Assembly: GCA_944389315.1 (NCBI GenBank)
Contig: CALXLX010000003.1
Coordinates: 1-64,000 of the forward strand
DNA: 64,000 nucleotides
Origin: an uncultured Opitutales bacterium
GTDB lineage: Bacteria; Verrucomicrobiota; Verrucomicrobiia; Opitutales; Intestinicryptomonadaceae
Direction: 5' to 3'
In this document: piece by piece, positions 1 to 64,000 of the stretch
Layout of the letters: every line of letters begins with the position of its first letter
How positions within the stretch are numbered: the stretch's first letter is position 1
The notes under the pieces: generated by a model
Seen by the model: the letters and a program-made list of their open reading frames with translations, nothing else
Told to the model about the DNA's origin: nothing
The model's database searches: none
Made by a program: the position numbers and the translations under genes

Positions 1-397
1 GTATTTTCTCGCGCTCGATTTGCAAAACCAGGGGATAGTCGACGTGTTTGCGTCCATAAAAAGCCCCTGCGCGTTAGTGTTGGCGACGCTGTGCGTATGC
101 ATTTTAGCTCCGGTTGCGGAGGAGCTCGTATTCAGGGGGGTTCTTTACAGGAGTTTGAAATGGCTGGTAAACCCGATACTCGCGGCCATTGTCACTGCGG
201 CCTTATTCGCCCTGATACACAGCTCCGTCTATGCGTTTCCGGCGCTGTTTTTGTTCTCGATTTTGCTGACCTTGTCCTACGAGAAATGCGGAAACATATG
301 TGCGCCCATCGTGCTGCATTCGCTATTCAACCTCTTGAATGTGGCGGCCATTGCGGCGGAAACGGAAATTTATGAGATGCTTCTTAAAAACGTCTAA
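1..397 (+). CDS. CPBP-family intramembrane metalloprotease, 3' part
   Basis: This is the C-terminal part of a polytopic CPBP (CAAX protease/bacteriocin-processing, Abi) protein; the frame is open to the left edge, so the true start lies outside the window. The family signature is visible: an EE-x3-FRG motif (APVAEELVFRGVLYR) in one membrane segment, a conserved FALIHS histidine in the next, and a last ...IVLHSLFNLLN segment with another histidine. Glu-Glu and the two His are the expected catalytic and metal-binding residues. Family members cleave membrane or prenylated substrates or give bacteriocin self-immunity; the substrate here is unknown. Its last 26 bases overlap the chosen thiL start, so the two are probably co-transcribed. 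Confidence 0.85.
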   Translation, partial: YFLALDLQNQGIVDVFASIKSPCALVLATLCVCILAPVAEELVFRGVLYRSLKWLVNPILAAIVTAALFALIHSSVYAFPALFLFSILLTLSYEKCGNICAPIVLHSLFNLLNVAAIAAETEIYEMLLKNV

Positions 398-1331
398 AGG
401 CTCCTGCGGAGAACTCGGGGAGAAGCGTCTGATTTCCAAAATAACGGAGACTATGCGCCGGTACGGGGTTGCTGAGCCTTCTCCGTCGGGTCCGGGGGAC
501 GATTGCGCCGCGCTGCCGGCGAAAAATTTTGGCAGCAACATGCTCTGCACGTCCGACGCCGTGATACTTGGCGTGCACTTCTCCGAGTCCGACAATCCGC
601 GCCTCGCGGGGGCGAAACTTCTTAAGCGCAATATTAGCGACATAGCCGCCATGGGTGGGAAGCCGTTATATGCGCTAAGTTCTGCGATAATATCCAAGAA
701 TCTTTCTGCAAGGTGGCTCGGCGAGTTTTGCCGTGGCCTTTGCGAGGCGGCAAGGGAGTACGGAATAAAGTTTTGCGGCGGGGACCTGGCTCGCGTTGAG
801 GGGAGTTTCTTTTCCATGCATTTATCTTTGCTCGGCTCCGGCGCAAAGAGATTGCTGGCGCGTTCTGGGGGTAAGGAGGGAGATTTGATATACGTGACAG
901 CTCCCTTGGGCGGCAGTTTTGAATCGGGCAAGCATCTGAAGTTTGTCCCGAGGCTGAAAGAGGCTCAGTTCCTTCTGAATTACGGCGGAGTAGGCGCATG
1001 CATGGACATAAGCGACGGTATCGCCTCAGATCTGAAATGCCTGATTCCCGACGGTTGCCGCGCCGTGTTGGAGAATGTCCCGCAAACGGTTTTTCGCGGC
1101 AGGGAAGTGGGGCTGAAAAAAGCCCTTTGCGACGGGGAGGACTACGAGCTCTTATTCTCCCATTCAGGGAATGCCGACAGGCTGCAAAAGGCCTACAAGC
1201 GCAAGTTCGGGAAGGAATTGTACCTCATAGGCCGTTTTGAGAAGGCTTCCAAAAAAGAGGACAGGGGAAAGATATTTGTGAAAACCGCATCCTCCGTTGA
1301 AGAATTTACGGGTTCGGGATTCGAACACTGA
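372..1331 (+). CDS. thiL: Thiamine-monophosphate kinase ThiL
   Basis: ThiL phosphorylates thiamine monophosphate to thiamine pyrophosphate with ATP in the cytoplasm, the last step of cofactor synthesis. The PurM-like fold motifs are present in order: GPGDDCAAL near the N terminus (Mg/ATP aspartates), SDAVILGVHF, a KRNISDIAAMGG stretch, GGDLARVEG (usual form GGDT), MDISDGIASDL, and GEDYELLF toward the C terminus. The frame is open from an ATG at 339, but the ATG at 372 puts the conserved GELGEKRLI segment close to the N terminus as in the family, giving 319 residues. It overlaps the CPBP gene by 26 bases. There is no good Shine-Dalgarno sequence. The 3' end converges on the crcB pair. Confidence 0.9.
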   Translation: MRCFLKTSKGSCGELGEKRLISKITETMRRYGVAEPSPSGPGDDCAALPAKNFGSNMLCTSDAVILGVHFSESDNPRLAGAKLLKRNISDIAAMGGKPLYALSSAIISKNLSARWLGEFCRGLCEAAREYGIKFCGGDLARVEGSFFSMHLSLLGSGAKRLLARSGGKEGDLIYVTAPLGGSFESGKHLKFVPRLKEAQFLLNYGGVGACMDISDGIASDLKCLIPDGCRAVLENVPQTVFRGREVGLKKALCDGEDYELLFSHSGNADRLQKAYKRKFGKELYLIGRFEKASKKEDRGKIFVKTASSVEEFTGSGFEH

Positions 1332-1333
1332 AC

Positions 1334-1366
1334 ATCTGCGGACAGAAAGGGCCGCGCGGATTTTTT
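1334..1366 (+). terminator. Possible terminator between thiL and crcB
   Basis: An imperfect GC-rich inverted repeat (ATCTGCGG against CCGCGCGGAT, with a bulge) is followed by six T. It sits 2 bases after the thiL stop and just before the convergent crcB stop. The stem is interrupted, so the call is tentative. Confidence 0.35.
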
Positions 1367-1370
1367 CAAA

Positions 1371-1757
1371 TCACAGTTTCATGCCAAGCCACGCCAGGGC
1401 CGCACCTGCTGACATTGTAAGAATTGCATATGCGAGAGCGTCGTTTATCCGCTTGAATTTCAGCATGCGCGCAAGCTGAAAGGAAAAAGCGGAAAATGTC
1501 GAGGCGCTTGCGCTGAATCCCACCGCGAGGGCGAAAAACAGGTGTCCGCGGCCTATAAGGGCCAACGCGCTTTCCGAGTTTAGCCAGCCGAGCGCAAAGG
1601 CCGCGACAAGGTTTGTCGCCAAGGTTCCCAACGGGATTCTTCTCGGGGCCCCGCCGGCGGTGTCGAGGCGGTCGGAGAGAAACATTCTCAAAACAGCCCC
1701 GAAGCCTCCAGCCAAGGCTATGCATGCATACACAAGCGCGGTGTTTTGGGGGTTCAT
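1371..1757 (-). CDS. crcB: CrcB-family fluoride channel subunit, divergent copy
   Basis: A 128-residue protein with four hydrophobic segments and the CrcB/Fluc pattern: GGFGAVLRM in TM1, PLGTLATNLVAAFALGW in TM2, and a TFSAF segment in TM3. Fluc proteins are dual-topology dimeric fluoride exporters of the inner membrane. Here the usual GFCGGxTTFST box has become GFSASASTFSA, whereas its neighbour keeps the canonical box. The start codon overlaps the stop codon of the upstream crcB by 4 bases (ATGA), so the two are translationally coupled and probably form a heterodimer, as in organisms with paired crcB genes. Length is normal for the family. Confidence 0.88.
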   Translation of the reverse strand: MNPQNTALVYACIALAGGFGAVLRMFLSDRLDTAGGAPRRIPLGTLATNLVAAFALGWLNSESALALIGRGHLFFALAVGFSASASTFSAFSFQLARMLKFKRINDALAYAILTMSAGAALAWLGMKL

Positions 1758-2155
1758 CGGGCGGCCTTTCCGTATTTATCGGCCGCGGCGTCGATGAGGT
1801 GCACGGATAGGGTGCAAAGCAGCAAATTTGCCGCAAATATGCCCAGGGCGCAGAAAAACTCCCCGCTGTCAGCATAGAGGACAAAATCTTTGCAAACCGT
1901 CGAGAAAGTCGTAAACCCGCCGCAGAAGCCCGTTGCGGCAAAATCTTTAAGGGGGCGGAATTTATGCCCGAATATGCGCCCGGCAAATACGTAAAGGGCC
2001 GATCCGAGAACATTGCATAAGAGTATGGATGCAAGCGGGTTTATCCCCAAGGGCAACACTATGGCCGCCCTCGCCGCCGAACCTATCGCGCCGCCCGCGA
2101 AGACTGCCGCTATTCTGGCCGCCACATCAGATAAAGTGTTTTTTTGCGAATGCAT
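1754..2155 (-). CDS. crcB: CrcB-family fluoride channel subunit, canonical copy
   Basis: Second CrcB/Fluc subunit, about 133 residues from the chosen ATG (MHSQKN...). Motifs are canonical: GGAIGSAARAAI in TM1, NPLASILLCNVLGSALYVFAG in TM2, and GFCGGFTTFSTVCKDF in TM3, which carries the pore-lining Thr/Phe/Ser residues. The frame is open to 2281, but the added N-terminal residues are hydrophilic and not family-like, so the internal ATG at 2155 is preferred. The C terminus overlaps the next crcB gene by 4 bases. The gene is divergent from glmS. I searched the 145-base intergenic stretch for a fluoride-riboswitch core and did not find one. Confidence 0.9.
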   Translation of the reverse strand: MHSQKNTLSDVAARIAAVFAGGAIGSAARAAIVLPLGINPLASILLCNVLGSALYVFAGRIFGHKFRPLKDFAATGFCGGFTTFSTVCKDFVLYADSGEFFCALGIFAANLLLCTLSVHLIDAAADKYGKAAR

Positions 2156-2249
2156 TTTCCCGATAATGTTTCCGTCCGCGCGCATTTTTGCGAAAATCTT
2201 AATCCGTTCAAAAAGGCGGCTGCGGAACAAGGGATACGATTCATTAGTC

Positions 2250-2278
2250 TTGAAAAATATTGGCAAGCAAAAATAATC
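2250..2278 (+). promoter_or_regulatory. Candidate glmS promoter
   Basis: TTGAAA at 2250-2255 is followed 16 bases later by AATAAT at 2272-2277 (17 bases to the overlapping ATAATC). It would start transcription about 15-20 bases before the glmS ATG at 2301, giving a very short leader without Shine-Dalgarno. The same -10 form, AATAAT, occurs before the Gfo/Idh gene at 47.6 kb. Confidence 0.5.
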
Positions 2279-2300
2279 CAATGTTTAAAAATAAAAATCT

Positions 2301-4148
2301 ATGTGTGGTATAACAGGATATATAGGTGCGCGCCAGGCCGCCCCCATATTGTTGGAGGGGCTGTCCAAGTTGGAGTACAGGGGATACGACTCCGCGGGGC
2401 TGGCGCTGTTAAACGGCTCGGAAATGGACGTGAGAAAAAAGAAGGGCAGGGTTTCCGTGCTCGCCCAGGAGGTCAAGAAACATTTCTTCGACTCCCATCT
2501 GGGCATCAGCCACACCCGCTGGGCCACCCACGGAGCCGTCACCGACGCGAACGCCCACCCTCACGTTTCCTCCTGCGGAAATTTTGCGATGGTCCACAAC
2601 GGGGTCATAGAAAACTACGAGAACATAAAGAGTTTTCTGCTCACGAAGGGTTATACATTCCGCAGCCAGACGGACTCCGAAGCCCTCGTGAATCTTATCG
2701 CCTACCACTATTACAAGCTTCCAGAGAATTCGGAGAACCGCTTTCTTGAGTCTGTAAGAAGGGCCCTCTTGCACCTTGAGGGCACATACGGCATAGCGGT
2801 AATATGCCGCATGCAGCCCGACGAGATAATCGCGGCGCGCAAAGGCTCTCCGCTGATAATAGGCATAGGCGACTCCGAGCGCATGGTCTCCAGCGACGTA
2901 TTGGGCTTTTCCGGGCGCGCCAGAAGCGTCATTTATCTCGACGACGGGCAGATAGCCAAAGTAACGGCAGATTCCTGCGAGGTGGTCTCGGCCAACAACG
3001 AGCTTGTCCCCTATGTCACAAACAGCGTAGATTGGGAGCTGGATTCCGCGGAGCTTGGGAGCTTTTCCACATACATGGAAAAGGAGATATTCGAGCAGCC
3101 CAAAGTCATAGAAAACGCCATTCGCGGGAGAATATCCGACGACGCCTCCACGGCTGTTCTAAACGGCCTGAATATGACCCCGTCGGAGATGAGGCAGATA
3201 GACAGAATACTGTTTTGCGCGTGCGGCACGGCGTGGCATGCCTGCCTCGTGGCGGAAAATCTCATTGAGAAATACACGAGGATACCCGTTGAGGTGGAGT
3301 ACGCCAGCGAATTTAGATACCGCAATGCGCCGCTGGACAAAAACACGCTCGCCTTTGTGATAAGCCAAAGCGGGGAGACCATAGACACGCTCGAGGCGCT
3401 GAGGGAGTCGAGGCGCAAGGGCTTTAAGACGCTCGCAATAACAAATTCCGTGGGTTCCACTATAGCCAGGGAGAGCGACGGCGGCCTGTACCAGCATGCG
3501 GGCAGGGAGATAGGCGTTGCATCGACAAAGGCATTCACGTCCCAGATAACGATATGCATACTCATAGCCCTGTATATAGGCCGCATGAGGGATTTGTCCT
3601 TTGCGCAGGGCAAGGAGATAGTGGGCGCGCTGAAGGCTCTGCCGTCGGCCGTGGAGGAGACTTTGAAGCTTGCGCCCGAGCTTAAAAAGCTCGCCGGGAA
3701 ATATTGCAAATATCACGATTTCCTCTTTTTGGGCAGGCTCGACGAGTTCCCCATAGCCCTTGAAGGCGCGCTTAAGCTAAAGGAGATTTCTTACATACAT
3801 GCCGAGGGGTATCCGGCCGCCGAGATGAAGCATGGCCCGATTGCGCTCGTAAGCCCCGAATGTCCAACCCTGATTTTCGCCAACTCGGGGGATATATTCA
3901 ACAAGGTTATCTCAAACGCGCAGGAGATAAAGGCGCGCAAAGGCCCGCTTATAATCGTGACGGACTCTCCTGACAGGTTCCCGGAGGGGCTTGCCGACGA
4001 CGTCGTTGTAATTCCCAAGGTGCACGAGTCCGTGCGCCCGGTGGTATCCACCATACCCATACAGCTGCTCGCCTATTACATAGCCCAGCAGCTTGGGTGC
4101 GATGTCGATAAGCCGCGAAATCTCGCAAAGAGCGTGACGGTCGAATAG
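2301..4148 (+). CDS. glmS: Glutamine-fructose-6-phosphate aminotransferase GlmS
   Basis: GlmS makes glucosamine-6-phosphate from fructose-6-phosphate and glutamine, the entry step to peptidoglycan and LPS amino sugars. The 615-residue length is typical. The N terminus MCGITGYIG provides the catalytic Cys after Met removal; residues 2 to about 220 are the class II glutamine amidotransferase domain (YRGYDSAG, HTRWATHG, HNGVIENY). Two SIS sugar-isomerase domains follow (ISQSGETIDT near residue 353, TNSVGS, and LEGALKLKEISY with EMKHGPIAL), and the chain ends in the family tail KSVTVE. No Shine-Dalgarno is visible before the start. The leader is far too short for a glmS ribozyme. A strong hairpin terminator follows. 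Confidence 0.98.
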   Translation: MCGITGYIGARQAAPILLEGLSKLEYRGYDSAGLALLNGSEMDVRKKKGRVSVLAQEVKKHFFDSHLGISHTRWATHGAVTDANAHPHVSSCGNFAMVHNGVIENYENIKSFLLTKGYTFRSQTDSEALVNLIAYHYYKLPENSENRFLESVRRALLHLEGTYGIAVICRMQPDEIIAARKGSPLIIGIGDSERMVSSDVLGFSGRARSVIYLDDGQIAKVTADSCEVVSANNELVPYVTNSVDWELDSAELGSFSTYMEKEIFEQPKVIENAIRGRISDDASTAVLNGLNMTPSEMRQIDRILFCACGTAWHACLVAENLIEKYTRIPVEVEYASEFRYRNAPLDKNTLAFVISQSGETIDTLEALRESRRKGFKTLAITNSVGSTIARESDGGLYQHAGREIGVASTKAFTSQITICILIALYIGRMRDLSFAQGKEIVGALKALPSAVEETLKLAPELKKLAGKYCKYHDFLFLGRLDEFPIALEGALKLKEISYIHAEGYPAAEMKHGPIALVSPECPTLIFANSGDIFNKVISNAQEIKARKGPLIIVTDSPDRFPEGLADDVVVIPKVHESVRPVVSTIPIQLLAYYIAQQLGCDVDKPRNLAKSVTVE

Positions 4149-4175
4149 GGCTTTGATAAAAACGCTTTTTCCCAT

Positions 4176-4208
4176 AAAAAACCTCCGCGCATCAGGCGGA
4201 GGTTTTTC
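4176..4208 (+). terminator. Rho-independent terminator after glmS
   Basis: Perfect stem: A-run plus CCTCCGC pairs with GCGGAGG plus T-run around a 7-base loop. It lies about 30 bases after the glmS stop. The A/T symmetry means it could also act on minus-strand transcripts from the SGNH gene. Confidence 0.9.
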
Positions 4209-4336
4209 CCTTTAAAACGAAGTCGTCTTTTTCCTATCCTGGCAAGGGCCGTTTTTATATGGGCTCTCGGCGGTTGCGTTTGCTTTTTAGGGCAGGTTTT
4301 CCCTCATGGCAAAAGAGTGCCGCCTTGGGGAGCGTC

Positions 4337-5737
4337 TTAGCGCGCGGATACCTCGCATATTTCAAATGCGTGCGGTTTGGGTTGTGCGGCTTCGTAGGCC
4401 CTCTTTATTAGGTCTTTTATCTCGGCGGACAGTTTATCTTTATTCATGCGGTTTGCGCAGTAGAATTCGTGCACGCCTTTATAGTAGGCGGAGCCTTTGA
4501 ACCGTTTGTCTTCGGGGAAGTTTGTTCGCACATATTCAACCGCCTTGGCAGGATCTGCGCATATTTGCGGGTCTTTTATGTGCTTCAGCTCGACATACGC
4601 GAAATTCCTGAATTTTGAGTATTTGTCCCTCCACTGCTCGCAGAGGCTCAATACTTCCTCGGCCTGTTTATATTGCGGAGTAAGCGCATTGCCTGCGAGG
4701 TTTACACCATCGGAAAGCTCCCGGGCGGAATATTCACCCACGGGTTGGGAATCTATCTTTAGCGCATATTTTTTCCCCGGATTCAAATTTTTTACGGAAA
4801 GTATCTGGCGGTTAAATGTGTTGTTGAAATCGATAAGTTCAGCTATTTTCTTTAGCTCTGCGGAGACGGGAATGGGCAGGGAATATTCCAAGCTTTTAAA
4901 TTTTAGGGCGGAGCCAGTCTTGGAGATGTCCGATATGCTGCAGTTGGCCTCGCGCAAGGCCTTGCCGGAGGAAAAGTCTATTTCCGTTTCCGAAACCACG
5001 GGGCTTTCCCCCATATCGGCTATGTATTTTGCTGCTATGGCAAAGCCTCCGGGGTTTTGCGGGTGAACACGGTCGGCGCTTATTACAGTGGCGGATTTAT
5101 CCGCCTTCTGAAGTTCGCAGTTCAGTTGGTTGGTCTGCCCCCAGATGTCGGCAACTTTGGCCCCGTACTTCGGCGCCGTTTGCTCTACTATGCTTCCGAA
5201 CTCGCGGAGCACACCGTTTGCGCCCGTCAGCGGCTTTTGCTTTGAGCCGGTTGTAGTCTCGTCGTAAATGGAGGGGGTGAAAACCACTACGCGCCCTATG
5301 CCGGCTTCGTTGAACTCCTTGAGCATGCGGTTTAAGTTGTATTTATAGTAGTCTATTACGTATTTTCTGACCTTGGCGATTTTCTCGGGCGGATTCGGCC
5401 TTTCAGTGGAGAAAATGTCCCTGGCGGAGTCGTTCATGCCTATCATAAGAATTATGGCGTCGGGCTTGGGGTTTAATACGTCGCTTTCCATGCGCTTTAA
5501 GATTCCCTCGGCGGTGTCCCCAGATATCCCTTTGGAGACGAAATTCACCTTCATGGACGGAAAGCGCGTTATGTAATAGGCGGTTATGTATTTATTATAG
5601 CGCCCTCCGTGCGTGATGCTATCTCCAAGATAGGTTAGGGTGGAGGAGTCCCCGAGAATTTTTGAGCTTATATTTTCCGCAGCCAGCCCCGCGAAGGCGG
5701 CCACGAATAAGAATAATGCCAATATGCGCTTTTTCAT
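4337..5737 (-). CDS. Secreted SGNH/GDSL-family esterase
   Basis: A 466-residue exported protein with a signal peptide (MKKRILALFLFVAAFAGLAA) and an N-terminal SGNH hydrolase domain. The four blocks are visible: GDSITHGG (nucleophile Ser), GISGDTAEG (oxyanion Gly), IGMNDS (oxyanion Asn) and DRVHPQNPGG (catalytic Asp-x-x-His). Such enzymes remove acetyl or other acyl groups from glycans, among many substrates. The roughly 230 C-terminal residues after the catalytic domain have no motif I recognise. The ATG at 5755 would add six residues; 5737 is preferred because it starts directly at the signal peptide. Its neighbours are GH31 and GH78 enzymes on the same strand, separated by a terminator, which supports a role in glycan deacylation. 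Confidence 0.85.
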   Translation of the reverse strand: MKKRILALFLFVAAFAGLAAENISSKILGDSSTLTYLGDSITHGGRYNKYITAYYITRFPSMKVNFVSKGISGDTAEGILKRMESDVLNPKPDAIILMIGMNDSARDIFSTERPNPPEKIAKVRKYVIDYYKYNLNRMLKEFNEAGIGRVVVFTPSIYDETTTGSKQKPLTGANGVLREFGSIVEQTAPKYGAKVADIWGQTNQLNCELQKADKSATVISADRVHPQNPGGFAIAAKYIADMGESPVVSETEIDFSSGKALREANCSISDISKTGSALKFKSLEYSLPIPVSAELKKIAELIDFNNTFNRQILSVKNLNPGKKYALKIDSQPVGEYSARELSDGVNLAGNALTPQYKQAEEVLSLCEQWRDKYSKFRNFAYVELKHIKDPQICADPAKAVEYVRTNFPEDKRFKGSAYYKGVHEFYCANRMNKDKLSAEIKDLIKRAYEAAQPKPHAFEICEVSAR

Positions 5738-5860
5738 GCCCTTAACTTTATGCATGTTTATATTGTAAACAATATTTTATTTCTGCCGATTTCCCCGTTT
5801 GCCCCCACATGCGCTATTATTCTCAGAGGCTTAATTTTTTTTTAATTTGGCTTGGCATGC

Positions 5861-5898
5861 AAAAAAAAAGGGGAACTGCGCCGCAGGCGGAGTTCCCC
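5861..5898 (-). terminator. Rho-independent terminator after the GH31 gene
   Basis: On the minus strand GGGGAACT pairs with AGTTCCCC around a further self-complementary GC-rich centre, and is followed by nine T. It lies 20 bases beyond the GH31 stop. Confidence 0.9.
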
Positions 5899-5918
5899 GG
5901 TAAGTCGGGCTTTTTATC

Positions 5919-8087
5919 CTATTTCACCACGTAGCTTTCCCCCTCGTCTATGGGGAAGCTTATGTATGCGTTTTCGACCGTTTCAAACGGGATGTCCGCC
6001 CCGTCGGACAGCCTTTTTACGCGCGCGGAAAAGATGTCGGGATTTCTTACGCTCAGGGAGTATTTTTTGCCGTCTGAAAGCGTGTAGAAATGCGCCTCCG
6101 CCTTTTTCCCTACGGCATATATCCTGGCGTTCAGCCCGCCTTGCTTGTCGCGCAACAGAACTATGCCTTTGCCGCCCACGAAACATGGAGTTTTGTTCGT
6201 AGGCATTTTGAAGGCCTTTAAAATCTGCGGACCGGAATATTTCTTGGACGTGTCGAAGTCGAACCAGGCTCCGCCAGGCAAAAATATGTCTCTTTGGCCT
6301 TCCTTGTATTTTGCAAGCAGCGGTGCGGCCAGAATGCTCTCTCCCACAAGCCACTGGTAATCGTCCAGGGAATAGACCTCGGGCGTGTCGGGATATAGCA
6401 GGCACAGAGGAGTCAGCGTGTAGGGGAAGCCCGTCTCATAACTTTTCATCGCCGCGGAATAAAGGTAGGGGACAAGAGCATGGTGGAAATCTGCTATCTT
6501 CTTAAACGTGGCGGCGTCGCGCTCGGGCCAGTTGTCCGGATAGGCGCCGAGGGCGTAGCCGGCCGTCAGTGAAATCAGCCAGCTTTGCCTTAGGGAAATT
6601 TCCGTCTTGTCGAGCTTCTTCATGTTGTGGACGCCGGCGACGTCCGAATAGACGTTTGGAGCGCCGCATATTGCGTATTGCAGGTAGTTTATCGGCATGC
6701 GCGAAGCCATGTCGGAGACGCGGGTGTCGTTTATCCTAAGAAGGGTTCCCGGTGCGGAAAATTCTCCGCAGCGCGCCATTACTAATGCGCCATTGTCCTC
6801 AAGATTGGATATTGTTGCGTTGAATATGGACGTCTCGTAGCCCAGAGGCATCATGGTGTCCTCCTTAATGCCGCATACTCCCCACTTTTTGTACTGCTCA
6901 AAATACCATTCGGCGGCACCCTTCCTGTTGCCGTCTATCAGATAGCAGGGGACTATCGGGAATATGTGGGATGTCAGCTCCGCGGGCTTTCCGCTGGCGG
7001 AATCGAGCAGAAGAATGTCTTTGGCTTTGGCCTCGTCTGAAAGGGGATTCCCGTAGAAGGAAACCACTTTCAAGTCTCTGTCGCGCTTCTTCGTCTTTGG
7101 GTAGTAGGGCCCCCCTGACGGAACGAGATTTATGCGCAAGCCTATCATCCAGGCGATATCGTTTGAACGCATGAATTCGCGGAACTTTTCAGGCTCCGGA
7201 AACTTCGCGCCGAAACGTCCGAAACTTGTCGTGGTGCCGCCTTCGTCCCAGAATCCGGAACCTACAACCGCCCATTTTATCGGGTAGCCCTCCTTGAGAA
7301 ACCTGGACAAAATTTCAGATACGCTCTTCTGGTTGCTGTTCCAGCCGAGAGCGTCCCAAGATTCCCAGCCTATCTCAAACAGGCGGGCTTTCGGCTTTAA
7401 ATCGGCGTAGCCGAGAGCGGACTTTATGCGCTTGAAGCTCGAGTATATCTCCTGGGGCGAGCCTATAATAAGATAGAAGTCCGTCCGACCCTTTCTCGTA
7501 GAAAGCATGGAAAAGCATTCTTCGCCGAGCTTGACGCGGCGCTTGCCCCTGTCGAAAAATACCGCCGCGGAACCGTTTTGCGGAAACAGCACAAAGGTGC
7601 TCGCCCAGCGCTGGCCGCCGCCGTTGTTTACTATGTCGTAAGTTTTCTCCTTCTCGCCGACGAGGTTGAAGGATCCGGAAAATCCGCCGGCGTCGCCGAG
7701 GCCGTGGGCGACTTTCGCCCCTGCGAATTTAAGCTCCACAGTGTTCTCCGCATCGTTTTGCGGAATTATCCCTATCTTGCATACTCCGTCTAAGAAGGAT
7801 ACTTCCGCAAGAGCTTTCTCTCCGCTTTGCGTTTTTAAAAGGAAGTTCTTTATTTGCCCGGTGGCGGACTTCTTCACGGCCTTTGCCACGGGAGAGCCGT
7901 TTATGCTCAGCCCAAAGTCTTTCGAGGCTCCGAAGGCGGTTTTTGAGCCTTCTGCGACTGCGGAAATCTTAAAATTCTTGTCTATTGACACCTTTTTCCC
8001 GCCGTCGGATATAGTTTCCGCCTGGAGGTGCAAGCATGAGGCTGCCAAAAATAGTAGAATTAACGGATATAGTAGCCTGTTTTTCAT
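5919..8087 (-). CDS. Secreted GH31-family glycoside hydrolase
   Basis: A 722-residue exported glycosidase. The N terminus is a signal peptide ending LAASC, a weak lipobox, so it may be a lipoprotein. An N-terminal beta domain (about 25-210) precedes a (beta/alpha)8 barrel with family 31 landmarks: IGWESWDALGW, GSGFWDEGG, and GVCGIKEDTMM near residue 405, which holds the likely nucleophile Asp. Then come LRINDTRVSDMASRMP and YSDVAGVHN. A small C-terminal beta domain ends the chain. GH31 enzymes are retaining alpha-glucosidases, alpha-xylosidases, alpha-galactosidases or sulfoquinovosidases; I cannot assign the substrate. The gene starts 24 bases after the GH78 gene and is almost certainly co-transcribed with it. 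Confidence 0.88.
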   Translation of the reverse strand: MKNRLLYPLILLFLAASCLHLQAETISDGGKKVSIDKNFKISAVAEGSKTAFGASKDFGLSINGSPVAKAVKKSATGQIKNFLLKTQSGEKALAEVSFLDGVCKIGIIPQNDAENTVELKFAGAKVAHGLGDAGGFSGSFNLVGEKEKTYDIVNNGGGQRWASTFVLFPQNGSAAVFFDRGKRRVKLGEECFSMLSTRKGRTDFYLIIGSPQEIYSSFKRIKSALGYADLKPKARLFEIGWESWDALGWNSNQKSVSEILSRFLKEGYPIKWAVVGSGFWDEGGTTTSFGRFGAKFPEPEKFREFMRSNDIAWMIGLRINLVPSGGPYYPKTKKRDRDLKVVSFYGNPLSDEAKAKDILLLDSASGKPAELTSHIFPIVPCYLIDGNRKGAAEWYFEQYKKWGVCGIKEDTMMPLGYETSIFNATISNLEDNGALVMARCGEFSAPGTLLRINDTRVSDMASRMPINYLQYAICGAPNVYSDVAGVHNMKKLDKTEISLRQSWLISLTAGYALGAYPDNWPERDAATFKKIADFHHALVPYLYSAAMKSYETGFPYTLTPLCLLYPDTPEVYSLDDYQWLVGESILAAPLLAKYKEGQRDIFLPGGAWFDFDTSKKYSGPQILKAFKMPTNKTPCFVGGKGIVLLRDKQGGLNARIYAVGKKAEAHFYTLSDGKKYSLSVRNPDIFSARVKRLSDGADIPFETVENAYISFPIDEGESYVVK

Positions 8088-8111
8088 TGTGTCTTATATT
8101 TTATATGGATT

Positions 8112-10583
8112 TTAAAAGGTGTTTTTTCCCGCTTTCAAGGCCATTTGCCTGTCTTTTAGATGCAGCGTTGCGGGGAGCCCGTCGGGGATAGTCACCTCTC
8201 CGGACAATTCTCCCGAAGCGGATTTCCTTAGGTTTAAGCATATGTCGCCGCGCGGGTGGGGGACTTTCGCGTTTACATAGGACAGATGCCCGAGCCTCGG
8301 CGTTATCGATACTTCGGAAAATCCCTCCTTGGCCGATTCCACTCCGCATACGGTCGCAAGAAACTCGTATATGGGACTTGCGCTCCATGCGTGGCATTCG
8401 CTCCTGACCGGATCCGGCCTCTCCGCAAAAGTGCTCAGCCCCATGTCTATCATGTTTCTCCACGGCGTTAAAGTGCCGAGATATTCGTCCCCCAAGCCGG
8501 CCTTTACAAGCGCCCTGCTGAGGTAGAAACGGTAATAGTATGTAGCCTGCGCGATATCCTTATCTTCCATTATCCTCTTTATAAGATGCGGAGCTTCTTT
8601 TTGGTCTATCGCCCCGGATAGGACCCCCATTATGTTGGCGTGCTGGCTGAATTTTTCCGAGCCCTTATAGTCTGAAAGCATCTTCTTTTCGGGATTCCAG
8701 CAGTTTTTGTACACGCTTTCGCAAAGCTTCTGGGCTAGATTTTCGTATTCTTCGGTCCTGCTTTTGCGCCCGAAAAACCTCATCATTTCGGCGGCGTCTC
8801 GCAGGGTAAGGGCAAAATGCAAAGTGTGCGTGGAGCTGCCCGACTCCTTGCCCACGGGGGCATTCCCGACGCCCCAGCCGGACCAGTCAAGAAAATTCCA
8901 ATGGGGCATGTCGGCCCTCAGCATTCCGGTGGAGGGGTCTATCTGCCCTTCAAACCAAGAGAGAATAGCCTCCGCCGTGGAAAGCTCGGAGCGGACAAAC
9001 TCGGGGTCGTCCACATGCATTTGGTAGTCCCTGAGCATGTTTATCCAATAGAGGCAAAAGGGCGGTATAATCTGCGGAGCGCTCGACGGATACCTGCTTT
9101 GTAAAAGTCCCTCCGGAGTTTTCGAGGCGGATATTATCTCCAAAGCCCTGCGCATGAGCCTGGCATCTCCGGAGACAAAGAGCGATATCAGCGCCTGTAT
9201 GCGGGTGTCTCCTATGTATTGGAGGCGCTCGTAATACGGGCAATCCATATAGGTGTCCACGGCGCACAGGCGCGCGGTTCTCCAGGAAACCTGCCATATA
9301 TTGTCCAATGACTTGTCGGAAGATTCAAACTTGGCCCTCTCGACAAACGGGTACCCCGTGAAAACCCCGTGAAAGTCCGATATCTCAAGGGGCTCGTCCT
9401 GCGTTTGAATTTCGAGCCCTATGTACCTGTAGGTGCGCCAGTCGTTGGTTGTAAAACGCCTGGATTTGCCCCCGTCGAATACGTATTCGTTGCGCAGCGT
9501 TGCATGACGGTGAAAATCCTTGCCGTCTATATCGTTTCTATTTCCCCTATGCTGCCTGTAATTGTCAAGGGAGTCTTTACCGCACAGGTTTTCGGCGTAT
9601 TTTACGGTCATTACCGCGCCTTTGCCTCCGCTTGAAACAAAAGTCAGATAGGCGTTTGTAAGAACTCCGTTGTCGAGGAGCATGGAGCATTTTGTGTTGG
9701 CCGGAATTTTCAAAGGCTCCCCGCCGCGCCTTAAGAACGACTCCCCCTCGGAGACATTGTCGCTGCGCCGCAACTTTAAGCCGTACAGGCTCTTCTCCTC
9801 CATAAACGGAATGTCGCGCCGCTTGAGCCCGTAGAAGACTTCGCCGGTCCTGTCGAAGCCGTAGGCGCAGGCGCGCGAGAAGACGTCCGGCGCATTCCAG
9901 CCGGAGTCGTCGAAATCTTCCTCCTGCCAGCCAAAATCGAATTTAGAGGCGTCTATCCTCTCCATTTTGCCCACATAGGGAATATGCGGTATCGCTATGG
10001 GGCTGAAGGCGCATGAACGCTTTACCTTCCAGCCTTTTGGAGTGTTTGCAACGCTTTCTGCCGCGCCTTGCCCCTGCACAAGAAGCCTGGCCCTGTTCCA
10101 GTTCGACATATAAGAGTAGGGCTTATTCTCCCCGTAGTTGGCAACCTGAACTGCCAAAACGTTCCTTCCCGCCTTGAGGAAGGGGGCTATGTCCACGGTG
10201 TCAAAACTCCAGTTGAATATGTCACCCTTTGAGGGAAATCTGAGCGCGAGAATTCCGTTCACATAAAGAATGCCCCTTATGTCTGCGCTTATGTTAATTA
10301 TGAATTTCTCGGGCTTTTCCACGAGGCTGAATGTGCGCCTGAAAAAAGATACGTCCATAGTATCCGCATTCTGGCTGTCTTTCGGAGACACGCACCAGCG
10401 CGCCTCCCAAATCTTTTTGTCCCACGGGGTGTCTATCAATGGGCAATCGCAGTTTATAGCGGCTCTTGCGGCGTCGAAATCTGATGCGTTTTTCCTGTCC
10501 TTTTCCTCTCCGTGCATAAGAGTTGCCGCGGCGAACAGAAAAACACACCCGCAAAACATACAATGTAATCTTCCGTTGTTCAT
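8112..10583 (-). CDS. Secreted GH78-like alpha-L-rhamnosidase
   Basis: An exported glycosidase of about 823 residues. The ATG at 10583 begins a signal peptide (MNNGRLHC...FLFAAATLMHG); the frame is open upstream to 10640 but that extension is charged. Residues about 60-190 form a jelly-roll carbohydrate-binding region (FRRTFSL...YVNGILALR). A second beta domain follows, then an (alpha/alpha)6 toroid whose entry motif VDTYMDCPYYERLQYIGDTRIQ, around residue 446, matches the GH78 consensus with acidic catalytic residues. The conserved HTLHFAL and SECHAWSASP segments lie further on. GH78 releases terminal alpha-L-rhamnose from plant or bacterial polysaccharides. First gene of a pair with GH31. 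Confidence 0.85.
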   Translation of the reverse strand: MNNGRLHCMFCGCVFLFAAATLMHGEEKDRKNASDFDAARAAINCDCPLIDTPWDKKIWEARWCVSPKDSQNADTMDVSFFRRTFSLVEKPEKFIINISADIRGILYVNGILALRFPSKGDIFNWSFDTVDIAPFLKAGRNVLAVQVANYGENKPYSYMSNWNRARLLVQGQGAAESVANTPKGWKVKRSCAFSPIAIPHIPYVGKMERIDASKFDFGWQEEDFDDSGWNAPDVFSRACAYGFDRTGEVFYGLKRRDIPFMEEKSLYGLKLRRSDNVSEGESFLRRGGEPLKIPANTKCSMLLDNGVLTNAYLTFVSSGGKGAVMTVKYAENLCGKDSLDNYRQHRGNRNDIDGKDFHRHATLRNEYVFDGGKSRRFTTNDWRTYRYIGLEIQTQDEPLEISDFHGVFTGYPFVERAKFESSDKSLDNIWQVSWRTARLCAVDTYMDCPYYERLQYIGDTRIQALISLFVSGDARLMRRALEIISASKTPEGLLQSRYPSSAPQIIPPFCLYWINMLRDYQMHVDDPEFVRSELSTAEAILSWFEGQIDPSTGMLRADMPHWNFLDWSGWGVGNAPVGKESGSSTHTLHFALTLRDAAEMMRFFGRKSRTEEYENLAQKLCESVYKNCWNPEKKMLSDYKGSEKFSQHANIMGVLSGAIDQKEAPHLIKRIMEDKDIAQATYYYRFYLSRALVKAGLGDEYLGTLTPWRNMIDMGLSTFAERPDPVRSECHAWSASPIYEFLATVCGVESAKEGFSEVSITPRLGHLSYVNAKVPHPRGDICLNLRKSASGELSGEVTIPDGLPATLHLKDRQMALKAGKNTF

Positions 10584-10642
10584 GAGTGGAAAATTATCCG
10601 CCCGGCGTCCAAAGAAAAGCTTTTTATGCAAAAAAAGCACAT

Positions 10643-10678
10643 AAAAAAACGCGGAGGTGTTTGAACCGCCGCGCTTTT
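10643..10678 (-). terminator. Terminator after the Pal-like gene
   Basis: On the minus strand GCGCGGCGG pairs with CCTCCGCGT (one mismatch) around an 8-base loop, then seven T. It ends transcription about 20 bases beyond the lipoprotein stop, upstream of the GH78 start. Confidence 0.8.
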
Positions 10679-10698
10679 TACGGGAAGTGTAAAAATTC

Positions 10699-11256
10699 CT
10701 ACTTGTTCTTTACAATGTCCACACGCCTGTCGTGGGAGGCCTCGGGGGAGTCCTTTGCAACATCGGGCGTTGCAGTGGCTTCGCCGCGCGCAACCGTCTC
10801 AGCCCCGGCGGGATTTGCGCCCAAGTTGGTTATATAGGAAAGAACCGCATCCGCACGCTTGCCGGAAAGCAGAAGATTGTATTCCTCCGTTCCATACCAG
10901 TCCGTATGGCCGACCAGAACTATCTTCAGGGACGGATCCGCCTGCAAGGCGTCAACCACTGGCTTCAGCTTTGCGCGCTCCGCGGGGGGTATCGCATATT
11001 GGTCGAACCCGAAGTAAATTGTGCACATTATCAGCTCCGGCGGGATATGGTCCGGATCAAAAGGCAAACCGTCCACGCTGCGGGAAGCCAGGCCGGGATC
11101 TGAGTCTCCGAAGGAGTCTCCGGGTATATCCGCCCCGTTCATGCCCATCGCCGATGCAGACTGAGTGTCGAGCGGGGAGGGCTTATCCATATCGCTGCAA
11201 GCCGTAAACAAAACAAGCATGCTTGCCAACGCCGAAATGAGAATAGTTTTTTTCAT
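10699..11256 (-). CDS. OmpA/Pal-like peptidoglycan-associated lipoprotein
   Basis: A 185-residue lipoprotein. The signal peptide MKKTILISALASMLVLFTAC has a lipobox-like FTAC. A disordered, Ser/Asp/Gly-rich linker of about 60 residues leads to an OmpA C-terminal domain: TIYFGFDQYAIPPAERAKL, LVGHTDWYGTEEYNLLLSGKRADAVLSYI, and DRRVDIV, the conserved peptidoglycan (diaminopimelate)-binding residues. It anchors the outer membrane to the wall, as Pal does. The start at 11256 is chosen over 11283 because a Shine-Dalgarno (AAGGAAAC) lies just upstream. No tol genes are adjacent, so identity as the Tol-Pal subunit is unproven. Confidence 0.88.
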   Translation of the reverse strand: MKKTILISALASMLVLFTACSDMDKPSPLDTQSASAMGMNGADIPGDSFGDSDPGLASRSVDGLPFDPDHIPPELIMCTIYFGFDQYAIPPAERAKLKPVVDALQADPSLKIVLVGHTDWYGTEEYNLLLSGKRADAVLSYITNLGANPAGAETVARGEATATPDVAKDSPEASHDRRVDIVKNK

Positions 11257-11346
11257 ATGTTTCCTTAAAAAGTTCCTTTGCAATGCAGATAGTTGTCGTA
11301 CTTTTTATGTTTTTTGCAAGCCAATTTTGGCGTAGTGCCCATAAAA

Positions 11347-12795
11347 TTACACTCTGTTTATGTATTGCGTCATCGGAATTATTACACAATATACCCCCGC
11401 GAACACGAGCCCGGCGGCTGTGGCAAAACGCAGAAAGAGGCGTCCCGGCTTTATATCCACTTTGGGATGGACCGTCCTGATGAGTATGGACGCGAAAACA
11501 GCCGTCAAGAGCGCCGCGGCCGGAGTAGATGCGCAATTTGTAAATACTGGCAAAACTATAAATGCCAGAAACCCCAATAGAGCGCCTCCCGTCCTTATCG
11601 TCTCCTCCGGCGTGACGCTTTTATTTAGGTCCGCATGGCGCATCTTCATTATAAGGCGCATTCTTTCCCTCTTAGGCAAATTGCCCTCTATCAGCGACAT
11701 GGGCCACCTTTCTATGCTGAGGCCGCGCCAGTAGAGATATGCTTTTATAAAAAGCACAAGCAGCGGTATTGCTATGCATGCAAAGCCCAGCCATCCGAAC
11801 GCATGCAAAAGCACCGCAAGCGTGTTTGGCAGGCCTTCCGGAACTGCGCCAGAACCCAATAACGGAATGGAACCTAGGCCGTTTAGGAAATCGGCGTACT
11901 GCAGGAAATCGGCCTTTAGCAGGCCCGCAAAATTCGTCCCCGTGAGTTTACAGGCGTAGTATTTGTCCAAAAATACAGCCACAAAGGTTCCTACGGCCAA
12001 GATGAGGTTCCTGATCAGATATTTGAATCTTACAACGCGAGAGCCTATATACATAAACGGCGCTGCAAGCAGGCAAAAACTTGCATAGGAAAGCGCGGCT
12101 ATGCTGCCGGAAAAGGCTATGCCCATCCACATGAACACAAATATAAACAGGGAAAAAATCTTCTTCTGCTCTGAGGAATTTCTCACAGAGATTATCGACA
12201 GCGCAAAGGGAATTATCGCGCACATAAGAAGGGACAATTCCTCTACGGAAGTAAAATATCCGCCCTTCATCATTCCCGAAAAATAATATGCGTTTATGTC
12301 GTTGGACATCAGCCATATCTTTTCCTTCGAGTTCTGGGCAAATCCGATTACAACCGCCAAGGCCGCTATGAGCCCCAGTGCGTTTTTAAAAAGAGAAAGC
12401 TCAAAATGCATTCTCAGCATATGGCAGATTACAAACGCCATTGCCGCCGAGCCCACCGCCGCTTGCAAATATATGCCTTCCCCTCCTGAAAAATAGACCA
12501 TTGCCGCCGAGAGGAGCGGTGGAATGGTCAAAAGCCACATGAGGTTTAATTTGTATCTGCGCCCGTTTCTTAGCGCATACCATAATGCCGCCGCAAAGAC
12601 GCAGGCCGGAAAGGCCCATATCAAGCCGTCTTGGACGAAGAACGTTGCGGATAAATCTGCGCTTCTTACAATATAGTAGGCGCACACAACCGCAGCCAAG
12701 GAGACGAATCTTTCCAGAAAAATGCTCGGAAAAGTGTCTCTGTCTGAGAGTTTCCTGAAAAACGGCCCAAAGGTGTCGTGAAAAATCTTAAACAT
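11347..12795 (-). CDS. Polytopic membrane protein, possibly O-antigen ligase-like
   Basis: A 482-residue integral membrane protein with about ten to twelve hydrophobic segments. I do not recognise it firmly. Two stretches recall the O-antigen ligase/polymerase (Wzy_C) family: a LLGSGAVPEG...NTLAVLLHAFGWLGF segment near residue 320-350, resembling the G-x-G...HN...E-x-G-x-x-G region, and FSGSIAALSYASFCLLAAP, resembling the small-residue helix before it. The conserved periplasmic Arg and His residues are not convincing, so the assignment is weak. It starts 6 bases after the stop of the coiled-coil gene, so the two are one operon and may act in the same envelope complex. Confidence 0.6.
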   Translation of the reverse strand: MFKIFHDTFGPFFRKLSDRDTFPSIFLERFVSLAAVVCAYYIVRSADLSATFFVQDGLIWAFPACVFAAALWYALRNGRRYKLNLMWLLTIPPLLSAAMVYFSGGEGIYLQAAVGSAAMAFVICHMLRMHFELSLFKNALGLIAALAVVIGFAQNSKEKIWLMSNDINAYYFSGMMKGGYFTSVEELSLLMCAIIPFALSIISVRNSSEQKKIFSLFIFVFMWMGIAFSGSIAALSYASFCLLAAPFMYIGSRVVRFKYLIRNLILAVGTFVAVFLDKYYACKLTGTNFAGLLKADFLQYADFLNGLGSIPLLGSGAVPEGLPNTLAVLLHAFGWLGFACIAIPLLVLFIKAYLYWRGLSIERWPMSLIEGNLPKRERMRLIMKMRHADLNKSVTPEETIRTGGALLGFLAFIVLPVFTNCASTPAAALLTAVFASILIRTVHPKVDIKPGRLFLRFATAAGLVFAGVYCVIIPMTQYINRV

Positions 12796-12801
12796 GAATT
12801 G

Positions 12802-13482
12802 TTAGTTTGAACGCAAGTTTGGTGAGAGTAGGCGCTTGGGTCTGGGGAGAAGTATGTCTCCGCCCATGTTTATTATGCGCTGTTCGGTGAGCATTTGAAG
12901 GCGCTCAGCCTTCTTCCTGAGCTCCTCGAGCTCCTCGAGCTCCTTTTTGAGTTTGGCAATCTCGCTGTCCTTCTTTCCGAGCAATGCCTTGATTCGCTCT
13001 ATCTCGGCGTTCGTGTCCATGTTGTTTTTAAGCTTGAGCTCGTCGAGCGCCTTGCGGGTGCTTTCCATGGAAATTTTAAGGTTGTCGCGCTGCTTTGAAA
13101 GCTCCTTGGACGCCTCCTCGGCGGCCAGCCTGGCTTCGGCCTCGCGTTCGAGCTGGGCGTTTAGGTTGGCGATTAGCTCCTTCTTTGTCGCGGCGCTTTC
13201 GTTCCTCATTTTTTCAAGCATCTTTGCCGCCGTGCGGGCTTTCTCTAGATTTTCGCTGGCCTTCCTGCGCTCCGCCTCGGAGAGCATCTCCGCTCTCGAG
13301 GCCTTCTCGAGCGCGGCTTTGGCCTGCTCGTCTATGTTTTCCAGCCTCATCTGCGCAGTGTGCTTCTCAGCCTTCAATATCTCCAGGTTGGTGCGCTCCT
13401 GCCCGTATTTGAAGAAAAACACGACGGCCGTAAACGCCAGAAGGCACAATCCTATCAGCAGGCTTTTATGTAGATCGTTCAT
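12802..13482 (-). CDS. Membrane-anchored coiled-coil protein
   Basis: A 226-residue protein: a short cytoplasmic start (MNDLHKS), one membrane helix (LLIGLCLLAFTAVVFFF, about residues 8-24), then roughly 165 residues of uninterrupted heptad-rich, Ala/Glu/Lys/Leu helix (RTNLEILKAEKHTAQ... to ...LQMLTEQRI), ending in a basic tail. It looks like a rod anchored in the inner membrane. No enzymatic motif is visible. It lies directly upstream (6 bases) of the polytopic membrane protein. Function unknown; low-complexity coiled coils can produce false similarity to SMC, TolA or M-like proteins. Confidence 0.75.
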   Translation of the reverse strand: MNDLHKSLLIGLCLLAFTAVVFFFKYGQERTNLEILKAEKHTAQMRLENIDEQAKAALEKASRAEMLSEAERRKASENLEKARTAAKMLEKMRNESAATKKELIANLNAQLEREAEARLAAEEASKELSKQRDNLKISMESTRKALDELKLKNNMDTNAEIERIKALLGKKDSEIAKLKKELEELEELRKKAERLQMLTEQRIINMGGDILLPRPKRLLSPNLRSN

Positions 13483-13627
13483 CGCGTATCGATAAAATTT
13501 ATAACCCCCGCGGAAAATATCCGCGTTTTTCTAAATACAATCAACCCGAAAGCGCGGCGCAAGTAAACTGCAAAATAAAAAATTTTAATGTTGAAAAGCG
13601 GGGAATAGGCCGCCAATCATCTTAACT

Positions 13628-14768
<1,141 letters not shown>

Positions 14769-14804
14769 ACTTGGTGCGGACTGGTTCATACTTGTGTCTT
14801 TAAC

Positions 14805-15302
14805 ATGGATTGGCAAATAAGACCTTTGGCGAGAAAGTCGTCGCTTAGCGGGAGGGATTTCTCCGTGGGCGACAGGGTCGTTTGCGCGGTTTTTCTCGAC
14901 GATGCCGGCAACCTCGACAGGGTGGATATACTCAAGGACGAGCTCGAGGCCTTCAAGCTCGACAAAAAAATACTCGGCAAATGGGAGCGCGAGGTCAGCG
15001 CAAATCCCGAGGCGGACGAACGCGCGGCGCGCCGCATGGCGCTTGCGGGCTCTGAGGATTTTTTCCTTTCGCTCTTCGACGAATCCTCGCAGATAGACGC
15101 CGACGAGAAGGACGTCATAAAGCAGATACTGGCTCTTTTGTTGGAGCGCAAACGCATAATCAAGCCAGTGGGAAGGCCCTCGGGCGGTGTTCAGAAATAT
15201 GTGCATTGCTCCACCAAGAATTTGCTCGATGTTCCGCAGAAGGAGCTTGACGCGGATCTCGTAATGAAAATTAAATCTCAGTTGGACTATCTTATAATGT
15301 AA
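14805..15302 (+). CDS. Conserved hypothetical protein
   Basis: A 165-residue soluble protein without signal peptide or membrane helix. The N-terminal ARKSSLSGRDFSVGDRVVCAVFLDD resembles the start of a protein type I know from planctomycete and verrucomicrobial genomes, where that region often carries Cys residues (C-x2-TG-x-F-x2-G-x3-S); here those cysteines are absent. The C-terminal half is helical and basic (IKQILALLLERKRIIKPVGR). No enzymatic motif is visible. It lies between prfB and the lipoprotein gene, only 2 bases before the latter, so it belongs to the same transcription unit. Function unknown. Confidence 0.75.
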   Translation: MDWQIRPLARKSSLSGRDFSVGDRVVCAVFLDDAGNLDRVDILKDELEAFKLDKKILGKWEREVSANPEADERAARRMALAGSEDFFLSLFDESSQIDADEKDVIKQILALLLERKRIIKPVGRPSGGVQKYVHCSTKNLLDVPQKELDADLVMKIKSQLDYLIM

Positions 15303-15304
15303 AT

Positions 15305-15847
15305 ATGAAAAAGTTTTATAGAGCATTGTTGTTGGGTTTTGCGTGCGCGTGTCTTTCGGCGTGCGTGTCGGACGATAATCCCGAAATGTTGATAGGTTTT
15401 TATGTGGGAGACCCCAATACGAACATCCCCACGGGAGTGAGCCGCCAGATAGAGTATCTGCCCCTGAGCAAGACTTCGGTTGTCATAGACAAGAAGGCGT
15501 TTATGCTCAACGGTGAATTGACGGATGTGAAAGTCGCCAAGATACCGATTTCCCCGCGAGAGTTTCTTTACGGCTTCCAGTTCCAGTGCAACTCTAAGGG
15601 CGCTAGGCGCCTTGCGCAGACTATGGGTTCAAATATGAACAAGCTTATAGTCGTAAAAAGCGGCGAGACGGTCCTCGGGGTGCGCCCCATAGACACCGTG
15701 GTGGGAGACGGCAGCTTGTTCGTAGTCTCAGAGGTCGAAAATAAGGATCCTTCCGATCCAAATAAGGGCATCGAGACTATGCAAGAGCTCGCCGTTCAGA
15801 TGAACAAGTCCATTAAACGGGCCCAGGAGATACTAAGCGAAAACTAG
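15305..15847 (+). CDS. Lipoprotein with SecD-P1-like domain
   Basis: A 180-residue lipoprotein with a clear lipobox (LSAC within MKKFYRALLLGFACACLSAC). After an N-terminal strand-rich region (IEYLPLSKTSVVIDKKAFM), residues about 85-140 follow the pattern of the SecD periplasmic P1 head: FQFQCNSKGARRLAQTMGSNMNKLIVVKSGETVLGVRPIDTVVGDGSLFVVSEV, which recalls the SecD 'f.l...GA..f...T....g..lai.ldg.v...P.i....g...i.g' run. There are no SecD membrane helices, so it is a stand-alone domain on a lipid anchor. It is packed 2 bases after the preceding gene and about 25 bases before an M23 endopeptidase. The SecD likeness is pattern-based inference and the role is unknown. Confidence 0.75.
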   Translation: MKKFYRALLLGFACACLSACVSDDNPEMLIGFYVGDPNTNIPTGVSRQIEYLPLSKTSVVIDKKAFMLNGELTDVKVAKIPISPREFLYGFQFQCNSKGARRLAQTMGSNMNKLIVVKSGETVLGVRPIDTVVGDGSLFVVSEVENKDPSDPNKGIETMQELAVQMNKSIKRAQEILSEN

Positions 15848-15872
15848 TCGGATGTTTGTTCGGGGAAAGAAT

Positions 15873-16853
15873 ATGAGGGTATTGGCGGCATTTTTATGCC
15901 TGGTCTGCATTTCGGTTTCCGAGGCTGCGGACATGGTTTGGCCGACGGATTCCTCCCTATTTGCCCAGGGAAGGCCTTTCTCGGAATATATACAGCCCAC
16001 GCAGTCGGGCATACCCTCGAGCGGCCTATGGGGAGATGTCCGAAGCGGAGGATACCGTTTCCACGAGGGCATAGACATAAAGGCCCAGAGGAAAGACCGC
16101 AGGGGAGAGGCTCTCGACGACGTTTACGCCGCCATGGACGGCACTGTAAAATTTGTAAACCGTGTTGCCGGCAAAAGCTCCTACGGTAGATATGTTGTCA
16201 TTGAGCACGAAAGCCTTGATGTTCCGGTGTACACGCTGTATGCGCATTTAGCTTTGGTTGAAGGCGCGATAGAGAAGGGGGTTAAAGTGTCCGCGGGGAC
16301 AAGGCTTGGAACCATGGGCAGAAGCGCCTCAACGGGCATTCCGAAGTCGCGCTCGCATTTGCACTTTGAGATAGGGCTGCGCATGGTAGACAATTTTGAG
16401 CCCTGGTACAGGTCCCAGAAGTTCGGTTCCCCCAACTATTGCGGAAACTTCAACGGCATGAACCTGTTTGGGTTTGATCCGCTCGAGGTTTTCAACAAAG
16501 CCAAAGAGGGCAGGCTCACCAACATGAAAGAGCATATACAGGGCCTAAAAACAGCCTATGTTATAAGGGTTTATACCACTTCTACGCCAGATTTCGTCCG
16601 CAATTATCCGGCTCTTGTTGAAAACGACGGGGAAAAGGTCGGCTGGGACGTATATTTTACGTGGTTCGGGCTGCCGCAGAAGTTTGCGAGGATAAAAGAT
16701 CCTCGCCCGGGAGCCAGGGAGGGCGAAGTGGAAATAGTACTTTACGACCCTTCCGAAATAAAGCGCAAATGCCGAAAGTTTGTTGTGACGGACAAAAAAG
16801 GCAACGTCATGATGACAAAAGATATGAAGGAGCATTTAAAGCTCATTTTCTAA
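15873..16853 (+). CDS. Secreted M23-family (LytM-type) metallopeptidase
   Basis: An exported protein of about 326 residues with a signal peptide (MRVLAAFLCLVCISVSEA). The peptidase M23 domain has all zinc and catalytic motifs: FHEGIDI (H-x3-D, about residues 64-68), a VVIEHESLDVPVYTLYAHL strand with the Y-A-H motif, and SHLHFEIG (H-x-H) near residue 163. M23 enzymes cut peptidoglycan cross-bridges or stem peptides in the periplasm. The 140 residues after the peptidase domain (from WYRSQKF) form an extra beta-rich region I do not recognise. ATG 15873 is preferred over 15852: a GGGGAAAG Shine-Dalgarno precedes it and the signal peptide starts there. Confidence 0.92.
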   Translation: MRVLAAFLCLVCISVSEAADMVWPTDSSLFAQGRPFSEYIQPTQSGIPSSGLWGDVRSGGYRFHEGIDIKAQRKDRRGEALDDVYAAMDGTVKFVNRVAGKSSYGRYVVIEHESLDVPVYTLYAHLALVEGAIEKGVKVSAGTRLGTMGRSASTGIPKSRSHLHFEIGLRMVDNFEPWYRSQKFGSPNYCGNFNGMNLFGFDPLEVFNKAKEGRLTNMKEHIQGLKTAYVIRVYTTSTPDFVRNYPALVENDGEKVGWDVYFTWFGLPQKFARIKDPRPGAREGEVEIVLYDPSEIKRKCRKFVVTDKKGNVMMTKDMKEHLKLIF

Positions 16854-16856
16854 AAT

Positions 16857-17090
16857 ATGTTTCGGCGCGATAAAGGTTTGCGGGTAAAGAAAAATCTGGG
16901 CAAGTACGAGAGTCCTGAGGCGAAGGATCCGCTGCGCAAGCACACAACTTTAAAGCAGAGCGAGTTTAAAAAGAACGACATCCCGGAGGAAAACGCAAAA
17001 TCGCTGCGCAAGCTGCTGTTGTTGGCGTTTATGCTTTTGGTGTTTTGGTTTCTTCGGGAGTGCTGGCTTTCATGGAATATATTTTCCTGA
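16857..17090 (+). CDS. Small C-tail membrane protein, hypothetical
   Basis: A 77-residue protein: a basic, charged N-terminal 48 residues (MFRRDKGLRVKKNLGKYESP...) and a single C-terminal membrane helix (LRKLLLLAFMLLVFWFL, about 50-68). It starts 3 bases after the M23 stop, which argues it is a real, co-translated gene. The topology would place the basic part in the cytoplasm. No homologous family recognised. It closes the prfB-to-M23 cassette. Confidence 0.65.
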   Translation: MFRRDKGLRVKKNLGKYESPEAKDPLRKHTTLKQSEFKKNDIPEENAKSLRKLLLLAFMLLVFWFLRECWLSWNIFS

Positions 17091-17319
17091 CAGCTCTGCG
17101 CATATATCCATCTATGCGTGGAGCATCCCCATGTCTGCGGCCTTGCAAAATAAAGACGTTTGAAAGAGGCGTGCGGGGAGACTTTCCTCATATATTTTCT
17201 TTACGCCCATTTTAGGGTCAGAGCGAAAAATATGTTTTCTTCTTTCGCATAAGGTGTAAATTATTTGCGCGCTTATGCGTGCGGATACTTTTACGATAAA
17301 ATCTAAAAAGGAAAAGTTT

Positions 17320-18630
17320 ATGTCTAAAATTTCAAAAATTGTCGGGCGGGAGATATTGGACTCCCGCGGGAATCCCACGGTGGAAGCCGACGTTGTCCTG
17401 GAATGCGGGGCCTTTGGCAGGGCCTCGGTGCCGAGCGGAGCCTCCACGGGAATTTTCGAGGCTTTGGAGCTGAGGGATTCGGGAGTCAAGGGCGCCGGGA
17501 GGCGTTCGTCCCGCTACGGGGGGCTTGGGGTTCTTGAGGCTGTAAAAAATGTAAATACAAAAATAGCCTCCGCGCTTGAGGGCATGGAGGCGTCGGACCA
17601 GGCAGCGATAGACGCTGTTATGAAGAATTTGGACGGAACAAAGAATAAATCCAAACTCGGCGCAAATGCGCTGTTGGGTGTTTCTTTGGCTGTTGCAAAG
17701 GCTGCCGCCGCGGCGGAGAAAACCGAATTTTTCAGATATTTGGGAGGCGTAAACGCGCGCATTTTGCCGGTTCCCATGATGAATATATTAAACGGAGGCG
17801 CGCATTCCGACGCTCCGGTGGACATACAGGAATTTATGATAGTGCCTCTTGGGGCGGAAGATTTTCCACACGCATTGCAGATGGGAGCGGAAATATTCCA
17901 CCGTCTAAAGGGGGTGCTGAAATCGGCGGGCTTATCGACGTCGGTGGGCGACGAGGGCGGGTTTGCACCGCATGCAGACGGCAACGAAGCTGCTTTGGAG
18001 CTGATAGCAAAAGCCGTAAAACAGGCCGGATACAAGCTCGGCTCCGACGTATTTTTCGCGCTCGACATAGCCTCCAGCGAATTTTACGACGAAAAGGACG
18101 GAGTTTATGTATTCCACAAATCCGACGGCTCAAAACATACGTCCTCCGAAATGATAGATTTTTATTCCGCCTTAAAGAGACGTTTTCCGATAATTTCCAT
18201 AGAGGACGGCTGCGCCCAGACAGATTGGGACGGGTGGCGCCGCCTTACCGAAAAACTCGGGGCCGACACCATGCTTGTGGGCGACGACCTTTTTGTGACA
18301 AACACAAAGTTCCTAAAGCGCGGCATAGCTGAGCGCGCCGGCAACGCCTTGCTCGTAAAGCCCAACCAGATAGGCACTCTCACGGAGACTCTCGACGCCG
18401 TTGAAACGGCAAAACGCGCCGGGTTTGCCTCCATAGTATCCCACCGTTCGGGCGAGACGGAGGACACCTCCATAGCCGACATAGCGGTTGCCGCAAACGC
18501 CGGCTGGATAAAGACCGGTTCGCTAAGCCGCACAGACAGAATCTGCAAATACAACCGCCTGCTGCACATAAACGAAATTCTCGGCAAAAGCGCAGTTTAT
18601 GCGGGCAAACTTGCCTGCGGTAGATTCTGA
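17320..18630 (+). CDS. eno: Enolase
   Basis: Enolase interconverts 2-phosphoglycerate and phosphoenolpyruvate in glycolysis and is often part of the RNA degradosome. The 436-residue protein shows the family motifs: [16 protein letters not shown] and [16 protein letters not shown] (N-terminal domain with catalytic loop), [17 protein letters not shown] (general acid Glu), [14 protein letters not shown] and VGDDLFVTN (metal-binding Asp/Glu), [11 protein letters not shown] (catalytic Lys) and [10 protein letters not shown]. The start at 17320 has a Shine-Dalgarno (AAGGAAAA) about 6 bases upstream; the longer frame from 17275 adds a non-homologous stretch. A strong terminator follows. Confidence 0.98.
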
Positions 18631-18655
18631 TTTGCGTCAGGGTGCCTCTCGATAT

Positions 18656-18695
18656 TAAAAAAGCTCCACGTAAAATTTTCCGTGGAGCCTTTTTT
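18656..18695 (+). terminator. Rho-independent terminator after eno
   Basis: AAAAAGCTCCACG pairs with CGTGGAGCCTTTTT around an AT-rich 10-base loop, followed by six T. It lies 26 bases beyond the eno stop. Confidence 0.9.
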
Positions 18696-18739
18696 GCGGG
18701 AGGGCAAAGCGTCAATCGGCGCGTTTGCGGCGGAAATTT

Positions 18740-19405
18740 TTACTTTAAGCTCGGTATCCTGATATTCATGACTGCGGAGCGCATTTCCCTCGTGGTTAGG
18801 GTATAGACGCGCTTTTTCATGACGAAAATTATCTCCTGGATTTTGTCGTTGACGCCGTAGATTATCCCGGGGAAATGGTTGTCGTCGTTGGTCCTAATCT
18901 TTTTATTCTCGTTTTTGGAGATGAATTTTTTAAGTTCCGACGAGGTTTTACATTCCTGGCGCTCTTCCATCCGAGACTCCATTTCGTTCCAGAATTTTCC
19001 GTTCCTGAATGCTACAAGTATGGGAATCCCGTCTTTTATGCTATCGGATACGGTCTTAAAGTCTATCTTTGTGGTGTATCTTATCTCCCATGGAGAACCT
19101 TTCTTTGCCAAGTCGTTGAATATCTTTTCTATGTCCTTCGACGTCCTGAACGAGGCCTTTACTTCGTCGAATGACAAGGGCGTTTTTGAATATTGAAGAA
19201 GCTCGTAGGCGCACTTTTCGAGGCTTGAGGTGTCTGGCTTCTTCTCGCCGGCAAAATTTACTATTACTATATCGTCGTTGGGCATGCGCTTTACGTTGAG
19301 CTTTATCTGCCCGGATATGTTTTGCGATAGATTCTGCCCTAAAGATATATGCGCTCCGAACAGTGTTAGAATTGCAAAAAACGCAATACCCGCACATGTG
19401 GACAT
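18740..19405 (-). CDS. Secreted protein of unknown function
   Basis: A 221-residue protein with an N-terminal signal peptide (AGIAFFAILTLFGAHISLGQ). The body has a helical half (residues 55-125, including LEKCAYELLQYSKTPLSFDEVKASF) and a C-terminal half of alternating strands (GIPILVAFRNGKFWNEM, NHFPGIIYGVNDKIQEIIFV, KRVYTLTTREM). The order helix, 'GIPIL', then 'NHFPGIIYGV' loosely recalls papain-fold C39-like peptidases (Cys, then His before a G-rich strand). The catalytic pair cannot be placed with confidence, so I leave it unassigned. It converges on eno and is divided from the DUF1080 gene by about 60 bases on the same strand. Confidence 0.7.
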   Translation of the reverse strand: MSTCAGIAFFAILTLFGAHISLGQNLSQNISGQIKLNVKRMPNDDIVIVNFAGEKKPDTSSLEKCAYELLQYSKTPLSFDEVKASFRTSKDIEKIFNDLAKKGSPWEIRYTTKIDFKTVSDSIKDGIPILVAFRNGKFWNEMESRMEERQECKTSSELKKFISKNENKKIRTNDDNHFPGIIYGVNDKIQEIIFVMKKRVYTLTTREMRSAVMNIRIPSLK

Positions 19406-19464
19406 ATTGCCGAGATATATCCCGCAAATCCCATATTTCCTCTTTTTTTTAGTTTTGACCCCGG

Positions 19465-20274
19465 CTATTCGAGCGGCTCTATTGCGACTCTCCTGAAAAA
19501 TATCTCAGCGTCCTCGCTTTGTAGCTGTATCTTGCCTTTAGAAGGGCGCACGTCAAAAGCCTTGTTTACGAACTTCCCGTTGAGAAATACCTCTATACTG
19601 TCTCCCTTGGCGTAAACCTCCAAAGTGTTCCATTCTCCGAGGGGGGTTTCCGCGTCTTTCGCCCCGCGATACCCCTTTACATCTGTGAAAGCCGGGTCTT
19701 TGTCTATCCACTCGATGGAACCCGAATGTATAGTCTTGGGGTTGCCGCTTTTTGGATTGTGCCTGCTTAGAGTTTTGCCGTTTTTTTGGTAATCAGAGGC
19801 CAGAACCGTGAGGGAGTATTTATCAGACTTGTCTCCCACAACCCAGAAGTCTCCCGTTCCGCCCTCTACTATATTTACCTCCAACGAGTACATCCATGTC
19901 TTGTGGAATCCGCCGTCAGGACCCACGGAATGTATGAGAAGCCCGCTGTCCCTGGCCTTATCCTGGCGAGGCGGGTAGGTCGCATCTCCCCATTTGTATT
20001 CGAGCGTTATTTTGTAGTTTTCAAACTCGTCTTTGCTCGTAAGGCAACCCCGCCTTGCGCCGGATATGCGTATGGCGCCGTCCTTGACGGAAAATACATC
20101 GGCGTCTGCGGGCGATGAAGTCCCGTTAAGGCGCGTATATGTGTAGAAATTATCAAGGTTCCTGCCGTTGAAAAGCTCTACTGTTTTTGGCGTTTTAGGG
20201 GAGTCTGAGCATCCTGATAGAAACACCGCAAAAATTGCCACGGCCGTTGCGAATTTCAGTCTCATAGTTTGCAT
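19465..20274 (-). CDS. DUF1080 / 3-keto-disaccharide hydrolase-like lipoprotein
   Basis: A 269-residue lipoprotein (signal ending FLSGC). The mature part is a concanavalin-like beta-sandwich typical of DUF1080: VELFNGRNLDNFYTY near the N terminus, ISGARRGCLTSKDEFENYKITLEYKWG, ARDSGLLIHS, WMYSLEVNIVEGGTGDFW, WNTLEVYAKGDSIEVFLNGK, and a final GKIQLQSEDAEIFFRRVAIEPL. Members have been linked to hydrolysis of 3-keto-glycosides and abound in Planctomycetota, Verrucomicrobiota and Bacteroidota. Gfo/Idh oxidoreductases, which make such keto sugars, are found elsewhere in this window. A second ATG nine bases downstream is equally possible as start. Confidence 0.9.
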   Translation of the reverse strand: MQTMRLKFATAVAIFAVFLSGCSDSPKTPKTVELFNGRNLDNFYTYTRLNGTSSPADADVFSVKDGAIRISGARRGCLTSKDEFENYKITLEYKWGDATYPPRQDKARDSGLLIHSVGPDGGFHKTWMYSLEVNIVEGGTGDFWVVGDKSDKYSLTVLASDYQKNGKTLSRHNPKSGNPKTIHSGSIEWIDKDPAFTDVKGYRGAKDAETPLGEWNTLEVYAKGDSIEVFLNGKFVNKAFDVRPSKGKIQLQSEDAEIFFRRVAIEPLE

Positions 20275-20464
20275 ATTAAAATCAATATCTTAAGCACCTG
20301 GGTGCAATGCACGTTCTAATATCCCCTTTTTTACGGACTTTCCCGCGCGTGTAAAGAATTTTTAGAGCGCATTTCCATGGAAAGTATGCCTTTTTTTAGA
20401 AAATTTTGACAAAAGTAAAAATAGTCTTGAAGGGTACGGGCAAATGTTCTTCATTTCCGTGGAT

Positions 20465-22000
20465 ATGGAAAAGCGAGCCTTAATCTCCGTAAGCGATAAA
20501 ACAGGTATCGTGGATTTCGCCAAAGCGTTGGTGGAAAAACACGGATTTAGCATTCTCTCGACAGGCGGCACGGCCGCCCTCCTTGAAAAATCGGGCGTGC
20601 CCGTAACGGAAGTCAGCGACTATACCGGCTTCCCGGAAATGATGGACGGAAGGGTAAAAACCCTGCACCCGAAAATCCACGGAGGCCTTTTGTCTCTGCG
20701 CTCGAACCCCGACCATATGGCCCAGGCTAAGGCGCACGGCATAGACATGATAGACATGGTGGTGGTAAATCTCTATCCCTTTGAGGCAACCGTAGCCAAG
20801 CCCGACTGCACTCTTGAGGACGCCATAGAAAACATAGACATAGGCGGCCCTTCCATGCTCAGAAGCGCCGCGAAGAACCACGCTTCCGTGACGGTGATAT
20901 GCGACGCGGCGGACTATTCCCGCGTGCTCGAGGCGATGGACAAGGGCGACGAGGAGCAGCTGAAAGATTTGCGCAGGCAGTTGGCTTTGAAAGTGTACCA
21001 GAGGACGAGTTCCTACGATGCGGCCATAGCCAATTACCTCCATTCAAAGTTCGACGCGGCGGGCAGCATGCCCAATACGCTGAATATAGGACTGCCCCTG
21101 GTGCAGTCCCTCCGCTACGGGGAGAATCCGCACCAGAAGGCCGCCTTGTACGGCGATTTCAACAAGCGCTTCAACCAGCTTCAGGGCAAGGAGCTTTCCT
21201 ACAACAACATAATAGACATATCCGCCGCCGCCGAGCTTATAAGGGAGTTTACCGATACTCCTACGGTGGCCATATTAAAGCACACAAATCCCTGCGGAGT
21301 AGCCTCGGCGGAAACCTTGCTCGAGGCATGGAACCAGGCTTTTGCGACGGACACCCAGGCTCCTTTCGGTGGCATAATAGTCGTAAACAAGCCTCTTGAC
21401 GGAGACATTGCCGCGGCCATAGCGCACATATTCTGCGAGGTTATAATAGCCCCGAAATTTACGCCTGAGGCACTCGAGATTCTTACAAAGAAAAAGAATT
21501 TGCGCCTTATGGAGGATTTGAGCGCGCCGAAGTCCAGCGTTCAATACAAGAGCGTATTTGGTGGCATACTGGTGCAGGATTCGGACTCCATAGAGGAGCT
21601 TAAGGCCAACATGAAAGTTGTCACGAAGCGCGCCCCGACGGACGAGGAGTGGAAGGCGCTGCTCTTCGGTTGGAAAATAGTAAAGCACGTCAAGAGCAAT
21701 GCGATAGTTTACGCCGGTTGCGAGCGCACTTTAGGCATAGGCGCAGGCCAGATGTCGAGGGTGGACAGCTCTAAGATAGCGGTTTGGAAGTCGGAACAGG
21801 CGGGCTTGTCCCTAAAGGGCAGCGTGATTGCTTCCGACGCGTTCTTCCCCTTCGCAGACGGGCTTGAGGCTGCTGCTGCTGCGGGGGCTACGGCCGCCAT
21901 ACAGCCGGGCGGCTCCATCAGGGACGCCGAGGTTATCGCCGCGGCGGACAAGAACAACATGGCCATGGTATTCACATCGGTGCGCCATTTCAGGCACTAA
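20465..22000 (+). CDS. purH: Bifunctional AICAR transformylase / IMP cyclohydrolase PurH
   Basis: PurH performs the last two steps of IMP synthesis: formylation of AICAR, then ring closure. The N-terminal MGS-like cyclohydrolase domain (about 1-140) begins [17 protein letters not shown] and contains [26 protein letters not shown] and [14 protein letters not shown]. The transformylase domain follows, with [27 protein letters not shown] (catalytic Lys/His), [10 protein letters not shown] and the final QPGGSIRD...FTSVRHFRH. Total about 511 residues, normal length. The start at 20465 is chosen because the family begins M[10 protein letters not shown]. A TTGACA lies at 20407-20412, but no good -10 follows at the right distance. 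Confidence 0.97.
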
Positions 22001-22092
22001 GGTGTTCCTTCCGCGGGCTTCGGGAGTTGCTTTATGCTCTCGAAGCCAGTGCGGCGCCTTATAAAACGTTTATTTTTACGATAAGATAGGGA

Positions 22093-22950
22093 ATGTATAT
22101 TTTCGGGTCGAGGAAATCTAACAATGGAACCTTGCTGGCGGTTCTGTTCGGCGTGCTTTGCGCGATGTACATATTTTCCGCCGGCGGGTGCGATTCCGGA
22201 ACTTCGCAGGTGGTCAAGGAAACTGCGGAGCCGCATTTTTTGCGCGGCCAGGAGGAGCTTAGGCGCGGGCGAGACGCGGAAGCCATGAGCGCGTTCCTCA
22301 AAGTCATAGAGAAGCGCAAGGACGCCCCCGAGAGCCATCTTGAAGTTGGCAGGCTTTATCTCGACAAGATGAACGATCCCGTCCAGGCGATATACCATTT
22401 TAGAAAGTATCTCGAGAGCAAGCCAAATTCCCAAGCTTCCCAGATGGTGCGTTCCATGATAGAGACGGCGCAGAAGAAGTTTGCCGCCTCGCTGCCGGAA
22501 AGTCCCTTCGACTCAAACATTAAGCGGATGGAGCTTGAGGAGATAGTCTCAAAGCTCAGGGCCGAAAACTTGGAGCTTAAGCAGAAGCTTGCGGCGTCCA
22601 TTGAAAATTACGAGAGGCTGGAGGCGCTTGGCAAAGCCGCCATTCCTGCGCCTAAAGTTTCCTCGGACACGCCCACGAGGGCATCCTCCGCCCGCGGGAG
22701 AACATCTGCGCGCTCTAATGCGGGAGTTGAACTGCAGACCCAAAGGAGCAATTCGGCCGCGCAGGAGGTTGTAGTAAAGCGCGACACTCCCTCTTCATAT
22801 GTAGTAAAGCCTGGAGACACGCTCAGCAGCATAAGCCGCAAAGTTTACGGAAAGAGCTCTCGCTGGAAGGAAATATACAATGCAAACAGGGACAGGCTCG
22901 TAAGTCCGGAAGCCCTGAAGGTGGGGCAGACTCTGCGCATACCGAAATAA
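22093..22950 (+). CDS. TPR / coiled-coil / LysM cell-wall protein
   Basis: A 285-residue envelope protein. The N-terminal hydrophobic segment (LLAVLFGVLCAMYIFSAGGC) ends in a lipobox-like AGGC. Two TPR-like repeats follow (HFLRGQEELRRGRDAEAMSAFLKVIEKRKDAPESHLEVGRLYLD and the next 35 residues), then a short coiled coil (RMELEEIVSKLRAENLELKQKLAASIENYERL), a Ser/Thr/Arg-rich linker, and a C-terminal LysM domain (YVVKPGDTLSSISRKVYGKSSRWKEIYNANRDRL...LKVGQTLRIPK). LysM binds peptidoglycan glycan chains, so the protein probably tethers or scaffolds at the wall. It follows purH by 92 bases. Confidence 0.88.
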   Translation: MYIFGSRKSNNGTLLAVLFGVLCAMYIFSAGGCDSGTSQVVKETAEPHFLRGQEELRRGRDAEAMSAFLKVIEKRKDAPESHLEVGRLYLDKMNDPVQAIYHFRKYLESKPNSQASQMVRSMIETAQKKFAASLPESPFDSNIKRMELEEIVSKLRAENLELKQKLAASIENYERLEALGKAAIPAPKVSSDTPTRASSARGRTSARSNAGVELQTQRSNSAAQEVVVKRDTPSSYVVKPGDTLSSISRKVYGKSSRWKEIYNANRDRLVSPEALKVGQTLRIPK

Positions 22951-23164
22951 GCATCGGCGCTTTAAAGAAGCCGCAATGTGCCGGCGGAATATTTCGTTTC
23001 CGCGATATTGCCTGGATATATGCGGGCCTATGCTTTTGCAGGTTTCCGAAGAGCAAAATAGGATAGGGCAATACCGCTCTTTGGCCTAAATTATGCGGCC
23101 GATTTTTAGCGGAAGATCTCTTCTTGCTTGCTTTCGGCGGCGAATGGATTTTTATTGCGGGTTT

Positions 23165-24061
23165 ATGAAAAATTTTACTCTTCCCAAAGAGCCGCTCATG
23201 ACCATAGACGACCTTCCGTTTAAGAAGGTTTCAAAAGGAAAAGTTCGCGAGAACTTCGATTTGGGCGACGAGTTGTTAATTGTCGCCAGCGACAGAATTT
23301 CCGCATTCGACGTGATTATGCCCAACGGGGTTCCTGGAAAGGGCGTTTTGCTCACGCAAATCAGCCTCTGGTGGTTCAAGCAGACCGAGGGCATCATGCA
23401 AAACCACCTCGCCAAGAACCACGACGAGAAACTCCGCGAGCTTCTGAAGGATTACCCGCATTTGATAGACCGCTCCATGATAGTCAGGAAGCTCAACCCC
23501 ATGCCAATAGAGGCGATAGTGCGCGGCTATCTGGCGGGCAGCGGCTGGAAGGAGTACAAGAATACGGGCAAGCTTTTCGACTTCGATCTCCCTGCGGGAA
23601 TGAAGGAGTCGCAGATACTTCCCGAGCCGCTCTTCACCCCCACGACGAAGGCCGCAGAGGGGCACGACATGCCCATAACCAACGCGCAGTGCGCGGAGCT
23701 ATTGGGGAGCGATACCTTCGAGAAAATTAAGTCCGCAAGCTTGGCTTTGTACGACTTCGGCAGGCGCACCGCAAAGAAATGCGGGGTTATCTTGGCGGAT
23801 ACCAAGTTTGAGTTCGGCAAGGATGCGGAGGGCAACATATATCTTATAGACGAGGTTCTCACGCCGGATTCGTCGCGCTATTGGCCCGCGGATAAGTACG
23901 AAGTCGGCCGTTCGCAGCCCTCGTTTGACAAGCAGTATGTCCGCGACTGGCTCGAGACTCTTGACTGGAACAAGCAGGCGCCAGGCCCCGTTCTTCCGCC
24001 CGACGTCGTGGCAAATACAATAAAGTGCTACTCGACCGCGCTCGAGCTTCTGATGAAGTAG
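23165..24061 (+). CDS. purC: Phosphoribosylaminoimidazole-succinocarboxamide synthase PurC
   Basis: PurC joins aspartate to CAIR in de novo purine synthesis. About 298 residues, the longer (yeast ADE1-like) form rather than the roughly 240-residue form. Motifs: KVSKGKVRENFDLGDELLIVASDRISAFDV (nucleotide-binding N terminus), MIVRKLNPMPIEAIVRGYLAGSGWKEYKNTG, TPTTKAAEGHDMPIT, LIDEVLTPDSSRYWPADKYEVG and the terminal SFDKQYVRDWLE. Starts at 23093, 23165 and 23198 are all in frame; 23165 is a compromise, and the true start may be 23198 (MTIDDLPFKK). A terminator follows. It shares the purine pathway with purH 2 kb upstream. Confidence 0.96.
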   Translation: MKNFTLPKEPLMTIDDLPFKKVSKGKVRENFDLGDELLIVASDRISAFDVIMPNGVPGKGVLLTQISLWWFKQTEGIMQNHLAKNHDEKLRELLKDYPHLIDRSMIVRKLNPMPIEAIVRGYLAGSGWKEYKNTGKLFDFDLPAGMKESQILPEPLFTPTTKAAEGHDMPITNAQCAELLGSDTFEKIKSASLALYDFGRRTAKKCGVILADTKFEFGKDAEGNIYLIDEVLTPDSSRYWPADKYEVGRSQPSFDKQYVRDWLETLDWNKQAPGPVLPPDVVANTIKCYSTALELLMK

Positions 24062-24093
24062 TTTCCGCCATCGGGCTGCGGGGGTAAGCATAT

Positions 24094-24130
24094 AAAAAAG
24101 AGGCATTCATTTTTGATGCCTCTTTTTTTT
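24094..24130 (+). terminator. Rho-independent terminator after purC
   Basis: A-run plus GAGGCA pairs with TGCCTC plus eight T, 33 bases after the purC stop. Confidence 0.9.
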
Positions 24131-24206
24131 GTCCCTCCTCCAGCGCCTTAAGGCCGCCAGGGGAAGTTCATGTTTTAATCTCGGCGGCTATGGCTGGCTC
24201 AGGCGC

Positions 24207-25520
24207 TTATTTTACGGAATCGAATATCATTTTATTGGTGGCCTGCCTTGCCTTGTCCGTCACGGTATGGGTGGTGTCCGGCATGGGGATTATGGTCTTT
24301 TGGCATTTGAGATTTGCGAAGGTGGCGTAGGCGGTGGTCGGCGGGCATACGGTGTCGCGAAGCCCCACGGTGATGACGGTGGGGCATTTTATGAATGCGG
24401 CCATGTTCATGCCGTCCCAATAGCGGCTTTCCTCGGTCTTTTTCTTGTCGTAATTGCCGTCTTTGTCGAGCGGGGAGACTCTCGGCCAGCCGACTATGCG
24501 CCCAATTTTATTCCCGGTATGGTCGCACATGGCCGGTATATGCGCCACTGCAAAGGTCACGCGCCTGTCCAGGGCCGCCGCCGCAAGCGTCTGACCGCCG
24601 CCCTGCGAGCCGCCCGTCACCACAAGATGCTTGCCGTCCCACTGGGGCTGCGAGCACAGTACGTCTATTGCGCGCATCAGGCGCATGTACAATGTGCGGA
24701 AAAACACCTTGTTGCGGTTGTCGGTGTTCTTGTTCGGATACATGCTTAGCTCGCCAGTCCTGAGATTTTCGTAAAATTCCTTAGGCTTGCCGTTGGGAAG
24801 CCCGTGGGCGTTGAAATCGAGCGCGATAAAGCCGTTCTTGGCCCAATATATGGGATTTGCCGTCTGCGAACTTCCGACCCCGGCCCCGTGGCAGGTTAGT
24901 ATGGCCGGCAGACTTTTGGGCTTTGCGCCCTTCGGGAAGGCAAGATACCCCGACAGCTTACCGTCGAAAGTGTCGGCCTGAACATCGTAAATCTCCAAGC
25001 CCTCGGCGTCCGGCTTTGATACGGGCGTCAATTTCACGTTCATGGGAATCTCCGAGAGAATCTTCTTCTGGGTCTGCCAATAGGAGGCGAAGTCTTCCGG
25101 CACCGGAGCGCTCGGCTTTATCTCAAGCGGATCGAACGCCGCACCGGCAACGAGAGTCTTGCTCTTGCCGTCGGTCGGCTTTTTGAAAGTTGCAGTGCAG
25201 CGCAAAATGCCGCTTTTGTCCAAGGAGCCCTCTATGACGGCGCTGCCCGATTTTGCAATGCTGTCCGTGCGTTTTTCCGTGGGCACGCAGCCGTCCTCGG
25301 AGAGCACCGCGCTAAATGCTATGTCTCCTACGGCTTCTCCCTTCTTGTTTTCTATCGTCAGTTTAAAGGAGCATTTTTCGCCCTTTTTGTACATTCCGTC
25401 CGCCCTGTCCGGCAGAAGCGAGTATTTGAAGTCGCCGTCGTTTACAACCTCGGCGTTCAAATAAAACGCGCTCAGAACAAATGCCGCGGCGGCGGCCAGT
25501 TTCAATAGATGCTTAACCAT
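24207..25520 (-). CDS. Secreted acetyl xylan esterase-like (CE7/AXE1) hydrolase
   Basis: A 437-residue exported alpha/beta hydrolase. It has a signal peptide (LLKLAAAAAFVLSAFYLNA), an N-terminal beta-sandwich of about 100 residues (YSLLPDRADGMYKKGEKCSFKLTI...), then the AXE1 domain: ILTCHGAGVGSS (oxyanion region), VVTGGSQGGGQTLAAAALD (nucleophile Ser near residue 304), VGLRDTVCPPTTAYATF (catalytic Asp near 389) and PDTTHTVT (catalytic His near 416). CE7 enzymes deacetylate xylo-oligosaccharides and other acetylated sugars. It has one of the strongest Shine-Dalgarno sequences in the window (AAAGGAGGG before the ATG at 25520). The SMR transporter lies 51 bases upstream on the same strand. Confidence 0.9.
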   Translation of the reverse strand: MVKHLLKLAAAAAFVLSAFYLNAEVVNDGDFKYSLLPDRADGMYKKGEKCSFKLTIENKKGEAVGDIAFSAVLSEDGCVPTEKRTDSIAKSGSAVIEGSLDKSGILRCTATFKKPTDGKSKTLVAGAAFDPLEIKPSAPVPEDFASYWQTQKKILSEIPMNVKLTPVSKPDAEGLEIYDVQADTFDGKLSGYLAFPKGAKPKSLPAILTCHGAGVGSSQTANPIYWAKNGFIALDFNAHGLPNGKPKEFYENLRTGELSMYPNKNTDNRNKVFFRTLYMRLMRAIDVLCSQPQWDGKHLVVTGGSQGGGQTLAAAALDRRVTFAVAHIPAMCDHTGNKIGRIVGWPRVSPLDKDGNYDKKKTEESRYWDGMNMAAFIKCPTVITVGLRDTVCPPTTAYATFANLKCQKTIIPMPDTTHTVTDKARQATNKMIFDSVK

Positions 25521-25571
25521 ATTCCCTCCTTTGCTTGTTTCGGCGTATTTTGCAGGCTCGCCTTGCCCTTG

Positions 25572-25907
25572 TCAATGAATAGAGACGCTTTTTGAAAACA
25601 GATTGGCGACCAGCACTCCCGCTATAATCAGCGCAAAGCCGGCTATGGCGGGGAAATCCAGCCTCTGGCCGAATAATATAGAAGATAAAACCGCAACCAG
25701 CACTATTCCTACGGCGCTCCATGTCGCGTAAATTACCGCAACGGGCAGCGTCCTCATCACGACGGACAAAAGAAAGAACGAGCAAGTGTAAAATAGAACC
25801 ACCGCGACCGCAAAAAGCGGCTTTGTAAAACCGTCCGAGTATTTTAACATCATGGTTCCGGCCACCTCGAAAAGTATGGCAAAAGCCAATATTAGATAGC
25901 TTTTCAT
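25572..25907 (-). CDS. Small multidrug resistance (SMR) family transporter
   Basis: A 111-residue, four-helix inner-membrane protein. TM1 contains the essential Glu (LAFAILFEVAGTMMLKYS, E14), and TM3 the SMR signature PVAVIYATWSAVGIVLVAV. SMR proteins work as dual-topology homodimers that exchange protons for quaternary cations or guanidinium. YATWSAVGIV matches the multidrug (EmrE-like) better than the guanidinium subclass, but I cannot fix the substrate. Length is exactly typical. Possibly co-transcribed with the CE7 esterase. Confidence 0.93.
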   Translation of the reverse strand: MKSYLILAFAILFEVAGTMMLKYSDGFTKPLFAVAVVLFYTCSFFLLSVVMRTLPVAVIYATWSAVGIVLVAVLSSILFGQRLDFPAIAGFALIIAGVLVANLFSKSVSIH

Positions 25908-26022
25908 ATATTTGTTCCGTTTGCCTTCTGTGGAAATAAATTATCTTAACCCATATCCCGCGGGAATTTTTTTGCGGCGCGGAATTTTTTTCTTCCGCAT
26001 GCGCTTACGCAAAATCCCGCAT

Positions 26023-26057
26023 AAAAAACGCGCCCCGTATGGAAAGCGAAAGCGCGC
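26023..26057 (-). terminator. Possible terminator after icd
   Basis: On the minus strand GCGCGC pairs with GCGCGT around a large loop and is followed by six T, 37 bases beyond the icd stop. The stem is only five to six base pairs, so this is tentative. Confidence 0.35.
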
Positions 26058-26093
26058 TTGAATCCGATATCCAAATTTTGAATCCGGGAAATA

Positions 26094-27335
26094 TTACATG
26101 TTGGAGACTATCTCCTCGCCAAACTGCGAGCACTTGACCTCCACCGAGCCCTCTATGAGACGGGCAAGGTCGTATGTCACAATCTTCTTGGAGATTGCCC
26201 CCTCGAGACCCTTTATGACAAGATCCGCAGCCTCGTTCCAGCCCATGTAGCGGAACATCATCTCTCCGGAAAGTATCAGCGAGCCGGGGTTGACTTTGTC
26301 GAGCCCAGCATACTTGGGCGCAGTGCCGTGAGTGGCCTCAAAGATGGCCGCGCCGTCCATATAGTTGATGTTGGCTCCCGGAGCTATGCCTATGCCGCCG
26401 ACCTGCGCGGCGAGGGCGTCTGAAATATAGTCCCCGTTTAGATTGAGGGTCGCAATTACGTCGTACTCCGAGGGGCGCGTAATAATCTGCTGCAGGAAGG
26501 CGTCTGCGATGACGTCTTTGACTATTATTCCGTTGGGGAGCTTGCACCACGGGCCGCCGTCTATTGGTGTGGCACCAAACTGCTCCCTGGCAACCTCGTA
26601 GCCCACATCGCGGAAGAAGCCTTCTGTAAACTTCATTATGTTGCCCTTGTGAACGAGAGTCACGCTCTTACGGTTCTGCGCTATGGCGTATTCTATCGCG
26701 GATTTTACCAATCTTTGCGTGCCTTCCCTTGATACCGGCTTTATACCTATGCTGCAGGAGTCGGGGAAGCGTATCTTGGCGTATCTGGCGGGGAAGTTTT
26801 CCTTGAGATAGGCCTTGAATTTGTCGGTGTCGGGATCGCCGTCCTTAAATTCTATGCCCGCGTAGATATCCTCGGTGTTCTCGCGGAATATAACCATGTC
26901 CACAAGCTCCGGGTGCTTGACGGGGCTTTCTATGCCCTCAAAGTACCGAACCGGACGCTGGCAGACGTAAAGGTCCAAAGTCTGCCTGAGCGCGACATTC
27001 AAAGAGCGTATGCCGCCGCCTATGGGAGTCGTCAAGGGGCCTTTGATGCCCACGAGATACTCCTTGAACGCCTCTATGGTGTCGTCCGGAAGCCATGTCC
27101 CGAATTTGTCGAACGCCTTTTGTCCGGCGTAAACCTCAAACCATTTTATCTTGCGGCTTCCGCCGTAGGCCTTCTTTACTGCGGCGTCGAACACCTTTTG
27201 GGACGCCGCCCAGATGTCCGGCCCTATGCCGTCGCCCTCTATGTAGGGCATGACGGGATTTTCCGGAACGGAAAGCTTGCCGTTTACCATTGAAATTTTA
27301 TCGCCTGCGGGAGGTTGAATGTTTTTATAGCTCAT
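26094..27335 (-). CDS. icd: NADP-dependent isocitrate dehydrogenase
   Basis: Oxidative decarboxylation of isocitrate to 2-oxoglutarate in the TCA cycle. The 413-residue protein is a type I homodimeric [15 protein letters not shown] near the N terminus, [30 protein letters not shown] (substrate Ser and Arg residues), [37 protein letters not shown] (catalytic Lys), [17 protein letters not shown] (metal-binding Asp) and [12 protein letters not shown] (cofactor site). The Lys and Tyr downstream of that site fit NADP rather than NAD use, by family knowledge. Transcribed divergently from the polyphosphate glucokinase gene. Confidence 0.97.
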
Positions 27336-27456
27336 AATTTTTCTATTGTGTTAGAGTAGGGTTAGATATTTTTCCGCGTCTTTCAAATATATTTTTTAAT
27401 GCTTGCTGACATGCTTGGAAAACTTTTGAATTTTACCATAAAAATCTTTTCCGACA

Positions 27457-28227
27457 ATGACGAAAAAAGACCTAATATTGGGTATAGACATAGGCGGCTC
27501 CGGCGTTAAGGGCGCGCTTGTGGATCTTAGAAAGGGCGATTTCGCCTCCGAACGCGTCAGGATTCCAACCCCGACGCCCAAGACCCCGGAAAGTCTCCTC
27601 GGCGCAGTGTCCGAAATTATCGGGGCCTTCAAATGGAAGGGCATAGTCGGCTGCACTTTTCCGGGAGTCGTGCGCTCCCAGGTTATAGAGACCGCCGCAA
27701 ACATGGGCAAGGATTTCATCGGCATAAACCTCGCAGAGCAGATAGGCAAAGCCTGCTCCTGCGAAGCGTGGATAATCAACGACGCCGACGCCGCAGGTTG
27801 CGCCGAAATGCGCTACGGGGCGGGCAAGGGCAACAAGGAGACTGTCCTGGTCCTCACGGTCGGCACAGGCATAGGCTCCGCGCTTTTTACGGGGGGAAGG
27901 CTCGTGCCCAACATGGAGTTCGGCCAGCTGAAAATGCGCGACAAAAAACTTTCCAAAAGCATGCCGGCGGAAAAAATATGCGCCGACAGCGCCCGAAAAA
28001 AGGCCGATATGACCTGGGCTATATGGGCGGGGAAATTCAATAAATACCTCCAATATGTGCACAGCCTGATTTGGCCCAACCTGATTGTCCTGGGAGGGGG
28101 GCTTTCCTCCAAGGAGGAAAAATTCATGCATCTGCTGAATGTCGATTGCGACATCGTCTCGGCAAAACTTCAAAACAGGGCGGGAATAGTGGGGGCGGCC
28201 CTCGAAGCTAAAAAGAACCTCATGTAA
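27457..28227 (+). CDS. ppgK: Polyphosphate glucokinase (ROK family)
   Basis: Phosphorylates glucose to glucose-6-phosphate with inorganic polyphosphate (or ATP). 256 residues, matching the short PpgK branch of the ROK family. Motifs: GIDIGGSGVKGALVDL (phosphate 1), VGCTFPGVV, WIINDADAAGCAEMRYGAG (catalytic Asp) and VLVLTVGTGIGSALFTGGRLVPNMEFGQL (phosphate 2 and sugar contact), then LIVLGGGLSSKEEKF. The ROK zinc-finger Cys cluster is absent, as expected for PpgK. Stored polyphosphate can thus prime sugar released by the neighbouring glycosidases. The next gene starts 12 bases on. Confidence 0.93.
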   Translation: MTKKDLILGIDIGGSGVKGALVDLRKGDFASERVRIPTPTPKTPESLLGAVSEIIGAFKWKGIVGCTFPGVVRSQVIETAANMGKDFIGINLAEQIGKACSCEAWIINDADAAGCAEMRYGAGKGNKETVLVLTVGTGIGSALFTGGRLVPNMEFGQLKMRDKKLSKSMPAEKICADSARKKADMTWAIWAGKFNKYLQYVHSLIWPNLIVLGGGLSSKEEKFMHLLNVDCDIVSAKLQNRAGIVGAALEAKKNLM

Positions 28228-28239
28228 GAATATTTTTCC

Positions 28240-28716
28240 ATGGCAGGCAGCTCCGAGATTTTCATGAAAGGCGCAAGCTGCGCGCAGAGCGTCCTTGCGG
28301 GCAACTGCTGGCGCTGCGGCTTAAGCAGGCAGACGGCCATGAAGATTGCCGCGCCCTTCGGGGCAGGGGTGGGGCGCATGAGGCATATTTGCGGCGCACT
28401 CAGTGGCATATTGATGGTTGCAGGCTTGAAATACGGCTCGGACGAAATATCCAAAGAGGAAAAGGCGCGCGTATATAAGATGGCGCGCACTATCGCAAAG
28501 AGGTTCAAGGACAGAAACGGCTCCATAATCTGCGCGGAACTGCTCGGTTTGGATATGTCGGGCATTGATATTTTCTCCACGGACGAATCCTCCGAGCCGA
28601 GCGTGCGCGATGCGCGCTACTACGCGGCGCGTCCGTGCGCGAAGATAATAGCCTCGGCCGACGAAATTATAAGCGAGTTCGTCCGCTCGGGGGAGTTCGA
28701 GAAGAAAAACCCTTAA
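28240..28716 (+). CDS. C_GCAxxG_C_C family protein
   Basis: A 158-residue cytoplasmic protein of the Cys-rich family named for its motif. The pattern is complete: GASCAQSVLAG near the N terminus, FGAGVGRMRHICGALSGILM, IICAELLGLD, and RPCAKIIASADEII toward the C terminus. Members are thought to be redox-active or metal-binding, often near oxidoreductases, but no reaction is firmly established. It is 12 bases after ppgK and probably co-transcribed, which gives no clear functional hint. Confidence 0.88.
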   Translation: MAGSSEIFMKGASCAQSVLAGNCWRCGLSRQTAMKIAAPFGAGVGRMRHICGALSGILMVAGLKYGSDEISKEEKARVYKMARTIAKRFKDRNGSIICAELLGLDMSGIDIFSTDESSEPSVRDARYYAARPCAKIIASADEIISEFVRSGEFEKKNP

Positions 28717-28896
28717 AATCTGGAGCGGCAAACAGCGCGCTTTCTTTTGATGCGCGCGTGCCCTTTCGCCGGGTGCGGAGCTCTTTATGCGGGCATATCC
28801 GACAAATGCCATCCCGCCGGAAGATATTTTGAACTATTTTGACTCTGAGGGCAAAAACAGCAAAAAAAAACTTGTTGGGGAGCTACTTTTCTGATT

Positions 28897-28926
28897 TTTA
28901 CATAGCCAGTTGAATGTGAATAATCT
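28897..28926 (+). promoter_or_regulatory. Candidate promoter of the Tat TIM-barrel gene
   Basis: TTTACA at 28897-28902, then AATAAT at 28919-28924 (16-base spacer) or TAATCT at 28921-28926 (18-base spacer). An AAAAGGAGAT Shine-Dalgarno follows directly. The region is AT-rich compared with its flanks. Confidence 0.4.
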
Positions 28927-28946
28927 AAAAGGAGATATTGTATATC

Positions 28947-29861
28947 ATGGATAGAAGAAGTTTTTTGGAGAAATCCATCGCGGGGGCGATATTCGGAGGC
29001 TCGCTGGCCTCGCTGGTGTCGGCATGCAGCAATCTTAACGGGAAGTCCGGAGAGGATTATAAGATAGGCATTTGCGACTGGAATTTCCGCAAGGCGGAAA
29101 ATCTCGCAAATTTTGACGACGCGAAGAAATTCGGCCTTCAGGGCATACAAATTTCAAAGAAGGACAAGAGCGCCGGCCAGTTCGTCTCCAAGGAGCTGAT
29201 GGAAAAATACAAGGCCAAGATGAAGGAGACCGGGATCGAGGTTGCATCGGTGGCGCCCACCCACGTGAATGTTAAGCGCATAATGGAAAAGCGCGGGGAG
29301 TGTGTGGAGCTCGTCTGCAGCGCGGTTGACGCGGCCAATGAGTTGGGCTGCACTAATATGCTCATACCTCTTTTCCACCTTCAGGATTTCGCAACCAGAA
29401 AGACCGTGGAGCCCAATGTTGCGGCGATAATAGACTTTTTCAAGGAGGTTGCGCCCTATGCCGAGAAAAAGAACGTATATTTGAGCATGGAGGACTCAGT
29501 ATCCTCCAAGGACAACAAGAGGATAATAGACTCCGTGGGCAGCGACCATTTGAAAGTCTATCTGGACATATACAACTGCATGCACTACGGGCACGACACC
29601 ATTCCCGAGATATTGGAGCTTAGGGGCGGATACATAGGCCAGGTCCACATGAAGCACAACCAGAGCAATCTGCTCTCGGAAAAGGGCGGTTGGCCGGCCG
29701 ATACGGAAAAGTGCATAGACGCGCTTCTCGATGTAGGATACAAAGGCTGGCTCGTGCTCGAATTTCACGGGTACGACATCAAGAAATACAAGATGACATA
29801 CGACGAGCTCATCAAGGCTAATGTAGAGTACTTAAAGAACAGCAAGTTCTTCAAAGCATAA
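28947..29861 (+). CDS. Tat-exported sugar phosphate isomerase/epimerase-like TIM-barrel protein
   Basis: A 304-residue protein with a twin-arginine signal (MDRRSFLEKSIAGAIFGGSL) ending in a lipobox (VSAC), so it is folded before export and probably lipid-anchored. The mature part is an AP-endonuclease-2/xylose-isomerase-like TIM barrel: AKKFGLQGIQIS, GIEVASVAPTHVNV, ELGCTNMLIPLF, NVYLSMEDSVS, HLKVYLDIYNCMHYG, GQVHMKHNQSN and GWLVLEFHGYD, with metal-binding Glu, Asp, His and Glu at the expected strand ends. Such exported members are common in Verrucomicrobiota and Planctomycetota and may act on keto sugars. AAGGAGAT lies upstream; the ATG at 28947 is preferred over the TTG at 28938. Confidence 0.88.
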   Translation: MDRRSFLEKSIAGAIFGGSLASLVSACSNLNGKSGEDYKIGICDWNFRKAENLANFDDAKKFGLQGIQISKKDKSAGQFVSKELMEKYKAKMKETGIEVASVAPTHVNVKRIMEKRGECVELVCSAVDAANELGCTNMLIPLFHLQDFATRKTVEPNVAAIIDFFKEVAPYAEKKNVYLSMEDSVSSKDNKRIIDSVGSDHLKVYLDIYNCMHYGHDTIPEILELRGGYIGQVHMKHNQSNLLSEKGGWPADTEKCIDALLDVGYKGWLVLEFHGYDIKKYKMTYDELIKANVEYLKNSKFFKA

Positions 29862-29936
29862 GGCCATGCGCTGCCTTGCCGCGCGGAGTCGGCTCTTTTT
29901 TGCCGATGGGAGCGCAAACTAAAAGTGTTTTTTGAA

Positions 29937-29968
29937 GGGGGAGCCAACCTGGGCTCCCCCGTTTTTTT
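29937..29968 (+). terminator. Rho-independent terminator after the TIM-barrel gene
   Basis: GGGGGAGCC pairs perfectly with GGCTCCCCC around a 6-base loop, then G and seven T. Confidence 0.93.
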
Positions 29969-30129
29969 ACGACATTTTTCTGGCGCGCATGCCGCATGCC
30001 GCGCAAGGGAAGCATAACCCCACGGAGGCGTTATCGATACGGGGCCTTTGAAACGGCCTTGCAGGGTGCAATTTGGAACTTTTTTTTAATAAGCATGGCT
30101 ATATATATAGTTGCGCAAAACCGGAAAAA

Positions 30130-30158
30130 TTACTTGATTGGGTAAATCAAAATAATAT
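30130..30158 (+). promoter_or_regulatory. Candidate promoter with embedded inverted repeat
   Basis: TTACTT at 30130-30135 and TAATAT at 30153-30158 are 17 bases apart. Between and overlapping them lies TTGATT-N5-AATCAA (30134-30150), a perfect 6-bp inverted repeat in the position of a repressor or activator site. Drives the small lipoprotein gene at 30192. Confidence 0.4.
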
Positions 30159-30191
30159 TCTTCCGAGATTAGTTTGAAAAACAAAACAACT

Positions 30192-30668
30192 ATGAAAAAG
30201 ATAATACCAATTCTACTTGCAACGGCTCTCATAGCAGGCTGCCAAACCCCGCAGGAAACACCGGATAAGATTGCGGTGGATTCAGTCTACAAGACGGACA
30301 GTTTGATAGCGAAGAACTCGAAGACGGCCGCGGAGGTTGTAGCGACGATGGAATCCGTGAACCTTTCGGGCTGCCCCGAGGATTTCGTCAAACAGTACAA
30401 GGCCTGCATAAAGCCTTGGAAGGATTTTGCCGCTCTCGAGAAGCAGATGTACACGGTCAATACCGCAAAGGCTAAGGACGATATAGCATCGTTCATATCC
30501 GACTACCGCTCAAATTTATCCAAGGCGGTCGTCAAGCTGAAGGGGCAGTGGCCGCAGTTTGCGGAACAGATATCTAAAATAACGTCGGATATCTCTGTCG
30601 CGGAGACGTCGCTTAAAAACGTAGGCACGGCTTCCGGAGCGGTCTATCCGAAGGGAATTTTCGACTGA
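30192..30668 (+). CDS. Small helical lipoprotein, hypothetical
   Basis: A 158-residue lipoprotein: MKKIIPILLATALIAGC has a textbook lipobox (IAGC). The mature protein is mostly helical with conserved-looking Cys residues (LSGCPEDFVKQYKACIKPWKDF), probably a periplasmic disulfide pair, and a C-terminal helix ending PKGIFD. No family recognised. The start is the ATG at 30192; the frame is open from a TTG at 30174 that lacks support. It is single-gene, with its own promoter and terminator. Confidence 0.75.
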   Translation: MKKIIPILLATALIAGCQTPQETPDKIAVDSVYKTDSLIAKNSKTAAEVVATMESVNLSGCPEDFVKQYKACIKPWKDFAALEKQMYTVNTAKAKDDIASFISDYRSNLSKAVVKLKGQWPQFAEQISKITSDISVAETSLKNVGTASGAVYPKGIFD

Positions 30669-30693
30669 TTCCAATCCGCCAGGGCGGACTTTT

Positions 30694-30723
30694 CGGCTCT
30701 TGCAAACGCAAGGGCCGTTTTTT
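30694..30723 (+). terminator. Rho-independent terminator after the lipoprotein gene
   Basis: CGGCTCTTGC pairs with GCAAGGGCCG around AAAC (one G-T pair), followed by six T. It insulates the downstream SRP RNA gene. Confidence 0.9.
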
Positions 30724-30795
30724 ATGCGCGAAAAGCATTTTTCGGCGCTTTTTACTTGAAAAGGGGGGGGAATTGTGCGGAACTGTAGGACAAGG

Positions 30796-30893
30796 TCGGG
30801 CCCCATGCAACTTGCGTTGCGGCGAACCCCGTCAGGTCCGGAAGGAAGCAGCGGTAGTCGCATACCGGGTGTGCCGTGGGAAGCCTGGCCCCT
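30796..30893 (+). ncRNA. ffs: Signal recognition particle RNA (4.5S, bacterial small type)
   Basis: The conserved SRP domain IV is unmistakable: GTCAGGTCCGGAAGGAAGCAGC spans 30831-30852, with the GGAA tetraloop and the asymmetric internal loop that binds Ffh. Outer strands pair: GGGCC at 30798-30802 with GGCCC near 30888-30892, and a middle helix joins GCGAACCCC to the GGTGTGCCGTGGG side. The length of about 98 bases fits the short 4.5S form without an Alu domain. It targets inner-membrane proteins with Ffh. It ends about 15 bases before uppS. Exact ends are inferred from pairing. Confidence 0.93.
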
Positions 30894-30906
30894 GTAAAAA
30901 TTTCCC

Positions 30907-31683
30907 ATGAGCATAAGGCGCACAAATACGGCCAAAAAAGACAAGGAGTTTTTTGGCGGAGAGGGCGGCGCGGAGGAAAAACCCGCGGCGGTGCGCCATG
31001 TGGCCATAATTATGGACGGCAACGGCCGCTGGGCGAAGGAACGCTCAAAACCGAGGATATTCGGGCACAAGCAGGGCGCAAAAACCATAGAAAAAGTGAT
31101 GAAGGCGGCCATGGAGTGCGGGGTTTCGTACCTGACGTTATATGCGTTCTCCTCGGAAAATTGGTCGAGGCCGGAGGCTGAGGTGTCGGCTCTGATGAAA
31201 TTGCTCGTCAGCGCGGTGAAAAAATACAGGCAGGAGTTTGTAAAGAACAAGGTGCGTGTCCTTACCATCGGCAATATTGCGGCCTTGCCGGAAAACGCCA
31301 GAAAGGCGGTGGAATCTCTCAAGAGGGAAACGGAAAATTTCCGCAAATTCAACTTGGTTCTGGCGCTCAACTACGGCTCAAGGGACGAGATTCTTCGCGC
31401 GGCGGCAAAATTGGCCGAATCGGGAAAAGATTTGAAGGCGCTCTCGTGGGAGGATTTGGCCTCAGAATTGGACACTGCGGGTATTCCGGATCCGGACCTT
31501 GTGATACGCACTTCTGGCGAGCAGCGCCTGAGCAATTTTTTGATGCTCCAGGCGGCATATTCCGAGCTGTATTTCACGGACGTATATTGGCCGGATTTCG
31601 ACGGCGAAGAATTCAAAAAAGCCTTGGCGGACTTCTCCGGCAGGGAGCGCAGATACGGCAAAACCGGAGAGCAGATTAAATGA
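30907..31683 (+). CDS. uppS: Isoprenyl transferase (undecaprenyl diphosphate synthase)
   Basis: Adds isopentenyl units in cis to make the undecaprenyl carrier for wall and LPS synthesis. 258 residues. Signature: HVAIIMDGNGRWAKERSKPRIFGHKQGAK (catalytic Asp and pyrophosphate-binding Arg), YLTLYAFSSENWSRP, LALNYGSRDEILRA and DLVIRTSGEQRLSNFLMLQAAYSELYFTDVYWPDF, the C-terminal IPP-binding motif. About 25 hydrophilic residues precede the fold. The stop codon overlaps the cdsA start (ATGA). First protein gene of the uppS-cdsA-dxr-rseP-ispG operon. Confidence 0.97.
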   Translation: MSIRRTNTAKKDKEFFGGEGGAEEKPAAVRHVAIIMDGNGRWAKERSKPRIFGHKQGAKTIEKVMKAAMECGVSYLTLYAFSSENWSRPEAEVSALMKLLVSAVKKYRQEFVKNKVRVLTIGNIAALPENARKAVESLKRETENFRKFNLVLALNYGSRDEILRAAAKLAESGKDLKALSWEDLASELDTAGIPDPDLVIRTSGEQRLSNFLMLQAAYSELYFTDVYWPDFDGEEFKKALADFSGRERRYGKTGEQIK

Positions 31684-32516
31684 GAAAACGCATAGTCAGC
31701 ACCGTCGCGCTTTGGGCGGTTCTTTTTTTGGCAATATACTACGGCAAAATCTTCGGCTTCTTTGCCCTGATACTTCTGCTAAGCGTATTCAGCCTCATGG
31801 AGATGTGCTCGCTTATGCGCAGATGCGGCTTAAAGCCCATAACTTGGTTCGCGCAGCTTGGGGGCATAGCAATAGTATGCGCGCCCATGGCGGCAAGCAT
31901 GGCGCATTGCAACGTGCATGCGATAGGCTCGGCAACCCTCGGAATTCTCATGTTCGCGCTCGGGCTGTGCTGCCTAAAAAGGCCTTTCGACTCCTTCATA
32001 GAAAAAGCCGTGGTGCCGACTTTTCTGGCTCTGGCGCTCGTGCCCTTCATGCTCCAGTGGTTAGTGGTCATAGCGATAAAATTTTCCTACACGGAATATT
32101 CAGGCGTGATAATCGCCCTCTGGGCGATAGCAGCGGCGAAGTTCACGGATGTGGGCGGCTATGCGATAGGCTCGGCCTTCGGCAGGCACGCGCTTGCGCC
32201 GGAAATCAGCCCGAATAAAAGCTGGGAGGGGTTCTTCGGGGGGATACTTTCCTCCATGGCGGTGTCGGTTGTCTTCGTATGGGGTTTCGGAAGGATGCTG
32301 CCGGACAATTTCACGGTTTGGACGGCGGCGCTGGCATCTGTCCCCATTGGCGCGGCGGGCCTGTTTTCAGACCTGCTCGAATCGGTCTTGAAGCGCAGGG
32401 CCGCCCAGAAGGATTCGGGCGCGCTGATACCGGGGATAGGCGGCGCTTTGGATCTGTCGGATTCAATGCTATTAAGCTCGCCGGTGGCATATATAATTTT
32501 AACGGCAATACTTTAA
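31680..32516 (+). CDS. cdsA: Phosphatidate cytidylyltransferase
   Basis: Makes CDP-diacylglycerol from phosphatidate and CTP at the inner membrane, for all phospholipids. 278 residues with about eight membrane helices. The conserved SPNKSWEGFFGG and the C-terminal signature region LLESVLKRRAAQKDSGALIPGIGGALDLSDSMLLSSP are present. In the standard signature (S-x-x-KR-x4-KD-x4-PGHGG-x-x-DRxDS) the His is here Ile and the Arg is Leu. The acidic and lysine residues that bind metal and phosphate are kept. Overlaps uppS by 4 bases; dxr follows after 6 bases. Confidence 0.93.
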   Translation: MRKRIVSTVALWAVLFLAIYYGKIFGFFALILLLSVFSLMEMCSLMRRCGLKPITWFAQLGGIAIVCAPMAASMAHCNVHAIGSATLGILMFALGLCCLKRPFDSFIEKAVVPTFLALALVPFMLQWLVVIAIKFSYTEYSGVIIALWAIAAAKFTDVGGYAIGSAFGRHALAPEISPNKSWEGFFGGILSSMAVSVVFVWGFGRMLPDNFTVWTAALASVPIGAAGLFSDLLESVLKRRAAQKDSGALIPGIGGALDLSDSMLLSSPVAYIILTAIL

Positions 32517-32522
32517 TTTATC

Positions 32523-33692
32523 ATGGGTAAAATAAGACTCGCAGTGCTCGGCGCAACGGGCTCGATAGGCGACAGCACTCTCAAGGTCGCGGAAAAGAAT
32601 CCGGACAGGCTTGAAATCTCGGCCATAGCGGCGAATAAAAACTGGCGGAAGCTCCTTGAGATAGCCGAAAAATTCAACGTGTGCCATATAGGCATCTACG
32701 ATGCAGACGCCTATGCCGAGGCTAAGGCCTCGGGGCTTTTCTCCGGAAAGAAGCTCTATTGCGGGCTCGAGGGGCTCACGGAAATTGCGACTTTGCCCGA
32801 AGCAGACATGGTTGTCGCGGCGGTTGTGGGCACAACGGCCCTCAAGCCGACCTTGGCAGCCATAGAAGCCGGCAAAGACATAGCCCTTGCAAACAAGGAG
32901 CTGCTTGTAATGGCGGGAAAATTCGTGATGGAGGCTGCAAAGCGCAAGGGCGTTAGAATGCTGCCGCTCGACAGCGAGCACAATGCCATTTTCCAATGCC
33001 TGCACGGCGAGCGCCGCTGCGACGTGGCAAAACTTCTCATCACCGCATCCGGCGGAATGTTCAGGGACTACACCTACGAGCAGATGCTCCAGATAAAGCC
33101 CGCAGACGCCCTAAAACACCCGAATTGGAATATGGGGCCCAAGGTCACAATAGACTCCTCCACGCTCGCCAACAAGGGCCTGGAGGTGATAGAGGCGAAG
33201 TGGCTTTTCGACGTTACGCCCGACCAAATCCAGGTTGTGGTGCACAGGCAAAGCTATGTGCACTCCATGGTCCAGTTTGTGGACGGGTCCATACTCGCCC
33301 ACATATCTCCGCCCTCCATGACCTTTGCGATATCGCATAGTATTCTGTATCCGGAAAGGGGAAATATGGTGTGCGAGCCCCTGGACTTCTCCAAAGCGCT
33401 TTCCATGGATTTCGCCCCGCCGGACACGGCGCGTTTCCCCTGCCTTAGGCACGCATACGGGGCCTTGCGCGCGGGCGGAACGGCCACTACGGCATTCAAC
33501 GCGGCAAACGAGGTTGCTGTGGCGGAATTTATCAAGGGAAGAATACGCTGGGTTGACATAGCCTCCGTAGTGGGAGAGACTCTTTCCGCGTTCAATCCGA
33601 TAGAGCCGATGAATTTGGACGACGTTCTTGCATCGGACGCCATGGCCCGAACCCGCGCCTCCGAAATAATCAAGAACCGTTTCTTGCGTTGA
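32523..33692 (+). CDS. dxr: 1-deoxy-D-xylulose 5-phosphate reductoisomerase
   Basis: Converts DXP to MEP with NADPH, the committed step of the non-mevalonate isoprenoid pathway. 389 residues. Motifs: VLGATGSIGDSTLKV (NADPH-binding), AAVVGTTALKPTLAAIEAGKDIALANKE, PLDSEHNAIFQCL (metal-binding Asp and Glu), LITASGGMFRD (flexible loop Ser), HPNWNMGPKVTIDSSTLANKGLEVIEA (His, Asn, Lys, Glu active site) and VVVHRQSYVHSMVQF. Placed next to uppS and ispG, so precursor supply and use are co-expressed. The stop is 1 base before the rseP start. Confidence 0.97.
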   Translation: MGKIRLAVLGATGSIGDSTLKVAEKNPDRLEISAIAANKNWRKLLEIAEKFNVCHIGIYDADAYAEAKASGLFSGKKLYCGLEGLTEIATLPEADMVVAAVVGTTALKPTLAAIEAGKDIALANKELLVMAGKFVMEAAKRKGVRMLPLDSEHNAIFQCLHGERRCDVAKLLITASGGMFRDYTYEQMLQIKPADALKHPNWNMGPKVTIDSSTLANKGLEVIEAKWLFDVTPDQIQVVVHRQSYVHSMVQFVDGSILAHISPPSMTFAISHSILYPERGNMVCEPLDFSKALSMDFAPPDTARFPCLRHAYGALRAGGTATTAFNAANEVAVAEFIKGRIRWVDIASVVGETLSAFNPIEPMNLDDVLASDAMARTRASEIIKNRFLR

Positions 33693-33693
33693 T

Positions 33694-35526
33694 ATGTCCT
33701 CATACGCAGACATATTTACCCAGACTTGGGCCGTATTGCTGGTCATACTGTTTTTTGGCGGATCCATATTCGTGCACGAGTTTGGCCATTTTCTGGCGGC
33801 AAAATGGCGCGGCCTGAAAGTTCTTAGGTTTTCGATAGGCTTTGGGCCCAAGCTGTTTTCCTGGAGGGGAGCTGACGGGTGCGAATACCGCATATCTTTG
33901 CTGCCTCTTGGCGGCTATGTGGCCCTGCCTCAACTGGCGGATATGGGGGCTCTCGAAGGCGGCTCTGAAGCCGATTTTGAAAATGACGGAGAATCCGAGA
34001 CTGGCTATAAGAAGAACCTCAGCTTTTTCGACAAATTCGCAGTGAGCGCGGCCGGGGCGTTTTTCAACGTGCTCTTTGCGGCGATTTTGGCCTGCGGGGT
34101 ATGGATTCTGGGAATGCCCGAAAGCGGCGCTTACAACACAAACCAGGTGGGATTTGTTCCGGAAAGCCTAAATACGATAGATTCACGCAGCATAGATAAT
34201 CCGGCGTATCTTGCGGGGATAAAGGAGGGTGACAAAATTTTAAAAGTCGACGGCAGGGAGGTCTCCAAATTTACGGACATACTCGAATACGTCATGCTAG
34301 GTTCCGGCAGGACGCAGGACGGAAGGCCGAGCTGCATATTCACCGTGGAGCGCGACGGCAAAGTTTTCGACGTGGCGGTCAATCCGGTGCTTTACAGCAC
34401 GAATCCGCAAACGGTGGATTCCGTAAGAATGGTAGGGCTGCTGCCTGCCATGAAGCTTAAGGTGGTGCAGGTACTCAAAAATTCGGCGGCGGATAAGGCC
34501 GGCTTGAAGGCGGGAGACGTGGTGGTCTCTGTCGGCGGGCAGAAGATGTATTCAAACCAACAGGTATCCAAGAGGCTCGAATCCTTAGCTGACGGGGAAA
34601 GCATAGATTTCCAGGTGGAGCGCGGTGGGAAATCGATGCTTCTGACGGCAAAACCTGGCAGAATATATACGACGCGCCCGCTTTGCACATTGAAACTGGG
34701 GGAATCAGGTGGGGAGATAGCCCTAATGACAAGGGGCGGAGATCAAAAGGAGGCCCATTCGGTGGATATGAAGGGCAGAGTGGCAGTCTATTCGGTGGAC
34801 AAGTCCGACCCGAGGCTCGTGCGCATAGAGGCTGGAGACGTGCTCGTAAAAATTTCAGACAAGCCGATAAGCACTCTTACGCAGGTGTCTATTCTCGCGC
34901 AGAACGCGGCAAAAAACGGGGGGACGGCTCTGGTATTTTTGGGATCGGACGGTTCTCTAAAGGAGATAGTCCTGCCAAGGGACACGTCGGTGAAAATTTC
35001 CCCGGCGGGGGAAAAGGTTATGCTCGGCTATATGGTTGGGTCCGATATGGTGACAGTGCATCCGGGAGTCTGGGAGCAGTTTGAGGACGCCCTGCGCAAG
35101 ACTTGGGATTCCATCGCAAGCCTCGTGAATCCGAAAAGCGACGTCGGCATAAGCCAGCTTGCCGGCCCTGTGGACATAGTGCGCATAATGCACAAGCTCT
35201 CGCTTTCGGACTTTTCTCTGATACTTTCCTTTGCGGTTCTGCTGAACATAAACCTGGCGATACTCAACCTTCTGCCCATTCCCGTGCTCGACGGCGGGCA
35301 TATACTCTTTGCGCTCATCGCAAAGCTGCGGGGAGAACCAATGCCGGAGCGGATAGTGGCCTCCCTGCAGGGGGTATTCATGCTGCTTTTTATGGCGCTT
35401 ATGTTCTATGTCATATACGGCGGAATGTGGCGCTGGGCGGGCGACAGGCAAATGTCCGACTATGACGGAATACGCAACGAATATTTCATAGACAACCCTA
35501 TAAATTTCGACGACGATGAAAAATAG
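33694..35526 (+). CDS. rseP: Site-2 membrane metalloprotease RseP with three PDZ-like domains
   Basis: An intramembrane zinc protease (M50) that clips anti-sigma factors or remnant signal peptides. FVHEFGH (H28-E29-x-x-H32) in TM1 and NLLPIPVLDGGH near the C terminus (zinc Asp) are intact. At 610 residues it is longer than the usual 420-450: between the helices there appear to be three PDZ-like units, about 140-240 (AGIKEGDKILKVDGREV), 250-335 (AGLKAGDVVVSVGGQKM) and 355-435 (RIEAGDVLVKISDKPIS). The C-terminal tail (NEYFIDNPINFDDDEK) is acidic. The start is 1 base after dxr; the end overlaps ispG by 11 bases. Confidence 0.94.
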   Translation: MSSYADIFTQTWAVLLVILFFGGSIFVHEFGHFLAAKWRGLKVLRFSIGFGPKLFSWRGADGCEYRISLLPLGGYVALPQLADMGALEGGSEADFENDGESETGYKKNLSFFDKFAVSAAGAFFNVLFAAILACGVWILGMPESGAYNTNQVGFVPESLNTIDSRSIDNPAYLAGIKEGDKILKVDGREVSKFTDILEYVMLGSGRTQDGRPSCIFTVERDGKVFDVAVNPVLYSTNPQTVDSVRMVGLLPAMKLKVVQVLKNSAADKAGLKAGDVVVSVGGQKMYSNQQVSKRLESLADGESIDFQVERGGKSMLLTAKPGRIYTTRPLCTLKLGESGGEIALMTRGGDQKEAHSVDMKGRVAVYSVDKSDPRLVRIEAGDVLVKISDKPISTLTQVSILAQNAAKNGGTALVFLGSDGSLKEIVLPRDTSVKISPAGEKVMLGYMVGSDMVTVHPGVWEQFEDALRKTWDSIASLVNPKSDVGISQLAGPVDIVRIMHKLSLSDFSLILSFAVLLNINLAILNLLPIPVLDGGHILFALIAKLRGEPMPERIVASLQGVFMLLFMALMFYVIYGGMWRWAGDRQMSDYDGIRNEYFIDNPINFDDDEK

Positions 35527-37354
35527 CTACACACAATCGCGCTTCAACCGCGTAAGAAGGAAAACTACAGAGGTGATGGTGGGTTCCGTGGGAATAGGCG
35601 GAAGCAATCCCATAAGAATCCAGTCGATGACAAACACCAAAACCTGCGACGTTGCCGCGTCTGTTGCTCAGTGCATACAGCTCGCCGAGGCGGGCTGCGA
35701 AATCATACGGCTGACGGCGCAGAACCTCGATGCGGCGCGCGCGCTTAAGGATATTTCAAAGCAGTTCCGTGCTGCGGGATTTTCAAATCCGCTGGTGGCG
35801 GACATACATTTTCTGCCGCAGACGGCAATGGAGGCGGTGGAGCATGTGGAAAAAATAAGGGTCAATCCCGGCAATTTCAGTGACAAGAAAAAAGCGGCCC
35901 CGGTGGAATACACGGACGCTCTCTACGCCGAGGAGCTCGACAAAGTCAGGGAAAAGTTCACTCCGCTGGTGCTGCGCTGCAAGGAGCTTGGCAGGGCGAT
36001 GAGAATAGGCACAAACCACGGGTCATTGTCGGACAGGATAGTCAGCCGCTACGGGGACACCTCTTTCGGAATGGTCGAGGCGGCACTCGAATTTGCCAGA
36101 ATCTGCGAGGACTTGAATTTTAAAAATCTCGTATTTTCCTTTAAGTCGAGCAACACGCGGGTGATGATAGACACCTACAGGCTTGCGGCGAAAATGATGG
36201 CCCAGGAAGGCATGAACTATCCGCTGCATTTGGGCGTCACGGAGGCGGGGTTCGGCAGGGACGCGCGCATAAAGAGCGCAATAGGCATAGGTTCCCTGCT
36301 GCTCGACGGCCTGGGAGACACAATACGCGTATCCCTGACGGAAGATCCCGTCGAGGAATTGCCCGTGGCCCGCGAGATAGCAAGGCTCGCGGCGCTTGCG
36401 GATTCTGACGAGCCCGTTTCGCAGACTCCCGAAGATATAGATTTCTACTCCTACAAGCGCAGGGCCTCAAACCTGGTGGAGGTATCTGACAAGGCTAAAG
36501 TTGGCGCGGGGACGCTTCCCGCAGTGGTGGAGATACTCGGAGAGGGCGCGAAGGCTTCTGGCTTAGCGGAGATAGCGGTTTCTAAGGCTCCGTCGGGAGA
36601 GCTGATTGGCGGCGGCCTTGTAATAAAAAAATACACTGCGGCCGACGCGGGACGGCTCGAGGAAGATCTGCGCTCCATGTCAGATAAGACCATAGCCGCG
36701 GAAATTTTCGCCGCGGACATAGACGCATTTGCTGAAATTTTGGGCAAGGCGCAAAAGCGGGTGCTTGTGGTTCCCGCGGCTCCCAGCGGGGCGGAACACG
36801 CGGTGGGCGAGGCCAGGAGGCTGGCGGCAAAGCTCGACAGCCTGAAAGTGGCGCCCCCGATTATGCTGCTTTTCGACTCGGAAAAGCTGATTGACAAAAA
36901 CGGCGATTTCGACTCTCGCCTTGACGAGGCGTCCATGTACCTGGGCTCCCTTCTGGCCGACGGCATTGGAGATTGCGTATGCGTCAACATTTCGGACGAC
37001 AACCTTGAAAACGCGAAAATAGCCCTCGACATTCTCCAGGGGGCGCGGGCGCGCAAGAGCAAGGCCGAATATATCGCCTGTCCAAGCTGTGGGCGGACTC
37101 TTTACAACATACAGGAGACTGCCGCGAAGATAAAGGCGCACACCGAGCACATGAAGGGCATAACCATAGGCATAATGGGCTGCATAGTAAACGGCCCCGG
37201 CGAGATGGCGGACGCCGACTACGGTTATGTGGGCGGGGCTCCGGGCAAGATAAATTTGTACAAGGCAAAAAAGTGCGTGGAGATGAACATTCCGCAGGAG
37301 GAGGCTTTGGAGCGGCTCCTGAAGCTGATAGAGGAGGATATGAAGAACCGCTGA
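35516..37354 (+). CDS. ispG: 4-hydroxy-3-methylbut-2-enyl diphosphate synthase, long form
   Basis: Reductive formation of HMBPP from MEcPP near the end of the MEP pathway. 612 residues, the three-domain form: an N-terminal TIM barrel (VGSVGIGGSNPIRIQSMTNTKT..., MRIGTNHGSLSDRI, YPLHLGVTEAGFGRDARIKSAIGIGSLLLDGLGDTIRVSLTEDP), a central insert of about 240 residues (roughly 290-510), and a C-terminal [4Fe-4S] domain with CPSCGRTLYN (C522, C525) and GCIVNGPGEMADADYGYVGG (C556 and catalytic Glu). The long form is known from plants, Chlamydiota and Bacteroidota. Overlaps rseP by 11 bases; last gene of the operon. Confidence 0.96.
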   Translation: MKNSYTQSRFNRVRRKTTEVMVGSVGIGGSNPIRIQSMTNTKTCDVAASVAQCIQLAEAGCEIIRLTAQNLDAARALKDISKQFRAAGFSNPLVADIHFLPQTAMEAVEHVEKIRVNPGNFSDKKKAAPVEYTDALYAEELDKVREKFTPLVLRCKELGRAMRIGTNHGSLSDRIVSRYGDTSFGMVEAALEFARICEDLNFKNLVFSFKSSNTRVMIDTYRLAAKMMAQEGMNYPLHLGVTEAGFGRDARIKSAIGIGSLLLDGLGDTIRVSLTEDPVEELPVAREIARLAALADSDEPVSQTPEDIDFYSYKRRASNLVEVSDKAKVGAGTLPAVVEILGEGAKASGLAEIAVSKAPSGELIGGGLVIKKYTAADAGRLEEDLRSMSDKTIAAEIFAADIDAFAEILGKAQKRVLVVPAAPSGAEHAVGEARRLAAKLDSLKVAPPIMLLFDSEKLIDKNGDFDSRLDEASMYLGSLLADGIGDCVCVNISDDNLENAKIALDILQGARARKSKAEYIACPSCGRTLYNIQETAAKIKAHTEHMKGITIGIMGCIVNGPGEMADADYGYVGGAPGKINLYKAKKCVEMNIPQEEALERLLKLIEEDMKNR

Positions 37355-37485
37355 ATGGAAAATTCGGCGTTTTAAAAATAAAGAGTTCTATATATGCGGA
37401 AAATGGGCGTAGTTTTCCGCATATTTTATGCATTGGGGGGCGCTTGCCGTTTGGGAGAGATGAGTTTTTCATAAAGGGGAGAAGA

Positions 37486-39249
37486 ATGGGTATAATAGCA
37501 GTGCTAAGAAAGTTGTCAGCAGCGGCGTCATGCCTTGCGTTTTGCGCCTGCGCGTTTGGAACCTCACTCAGAGTTGCCGATTTCGGCGCGGTGCCGGACG
37601 GGAAAACCTGCTCGCTAAAGGCGTTTTCAGAAGCGGTGAAATATGCGCGCAAAAACGGCGTAAAAGAGATACTATTGGACGCTGGAACCTACGTATTCAA
37701 GGTTGGAAATCTCGAAAAGAAAACCTGCATAAGCATACGGGACATAGACGGGCTTTCGCTGATAGGCCAGACAGACAAGAACGGCAATCCCGCAACGGTG
37801 CTTCTGCGCGAGTATGATTTTTCTGACAACGCCTCGGCAAAGCCCATTTTATGGGTGCATTCCTCGAAAAATTTCACTTTAAAAAATGTGGTTTTCGATA
37901 ATTTCCCGAGGTATTCGAGCGCGGCCGAAGTAGTCGAAGTGGACGAATCGGGGGTAAGCCTGAAAGTTTTGGAGGGCAACCCGCTCTTGGCAGGTACTCA
38001 TTTTTATTGCGCGAATCTTTGGGACCCAAACACCCGAATGCTGAAGCATGTAGAGAGCCTTACTTACGGGGGCGACGCCAAAACTGCGGAGTTTGAAGTA
38101 AAAATTTTAGACGCCAAAAAGGGCCTTGCGCGGCTCGATTCCCCAAAAATAGCGCAGAGGGTAAAAGTTGGCGACCTGGTAAGCTGGTGCTTCGGCTATA
38201 ACGGTATGCAGGTGTCGTTTGAAAAGTGCGACAATCTCTATGTGGAAAATGTGCATACCCTCAATGCCGTGGGCTTTTGCATGAATACGTCCGAGTCGGA
38301 AAATGTCCGCTCTAAAGGCGTAAAATTTACGGCGCCTGATAACCAGCTTATGGTATGCTCCCGCGACGCGTGGAAAAGCTATGCCAATACGGGAGAGGTC
38401 GTCATGGAGGACATGTTCATAGAGGGGGTGCGTTGGGACGGCCAGAATGCGCACGGCACATTTCTTAAGGTCGCGGAAATCTCCGGGGAGTATGGTATGG
38501 TTCTTCTCAAATATAAGGGAGGCTGGCCCTCCGAGCTTAAGGCAAGCTCAAAAATAGGCTTTATGATTCAACCGTCAAAAGAGATTGTTCTCACCGTCGA
38601 AAGCGTAGAAATGTTCATGGATTCTAAACGCAGGCCCAATTATATCGTCAAGTTCAGGGAGAAAATTCCGCCAGAAATAGGCAAGGGGGTCATATGCAAC
38701 GTCTATGCGTGGACTTTCGGCTCGTACAGAGTCTCAAATTGCACATTTAAAAATATCGCCGGCAGCCCAGGCATTTTAAGAAACGCAAACGCCATATACG
38801 AAGGGTGCAGGTTTATAAACGTAATGTACCCGCTCCTTGTCGGCGGAGCTTTAAACGAGGGGGAAGGCATAGTTCCGCGCGACGTGGAGATAAGGAATTG
38901 CGAGTTTGTATCGTCTGGGTGGATATTCAGGCAGGGAGCCTACGGTTGCGTGGCTCTAAGAAGCTCTAAGCCGCAGGAGAAATATGATTACGACAAAAAT
39001 TACAGGAAACTTTCCGGAGAACCCTATTTTTATATGCGGAACATAAAAATAACTGGAAACACCTTTAAGGATTCTAAAATAGGCATAAGCTCGGAGGGAG
39101 TGGACAGGCTTGAAATAACGGGCAACACCTTCATAAACGTAGAGACCCCCGTGTTGCAAAGCGGAAATAAAAACGTCCTGATTTCTGGCAACGCCATCAG
39201 GCAAGAGGCGAGGGGCGAGGCGAGCACTGCCGCGCCATATGCGCCCTAA
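37486..39249 (+). CDS. Secreted right-handed beta-helix (pectate-lyase-superfamily) protein
   Basis: A 587-residue exported protein. It has a signal peptide (IIAVLRKLSAAASCLAFCACAFG), then LRVADFGAVPDGKTCSLKAFSEAV, the typical opening of pectate_lyase_3/GH28-like helices. Repeated strand units follow (FTLKNVVFDNF, LYVENVHTLNAVG, YRVSNCTFKNIAG, IRNCEFVSSGW, IKITGNTFKDS, LEITGNTFINV, VLISGNAIRQ). Catalytic residues cannot be assigned, so it may be a polysaccharide lyase, hydrolase or sugar-binding helix. The start at 37486 is supported by AAGGGGAG and by the signal peptide; the frame is open back into ispG (37273), but that part is spurious. A sulfatase follows 98 bases later. Confidence 0.85.
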   Translation: MGIIAVLRKLSAAASCLAFCACAFGTSLRVADFGAVPDGKTCSLKAFSEAVKYARKNGVKEILLDAGTYVFKVGNLEKKTCISIRDIDGLSLIGQTDKNGNPATVLLREYDFSDNASAKPILWVHSSKNFTLKNVVFDNFPRYSSAAEVVEVDESGVSLKVLEGNPLLAGTHFYCANLWDPNTRMLKHVESLTYGGDAKTAEFEVKILDAKKGLARLDSPKIAQRVKVGDLVSWCFGYNGMQVSFEKCDNLYVENVHTLNAVGFCMNTSESENVRSKGVKFTAPDNQLMVCSRDAWKSYANTGEVVMEDMFIEGVRWDGQNAHGTFLKVAEISGEYGMVLLKYKGGWPSELKASSKIGFMIQPSKEIVLTVESVEMFMDSKRRPNYIVKFREKIPPEIGKGVICNVYAWTFGSYRVSNCTFKNIAGSPGILRNANAIYEGCRFINVMYPLLVGGALNEGEGIVPRDVEIRNCEFVSSGWIFRQGAYGCVALRSSKPQEKYDYDKNYRKLSGEPYFYMRNIKITGNTFKDSKIGISSEGVDRLEITGNTFINVETPVLQSGNKNVLISGNAIRQEARGEASTAAPYAP

Positions 39250-39347
39250 GCGCGTGCCCGTTTTTGTGCTTTTTACCCCCACCGCCGGGGCGCACGGGCG
39301 GCGGGGCAGGGGCTTTTTTAGGCATATTGGTGTTGACCCGCCAAGCT

Positions 39348-40874
39348 ATGAAAATATCCTCACAAGGCATGATGCGGATATTTATATCGGTTTTTTCGCT
39401 GTTTTTGGCCTCGCACATATGCGGCGCGCAGGAGCCCGGAGAAATGCGGGACGGCAGGCCCAACATACTGTTTATAATCGCCGACGATTGGGGCAGGCAT
39501 GCAAAGTCCTACGGAACGGGCGAATGGATAAACATGCCAGCCTTCGACAGAGTCGCTTCGGAGGGCATACTTTTCAATAACTGCTTTACTTCCAATCCCA
39601 AATGCGCGCCGTGCAGGGCGAGCATAACAACGGGAAGAAACACTTGGCAGCTTAAGGAGGGCGTGCAGCATTTCGGCCCTTGGCCCAAAGAGTTTATAAC
39701 CTACGCGGACATTCTTGAAAAGAACGGCTACCATGTAGGCTTTACGGGCAAAGGCTGGGCTCCGGGAGACTTTAAAGTTGCGGGCAGAAAATACAATCCG
39801 GCGGGCAGGGCATATAACAAATTTAAGCGCGACACCCCCGCAAAATACATAAACGCAAACGACTATTCCCGCAATTTCATAGAATTTTTCATGAAGGAAC
39901 GGCCAAAGGGCAAGCCATTCTGCTTCTGGCTGGGATTCACGGAACCCCACCGTCCTTACGAGGACGGCGCGGGAATAAGGGCGGGAATGGATATGTCAAA
40001 AGTTAAGGTTCCCGGATATTATCCCGATTGCGACATAGTGCGTTCGGACATTTTGGATTACGCGTTTGAGGCCCAATATGCGGATTCCCATGTTCAGAAG
40101 GTTTTGGAATATCTCGAAAAGACGGGTGAGATAGACAATACCCTCGTCGTCTATACTTCGGACCACGGCATGCCTTTCCCGAGGGCGAAAGGGCAGATCT
40201 TCGACCACGGGTACCATATACCATTGGCGGTAATGTGGGGGAAGAACATTCCCTGCCCGAGGAAGGACGACACCTTCATAAATGTCAGGGACTTCGCCCC
40301 GACATTCTTGGAGCTTGCGGGCGTGCCTAAACATTCTCAGATGACAGGCAAGAGCTTTTTGCATCTGCTCAAGTCAAAAAATCCCGTAAAACCCGACAAA
40401 GACCAGTTTATGCTCATAGGCAAGGAGCGCCACGATCTCGGGCGCCCCGGCAACGAGGGCTATCCCGTAAGGGCGATAAGGACTGATAGATATTTGCTCG
40501 TGCGCAATTACGAGCCAAACCGCTGGCCGGCGGGAAATCCGGAAACCGGATACAGAAACTGCGACGATAGTCCCACCAAAACCCTGCTGCTTTCAAATTT
40601 CGACAAATATTACAATCTCTCCTTCGGAAAACGCCCGGAATTTATGCTATACGACATAATATCCGACGAAGATTGCATAAACAATCTGGCGGGCAACCCC
40701 GAATATGCAAGCGTTCTAAAGGAGCTAAAGGAGCGGCTGCAAAAGGAGCTTGAAAAGGACGGGGATTTCCGCGCTTTGGGAGAGGATACGTCGTGGACGG
40801 ACAAAGTCCCGTGGACTGCAAAGCAGGAAAAGGGCTCATGGCGCCAGTGGACGGAAAATTCCGAAAATCGATGA
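39348..40874 (+). CDS. Secreted type I (S1) sulfatase
   Basis: A 508-residue exported sulfatase. The signal peptide lies in MMRIFISVFSLFLASHICG. Metal-site motif RPNILFIIADDWGRHAKSYG, then PKCAPCRASITTGRNTW, where the first Cys (near residue 86) is the formylglycine precursor of the C-x-P-x-R motif. Further landmarks: HVGFTGKGW, WLGFTEPHRPYEDG, VVYTSDHGMPFPRAKGQ (metal-binding Asp-His) and YHIPLAVMW. It needs an anaerobic or aerobic maturase, not seen here. Removes sulfate esters from mucin, glycosaminoglycan or algal glycans; the subfamily is undetermined. The start could also be 39369 or 39372; the frame is open from 39264 without signal-peptide character. Confidence 0.93.
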   Translation: MKISSQGMMRIFISVFSLFLASHICGAQEPGEMRDGRPNILFIIADDWGRHAKSYGTGEWINMPAFDRVASEGILFNNCFTSNPKCAPCRASITTGRNTWQLKEGVQHFGPWPKEFITYADILEKNGYHVGFTGKGWAPGDFKVAGRKYNPAGRAYNKFKRDTPAKYINANDYSRNFIEFFMKERPKGKPFCFWLGFTEPHRPYEDGAGIRAGMDMSKVKVPGYYPDCDIVRSDILDYAFEAQYADSHVQKVLEYLEKTGEIDNTLVVYTSDHGMPFPRAKGQIFDHGYHIPLAVMWGKNIPCPRKDDTFINVRDFAPTFLELAGVPKHSQMTGKSFLHLLKSKNPVKPDKDQFMLIGKERHDLGRPGNEGYPVRAIRTDRYLLVRNYEPNRWPAGNPETGYRNCDDSPTKTLLLSNFDKYYNLSFGKRPEFMLYDIISDEDCINNLAGNPEYASVLKELKERLQKELEKDGDFRALGEDTSWTDKVPWTAKQEKGSWRQWTENSENR

Positions 40875-40941
40875 CTCGGAGATCCGCAATATCCCAATAA
40901 AGCAATTTTGTACTCATGCTAAAAGATGGATTTTCCCCGAT

Positions 40942-41441
40942 ATGAAAAAAGGTTTTAACCTTTACCATTATTACATTCATATCCGCGGCTTTCATACAAT
41001 ATTGCTTGAATCTCCATCTCTAAAGGGGGCGCATGTAAGAATTGTAAACCACCAAAATCCGCTTGCGGGCCTATTCGTAAAGATAGACAAGACGTCGACG
41101 GCCTCTAATGTTCTTTGTACGAACAGAAATTAGTATTACAAGTACAGGGCTGCCGACGGAACTCAGACTTCGGACATTCCTAAGGAGCTTCCCGGGTGCA
41201 AATATTATTTGCTCCCTGTTGGGGAAAAGCTTTCGTATGAAGTTCTCTCGGACGGCGAACTCTACGCCATTACTCCATGCAACCCTTTGTGCGCCAAACT
41301 CCCGATTTGGAGAAGATAGGATTCCGCAGGGCAGCCGGGGTTGATCCTTTTAGGCTTTTCGACCCGAAGGGGGAAACCTCAGCCGCCCTTTAGGTTAGCG
41401 AAGCAAAGAAGGGCGACAAGTTCGACACTCCCTGGCAATGA
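40942..41441 (+). pseudogene. Decayed secreted-protein gene
   Basis: Between the sulfatase and xerC lie pieces of one reading frame that still look coding but are split. ATG at 40942, then a signal-peptide-like stretch in the +1 frame (VLTFTIITFISAAF). Next, SPSLKGAHVRIVNHQNPLAGLFVKIDKTS in frame with the ATG, an in-frame TAG at 41131-41133, then YYKYRAADGTQTSDIPKELPGCKYYLLPVGEKLSYEVLSDGELYAITP in the same frame. A shift near 41277 continues as FVRQTPDLEKIGFRRAAGVDPFRLFDPKGETSAAL, followed by TAG and VSEAKKGDKFDTPWQ with a TGA at 41439-41441. At least two indels and two nonsense codons indicate a pseudogene. The parent family is not recognised. Confidence 0.65.
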
Positions 41442-41473
41442 CGCCCCATGCGGGAATAGAGTTCCTCTTTCCC

Positions 41474-42433
41474 TTATGCCCTCGGATGCGCCTTTAGGTA
41501 GGTCTGCTTTAGCTGGCGCATGTCGAGGTGGGTGTATATCTGCGTGCTCGAAAGGCTCGCGTGGCCGAGCAGCTCCTGCAATACGCGCAAGTCCATCCCG
41601 GCGTTTAAAAGATGAGTTGCGTAGGAATGCCTTATCTTGTGCGGCGTGATGTTTATGGGAAGATTCGCCCGAAGGAGATATTCGCGCAGGCGGCGCTGTA
41701 TCCGGCGCGGATACATGGCTGTTCCCCTCGGCGTTGTAAGTATATACGCCTTAGGCGACGTATCTTTTGCGTAGCTTTGCCTCCAGAGTTTCAATAGCGC
41801 AAGGGCTTGCTCGCCGAAAGGGCAAAATCTGACCTTTGAGCCTTTTCCCGTTATGCGGGCAACGCCGTTTGTAAAATCTATATTTCCCCATTTTAGCGAG
41901 CATAGTTCGCTGACGCGGAAACCCGCCCCGTAGAGAAGCTCAAAACAGAGGCTGTCGCACATGGCCTCCCTGTCTGACAGCTTGCCGTCGTCCTCAAGAT
42001 GCTTGGGCTCCGAGAGCAGCTTGGGCATCTGGTCGACATTTAAAAATACGGGCAGGCCCTTTTCAAGCTTCGGCAGCTTAAGCGTCTCAAAGGGATTTTC
42101 CCGCGCTATGTTCTCCCTGATGAGAAATTTGTAAAACGACCTGAGCGCCGATATGCGGTTGTGTATGCTGCGCCTGCTCTTCCCCGAATTTGAAAGATAT
42201 GCAAGGTAGTTCTTCGCCAGAATCTTGCTTACACGGCAGATGTCGCCCGAGAAAAACTCGTTGTCCTTAAGCCATTCCCGCCAATGCAGGACAGAGCGGG
42301 AGTAGGAATCGAGCGTGTGGGCGGAATACCTCCGCTGGGTCTTTATCCAGTCGAAAAATTTTTCAATTCCGTCTTCTCCGGCACCATCGGGCCCGGCGCG
42401 CTCCTCGCTGTGGTTTAGCACATTTTTTGCCAT
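41474..42433 (-). CDS. xerC: Tyrosine recombinase XerC
   Basis: Site-specific recombinase that, with XerD, resolves chromosome dimers at dif. 319 residues. N-terminal SAM-like core-binding domain (FFDWIKTQRRYSAHTLDSYSRSVLHW) and catalytic domain with the full set: Arg in LLYGAGFRVSELCSL (near 172), Lys in ITGKGSKVRFCPF, H-x-x-R in ITPHKIRHSYATHLL (near 268-271), His in LLGHASLSSTQIYTH and the nucleophile Tyr there. The standard vertical-inheritance context (aroE, pilD, yggS) and the XerC-type ends argue against a phage integrase. Starts 3 bases after pilD; last gene of the minus-strand operon. Confidence 0.93.
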   Translation of the reverse strand: MAKNVLNHSEERAGPDGAGEDGIEKFFDWIKTQRRYSAHTLDSYSRSVLHWREWLKDNEFFSGDICRVSKILAKNYLAYLSNSGKSRRSIHNRISALRSFYKFLIRENIARENPFETLKLPKLEKGLPVFLNVDQMPKLLSEPKHLEDDGKLSDREAMCDSLCFELLYGAGFRVSELCSLKWGNIDFTNGVARITGKGSKVRFCPFGEQALALLKLWRQSYAKDTSPKAYILTTPRGTAMYPRRIQRRLREYLLRANLPINITPHKIRHSYATHLLNAGMDLRVLQELLGHASLSSTQIYTHLDMRQLKQTYLKAHPRA

Positions 42434-42436
42434 GCC

Positions 42437-43390
42437 TTATTCAAAGAGTTTGGACGCGAAAGACGTCAGATATTCCCTCACAAAATCGGACAAAAACATA
42501 TAGTATATAAGCCCGCCCATACACAGCCACGGCCCGAAGGGTATCATGCCGTCGTCCTCGGATTCATCGGCAGAAAGGGCGCCCTCGTTTGTGTTCTTTG
42601 CTTCCTCTTTGCCCTCTTTCGCCCCGGATTTTGACAATCCGCATTTTTCCAGCGCGGCCTTGAAAAGCATGTACGGCACCACGAGCACGCAGCCTATCAC
42701 TGACCCGCCAAATATTGCAAAAAGCGCCCCCTGCCAGCCGCAGAAAGCCCCTATGCAGCCGATTAGCACAACGTCGCCTTCGCCCATGGCCTCCCTCTTA
42801 AACAAGACTTCCGCGCAAAGGCGTATCCAATACAAAAGTCCGGATCCGACCGCCACCCCAACAACCGATACAATAAGAGACTTTATCATGGATATAAAAT
42901 AGGGGTATCCGTCCATATAGGCGTCTTGAACTTGGGGGAAGGCAAATGATATAAGACCTCCCGCAATACAGCCGCCCACTGTGACAACGTCCGGCAAAGA
43001 GAGCGTATCGGCGTCTATGAATGTGCAGACTATCATAATCGATGCAAAAACCGCGCCGAATAGCGCCTTGGGCAGAGGGAGGCACAGGGCCATGCACAGA
43101 AAGACGCACGCTGTGATTAACTCTATTGCGCTATATCTAAAGGAAAATTTCGCCCCGCAGCAGCGCGCCCTGCCGCGCAATATAAACCAGCTTAGAATGG
43201 GGATATTGTCGTACCAGGCTATCTTTGCGCCGCAGGAGAAACAGTGCGAGGGCGGCGATACTATGGACATCCCCCTCGGCAGGCGCAATATGCACACGTT
43301 TAGAAAAGAGCCGACTATCGCGCCGAATATGAAAAATACCGACGGGATGAACCACGGGAAAGCGTCTGTAAATGTCTGCATATTTTGCAT
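42437..43390 (-). CDS. pilD: Prepilin leader peptidase / N-methyltransferase
   Basis: Cleaves and N-methylates type IV pilin and type II secretion pseudopilin leaders in the inner membrane. 317 residues, about eight helices. N-terminal methylase-like region GAIVGSFLNVCILRLPRGMSIVSPPSHCFSCGAKIAWYDNIPILSW; catalytic aspartates in CTFIDADTLSLPDVV and EAMGEGDVVLIGCIGAF (GxGD). The second half of the usual zinc site (C-x2-C) reads RARCCGAKFS, so one Cys is displaced. A long hydrophilic, acidic insert (GLSKSGAKEGKEEAKNTNEG..., about residues 250-280) lies before the last helix. No pilin genes are in the window. 4 bases after aroE, 3 before xerC. Confidence 0.92.
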   Translation of the reverse strand: MQNMQTFTDAFPWFIPSVFFIFGAIVGSFLNVCILRLPRGMSIVSPPSHCFSCGAKIAWYDNIPILSWFILRGRARCCGAKFSFRYSAIELITACVFLCMALCLPLPKALFGAVFASIMIVCTFIDADTLSLPDVVTVGGCIAGGLISFAFPQVQDAYMDGYPYFISMIKSLIVSVVGVAVGSGLLYWIRLCAEVLFKREAMGEGDVVLIGCIGAFCGWQGALFAIFGGSVIGCVLVVPYMLFKAALEKCGLSKSGAKEGKEEAKNTNEGALSADESEDDGMIPFGPWLCMGGLIYYMFLSDFVREYLTSFASKLFE

Positions 43391-43394
43391 GCCG

Positions 43395-44300
43395 CTACCT
43401 TGGCGAAGCGTTCTCTTTGAGGGCCCGCACCATAATGTCTCCGAGAGGGGGCATTCCCGTCCATATAGAAAGGCTCTTTGCCCCCTGCCATGCGAGCATC
43501 GACAACCCGGAAGCCGCGCGCAGCCCGTTTTTGCGCGCGTCTTTTACAGACGGGGTTTCGTCTCCGGCGATGTAGGGCATATCCAAGAATACGGCTCCTT
43601 TGGGGGCTGTGGAAAAGTCCGCCACGGAAGGATCCGTGCCCTTAAGCCCGACCGCCGCGGCGTTTACTATTATCAAATCTTCCGGCAATCCCTCCGGAAA
43701 ACGCCCGCGGAAAATCGCGCAGGAACAATCCAGCCCGTTTGCGCGCATGTCCGAGGCGAGCTTTTCCATGCGCTCGCTGCTCCTGTTGAATATGCGTATC
43801 CTGGCTCCCTTGAGCGCCGCGTAGAACGCCGCCGCCCGCGCAGCGCCGCCTGCGCCGATTATCGCCACGTCCGAATCCTCAAAACCCCTAGAAAACTCCG
43901 CGCCCAATGCGGCCTCAAGCCCGTAGCCGTCCGTGTTGGAGCCGCGCCACATTCCGTATTGCGTCAGAGAAAACGTGTTGCACGCGCCCATGAGCCGCGC
44001 GTCGGGATCCGTCTCGTCGGCGAGCTGCGCGGCTGTCAGCTTGTGGGGCACGGTGAAATTTATCCCGATAAAATTCTTCGCCTTGAAAATGGGAAGAGCC
44101 TCGGCGATTTCCTCGGGCCTTAAACGAAACTTCAAATATTTCCATTCGGCGAATTTTTCATCCGTTTTCGCCAAATATTTCAAAGCCGCGTTATGCATTA
44201 GCGGACTCAGCGAATGTGCTATGGGGTCTCCCACAACGCATAGGTTTGCAGGCCCGAAATCGAGCCTTCTTAAGTCTTCAATCGTGTATTCCGTCTGCAT
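43395..44300 (-). CDS. aroE: Shikimate dehydrogenase
   Basis: Reduces 3-dehydroshikimate with NADPH in aromatic amino-acid synthesis. 301 residues. Substrate domain: CVVGDPIAHSLSPLMHNAAL, GINFTVPHKLTAAQLADE (catalytic Lys), ACNTFSLTQYG and GSNTDGYGLEAAL (catalytic Asp). NADP domain: VAIIGAGGAARAAAFYAAL followed by IRIFNRSSERMEKLA, the NRxxxR phosphate motif. C-terminal GLSMLAWQGAKSLSIWTG. Starts 4 bases after yggS, so they are one transcription unit. Confidence 0.96.
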   Translation of the reverse strand: MQTEYTIEDLRRLDFGPANLCVVGDPIAHSLSPLMHNAALKYLAKTDEKFAEWKYLKFRLRPEEIAEALPIFKAKNFIGINFTVPHKLTAAQLADETDPDARLMGACNTFSLTQYGMWRGSNTDGYGLEAALGAEFSRGFEDSDVAIIGAGGAARAAAFYAALKGARIRIFNRSSERMEKLASDMRANGLDCSCAIFRGRFPEGLPEDLIIVNAAAVGLKGTDPSVADFSTAPKGAVFLDMPYIAGDETPSVKDARKNGLRAASGLSMLAWQGAKSLSIWTGMPPLGDIMVRALKENASPR

Positions 44301-44304
44301 GCGT

Positions 44305-45027
44305 CTAATGCTGCTGCGGCGCTTCGCGCTCCCCGAACAGAGCCGTGCCTATCCTGATTACCGTTGCCCCCTGGCGCACGGCCCGCTCCATGTCGGCGCT
44401 CATCCCCATGGACAGCTCGGGCAGGGGAACGCCGAATCTTTCCCTTAGAGCCTCTGCGCACTTGCGCAAATTCTCAAAACACCTTTCCGCCACGTCCAAG
44501 TCTTCGTCGAGAGGAGCTATGGTCATAAGCCCGTCGACTTCAAGCCTCGGACAGCTGCCTAAGGCGTATTCCAAGAGAGCCGCCGCCCCGGACAAATCCG
44601 CGCCGAACTTCGCCGGGTCCGCCCCAGCGTTTATCTGAAGCAGCACCCGCAGGTTTTCGGAATTGGGCCTCCTAAGGACAAGCGCGCCGTTTAATTTCTT
44701 CAATATTTTCTCCGAGTCTGCGCTCTGCACCCTGTAAAAGCCGTGCTCTGCGACGCTGGCAGCCTTGTTGCTCTGCAAATGTCCGATCAGCTCCCATTTT
44801 ATATCGGGCGGGCACAGCGGCATCTTTGACTCAGCCTCCTGGACGCGGTTTTCCCCGACGGAGGAGAATCCGTATCTGTGCGCGTATATAACCGCCTCCG
44901 CGGGGTGGAACTTTGTTACGGGCAATATGCGGACCTCATCCGCCTTGCGCCCGCAGGCGTCGCAAGCGCGCAAGAGCCTCTCGCGCACACGGTCGGCATT
45001 GTCGGAAAACTCTTGGTAGGAAATCAT
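44305..45027 (-). CDS. yggS: YggS-family pyridoxal phosphate homeostasis protein
   Basis: Binds PLP without known catalysis and buffers vitamin B6. 240 residues, TIM-barrel like the N domain of alanine racemase. Motifs: RILPVTKFHPAEAVIYAHRYGFSSVGENRVQEAESKM (PLP Lys in VTKF), WELIGHLQSNKA, QINAGADPAKFGAD, GLMTIAPLDEDLD, LSMGMSADMERAVRQGATVIRIGTALFG. Complete and of usual length. It follows the aminotransferase gene by 75 bases and leads directly into aroE; both the aminotransferase and YggS use PLP. Confidence 0.96.
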   Translation of the reverse strand: MISYQEFSDNADRVRERLLRACDACGRKADEVRILPVTKFHPAEAVIYAHRYGFSSVGENRVQEAESKMPLCPPDIKWELIGHLQSNKAASVAEHGFYRVQSADSEKILKKLNGALVLRRPNSENLRVLLQINAGADPAKFGADLSGAAALLEYALGSCPRLEVDGLMTIAPLDEDLDVAERCFENLRKCAEALRERFGVPLPELSMGMSADMERAVRQGATVIRIGTALFGEREAPQQH

Positions 45028-45102
45028 GTCTTTGCATCCACCTGTTTGCCAGGCAAAGTTTCTCCGCGCGAAGGACGCATGCGCATCCTTAGTTGCGCAT
45101 GT

Positions 45103-46500
45103 TTACACCTTGTGCTTTCTGTTCTCGAGAGCCGCGCCTATGAGCCTCTTGCCGAACTTCCAAAGCGGACCGGTGATGTTTGCAGCATTTGTCAAAACTT
45201 CGTCTACCGCATTCACAAAACGGTCCACCTCCTTCTCCCCAATGATATAGGGGGGAAGTATCTTTACGGCGTCCAATCCGTGGCTGGCAACCTGGGAAAT
45301 TATGCGGTGGTCGTCCATCAAAGAAGTCACAACCATCTGCGTAAACAACACGTCCTCGGCGGCCTTCAGGCTCTTCCACGCGGCCTTCTGCAGCAGCCCC
45401 TTGGGCTCCTGGAACTCTATGGCTATCATAAGGCCCAACCCGCGGACCTCCTTGATGTAGCTGTGCTTTTCCTTCAAGGCGTTGAGCTTGTCTACAAGGA
45501 GCTTGCCCATCTTTGCGGCATTGTCGGCAAGATGCTCGCTCTCGAGCACGGACATGGTTGCCAGGCCGCATACCATCGCCAAATTGTTCCTCCCGAAGGT
45601 CGAGGAGTGCACCACGCACCTGTCCAAGGACGAAAATACGCTCTGGTGAATCTCGCGCGTGGTTATGAATGCGCCCACCGGCACATATCCGCCGCTTAAG
45701 GTCTTTGCCACCGTGATGATGTCCGGATTCAGGCCCCAATGCTCGAAGGCGAACATCTTGCCCGTGCGGCACAGCCCGGTTTGAACCTCGTCGTCTATAA
45801 ACAGGGCTCCGTACTTCCTGCAGAGCGCCTGCGCCTGCTGGAAATAATCGTCATGCGGCATGTTGACGCCCTTGCCCTGAACAAGCTCGACTATTAGCGC
45901 GGCTACGTCGCCCTTCTTAAGCTCGTCCTCAAGAGCGTTTAAATCGTATTTCTTTACGCTCGAAAAGCCCGGCACAAACGGCGCAAAGCCCTCCTGAAAA
46001 TGCGGGCTCACCGTCAGCGACAGCGACCCGTACGACAGCCCGTGGTATCCGCCGCTGAGAGACAGCACCCTGTGGCGCTTAGTAAAGGCCCTGGCAAACT
46101 TTATCGCCCCCTCGTTGGCCTCAGTTCCGGAATTTGTGAAAAATAAAGCGTTGTGCCTGCCTCCCGCAGTCTGCGCGAGCTTTTCGGCAAGAAGACCGCT
46201 AAGAAGCGCGCAGTCGAGCTGAACCATGTTTGGCAAGTCCATATCTATGGCGTCTTTTACGGCTTTGGCAACCACGGGATTGTTCCTGCCTATGCCAAAA
46301 ACTCCGTATCCGCTAATAAAATCGAGGTAGTCGTTGCCGTCGGCATCGTATAGGTAGGCCCCTTTTGCCCTCTTGTAGCACTTGGCGAACCCTATGGTCT
46401 TTAGAACCGTGGAGAAGGTTCTGTTTACGTATTTGTCGTGCAGGTCGTAATTCTCGCCGAAGCGCGACTCTATCAGGCTTTTCAAATCAAAATCGTTCAT
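45103..46500 (-). CDS. Class III (aspartate aminotransferase-type) PLP aminotransferase
   Basis: A 465-residue cytoplasmic PLP enzyme. Motifs: [44 protein letters not shown] (phosphate loop), [72 protein letters not shown] (PLP-binding Asp and Lys), [12 protein letters not shown] and [12 protein letters not shown]. The AFEHWG...HSSTFG...NNLAM wording is close to the subgroup annotated as aminobacteriohopanetriol synthase (HpnO), but the substrate is not provable from sequence; ornithine or diaminobutyrate-type activity is also possible. The start at 46500 is chosen as the 41 upstream residues are basic and non-homologous and overlap the lgt promoter. Confidence 0.9.
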
Positions 46501-46624
46501 TTTTACGCCGTTGTTTATATCTCTGAATAACCCCGCACTTTTAAATTTTTCCTCCTCCAAGTCAAGGGGTTTCTTGACGTAAACTCTGATTGACTTGAGG
46601 CGCCGCAACCTTATTGTTTTCAAA

Positions 46625-47479
46625 ATGGATTTGTTCAGCGGCAGATTTTTTCTCTCTTACTATGTGGTCGATTTCGACCCCTTCGCCCTGCGCTTCCCCG
46701 AAGGATTTTTCCTCGAGGGCGTGCGTTGGTACGGGCTTTCGTACTTCGCGGGATTCGTCATAGGCTATATGCTGCTCAACTACTATTATAAGAAGGGCCG
46801 CTCCCCTCTGAACCCCGAGGCAAACGCCAACCTTATAACATATATGCTTTTCGGCGTGATAATAGGCGGAAGGCTCGGATACATGCTGTTTTACGATTTC
46901 GCTAATTTTTGCGCAAACCCGCTGCTGTTCTTTCAGGTGTGGAAGGGCGGCATGGCAAGCCACGGCGGATTCATAGGCGGAATATGCGCGCTGTGGCTTT
47001 TCGGAATACTAAATAAGATGTCTTTTTTGCGCCTTTGCGATATTGTTTGCACGATATGTACCCCGGGAATCTTCCTCGGGCGTCTGGCTAATTTTATAAA
47101 CGGAGAACTTTGGGGAAAGGTGTCGGACGTGCCGTGGGCTATGATATTTCCAAACAGCGCTCCGAACACCCCGCTTGAGAACATTGCAGCGCGCCACCCG
47201 TCGCAGCTCTACGAAGCATTGGGGGAGGGCCTTTTGCTCTTCGCGTATACGCAATGGCGCTTTTGGGCTTTCAAACTCCCCAAAGGTAGATTGGCAGGAG
47301 AATTTCTAATTGCCTACGCTATAATCAGGATCGTCTGCGAGGTGTTCAGGGAGCCGGACTTCGGGATATCGCTGATATTCGGATTGAGCAGAGGCACCTT
47401 TTATTCTCTCTTCTGTATAGCAGCCGGGCTCGTTTTCATAGCGGTTTCAAAATACCGTCAAAATGCTCGGGAAAAATGA
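46625..47479 (+). CDS. lgt: Prolipoprotein diacylglyceryl transferase
   Basis: Transfers diacylglycerol from phosphatidylglycerol to the lipobox Cys of prolipoproteins, the first step of lipoprotein maturation; at least seven lipoprotein-like genes lie in this window. 284 residues, seven helices. Motifs: GVRWYGLSYFAGFVIGY (N-terminal His/Trp region), GGRLGYMLFYD, MASHGGFIGG (essential His), GIFLGRLANFINGELWGKVSD, the Lgt signature, and RHPSQLYEALGEG. The ATG at 46625 is preferred over a TTG at 46595. Transcribed divergently from the aminotransferase gene. Confidence 0.96.
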   Translation: MDLFSGRFFLSYYVVDFDPFALRFPEGFFLEGVRWYGLSYFAGFVIGYMLLNYYYKKGRSPLNPEANANLITYMLFGVIIGGRLGYMLFYDFANFCANPLLFFQVWKGGMASHGGFIGGICALWLFGILNKMSFLRLCDIVCTICTPGIFLGRLANFINGELWGKVSDVPWAMIFPNSAPNTPLENIAARHPSQLYEALGEGLLLFAYTQWRFWAFKLPKGRLAGEFLIAYAIIRIVCEVFREPDFGISLIFGLSRGTFYSLFCIAAGLVFIAVSKYRQNAREK

Positions 47480-47555
47480 ACACCGCCTTACATATTTATA
47501 CTGCGGAAACATTCGGGGAATGTTTTTTATGGGCATGCAAAAAATATTCTTTTTC

Positions 47556-47584
47556 TTGACTACTAAAAAAACTCTAACAATAAT
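47556..47584 (+). promoter_or_regulatory. Sigma70-type promoter of the Gfo/Idh operon
   Basis: TTGACT at 47556-47561, a 17-base spacer, then AATAAT at 47579-47584, one mismatch from each consensus hexamer. Seven bases on comes a perfect palindrome. This is the best-formed promoter in the window. Confidence 0.75.
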
Positions 47585-47590
47585 ATTCCA

Positions 47591-47604
47591 CTCAAACGTT
47601 TGAG
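47591..47604 (+). promoter_or_regulatory. 14-bp palindromic operator, LacI/GalR-type
   Basis: CTCAAACGTTTGAG is a perfect palindrome centred on the CG step, the hallmark of LacI/GalR-family operators (compare AAACGTTT cores). It begins 6 bases after the -10 box and so overlaps the expected transcription start, where a bound repressor blocks initiation. The cognate repressor gene is not in the window. Confidence 0.65.
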
Positions 47605-47663
47605 CGAAGCTCTATATAAAGTAGAGCATATTTGCTTATCCGTTTTCAGGAGGAAAAATCTTT

Positions 47664-48971
47664 ATGAAAAGACGAGAATTCTTAAAAAATATAACGGCTG
47701 CGGGAGCGGTGATAGGCTTTCCCACGCTGATACCGGCATCGGCTCTCGGGAAGGACGGAAACGTCGCGCCTAGCAACCGAGTGAACATGGGCTTCATAGG
47801 CGTCGGCGGAATGGGAATGAGCAACCTGAAAAATTTCGGCGGCGACAAGCGCGTGCAGGTCGTTGCTCTGTGCGACGTCAATTATTCCGATGTAGAGATG
47901 TACACCTATTCTCACAACACCCTTTACGGAATGAAGGCGGCGAAGGAGCGTTTCCCCGACGCGGCCGATTACAGGGATTATAAGGAGCTTCTCGCCCGCA
48001 AGGATATAGACGCCGTGTGTTCTTCCACGCCCGACCATTGGCATGCGCTTGTGGGGGTAGACGCAGTAAACGCCGGCAAAGACGTATACGGGGAAAAGCC
48101 TCTTACGCGCACCATAGAGGAGGGTAAATTTCTGCGCGATGCCGTAAACGCCTCCGGCAGAATCTGGCAGACGGGTTCTTGGCAGAGGTCTTTGAAAAAC
48201 TTTCTGCATGCGGCGGAAATTGTCAGGAACGGGCATCTTGGGGATGTGAAATTCATAAAGATAGGCTTGCCGCCCAACGAGAGGATATCTCCGCAAAGTC
48301 CCCAGCAAATCCCGAACGGGTTCGATTGGGACAAATGGCAGGGTCCCGCCCCCGAGACCTATTACCACCCCTACAAGGCCTTCACGACATGGCGCTTCAT
48401 ATCGGACTACAGCTGCGGCAAGATAGGCGACTGGGGCGCGCACCATCTCGACATAGCCCACTGGGCGATGGGCTTGGACAATACGGGGCCGGAGGAGATA
48501 GTGCCCCTCGAGGTTATATGGCCGGAAAACAGCATGTACGACCAGCCCCTCGTATTCAACGTGGAATACCATTATAAGGGCGGGCTGGCAATTCAGATGT
48601 CCAACAAGTTTAAAAACGGGGTGGAGTTCTTCGGCTCAAAGGGAAAGCTATTTGTCTCGCGCGGAGCGCTGGTTTCCAATCCTTACCAGATTGCGGAATC
48701 GATTATCGCGCCGGATTCGGACAGGCTTTATCCGATAAAGGCGGACGTCAAGCACTTCGGGGCGTTTATAGACAGCGTTCTGGACAGAAGGGTGTGCTCG
48801 ACGGATATCTGCGTGGCGCACCGCACAAACACGGGTTGTCTGCTCGGCGAGATAGCCTACAGATGCGGGCGGGCGATCAAATGGGACCCCGTTACCGAAA
48901 CGATAGTAGGCGACGAACAGGCAAGCGCAATGTGCCGCAGGGCATACCGCGCTCCCTATCAACTTGCATAG
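47664..48971 (+). CDS. Tat-exported Gfo/Idh/MocA-family oxidoreductase
   Basis: A 435-residue NAD-dependent sugar oxidoreductase. The twin-arginine signal MKRREFLKNITAAGAVIGFP shows that it is exported folded with its cofactor. Rossmann domain NMGFIGVGGMGMSNLKNF, then VVALCDVN, CSSTPDHWHALVGVDAVNAGKDVYGEKPLTRT (the EKP catalytic Lys) and a C-terminal domain with IGDWGAHHLDIAHWAMGL (D-x3-H-x2-D, active-site His). Such exported members oxidise a sugar hydroxyl, possibly producing 3-keto sugars. Strong Shine-Dalgarno (CAGGAGG) and a promoter/operator upstream. Followed 19 bases later by the HEAT-repeat gene. Confidence 0.93.
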   Translation: MKRREFLKNITAAGAVIGFPTLIPASALGKDGNVAPSNRVNMGFIGVGGMGMSNLKNFGGDKRVQVVALCDVNYSDVEMYTYSHNTLYGMKAAKERFPDAADYRDYKELLARKDIDAVCSSTPDHWHALVGVDAVNAGKDVYGEKPLTRTIEEGKFLRDAVNASGRIWQTGSWQRSLKNFLHAAEIVRNGHLGDVKFIKIGLPPNERISPQSPQQIPNGFDWDKWQGPAPETYYHPYKAFTTWRFISDYSCGKIGDWGAHHLDIAHWAMGLDNTGPEEIVPLEVIWPENSMYDQPLVFNVEYHYKGGLAIQMSNKFKNGVEFFGSKGKLFVSRGALVSNPYQIAESIIAPDSDRLYPIKADVKHFGAFIDSVLDRRVCSTDICVAHRTNTGCLLGEIAYRCGRAIKWDPVTETIVGDEQASAMCRRAYRAPYQLA

Positions 48972-48990
48972 ACGGGAAAGGATTTTTCAG

Positions 48991-50502
48991 ATGAGAAGAA
49001 ATACTTTGTTTATAGTTGTGTCGGCCTTGCTGCTGGCGTTTGCAGGTCCGCTTTTCGGCCAGAAATCGGACTCTTTTGCGAGCGAAGCTGTAGCGTACGA
49101 GGCTGGCGGAAGCATGTCCTGGTATTACAAGGCATTTTCCCGAATCAGGAACAGGGACCCGAATGTAGAGGCTGAACTCCTGAAAGCGGCTTGCGACGGC
49201 AAAACCTCCTACGAGGCTCTGCGCCTGTGCTGCAAGCTGCTGAAGGAATGCGCAACGGAAAAGAGCGTTGAGCCCATGGTCGGCCTGATCAAGGCGGGCA
49301 AGCCGCCCGTATTGGCCTGCGAGGTTCTCTTGGCGGTTCCATCGGACAAGGCGGACAAGGCGCTCTGTTCCCTGCTTTACGAAAACAAGGCAAATCCGCA
49401 GGTCAGGGACGAGATAATCATAACTCTGGGCAAGCGCAACAAGGCCAGGAATATCCCGGCGCTTATAGACTTTGCTAAGTCGGAAGACGTCCTTGTGGCC
49501 CGTGCGGCGATAAATTCGATAGGGCAGATAGACTCGCGAAAGAGCGTTGACGCCCTCGCCGAGATATTGAGGGCGGGTTTTTCCTCGGAGAACCGCTTTT
49601 ATATATACAACGCGCTTTGCATGCAGGCCAGGCTTGACCTTAAGACCTTCGGATTCTTCCAGTCGAGAGCCCGCAGGGCGCTGAATCTTGTGCCCCAGGA
49701 CTTTGCGCCGTCCATAGGCATGCGCGCGCAGCTGCTTGCCGCCGACGAGAGGATAAAATATCTCGACGGGTTAGTGGTTGAAGGCGGAGATTTGGGAAAA
49801 GTCGCGGGCAAGTACAACTCGTCGGCCCGCACTTTCGAGAATTCCCAAATTTTGGTGGACGCGTATCCGAGGCTGAGCGTGGAGCAGAAGATGAGCGCGA
49901 TAAGGGCTTTTGCGCAGTCCGGCGATCCGCGTTTCTATGCGGTATTCAAGCAGGATATAGATTCACCCAACAAGGATTTGCGCCGCAGCGCTGTTTTTGC
50001 GATGAGATTTCTCTGCTGGGCGAACAAGGAGGGCATAGAAAAGCTCATGGCCCTCTCTAAAGATGCCGACAAGGACATAGCGGACATAGCCTCCGACGTA
50101 TTGGTCGAGATGAAAGGCCCAATGGTTGACATTCTCATGGAGGATAAGCCCGAATTCGCAAAATTTATGATTTTGCGCGGTTCCAAGCCCCATCTTGAGG
50201 AGTTGTGGAATAGATTCTTCACGGACGAGGGGATCAAGGACAGGGAAACAACCCAGACGGTCGAGCAAACGCTCAAATGGTACAATATACGCGCATTTGC
50301 CGAACGCATGAAGCTGTACACCCAGAAGGAATACCGCATGGCCGCGGCAAAAATCATAACAAAGAAAATAGCCCTTCTGCGCGACAAGGAGAATATGGAG
50401 CGCATCGCCAACGAAGTCTTGGCGGGCATAGTCTCCTCGGACGACGAGATCGCAAAATTTGTAGCCTCGAAGCTGAAAATAAAGTTGGACAAGCTCGACT
50501 AG
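48991..50502 (+). CDS. Secreted HEAT-repeat protein
   Basis: A 503-residue exported protein with a signal peptide (RRNTLFIVVSALLLAFAGPLFG). The body is a helical-repeat solenoid: units of about 30 residues with paired helices, clearest at KARNIPALIDFAKSEDVLVARAAINSIGQIDSRKSVDALAEIL and DIDSPNKDLRRSAVFAMRFL...KDADKDIADIASDVLVEM. These are protein-protein interaction scaffolds; no catalytic motif is visible. The start at 48991 has GAAAGGA about 10 bases upstream. It is co-transcribed with the Gfo/Idh gene, so it may be its periplasmic partner; in PVC bacteria such repeats often accompany glycan oxidoreductases. Confidence 0.8.
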   Translation: MRRNTLFIVVSALLLAFAGPLFGQKSDSFASEAVAYEAGGSMSWYYKAFSRIRNRDPNVEAELLKAACDGKTSYEALRLCCKLLKECATEKSVEPMVGLIKAGKPPVLACEVLLAVPSDKADKALCSLLYENKANPQVRDEIIITLGKRNKARNIPALIDFAKSEDVLVARAAINSIGQIDSRKSVDALAEILRAGFSSENRFYIYNALCMQARLDLKTFGFFQSRARRALNLVPQDFAPSIGMRAQLLAADERIKYLDGLVVEGGDLGKVAGKYNSSARTFENSQILVDAYPRLSVEQKMSAIRAFAQSGDPRFYAVFKQDIDSPNKDLRRSAVFAMRFLCWANKEGIEKLMALSKDADKDIADIASDVLVEMKGPMVDILMEDKPEFAKFMILRGSKPHLEELWNRFFTDEGIKDRETTQTVEQTLKWYNIRAFAERMKLYTQKEYRMAAAKIITKKIALLRDKENMERIANEVLAGIVSSDDEIAKFVASKLKIKLDKLD

Positions 50503-50526
50503 ACTTTTTTTAAAACGCTTTGCGGC

Positions 50527-50561
50527 GCGCGCATTCCTTTTCGGGGATGCGCGCTTTTTTT
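50527..50561 (+). terminator. Rho-independent terminator after the HEAT gene
   Basis: GCGCGCATTCC pairs with GGGATGCGCGC (one G-T) around a 6-base loop, then seven T. It ends the operator-controlled operon. Confidence 0.92.
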
Positions 50562-50766
50562 GCACTGTTTCCGGCATATGGCGGCGGGCAAGGGCATGCT
50601 GCCTAAAGCGGATTCTTAGATTCGGAAAAATTTGCAAAAGTACTCGCGCGCACTATGTTATATCTCGGACAATAGAGGAATTGTCTTGAACATTTTTTGA
50701 GATAAAAAGCGTTGCATAGGCTTAATAAGTTTGACTTCGACGAAGGGGTGGACTTTGCTTGTTTAC

Positions 50767-53352
50767 ATGAGACAAAAATTATTGCCTTTAGCGTGTGTAT
50801 CGTTGTCAATATTCGGCGCGGCGTGTTCGTCGTGGCTGGGCGGCGATACTATGGAACTTAAAAATAATTCGGTGGAGCTCGTCTGGAAAAATACAGACCA
50901 GGGCTGGGTTCTCGAGAAATTCGCCGCCAAAGACGGCATTCTCGACGTCGACTTCGGCGATCCCTCCGGAGAATGTGCGGTTCTCTACTCCGAAACCAAG
51001 CCGAGCGAAGACGCCCTCGTGATTCTCGAGAACGGCAAACCGCTCGACATTCCGGGAGAGCGCTTTAAATATATAATAAAGAAACACAAGAAGAGCATAT
51101 CTGCCGTTCCCATGAACAGGGCGGGCACCTACGACACCTTCTTCCCGAAAACGGCGCAGATGCTGGGGGACAGCATCGCTTTTGTCGACGAGGGGAAGTT
51201 CGGAAAATACGAGGCGGTCTGGTCTTTGAGCAAGAAAGATCCTTCGGATGTGAACGTCAAGATAACCTTCACCGCCGCTAAGGACGGTTATTATTCTCTC
51301 CCGACTCCGACCTTGGCCACCATAGACGAAGACCAGCTGGCCTGGGGCGTGGTTCCGGGCTGGTATCAGGGAAATTCGATAAACCCGGTCTTCCATCTTG
51401 CGTACGAATACGCGCAAGGGCTTCCGCAGTATCCGACCATATGCCGCGAGAGCACAATCACGACTATGTCATCTCTCATGGAGAATAAGGACGGCGTGAC
51501 TCTGGCTGTAACTCCGGCTCCGGGACAGGATAGAAACGCTTTCGAGAAGGACCATTCCACCCATACCGATTGGAAAATAGGCCTCTCCCATATGAACAAG
51601 GATTCCAAGCTGACCCCCACGGCGTATCATCCGGTGCTCGGCCAGCGCGATTCCTTCATGAAGGCGGGGCAGACAAAGACCTTCGAGTTTACGATATCGC
51701 TCAAAAAGGCGGACTGGTACTCCGTATATTCGCATGTCATATACGACATATACAACCTCAAGAGGGCTTTGATATTTAAGGACACGGCGCAGTCCCTGAC
51801 GGACAGGGTGCTGTCCATGCACAAATATCTCATAGACGACAAGACCTCGCTGTGGCAGCAGGTCGAGTTCGAGGGAATGCAGATAGGGGCGCAGTCGTAC
51901 CTCGGCGGCGTTCACGGGGCGGATCCCAAGAAGAAGGACGCTATCAAGAATTCCGACATCGGCGCGGTTTGGATGCTTGCGGAGATGACGGACGATCCTG
52001 TCCTTAAGCAGACCCGCCTGCCTTACATACGCAATTTCAAGGTCAAGCAGCAGCAGAAAGAGCCCGGGTTCTTCCAGGGCGCGGCCAAGGGCCAGTACTA
52101 TCTGATGATTAAAAAGATTTTCACGGAGGAGTGGGGTTCCCACTTCGAGCCCATAGGCCTGACATACTACACGCTGATGGATATCGGCAATATACTTTTG
52201 TTCCAGCCTAACGACAAGGAGCTTAAGGACCTTTTGCGCCTCGGGGCAGACAAGCTCCTGGAGTGGCAGAGGCCCGACGGCAGCTGGGTTGTGGCGTACG
52301 ATACGGAGACTAAGAAACCCATATTTACGGATTTGCAGGATTTGCGCCCCACGTTCTACGGCATGGTCATAGCCTACAGGATACTCGGCGACGAGAAATA
52401 TCTCAAGGCTGCAGAGAAGGGCGCTGACTGGTTCGTGAAGAACGCAGTGGACAAAGGCCATTTCACCGGAGTTTGCGGCGATGTGCGTTTCGTAAACGAC
52501 TTTGCAACCGCCCAGAGCGCCCAGGCGCTTATGGACCTTTACGAGATAGACAAGAACGAGGCTTATCTCGACGCGGCAAAGCGCACTGCGAAGATGTACA
52601 CAACTTCCATCTACACGCATCCGATTCCCACGATGGACGTTAAAACCTGCCGCAAGAACAAAGTTTACGATTGGCAGCTCAACCAGGTGGGTCTTTGCTT
52701 CGAGCACGGCGGCAGCATGGGTTCCGCGACTGGCGGCGGCCCAATATTGCTTCTCAGCCACTGCGGAATGTTCGTAAAGCTCTACCAGCTGACGAAGGAT
52801 CCGCTCCTGTTGGATCTGGCCAGGGCCGGAGCTCTCGGGCGCGACGCGTTCGTAAACCCGCAGACCCGCGTTGCTTCCTACTACTGGAGCAACTTCAACA
52901 ATGGCTCGGGCCCCTTCCCGCACCATGCGTGGTGGCAGGTCGGCTGGATAATGGATTATCTGGTTGCAGAGGCAGAGATGCGTTCTGACGGCAAAATATC
53001 CTTCCCGCGCGGCTTTATCACGCCGAAGGTCGGTCCGCACCGCTCCTTGGGTTTTGCCCCCGGCAAAATATACGGCAAGGACGCAAACCTTATACTCAGG
53101 CACGGCCTTATCAAGATAGACAATCCCAATGTAGACTATCTGACCGCGATGAGCACGGACGGAAAAACATTCTTCCTGATGCTCATGAACGACCAGGCTA
53201 AAGATTGCGTAGCCACAGTGGAGATAGATCCCGCCCAGATAGGCTGGAAGAATATCTCCAGCTCCGGCGATACGGCATTCAAGGGCAACAAGGCTTCCTT
53301 GAATCTAAAGAGTTTCGGCCTGATGGTTCTCTCCTTCACGGAGAAAAAGTAA
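50767..53352 (+). CDS. Large secreted alpha-toroid lipoprotein, probable glycan-active enzyme
   Basis: An 861-residue protein. The signal peptide (MRQKLLPLACVSLSIFGAAC) ends in a lipobox-like GAAC. Residues about 25-320 are beta-rich (galactose-mutarotase-like or sandwich). About 350-720 is an (alpha/alpha)6 toroid with repeated helix-loop units: LLRLGADKLLEWQRPDGSWVVAYD, RPTFYGMVIAYRILGDEKYLKAAEKGADWFV, SAQALMDLYEIDKNEAYLDAAKRTAKMY. Then NQVGLCFEHGGSMGSATGGGP and HHAWWQVGWIMDYLV, with a final small beta domain. The layout resembles polysaccharide lyases and GH88/GH105-type toroids, but I cannot place it in a numbered family. The frame opens at a TTG (50731); the ATG at 50767 is used. Own terminator. 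Confidence 0.75.
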   Translation: MRQKLLPLACVSLSIFGAACSSWLGGDTMELKNNSVELVWKNTDQGWVLEKFAAKDGILDVDFGDPSGECAVLYSETKPSEDALVILENGKPLDIPGERFKYIIKKHKKSISAVPMNRAGTYDTFFPKTAQMLGDSIAFVDEGKFGKYEAVWSLSKKDPSDVNVKITFTAAKDGYYSLPTPTLATIDEDQLAWGVVPGWYQGNSINPVFHLAYEYAQGLPQYPTICRESTITTMSSLMENKDGVTLAVTPAPGQDRNAFEKDHSTHTDWKIGLSHMNKDSKLTPTAYHPVLGQRDSFMKAGQTKTFEFTISLKKADWYSVYSHVIYDIYNLKRALIFKDTAQSLTDRVLSMHKYLIDDKTSLWQQVEFEGMQIGAQSYLGGVHGADPKKKDAIKNSDIGAVWMLAEMTDDPVLKQTRLPYIRNFKVKQQQKEPGFFQGAAKGQYYLMIKKIFTEEWGSHFEPIGLTYYTLMDIGNILLFQPNDKELKDLLRLGADKLLEWQRPDGSWVVAYDTETKKPIFTDLQDLRPTFYGMVIAYRILGDEKYLKAAEKGADWFVKNAVDKGHFTGVCGDVRFVNDFATAQSAQALMDLYEIDKNEAYLDAAKRTAKMYTTSIYTHPIPTMDVKTCRKNKVYDWQLNQVGLCFEHGGSMGSATGGGPILLLSHCGMFVKLYQLTKDPLLLDLARAGALGRDAFVNPQTRVASYYWSNFNNGSGPFPHHAWWQVGWIMDYLVAEAEMRSDGKISFPRGFITPKVGPHRSLGFAPGKIYGKDANLILRHGLIKIDNPNVDYLTAMSTDGKTFFLMLMNDQAKDCVATVEIDPAQIGWKNISSSGDTAFKGNKASLNLKSFGLMVLSFTEKK

Positions 53353-53371
53353 TATAGGCACTCTAATTTGC

Positions 53372-53407
53372 AAAGCCGCTTTCGGAATTCCCGGAAGCGG
53401 CTTTTTT
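53372..53407 (+). terminator. Rho-independent terminator after the toroid gene
   Basis: GCCGCTTTCGG pairs with CCGGAAGCGGC (one wobble) around AATTC, then six T. The stop lies 20 bases before it. Confidence 0.92.
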
Positions 53408-53542
53408 ATCGCTTTTAAGCGGCGTCTTTTTGCCGCCGTTTATCCGATAGGCGGATATGCGTCCGAAATCAGCCTGCGGAAAAATAAATTTGGGTATTGA
53501 TGCAGGGCCGCTTGCGGCCATAATGCGGATGGATTTTTCACC

Positions 53543-54130
53543 ATGTCTAAGTTTCTAAAAAACGTTGCCGTTTACTGCGGTTCAAAGAGCGGAACAAAGG
53601 CCGTATTTCGGGAATCTGCGAAGGGGCTTGCCGAGGAGATGTCGGCGCGCGGGATAGGGCTTGTATACGGGGCGGGAAGTGTCGGGCTGATGGGGATTGT
53701 CGCGGACACCGTATTAAGATGCGGGGGCAGAGCCGTCGGCGTGGTTCCGCGCCAGTTCGTCAGGGAGGTCGTAAAGCAGGATCTGACGGAGACTATTTTC
53801 GTGGATTCCATGTCCGAACGAAAACTCAAGATGATAGCTCTTTCCGATGCGAACATAGCTCTGCCGGGAGGTTTTGGCACTATGGACGAAATATTCGAGG
53901 CTCTTGTGCTCCTGCAGCTTGGGGAGTCGGCCGCACCGTGCGGGTTTTTAAACGCTGGAGGCTATTACAACCCCCTCAGGGATTTTCTCGACAAGGCTTT
54001 GGCCGACGGATTTCTGGAGGAGTCCGTGCACGCTATGGCTATTTTCAAAGACACTCCCGCTTCATTGCTCGACGCTCTTGAAAACTATAAAGACCTTCAC
54101 GATAGAAGCTATTGGCGCAAGATGCGTTAG
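53543..54130 (+). CDS. LOG-family (TIGR00730) Rossmann-fold nucleotide hydrolase
   Basis: A 195-residue cytoplasmic protein of the LOG family. The signature PGGFGTMDEIFEAL, with GLVYGAGSVGLMGIVADTVLRCGG and RKLKMIALSDA, is complete; Arg and Glu of the motif form the active site. Members split cytokinin- or AMP-type 5'-monophosphates into base and ribose 5-phosphate; in bacteria AMP or IMP nucleosidase activity is common. Length is normal. It stands alone between two glycan loci and gives no operon clue. There is no Shine-Dalgarno. Confidence 0.93.
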   Translation: MSKFLKNVAVYCGSKSGTKAVFRESAKGLAEEMSARGIGLVYGAGSVGLMGIVADTVLRCGGRAVGVVPRQFVREVVKQDLTETIFVDSMSERKLKMIALSDANIALPGGFGTMDEIFEALVLLQLGESAAPCGFLNAGGYYNPLRDFLDKALADGFLEESVHAMAIFKDTPASLLDALENYKDLHDRSYWRKMR

Positions 54131-54296
54131 TTTTTTCCCCGCACCCGAAATCATGCGGCGGAGGAATGAAAACCAACGTCTCAAACAAGGCCTTCAGACA
54201 AGGCTAAAATATGTTGACATTGTCTCTCTGCGCCTAAAAATCGTGCCTGTAAATGCGTAGCTTTTTACGTATGTTGAATTGTTATATAAGGAGTGT

Positions 54297-55862
54297 ATGA
54301 TAGAGGGATTTTTTAAAAGAATGTCCGTATTTCTTTTTGTTTTATGCGGGCTGGCTTCGTTTCTGTCGGGCGCGGAGGCAATTGACAATATACTTGCCGA
54401 CAAGCTTATTCCGCTTCCTAAAAAGGCGGTGTTTAACGGCGGGGAATGGTTCAAGCTGTCGGATTCTGCGCAGGTTGGGGTGAAGACTTTTTTGAATTTG
54501 TCCGAGGAGGATAAATCGAGGATAGGGGATATATTCGAGTCCTATTGGGACGCCGAACCTGGCATAGAGTTTTCCACTTGCGAAGACATGAAAGATGCGG
54601 ACGAGGAAGCCTACAAGGTGTCCGTCTCCGAAAAAGCGTTGGAAATTTCGGCGAAATCGCATGCTGGCGTTTTGCATGCCCTTAAGACTCTGCGCCAGCT
54701 TGCCGAGCCCATGCGCGGCACTCTTAAAACCGAAGCCTACATAATTCCACAGTGCGCCATAGAAGACAGCCCGAGCATGAAATTTAGGGGCATGCATATA
54801 ACAATAATGCCAGAGACTAAATCCTTTGAGGTTGAAAAGAAAGTCAGGCTTGCGGCATATTACAAGTTCAATTATGTCGTTCTCGAGTTCTGGGGATGCT
54901 ATCCTTCAAAAGTCAGGCCGGAATTCAATTTTGAAAACCCTGATTTGAGCCGGAGCGACATAAAGCGCATAGCGGGTGTCGCAAAAGAGCTTGGAGTGTG
55001 CCTTATTCCGCAGATGACGGTATTCGGGCATGCGTCGGGCTCCATGTTCAGGAGCGGAAAGCACAGCGCCCTCGATTTAAATCCCGAGTTCGCCCCGCTC
55101 TTTGAGCCGACCGGGTGGACGTGGTGCCTTTCAAATCCCCATGCGAAGGAAGCAATAAAGGACATGGCTCTCGAGATGTGGGAGCTTTTCGGAAAGCCTG
55201 AATACTTCCATATAGGCTGCGACGAGGCTTACGACTTTGCCACCTGTTCGGAATGCGCCAAAGCCGATAAAAAGGAGCTTCTCAAAAACCATATAATGTA
55301 TTTCAGGGATTTGTTCGCCAAAGCGGGGGTCAAGGTTATGATGTGGCACGATATGCTCCTTGAGAAGGAAGATCCACGCTGGAAGGGCATGACCGCCAGC
55401 GCAAAACCCGAACAGGGCTTAAAAGACCTTTATAAGGAGCTGCCAAAGGACATTGTAGTATGCTGCTGGGAATACGCATATCTGCCCAAAGACGAAAACG
55501 CTCCCGTGTTCCCCACGGGGAAATTCTTTGCCGATGCCGGTTTTAATACCCTGATGTGTTCCTGGACGAGCGCTAAAAATACGGACTTAATGGGAAAATT
55601 TGTGTCGGGGAATTCGCTTTACGGCATGATGGGCACAATGTGGTACAATGATTTCGGCGAGCCGTTCCAGAAAATATACATGCAAACCGCCGCGGCGGCC
55701 TGGGGAGGAAAGCCACCGCGCCTTGAGGAGGGGCAGAAATCCTTCTTAAGGAGGCTCAATTTCGACAGGCATCTGCGCCAGGTATCCATAGACATGGGCA
55801 TGGATAAGATGGAGCAATCCGGCAGAACTGAAAACCAGAGCGTTCCGCGTTTCCTATATTGA
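54297..55862 (+). CDS. Secreted GH20 beta-N-acetylhexosaminidase
   Basis: A 521-residue exported glycosidase. The signal sequence lies in MSVFLFVLCGLASFLSGAEA. An N-terminal GH20b-like domain (AYKVSVSEKALEISAKSHAGVLHALKTLRQL) is followed by the barrel: FRGMHITIMPETKSFEVEKKVRLAAYYKFNYVVLEFWG, and the catalytic YFHIGCDEAYDF with the Asp-Glu pair near residue 309-310 (substrate-assisted mechanism). It releases terminal GlcNAc or GalNAc from mucin, chitin or peptidoglycan. The ATG at 54297 follows AAGGAG closely; 54321 is an alternative. A TTGACA at 54214-54219 with an A-rich -10 region may be the promoter. The sialidase remnant follows by 70 bases. Confidence 0.92.
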   Translation: MIEGFFKRMSVFLFVLCGLASFLSGAEAIDNILADKLIPLPKKAVFNGGEWFKLSDSAQVGVKTFLNLSEEDKSRIGDIFESYWDAEPGIEFSTCEDMKDADEEAYKVSVSEKALEISAKSHAGVLHALKTLRQLAEPMRGTLKTEAYIIPQCAIEDSPSMKFRGMHITIMPETKSFEVEKKVRLAAYYKFNYVVLEFWGCYPSKVRPEFNFENPDLSRSDIKRIAGVAKELGVCLIPQMTVFGHASGSMFRSGKHSALDLNPEFAPLFEPTGWTWCLSNPHAKEAIKDMALEMWELFGKPEYFHIGCDEAYDFATCSECAKADKKELLKNHIMYFRDLFAKAGVKVMMWHDMLLEKEDPRWKGMTASAKPEQGLKDLYKELPKDIVVCCWEYAYLPKDENAPVFPTGKFFADAGFNTLMCSWTSAKNTDLMGKFVSGNSLYGMMGTMWYNDFGEPFQKIYMQTAAAAWGGKPPRLEEGQKSFLRRLNFDRHLRQVSIDMGMDKMEQSGRTENQSVPRFLY

Positions 55863-55934
55863 CGGGGATTCCATCATCTAAACTAAAGGCATCGCATATT
55901 TGCAAACAATATGCATGCCGCGTCGGATATGCTT

Positions 55935-57766
55935 ATGAAAAAATTCCTGTGCATTCTTATTCAGGCGTTTTTCCTGTCGGGATTGCTGTATTCTTCGGAT
56001 GAAAACCTAAGCGCTATCCTCAAGAAAGCGCTGAAATTTGACGTCCGCTATGTTGAAAACGGCTATCCTATATACAATAACGGCTATGTGGACCAGCCGT
56101 ATATTGTCTCACTCAAAGACGGGCGGTGGTTTTGCGTTTTTACAACAAGCGCAAAAGAGGAAGGGTCTAAGGGGCAGCATATTGTATGGACAATCAGTTC
56201 CGATTGCGGCAAGTCGTGGAGCAAGCCTATACCCATAGAGCCAGACTCGGGTCCCGCAGCGTCGTGGGCCACTCCCTTTCTGACGGATTACGGCAGAATA
56301 TACGTCTTTTACGATTATAACGGCGACAACATCTCCCAGCTCGGGAAAAAAATATACGCAACGACATGCTCGGCTGGTACTGTTTCAGATATACCGACGA
56401 CTGCGGCAAAACTTGGTCTGAGCGGATGCGCCTTCCTATGAGGCTGACGTCTTGCGACAGGGCCAACGATTGGCATGGAAAAGTGCAGATATTCTGAGGC
56501 ATAGACAAGCCCGATTCCCACTCCGACAGCCTATATTTAGCATTCACGAAAATAGGAAAATATCTTCTGGAGAATGGAGAAGGGTGGGTGTATAAATGCG
56601 AGAATATACACACGCAAAAAGATGTTTCAAAGCTGGATTGGCAGCTGCTGCCGCAGGGGGATACCGGCATAAGAAACCCCGCCTTTGGAAGCGTCCAGGA
56701 GGAGCATAATTTAGTTCCTCTATCAAACGGAGACCTGCTTTGCGTTTACAGGACCGCAAAAGGGTATGTCGCCCAGTCGTACAGCCGCGACGGTGCGAAG
56801 ACTTGGACCATGCCGGAATACGTCTCGCTGCAACCCGGCGGCAGGCCGCTTAAAAATCCGCGCGCGTGCCCCAAGATAAATAAATTTTCAAACGGCAAAT
56901 ATGTTTTGTGGTTTCACAACCACAGCTACGGCGGATTTTTCTATCGGAATCCGGCATGGATTGTGGGAGGCGTGGAGCGCGGCGGAGTTGTGCGCTGGTC
57001 GGAGCCCGAGATTGCAATACACGACCCTTTCAATTTCGATTCCTACACTTCAGGGCGCTTTAGTTATCCTGATTTTATCGACGACGGCCGAAACTTTTGG
57101 CTCAGCCAAACTCAAAAACTGACAGCAAGAATACATAAGTTGGACAATAATATGCTCGAGGACATGTGGAATATAGCAGATGGGAAAACTCCGGAACTTT
57201 GTAACGACGGCCTTTTGGAGGAATATAACCGCCCTGCCGCGGCGTCAAAAGATTCCGGCCTGCAGAATCCGTTTCCGGGCGAAATGAGTGAAGTCAAAAT
57301 AGGGAAAAAGCTGACTGACCTAAGGAGCGGAGGCTTCAGCATAGAAATTCTGGTGGATATAGAAAATCCTGATCACCCGGGCGTCTTGCTTGACGCTATG
57401 AATTCTTATTATACCGGCATAAAGATCGAAATTGCCGACGCCCGCTCCGTCAGGTTTATCATGCACGAAAAAAATTCTACTGCCGAGATTGTCTCTGACG
57501 TAAACTCCATTGTTAAAGGTAAAAACCACATAGTTATAACTGCCGACGGGCTTGCAAAAATTCTTACCACCGTCGTAAACGGCCGCCTTTCGGACGGCGG
57601 AACCAGAAAATACAAAGGCTGGGAGAGGATTCCTTTTGAATTTTCCCGGATTCCAACTCCGCCTGGCTGGCAGCTGCCTCAATGTGTCGAAAAACTTAGG
57701 ATATACTCGATTCCGCTGCGCACAAACCAGGCCGTCGGAAACTATCGCCGCTTCTTTGCAGAGTGA
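55935..57766 (+). pseudogene. BNR-repeat sialidase-like gene, disrupted
   Basis: A family-33-type sialidase of about 610 codons broken twice. The signal peptide (KKFLCILIQAFFLSG) and N-terminal part run to a TGA at 56439-56441 in frame 1. Homology-like text jumps to another frame after an A7 run at 56346-56352, where one more A would restore it (then NDMLGWYCFRYTDDCGKTWSE). That frame meets a TGA at 56495-56497 (IF-stop-GIDKP, where Trp is likely) and then stays open to 57766. Three Asp boxes are visible: SSDCGKSWSKP, TDDCGKTWSE, SRDGAKTWTMP. The C terminus is a LamG/concanavalin-like domain (GGFSIEILVDIENPDHPGVLLDAMNS). Two independent lesions favour a pseudogene over a sequencing slip, though each could be an error. 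Confidence 0.82.
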
Positions 57767-57795
57767 TTTTTGGCAGAAACGGCTTTCCCTGGCTA

Positions 57796-57829
57796 AAAAA
57801 AGAAGCCGTCTGAAAGACGGCTTCTTTTC
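57796..57829 (+). terminator. Bidirectional terminator between sialidase and acrB
   Basis: AAAAGAAGCCGTC pairs perfectly with GACGGCTTCTTTT around TGAAA. With A and T runs on both sides it can stop both the plus-strand sialidase transcript and the minus-strand efflux operon. Confidence 0.92.
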
Positions 57830-57880
57830 TGTCTACTGGCGCCCTTGGCAACTTATGTTCTTTGTCCGTGGAAACTATTC

Positions 57881-60800
57881 TTACGAATTTTCCTGCGGCA
57901 AGGGCTTCTTCTTTGAGAATAACATTTTCACCCTTCTTATGACGTAATAGAATACGGGCGTAAATAAACAGCCGAATATGGTGACGCCTATCATTCCGTA
58001 AAGCACCGATGTTCCAAGCGACCTTCTCAGCTCGAAGCCCGAGCCGCTTCCATAGGCCAGCGGAACCACGCCGAGTATGAATGCAAGACTCGTCATCATG
58101 ATGGGGCGAAGCCTGTTCTTTGCGGCGTTGCTTACGCTAGAGACAAGCTCTTCGCCCTTGTCCTCTCTCTGCTTTGCGAACTCCACTATAAGTATGGCGT
58201 TCTTGCACGCCAGGCCTATGAGAACGACAAAGCCTATCTGGCTCATGATGTTGTCGTCCAAGCCCCTGTAATGTATGCCCATAATGGCGAACAAAAGCAC
58301 AAGGGGCACTACGAGTATAACCGCAAGGGGCATGCTCCAGCTTTCGTAGAGGGCGGAAAGCATCAGGAATACGAACACCACGCATATAGCAAATATGTAT
58401 ATGGAGGTATTGCCAGTTTTCTTCTCCTGGTAGGCCATATCCGTCCACTCTATTCCCATGCCTTGCGGGAGGATTTTTTCGGCAAGCTCTTCTATGTCCG
58501 CTATGGCTTGCCCGGTGCTGTATCCTTCGGCGAGATTTCCCTGAACTTCCGCGGAAGGGTAGAGGTTGTAACGCACTGTTCTGTCTGGCCCTATACCGCG
58601 CCGCAATTTCACGAGGGAACCGAGCGGCACATTCTGCCCAAGCTTGTTGGGAACCTTAAGTTTGTATATGTCCTCCGGATTCTGGCGGTTTTGGCTTTGG
58701 GCTTGCGCGACTACCTTGTAGACTCGGCCGAGAATATTGAAGTCGTTTACATATATAGAGCCCAAGTTGTACTGCATAGTGCTGAATATGGATTCGATCG
58801 GCACGTTGAGTTTTTGCGCGCGCTCCCTGTCTATGTCTATAAAAAGCTGAGGATTTGTGTTTCTATAGCTTGTAAACGCATGCGATACCGAAGGCAGCTT
58901 TGAGGCCTCCTTTGCCAGCAGCTGCGTGTACTTTTCTATCTGCATAAGGCCCAAGCCGGCTCTGTCCTGAACCTGAAGCTTGAAGTCCGAGCCCGAACCT
59001 ATGCCGCGCACGGGGGGAGGGGTCACTATGTTGCATATCGCCTCGCGGACGTTGTCGTCGAGCTTCTTCTTTACCTCCGCTATGATTTTATCCGCCGAAA
59101 GACCCTTTTTGTCTCGCTCGTTTCTGTCCTCCAAATTTACGAATATGCTCGACGCGTTCGACGCGTTTACGCTGGCTATAGACCAACCCACGCTCGGGAC
59201 GGAATATCTCACCCCGTCAGTATTTTGTATTATCTCCGAAACCCTCTTGGAGACCTCCTCAGTGCGCTCGAAAGAAGCTCCATCTGGCAGCTGTATACCC
59301 ACGTTGAAGTACCCCTGGTCCTGTTTGGGAATGAAGCCCGTCGGGGTTATTTCAAAATAGTGCTTTGCCGCGTACAGCAAGCCCCCGTAGCATATAAGTA
59401 CCAGCAAAGACACCCTTACAAGGTGCTTTACCAACCAGCCGTACGCCTTTGCGGTTGAGTTGAAGCATATATTAAACAGAGAGAAGAACCACCCCACAAA
59501 GAAGTTCCACAGCCTGTCGAATATTGACTTCTTGGCGTCTGCGGGCTTGAGCATCAGGGCGCAAAGCGCAGGTGTAAGCGTGAGGGAAACTATTCCGGAA
59601 ATTATCGTAGAGGAGGCTATGGTTATTGCAAACTGCTTGTAGAATTGCCCCGTTATGCCCGGTATGAACGCCGTTGGCACAAACACGCAACTTAGAACAA
59701 GGACTATGGCTATAAGGGCGCCCTGCACCTGCGTCATGGCCTGCTTTGTCGCCTCGCGCGGGCTCAGGCCACCGGCCATATTGCGCTCCACGTTTTCCAC
59801 CACGACTATCGCGTCGTCCACGACTATTCCTATGGCTAGCACCAGCCCGAACAGCGTAAGATTGTTTATGGAAAACCCGAACATAAACAGCACTCCGAAG
59901 GTCCCTATGAGCGACACCGGTATGGCCGCCAGCGGAATTACCGCCGCCCTGAAATTCTGCAAGAACAGCATCACCACGCCTACCACCAGGATTATCGCAA
60001 AGAATATAGTCTCGTAAACCTCGTGTATGGATTCCGTTATGAAAGCGGTCAAATCGAGCCCTATCACATAGTCGACATCGTTCGGAAAAGACTTTTTCAT
60101 CTCCTCGATCTCGGCTTTTATGCGCTTTACCGTCTCTATGGCGTTCGTTCCCGGAAGCTGGTATACGCCCATTGCCACGGAGGAGTTGCCGTTTATGTAC
60201 GATTCGTTTCCGTAGGTGTTGGCTCCGAGCTCTATGGTTGCCACGTCCCTCAAATGCACGATTTTACCGTCGGGAGTGTACTTTACGATGATGTTTCCAA
60301 ACTCCTCCTCCGTCTGGAGCCTTCCCTTGGCGTTTATTATAAGCTCGTACGCGCCGCCTGTCTCAAGCGGGGGCTGGTTGAGCTTGCCGGCTGCTATCTG
60401 CTGGTTTTGCTCCTGCAGGGCGGCGATAATCTCGGCGGGGGAGAGGTCTAGTATGGAGAGCCTGTCGGGGTCCAGCCATATTCTCATGCAATATTCCTTC
60501 GCGCCGAATATGTTGAATTCGCTGACTCCGTACACGCGCGAGAGCCTGTCTTGTATCTGCGTTATGGCGTAGTTTGAAAGGTACAATTTGTCCCTCGTGC
60601 CGTTGGGTGATATGAGGTTTATGGAAAGTATCATGTCGGGGGAGCGCTTGCGGACGGAAACGCCCGTGTCGCGCACCTCTTTTGGCAGCCTCCTCTCCGC
60701 CTTCGATACTCTGTTTTGGACAAGTATCTGGGCCAAGTCCGGATCCGTTCCGGTTTCAAATACGACAGATATTCTCAGCGAGCCGGCGGAGTCGCACTGG

Positions 60801-61045
60801 CTTTGCATGTATATCATGTTCTCCACGCCGTTTATCTCCTGCTCGAGCGGAGCGCACACGGTATCCATCACAACCTCCGGGGACGCCCCGGAGTAGCTTG
60901 TATACACGCTTATAGTCGGCGGAACTATCTCCGGATACTGCGTGACGGGCAGCGCCAGATACCCGAATACGCCTATCAGAATTATGACTATGGATACAAC
61001 AGTCGCAAAAATGGGCCTGTCTATGAAAAAGTGGGAAAATTTCAT
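57881..61045 (-). CDS. acrB: RND-family efflux transporter, AcrB/MexB-type (HAE1)
   Basis: Inner-membrane proton-driven pump of a tripartite exporter. 1054 residues, twelve helices: TM1 at the very N terminus (RPIFATVVSIVIILIGVFGYLALP), two large periplasmic loops, and the proton-relay pair in TM4, LVLAIGIVVDDAIVVVENVERNM (Asp near 408-409). The PTQYP-like QYPEIVPPTISV segment and IVPLVLLFAIMGIHYRG in the C half are typical of HAE1 pumps for hydrophobic drugs or bile-like compounds. Its start is 1 base after acrA ends, so the two are co-translated. No TolC-type outer-membrane gene is adjacent. Confidence 0.96.
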   Translation of the reverse strand: MKFSHFFIDRPIFATVVSIVIILIGVFGYLALPVTQYPEIVPPTISVYTSYSGASPEVVMDTVCAPLEQEINGVENMIYMQSQCDSAGSLRISVVFETGTDPDLAQILVQNRVSKAERRLPKEVRDTGVSVRKRSPDMILSINLISPNGTRDKLYLSNYAITQIQDRLSRVYGVSEFNIFGAKEYCMRIWLDPDRLSILDLSPAEIIAALQEQNQQIAAGKLNQPPLETGGAYELIINAKGRLQTEEEFGNIIVKYTPDGKIVHLRDVATIELGANTYGNESYINGNSSVAMGVYQLPGTNAIETVKRIKAEIEEMKKSFPNDVDYVIGLDLTAFITESIHEVYETIFFAIILVVGVVMLFLQNFRAAVIPLAAIPVSLIGTFGVLFMFGFSINNLTLFGLVLAIGIVVDDAIVVVENVERNMAGGLSPREATKQAMTQVQGALIAIVLVLSCVFVPTAFIPGITGQFYKQFAITIASSTIISGIVSLTLTPALCALMLKPADAKKSIFDRLWNFFVGWFFSLFNICFNSTAKAYGWLVKHLVRVSLLVLICYGGLLYAAKHYFEITPTGFIPKQDQGYFNVGIQLPDGASFERTEEVSKRVSEIIQNTDGVRYSVPSVGWSIASVNASNASSIFVNLEDRNERDKKGLSADKIIAEVKKKLDDNVREAICNIVTPPPVRGIGSGSDFKLQVQDRAGLGLMQIEKYTQLLAKEASKLPSVSHAFTSYRNTNPQLFIDIDRERAQKLNVPIESIFSTMQYNLGSIYVNDFNILGRVYKVVAQAQSQNRQNPEDIYKLKVPNKLGQNVPLGSLVKLRRGIGPDRTVRYNLYPSAEVQGNLAEGYSTGQAIADIEELAEKILPQGMGIEWTDMAYQEKKTGNTSIYIFAICVVFVFLMLSALYESWSMPLAVILVVPLVLLFAIMGIHYRGLDDNIMSQIGFVVLIGLACKNAILIVEFAKQREDKGEELVSSVSNAAKNRLRPIMMTSLAFILGVVPLAYGSGSGFELRRSLGTSVLYGMIGVTIFGCLFTPVFYYVIRRVKMLFSKKKPLPQENS

Positions 61046-61046
61046 T

Positions 61047-62186
61047 CTACTTAAGCTCCTTCAAGACGGCGTTTACCTTGTTCTGCGGAACCGCCTGCTG
61101 TATGCCGTTTATCACCACTTTGTCCGTAGGGCTAATGCCGCTTTTAATTATCTGCATGTTGCCGATTAGATCCCCGACGACAACGGGCTTGTATTCCACT
61201 ACTGAATCGTTGTTGACCACTAGCACATATCTGCCGACCAAATCCGTGCCTATCGCAAGCTCCGGCAACAGAAGCTGTTTTTCGGGCTTGCCGCTGTTCA
61301 GGCGCGCCTTCGCGTACATGCCAGGATACAGCTTGCCGTTCTTGTTGTCTATGTTCGCTCTCAGCTCTATGCTCGACGCGTTCAACGAATTGCTGACATA
61401 GCTCAAATACCCGAAGTGCGACGGCTTGGACTCGTCCAACAAAGTCAGCTCGACCCTCGGGCCAGTCTTTTTTGCGTTGTTTATGGATTCAAAAAGGCGG
61501 TTTTTCGTGTAGCGGATAAGGTCGCGCTCGCTGACGTCAAAATACGCATATACTACGTCCCTTGAAACTATCGTGGCCATCAGCGTCGTGTCAGACGAGA
61601 CCAGGTTGCCCCTGTCGACAAAGCGCTTGCTCACATAGCCGGATATCGGAGAGCGAACCTTGGTAAACTCAAGATTTAGCAGAGCCTCACGCAATTTCGC
61701 CTTGGCGTTTAGATAGACCGCAGACGCGCTTGCAAGCTCGCTTTTTCTGCTTTCCAAAAGCTCCTTGGATATGGCGTTGCTCTTCAAGAGCTCCTGGGCT
61801 CTTTCGAGGTTGCTCTTGGCCAAGTCTATGCGGGCCTCTATCTCGCTTACCGAAGCCTTGCACGCCTCAACCACGGCTTCGAAGGGGCGGGGGTCTATCT
61901 CGAAAAGCAGCTGCTCCTCCTTGACATAGTCTCCGTCCTGGAAGCATATCTTCTCGAGGTATCCGTTGACTCTCGAGCGCACCTCGACGGATTTCTCCCC
62001 CTCTATGCGGGCGGTGAACTCGTCCCACAGCTCTATATCCTTGACCAAGGGCAGGGCAACCTCGACCGTCGCTATCTTTTCCTCCTTAGGCGCAGCCTTC
62101 TGCTTTTTCTGGCAGCCAGATGCCAGTACCATGGAAAGCGCGCAGGCCAACACCGCCGCAAAATTTATACCGTATCCAAGATTCAT
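61047..62186 (-). CDS. acrA: RND efflux periplasmic adaptor (membrane fusion protein), AcrA-type
   Basis: A 379-residue lipoprotein (signal ending VLASGC). Order: lipoyl/barrel-sandwich half (VRSRVNGYLEKICFQDGDYVKEEQLLFEIDPRPFEAVVEACK), an alpha-hairpin coiled coil (SVSEIEARIDLAKSNLERAQELLKSNAISKELLESRKSEL), the second lipoyl half (FTKVRSPISGYVSKRFVDRGNLVSS), and beta-barrel and membrane-proximal domains to the end. It bridges the pump to an outer-membrane channel. Its promoter is recognisable upstream. Confidence 0.96.
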   Translation of the reverse strand: MNLGYGINFAAVLACALSMVLASGCQKKQKAAPKEEKIATVEVALPLVKDIELWDEFTARIEGEKSVEVRSRVNGYLEKICFQDGDYVKEEQLLFEIDPRPFEAVVEACKASVSEIEARIDLAKSNLERAQELLKSNAISKELLESRKSELASASAVYLNAKAKLREALLNLEFTKVRSPISGYVSKRFVDRGNLVSSDTTLMATIVSRDVVYAYFDVSERDLIRYTKNRLFESINNAKKTGPRVELTLLDESKPSHFGYLSYVSNSLNASSIELRANIDNKNGKLYPGMYAKARLNSGKPEKQLLLPELAIGTDLVGRYVLVVNNDSVVEYKPVVVGDLIGNMQIIKSGISPTDKVVINGIQQAVPQNKVNAVLKELK

Positions 62187-62215
62187 ATATTATAATAAGC
62201 TTTACTTTTCTGTTT

Positions 62216-62244
62216 TTTAAAGGTTTTACGGAATCCACCGTCAA
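62216..62244 (-). promoter_or_regulatory. Candidate acrAB promoter
   Basis: On the minus strand, TTGACG (62244-62239) is 17 bases from TTTAAA (62221-62216), about 30 bases before the acrA ATG at 62186. A TATAAT-like word just before the ATG is too close to serve as the -10 of this start. Confidence 0.5.
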
Positions 62245-62425
62245 GCGAGCCTTCCCCCGAAAACGCGCCCCACCGTTTATTTCAAAACACTTTATCTACA
62301 CTTTTTCCCCTGTAAACAAATTTTTACCCATATTTAAAAAATTTTTGCGAGCAGGGGCAAAATGCGATTATTTGCCAAAAAGCCCAAGCATCCTTGCCGG
62401 AAAGATTTTCCTGAATGACAAGCGC

Positions 62426-62454
62426 AAAAAAAAAGACCGCATAAGCGGTCTTTT
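62426..62454 (-). terminator. Rho-independent terminator after pnp
   Basis: On the minus strand AAAAGACCGC pairs perfectly with GCGGTCTTTT around TTAT and is followed by further T (nine in total). It is 27 bases past the pnp stop. Confidence 0.93.
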
Positions 62455-62481
62455 GCAGCAATAATTTTTTATGCGCGGATA

Positions 62482-64000
62482 TTAGTCGCGGGGCTCGCGG
62501 CGGCGGAAAGGCCTGTCGGGGCGCTCGCGCCTTTCGCCTCTGTCCGGACGCTCGTCCTTGCGGGGCTCGTAGGGGATGCCCTGCTGCTCGCACAAAGCCG
62601 CCCTCCTCGACAGGCGCACTCTTCCCTTATCGTCTATGCCCACGCACTTTACTATCATCTCGTCGCCAAGCTTGCAAACGTCCTCGGTCTTGTTGACCCT
62701 GAACTCAGCCAGCTCCGATATGTGTACAAGGCCCTCCTTGCCGGGCATGCACTCGACGAAGGCGCCAAAGTCCTTTATAGAACGGACTATGCCCTTGTAT
62801 GTCTTGCCGACCTCTATCTCGCCGGTGACAAGCTCGACCTCGGACTTTGCCTTCTCCATGGAAGCTGCGCTTGTCGCATATATCAGAACCCTGCCGGGGT
62901 GCTCGTCGTCCACGTCTATCTGCGCTCCGGAAACCTCAACTATCCTACGGATATTCTTGCCTCCGGGGCCTATCAGCATGCCGACTTTCTCCGGGTCTAT
63001 CTGCACAACCTCTATCCTCGGCGCGCTGGGCTTAAGCTCCTTGTTGGGCTCTGCCATGGCCTCGGCCATTATCGCAAGTATCTTCTTGCGCGTCTCGGAA
63101 TTCTGCATGATAGCCTCCCTGGCGATGTCGCGCGGAAGCCCCTGGATTTTCAAATCGAGCTGGAAGCCGGTTATGCCGTTCTTCGTGCCGCAGATTTTGA
63201 AGTCCATATCTCCGAAATGGTCCTCTGCGCCGACGATGTCCGTAAGAACAACGTGCTTGAGGAGATTGTGGTTCTCGTCGAAACGCGTCACCAGGCCGCA
63301 GGATATGCCCGCAACAGGAGTCTGTATCGGCACGCCCGCGTCCATAAGGCTCAGGCAGCCGCCGCATACGGAGGCCATAGACGTGGAGCCGTTGGACTCC
63401 ATAATGTCGGATACAACCCTTATCGCATAGGGGAACTCGTCCTCTGAGGGCAACACCGGCAATAGCGAACGCTCCGCAAGAGCCCCGTGGCCTATCTCGC
63501 GCCTTCCGGGAGATCCGAACCTGCCCGTCTCGCCGACGGCGTAGGGCGGGAAGTTGTAGTGCAGTATGAACGATTTCTGCTTCGTGCCGCCCGTAAGGCC
63601 GTCTAAATCCTGGAAGTCGCGGCTCGTGCCCAAAGTGGTTGACACCAAAGCCTGAGTCTCGCCCCTCGTAAAGAGCGCCGTTCCGTGCACTCTCGGCAGA
63701 AGGTTGGTCGCGCAGGATATGGGGCGCAAATCCTTAACGCCGCGGCCGTCGCAGCGCTTGCCGTTGTCGAGAATGTTGTCCCTGTAAACCTTCTCCTGCA
63801 GTTCCTCGAAGGCCATGCGTATCTGGTTCTTGTCGAAGTTCTCCTCTCCGACCTTGCCCTTGACGTATTCGGCAGTCTCCTCCATGAGAGCGTCGACCGC
63901 GGCCTGGCGCTGCAATTTGTTGTCCTGGAACACCGCTGAAAGGAGCCTGTCTCCCACATAGTCTGCGCACATCTTGAGATTCTCGGGCGTGCAGAATATA
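62482..64000 (-). CDS. pnp: Polyribonucleotide nucleotidyltransferase, C-terminal part
   Basis: Phosphorolytic 3'-5' exoribonuclease, a core RNA-decay enzyme. The frame is open to the right edge, so the first RNase PH domain is missing from the window. Visible: the linking helical region ([30 protein letters not shown]), the second RNase PH domain ([87 protein letters not shown], where active-site Asp and Ser lie), a KH domain ([25 protein letters not shown]), an S1 domain ([36 protein letters not shown]) and a short Arg/Glu-rich tail ([19 protein letters not shown]). Confidence 0.97.

Follow-up and report, generated by a model that had tools for sequence, protein, structure and literature searches.

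Growth of the Gram-negative cell wall requires endopeptidases, whose control is difficult to analyse because in most model species several of them overlap. Activators of the EnvC/NlpD type have lost their catalytic residues, and the P1 head of SecD is thought to receive preproteins at the translocon or the periplasmic face. Among the systems in which a lipoprotein controls a wall hydrolase, the lipoprotein NlpI of Escherichia coli recruits and enhances the endopeptidase MepS (PMC11211486). Such control is already known as a kind, and the make-up described here, in which a lipoprotein with a SecD P1 head is paired with an M23 peptidase, is new; our literature search found no published description either of such a pair or of lipoproteins with a stand-alone SecD P1 domain. 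The window, that is, the whole stretch of 64,000 nucleotides analysed from an uncultured Opitutales gut bacterium, contains, in this order, prfB, four same-strand genes encoding a 165-aa protein, the lipoprotein, the M23 protein, and a 77-aa protein, and then eno, with the following features.

13628-14768, forward strand: prfB (RF2), with the +1 frameshift site CTTTGAC at 13700-13706; outside the conserved unit
14805-15302, forward strand: gene of the 165-aa protein, without a signal peptide; class-wide family with function unassigned
15305-15847, forward strand: lipoprotein gene, 180 aa, lipobox LSAC with Cys20; first gene of the core pair
Residues ~64-162 of the lipoprotein: stand-alone SecDF P1-head domain
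15852-16853 (alternative start 15873), forward strand: M23 metallopeptidase gene, with a signal peptide; second gene of the core pair
16056-16373, forward strand: Peptidase_M23 (PF01551) catalytic domain
16473-16850, forward strand: C-terminal domain of the M23 protein, confidently predicted
16857-17090, forward strand: gene of the 77-aa protein, with a basic N-terminal half and a C-terminal transmembrane helix; genus-restricted accessory

The original prediction had described four packed ORFs at 14805-17090, and they were located there with the gaps claimed, the intergenic distances being 2, 4 or 25, and 3 bases, where the middle figure is set by the M23 start codon. All four are real genes, because orthologues are present in related genomes and nonsynonymous change is far lower than synonymous change in each of them between the host species and its congener (pN of 0.14 and pS of 0.94 for the 77-aa gene). 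The basic tail that had been ascribed to the 77-residue protein was misplaced, as 14 Lys/Arg residues lie within residues 1-50, ahead of the C-terminal transmembrane helix. Scans for promoters and terminators gave promoter counts near chance and no clear operon boundary.

The conservation of the neighbourhood was analysed in named genomes, at the loci of the 80 best-matching M23 orthologues, and by profile searches of 141 genomes of the class. The lipoprotein gene lies immediately 5' of the M23 gene in 61 of these 80 orthologues, and 36 have the 165-aa gene too. In the class survey, the M23 profile matched 115 genomes, 102 of them with this M23 family and not merely a generic M23 domain, the lipoprotein profile matched 81, although some of the weaker matches are SecD itself, and the 165-aa family was matched in 107. 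Both the lipoprotein gene and this M23 gene were found in 65 genomes; they are direct neighbours in 51 of these, from 20 families, and lie apart in the other 14, indicating that relatives do have a conserved neighbourhood, as had been anticipated. Some genomes have lipoprotein homologues without this M23, and about one-quarter of the inspected Opitutales M23 loci have no detectable adjacent lipoprotein. We also read 20 distant loci in full, at least 18 of them with a recognised lipoprotein; most were picked for holding the pair, so that they are informative on the neighbours and not on the frequency of the pair. In these loci, the two genes often share a 4-base overlap and the other neighbours mostly differ, the ones recurring despite the shuffling being those of close relatives, pseudopilin-like genes, and an Akkermansia-like TPR-type gene.

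Because the pair is kept across the class while most neighbours differ, the conserved unit consists of two genes, the lipoprotein gene followed by the M23 gene, and is not the four-gene cassette downstream of prfB that had been proposed. Throughout the host family, the order of the 165-aa, lipoprotein, and M23 genes is nearly constant. At roughly half of the loci in the host family, prfB adjoins this block, and it is a neighbour within that family only, for which reason its linkage was rejected as a general feature. The 77-aa gene, not seen outside the genus (two genomes), was likewise rejected as part of the core, and so was the 165-aa gene, which heads the block in parts of Opitutales only and has varying neighbours outside Opitutales.

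Gene adjacency is evidence of functional linkage, not of contact, and the two genes could be merely co-transcribed old neighbours, with the lipoprotein having an envelope role of its own, for example as a sensor, without being specifically linked to the M23 protein. The genomes with the genes apart or with the lipoprotein alone would fit this explanation, as would the fact that the P1-head domain is known in other contexts, but the maintenance of the pair over 20 families, with nearly all surroundings shuffled, makes it quite unlikely. Since at least 20 families have retained the two genes as direct neighbours, the lipoprotein is a probable dedicated partner of the M23 protein.

With regard to the lipoprotein, single-sequence searches of Pfam and NCBIfam with the window member alone yielded nothing significant, and the link to SecD is thus seen only with family profiles. 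A profile of 34 class members matched the SecDF P1 head with an E-value of 1.1e-10 (3aqo) and also with one of 6e-10, and Pfam SecDF_P1_head was matched by 18 of the 34, the window member being below the Pfam threshold. In further genomes of the phylum, the profile also recovers proteins of the size of SecD, one of which was verified as SecD. The AlphaFold model (pLDDT of 93.2 and pTM of 0.83) consists mostly of strands after the signal peptide, and its ten best Foldseek matches in the PDB are all SecD or SecDF, with moderate TM-scores of 0.3-0.5. These results bear out the original prediction of a lipoprotein with a stand-alone SecD-P1-like domain, including agreement of the predicted fold with SecD P1, which had been set beforehand as a check. 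Compared with SecD and SecDF (P1 head, PF22599; PDB 3aqo, 3aqp, and 5xan), the 180-aa lipoprotein has homology in fold and sequence over about 90 residues; however, the RND-type transmembrane bundle and the SecD_SecF_C domain are absent from it, as judged by the model and Pfam, it is lipid-anchored, and its gene is paired with that of an M23 protein. SecD itself, including a P1 head, is encoded separately in the host genome.

The P1 head is also used as a module outside the translocon, because it is present, in one other family of the class (f25), on the C-terminal side of giant Ser/Thr kinases. The giant ORFs with a P1 head in this family are at L266 980-6988, L267 4317-12236, L268 3-5270, and L269 1014-4838; both the Ser/Thr kinase domain and the P1 head exceed the Pfam cut-off in that of L269, and the others are kinase-like. 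Apart from this, L271, from another class of the phylum, encodes at 1372-2055 a P1-head protein that is secreted and about 228 aa long, with a true SecD gene a short distance downstream (2666-5293), and the product of L270 759-1445 is similar to this protein.

The homology to the SecDF P1 head raises the alternative that the lipoprotein is a private secretion or folding chaperone, whose P1 head would receive the newly exported M23 chain, at the translocon or the periplasmic face, and release the folded enzyme, and the order of the lipoprotein and then its substrate, with overlapping genes, fits such a role. However, the membrane part by which SecDF couples to the proton gradient is missing, with the host having a SecD of its own, the same domain in kinases points to sensing or binding and not to export, and, to our knowledge, the M23 enzymes of other bacteria fold without such a helper. 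We therefore consider a chaperone role unlikely, and prefer the lipoprotein as a partner that regulates the M23 protein.

The M23 protein matched PF01551 with 62.5 bits against a curated cut-off of 28.7, and all 81 sequences compared share its catalytic and zinc residues, H71, D75, H132, H169, and H171, without variation. It has a signal peptide, as judged by eye, and no lipobox in 79 of the 81. Much of the class shares the conserved C-terminal domain (residues ~208-333), which was predicted with a pLDDT of 87.5; sequence searches gave no consistent Pfam family for it, and a fold search of the PDB returned no match (best E=0.5), in line with its having been called unrecognised. Like the DD-endopeptidases MepM and ShyA, this protein has a catalytic M23 domain in which the HxxxD...HxH set is complete; it lacks their N-terminal domains and has instead a C-terminal domain, about 125 residues long, for which no relatives are known.

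In the host genome, one M23 domain was detected, and this "only M23" is provisional because the genome is about 91% complete and the whole-genome family scan is imperfect: in two relatives, G004 and G008, it overlooked the M23 protein that is known to be there. The family scan gave one M23 in most Opitutales genomes too. It gave no match to the NlpC/P60, S13, and S11 peptidase families in the host genome at that completeness, and two transpeptidases were matched, suggesting that the host builds a wall. The sole LytM-type domain detected would have to fill the role of an EnvC/NlpD-type factor in division or amidase control, if that role exists there, with the lipoprotein positioning it at the septum, and the M23 protein does have weak profile matches to EnvC and ActS, which, like NlpD, are amidase activators with a LytM-type domain. 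In contrast to activators of the EnvC/NlpD type, with their degenerate active site, the M23 protein keeps all of its active-site residues throughout the 81 sequences, and no coiled-coil or LysM family was matched in it. An identity as a division factor is therefore very unlikely, and a catalytically active M23 endopeptidase is preferred.

Taken together, the two-gene module is based on adjacency across the class, P1-head homology and fold, and an intact catalytic site. It is on balance probable that the lipoprotein is a membrane-tethered adaptor or regulator dedicated to the main DD-endopeptidase, the M23 protein, by a logic like that of NlpI and MepS. From these features we infer that the M23 protein would be exported as a soluble periplasmic DD-endopeptidase and would cut peptidoglycan cross-links, allowing the wall to grow. 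The lipoprotein would anchor its P1 head in one or another periplasm-facing membrane, may physically bind the enzyme, perhaps via the lineage-specific C-terminal domain, and would keep it close to the membrane or to the machinery of synthesis, setting its activity or stability by either activation or restraint. Thus, of the wall-cutting regulator/effector unit originally proposed, the role is plausible for the lipoprotein and the M23 protein, and the four-gene make-up is not supported. The dedication of a lipoprotein to controlling a wall endopeptidase would be the logic in common with NlpI-MepS (PMC11211486), but NlpI is a TPR protein and MepS an NlpC/P60 enzyme, whereas the pair here combines a lipoprotein of the P1-head and not the TPR fold with an M23 enzyme, and is linked by genomic adjacency.

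It may even be, though we put this forward tentatively, that, in much of the class, a SecD P1 head released from export has been turned into a lipoprotein regulator dedicated to the main endopeptidase that cuts cross-links, possibly the only one. If so, a translocase domain was reused as an envelope regulator, and wall growth there runs on one enzyme-adaptor pair, in contrast to the redundant set of E. coli. Reliance of Opitutales and their relatives on one M23 protein and one lipoprotein would provide a simple system for the coupling of cutting and synthesis. The peptidoglycan of Verrucomicrobium spinosum is canonical, with major muropeptides including tetra-tetra dimers (PMC12283558), so that the expected endopeptidase substrate exists in the phylum. 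For this species, saturating transposon mutagenesis data and methods for deleting genes have been published (PMC12283558), and the idea should be testable there provided that the species has the pair.

Akkermansia-like genomes of the class also hold the pair, and their loci differ from NlpI-MepS in adding a downstream TPR-type gene. At L239, L247, and L251, a related exported protein of 809-889 aa is encoded directly 3' of the pair, with clear TPR repeats in the L251 member, and it is possible that this protein is a third partner in these genomes.

Some observations concern the genes around the pair. The programmed +1 frameshift of prfB is of the usual kind and follows a 25-codon leader that ends ...AGG TTT CTT TGA C, with the main frame after it. 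Farther upstream in the window, on the reverse strand, 12802-13482 encodes a coiled-coil single-span protein, whose gene also precedes prfB in the same-family loci L056 and L057, and 11347-12795 encodes a 482-aa multi-span membrane protein; neither product matched a Pfam family. The 165-aa family gave no match in searches of Pfam, NCBIfam, and the PDB. Outside Opitutales, at L090 and L091 (and L089), it retains a conserved Cys in CxxTG and a second Cys, which are lost in the family of the window, and its gene at these loci adjoins an LptF/LptG permease gene.
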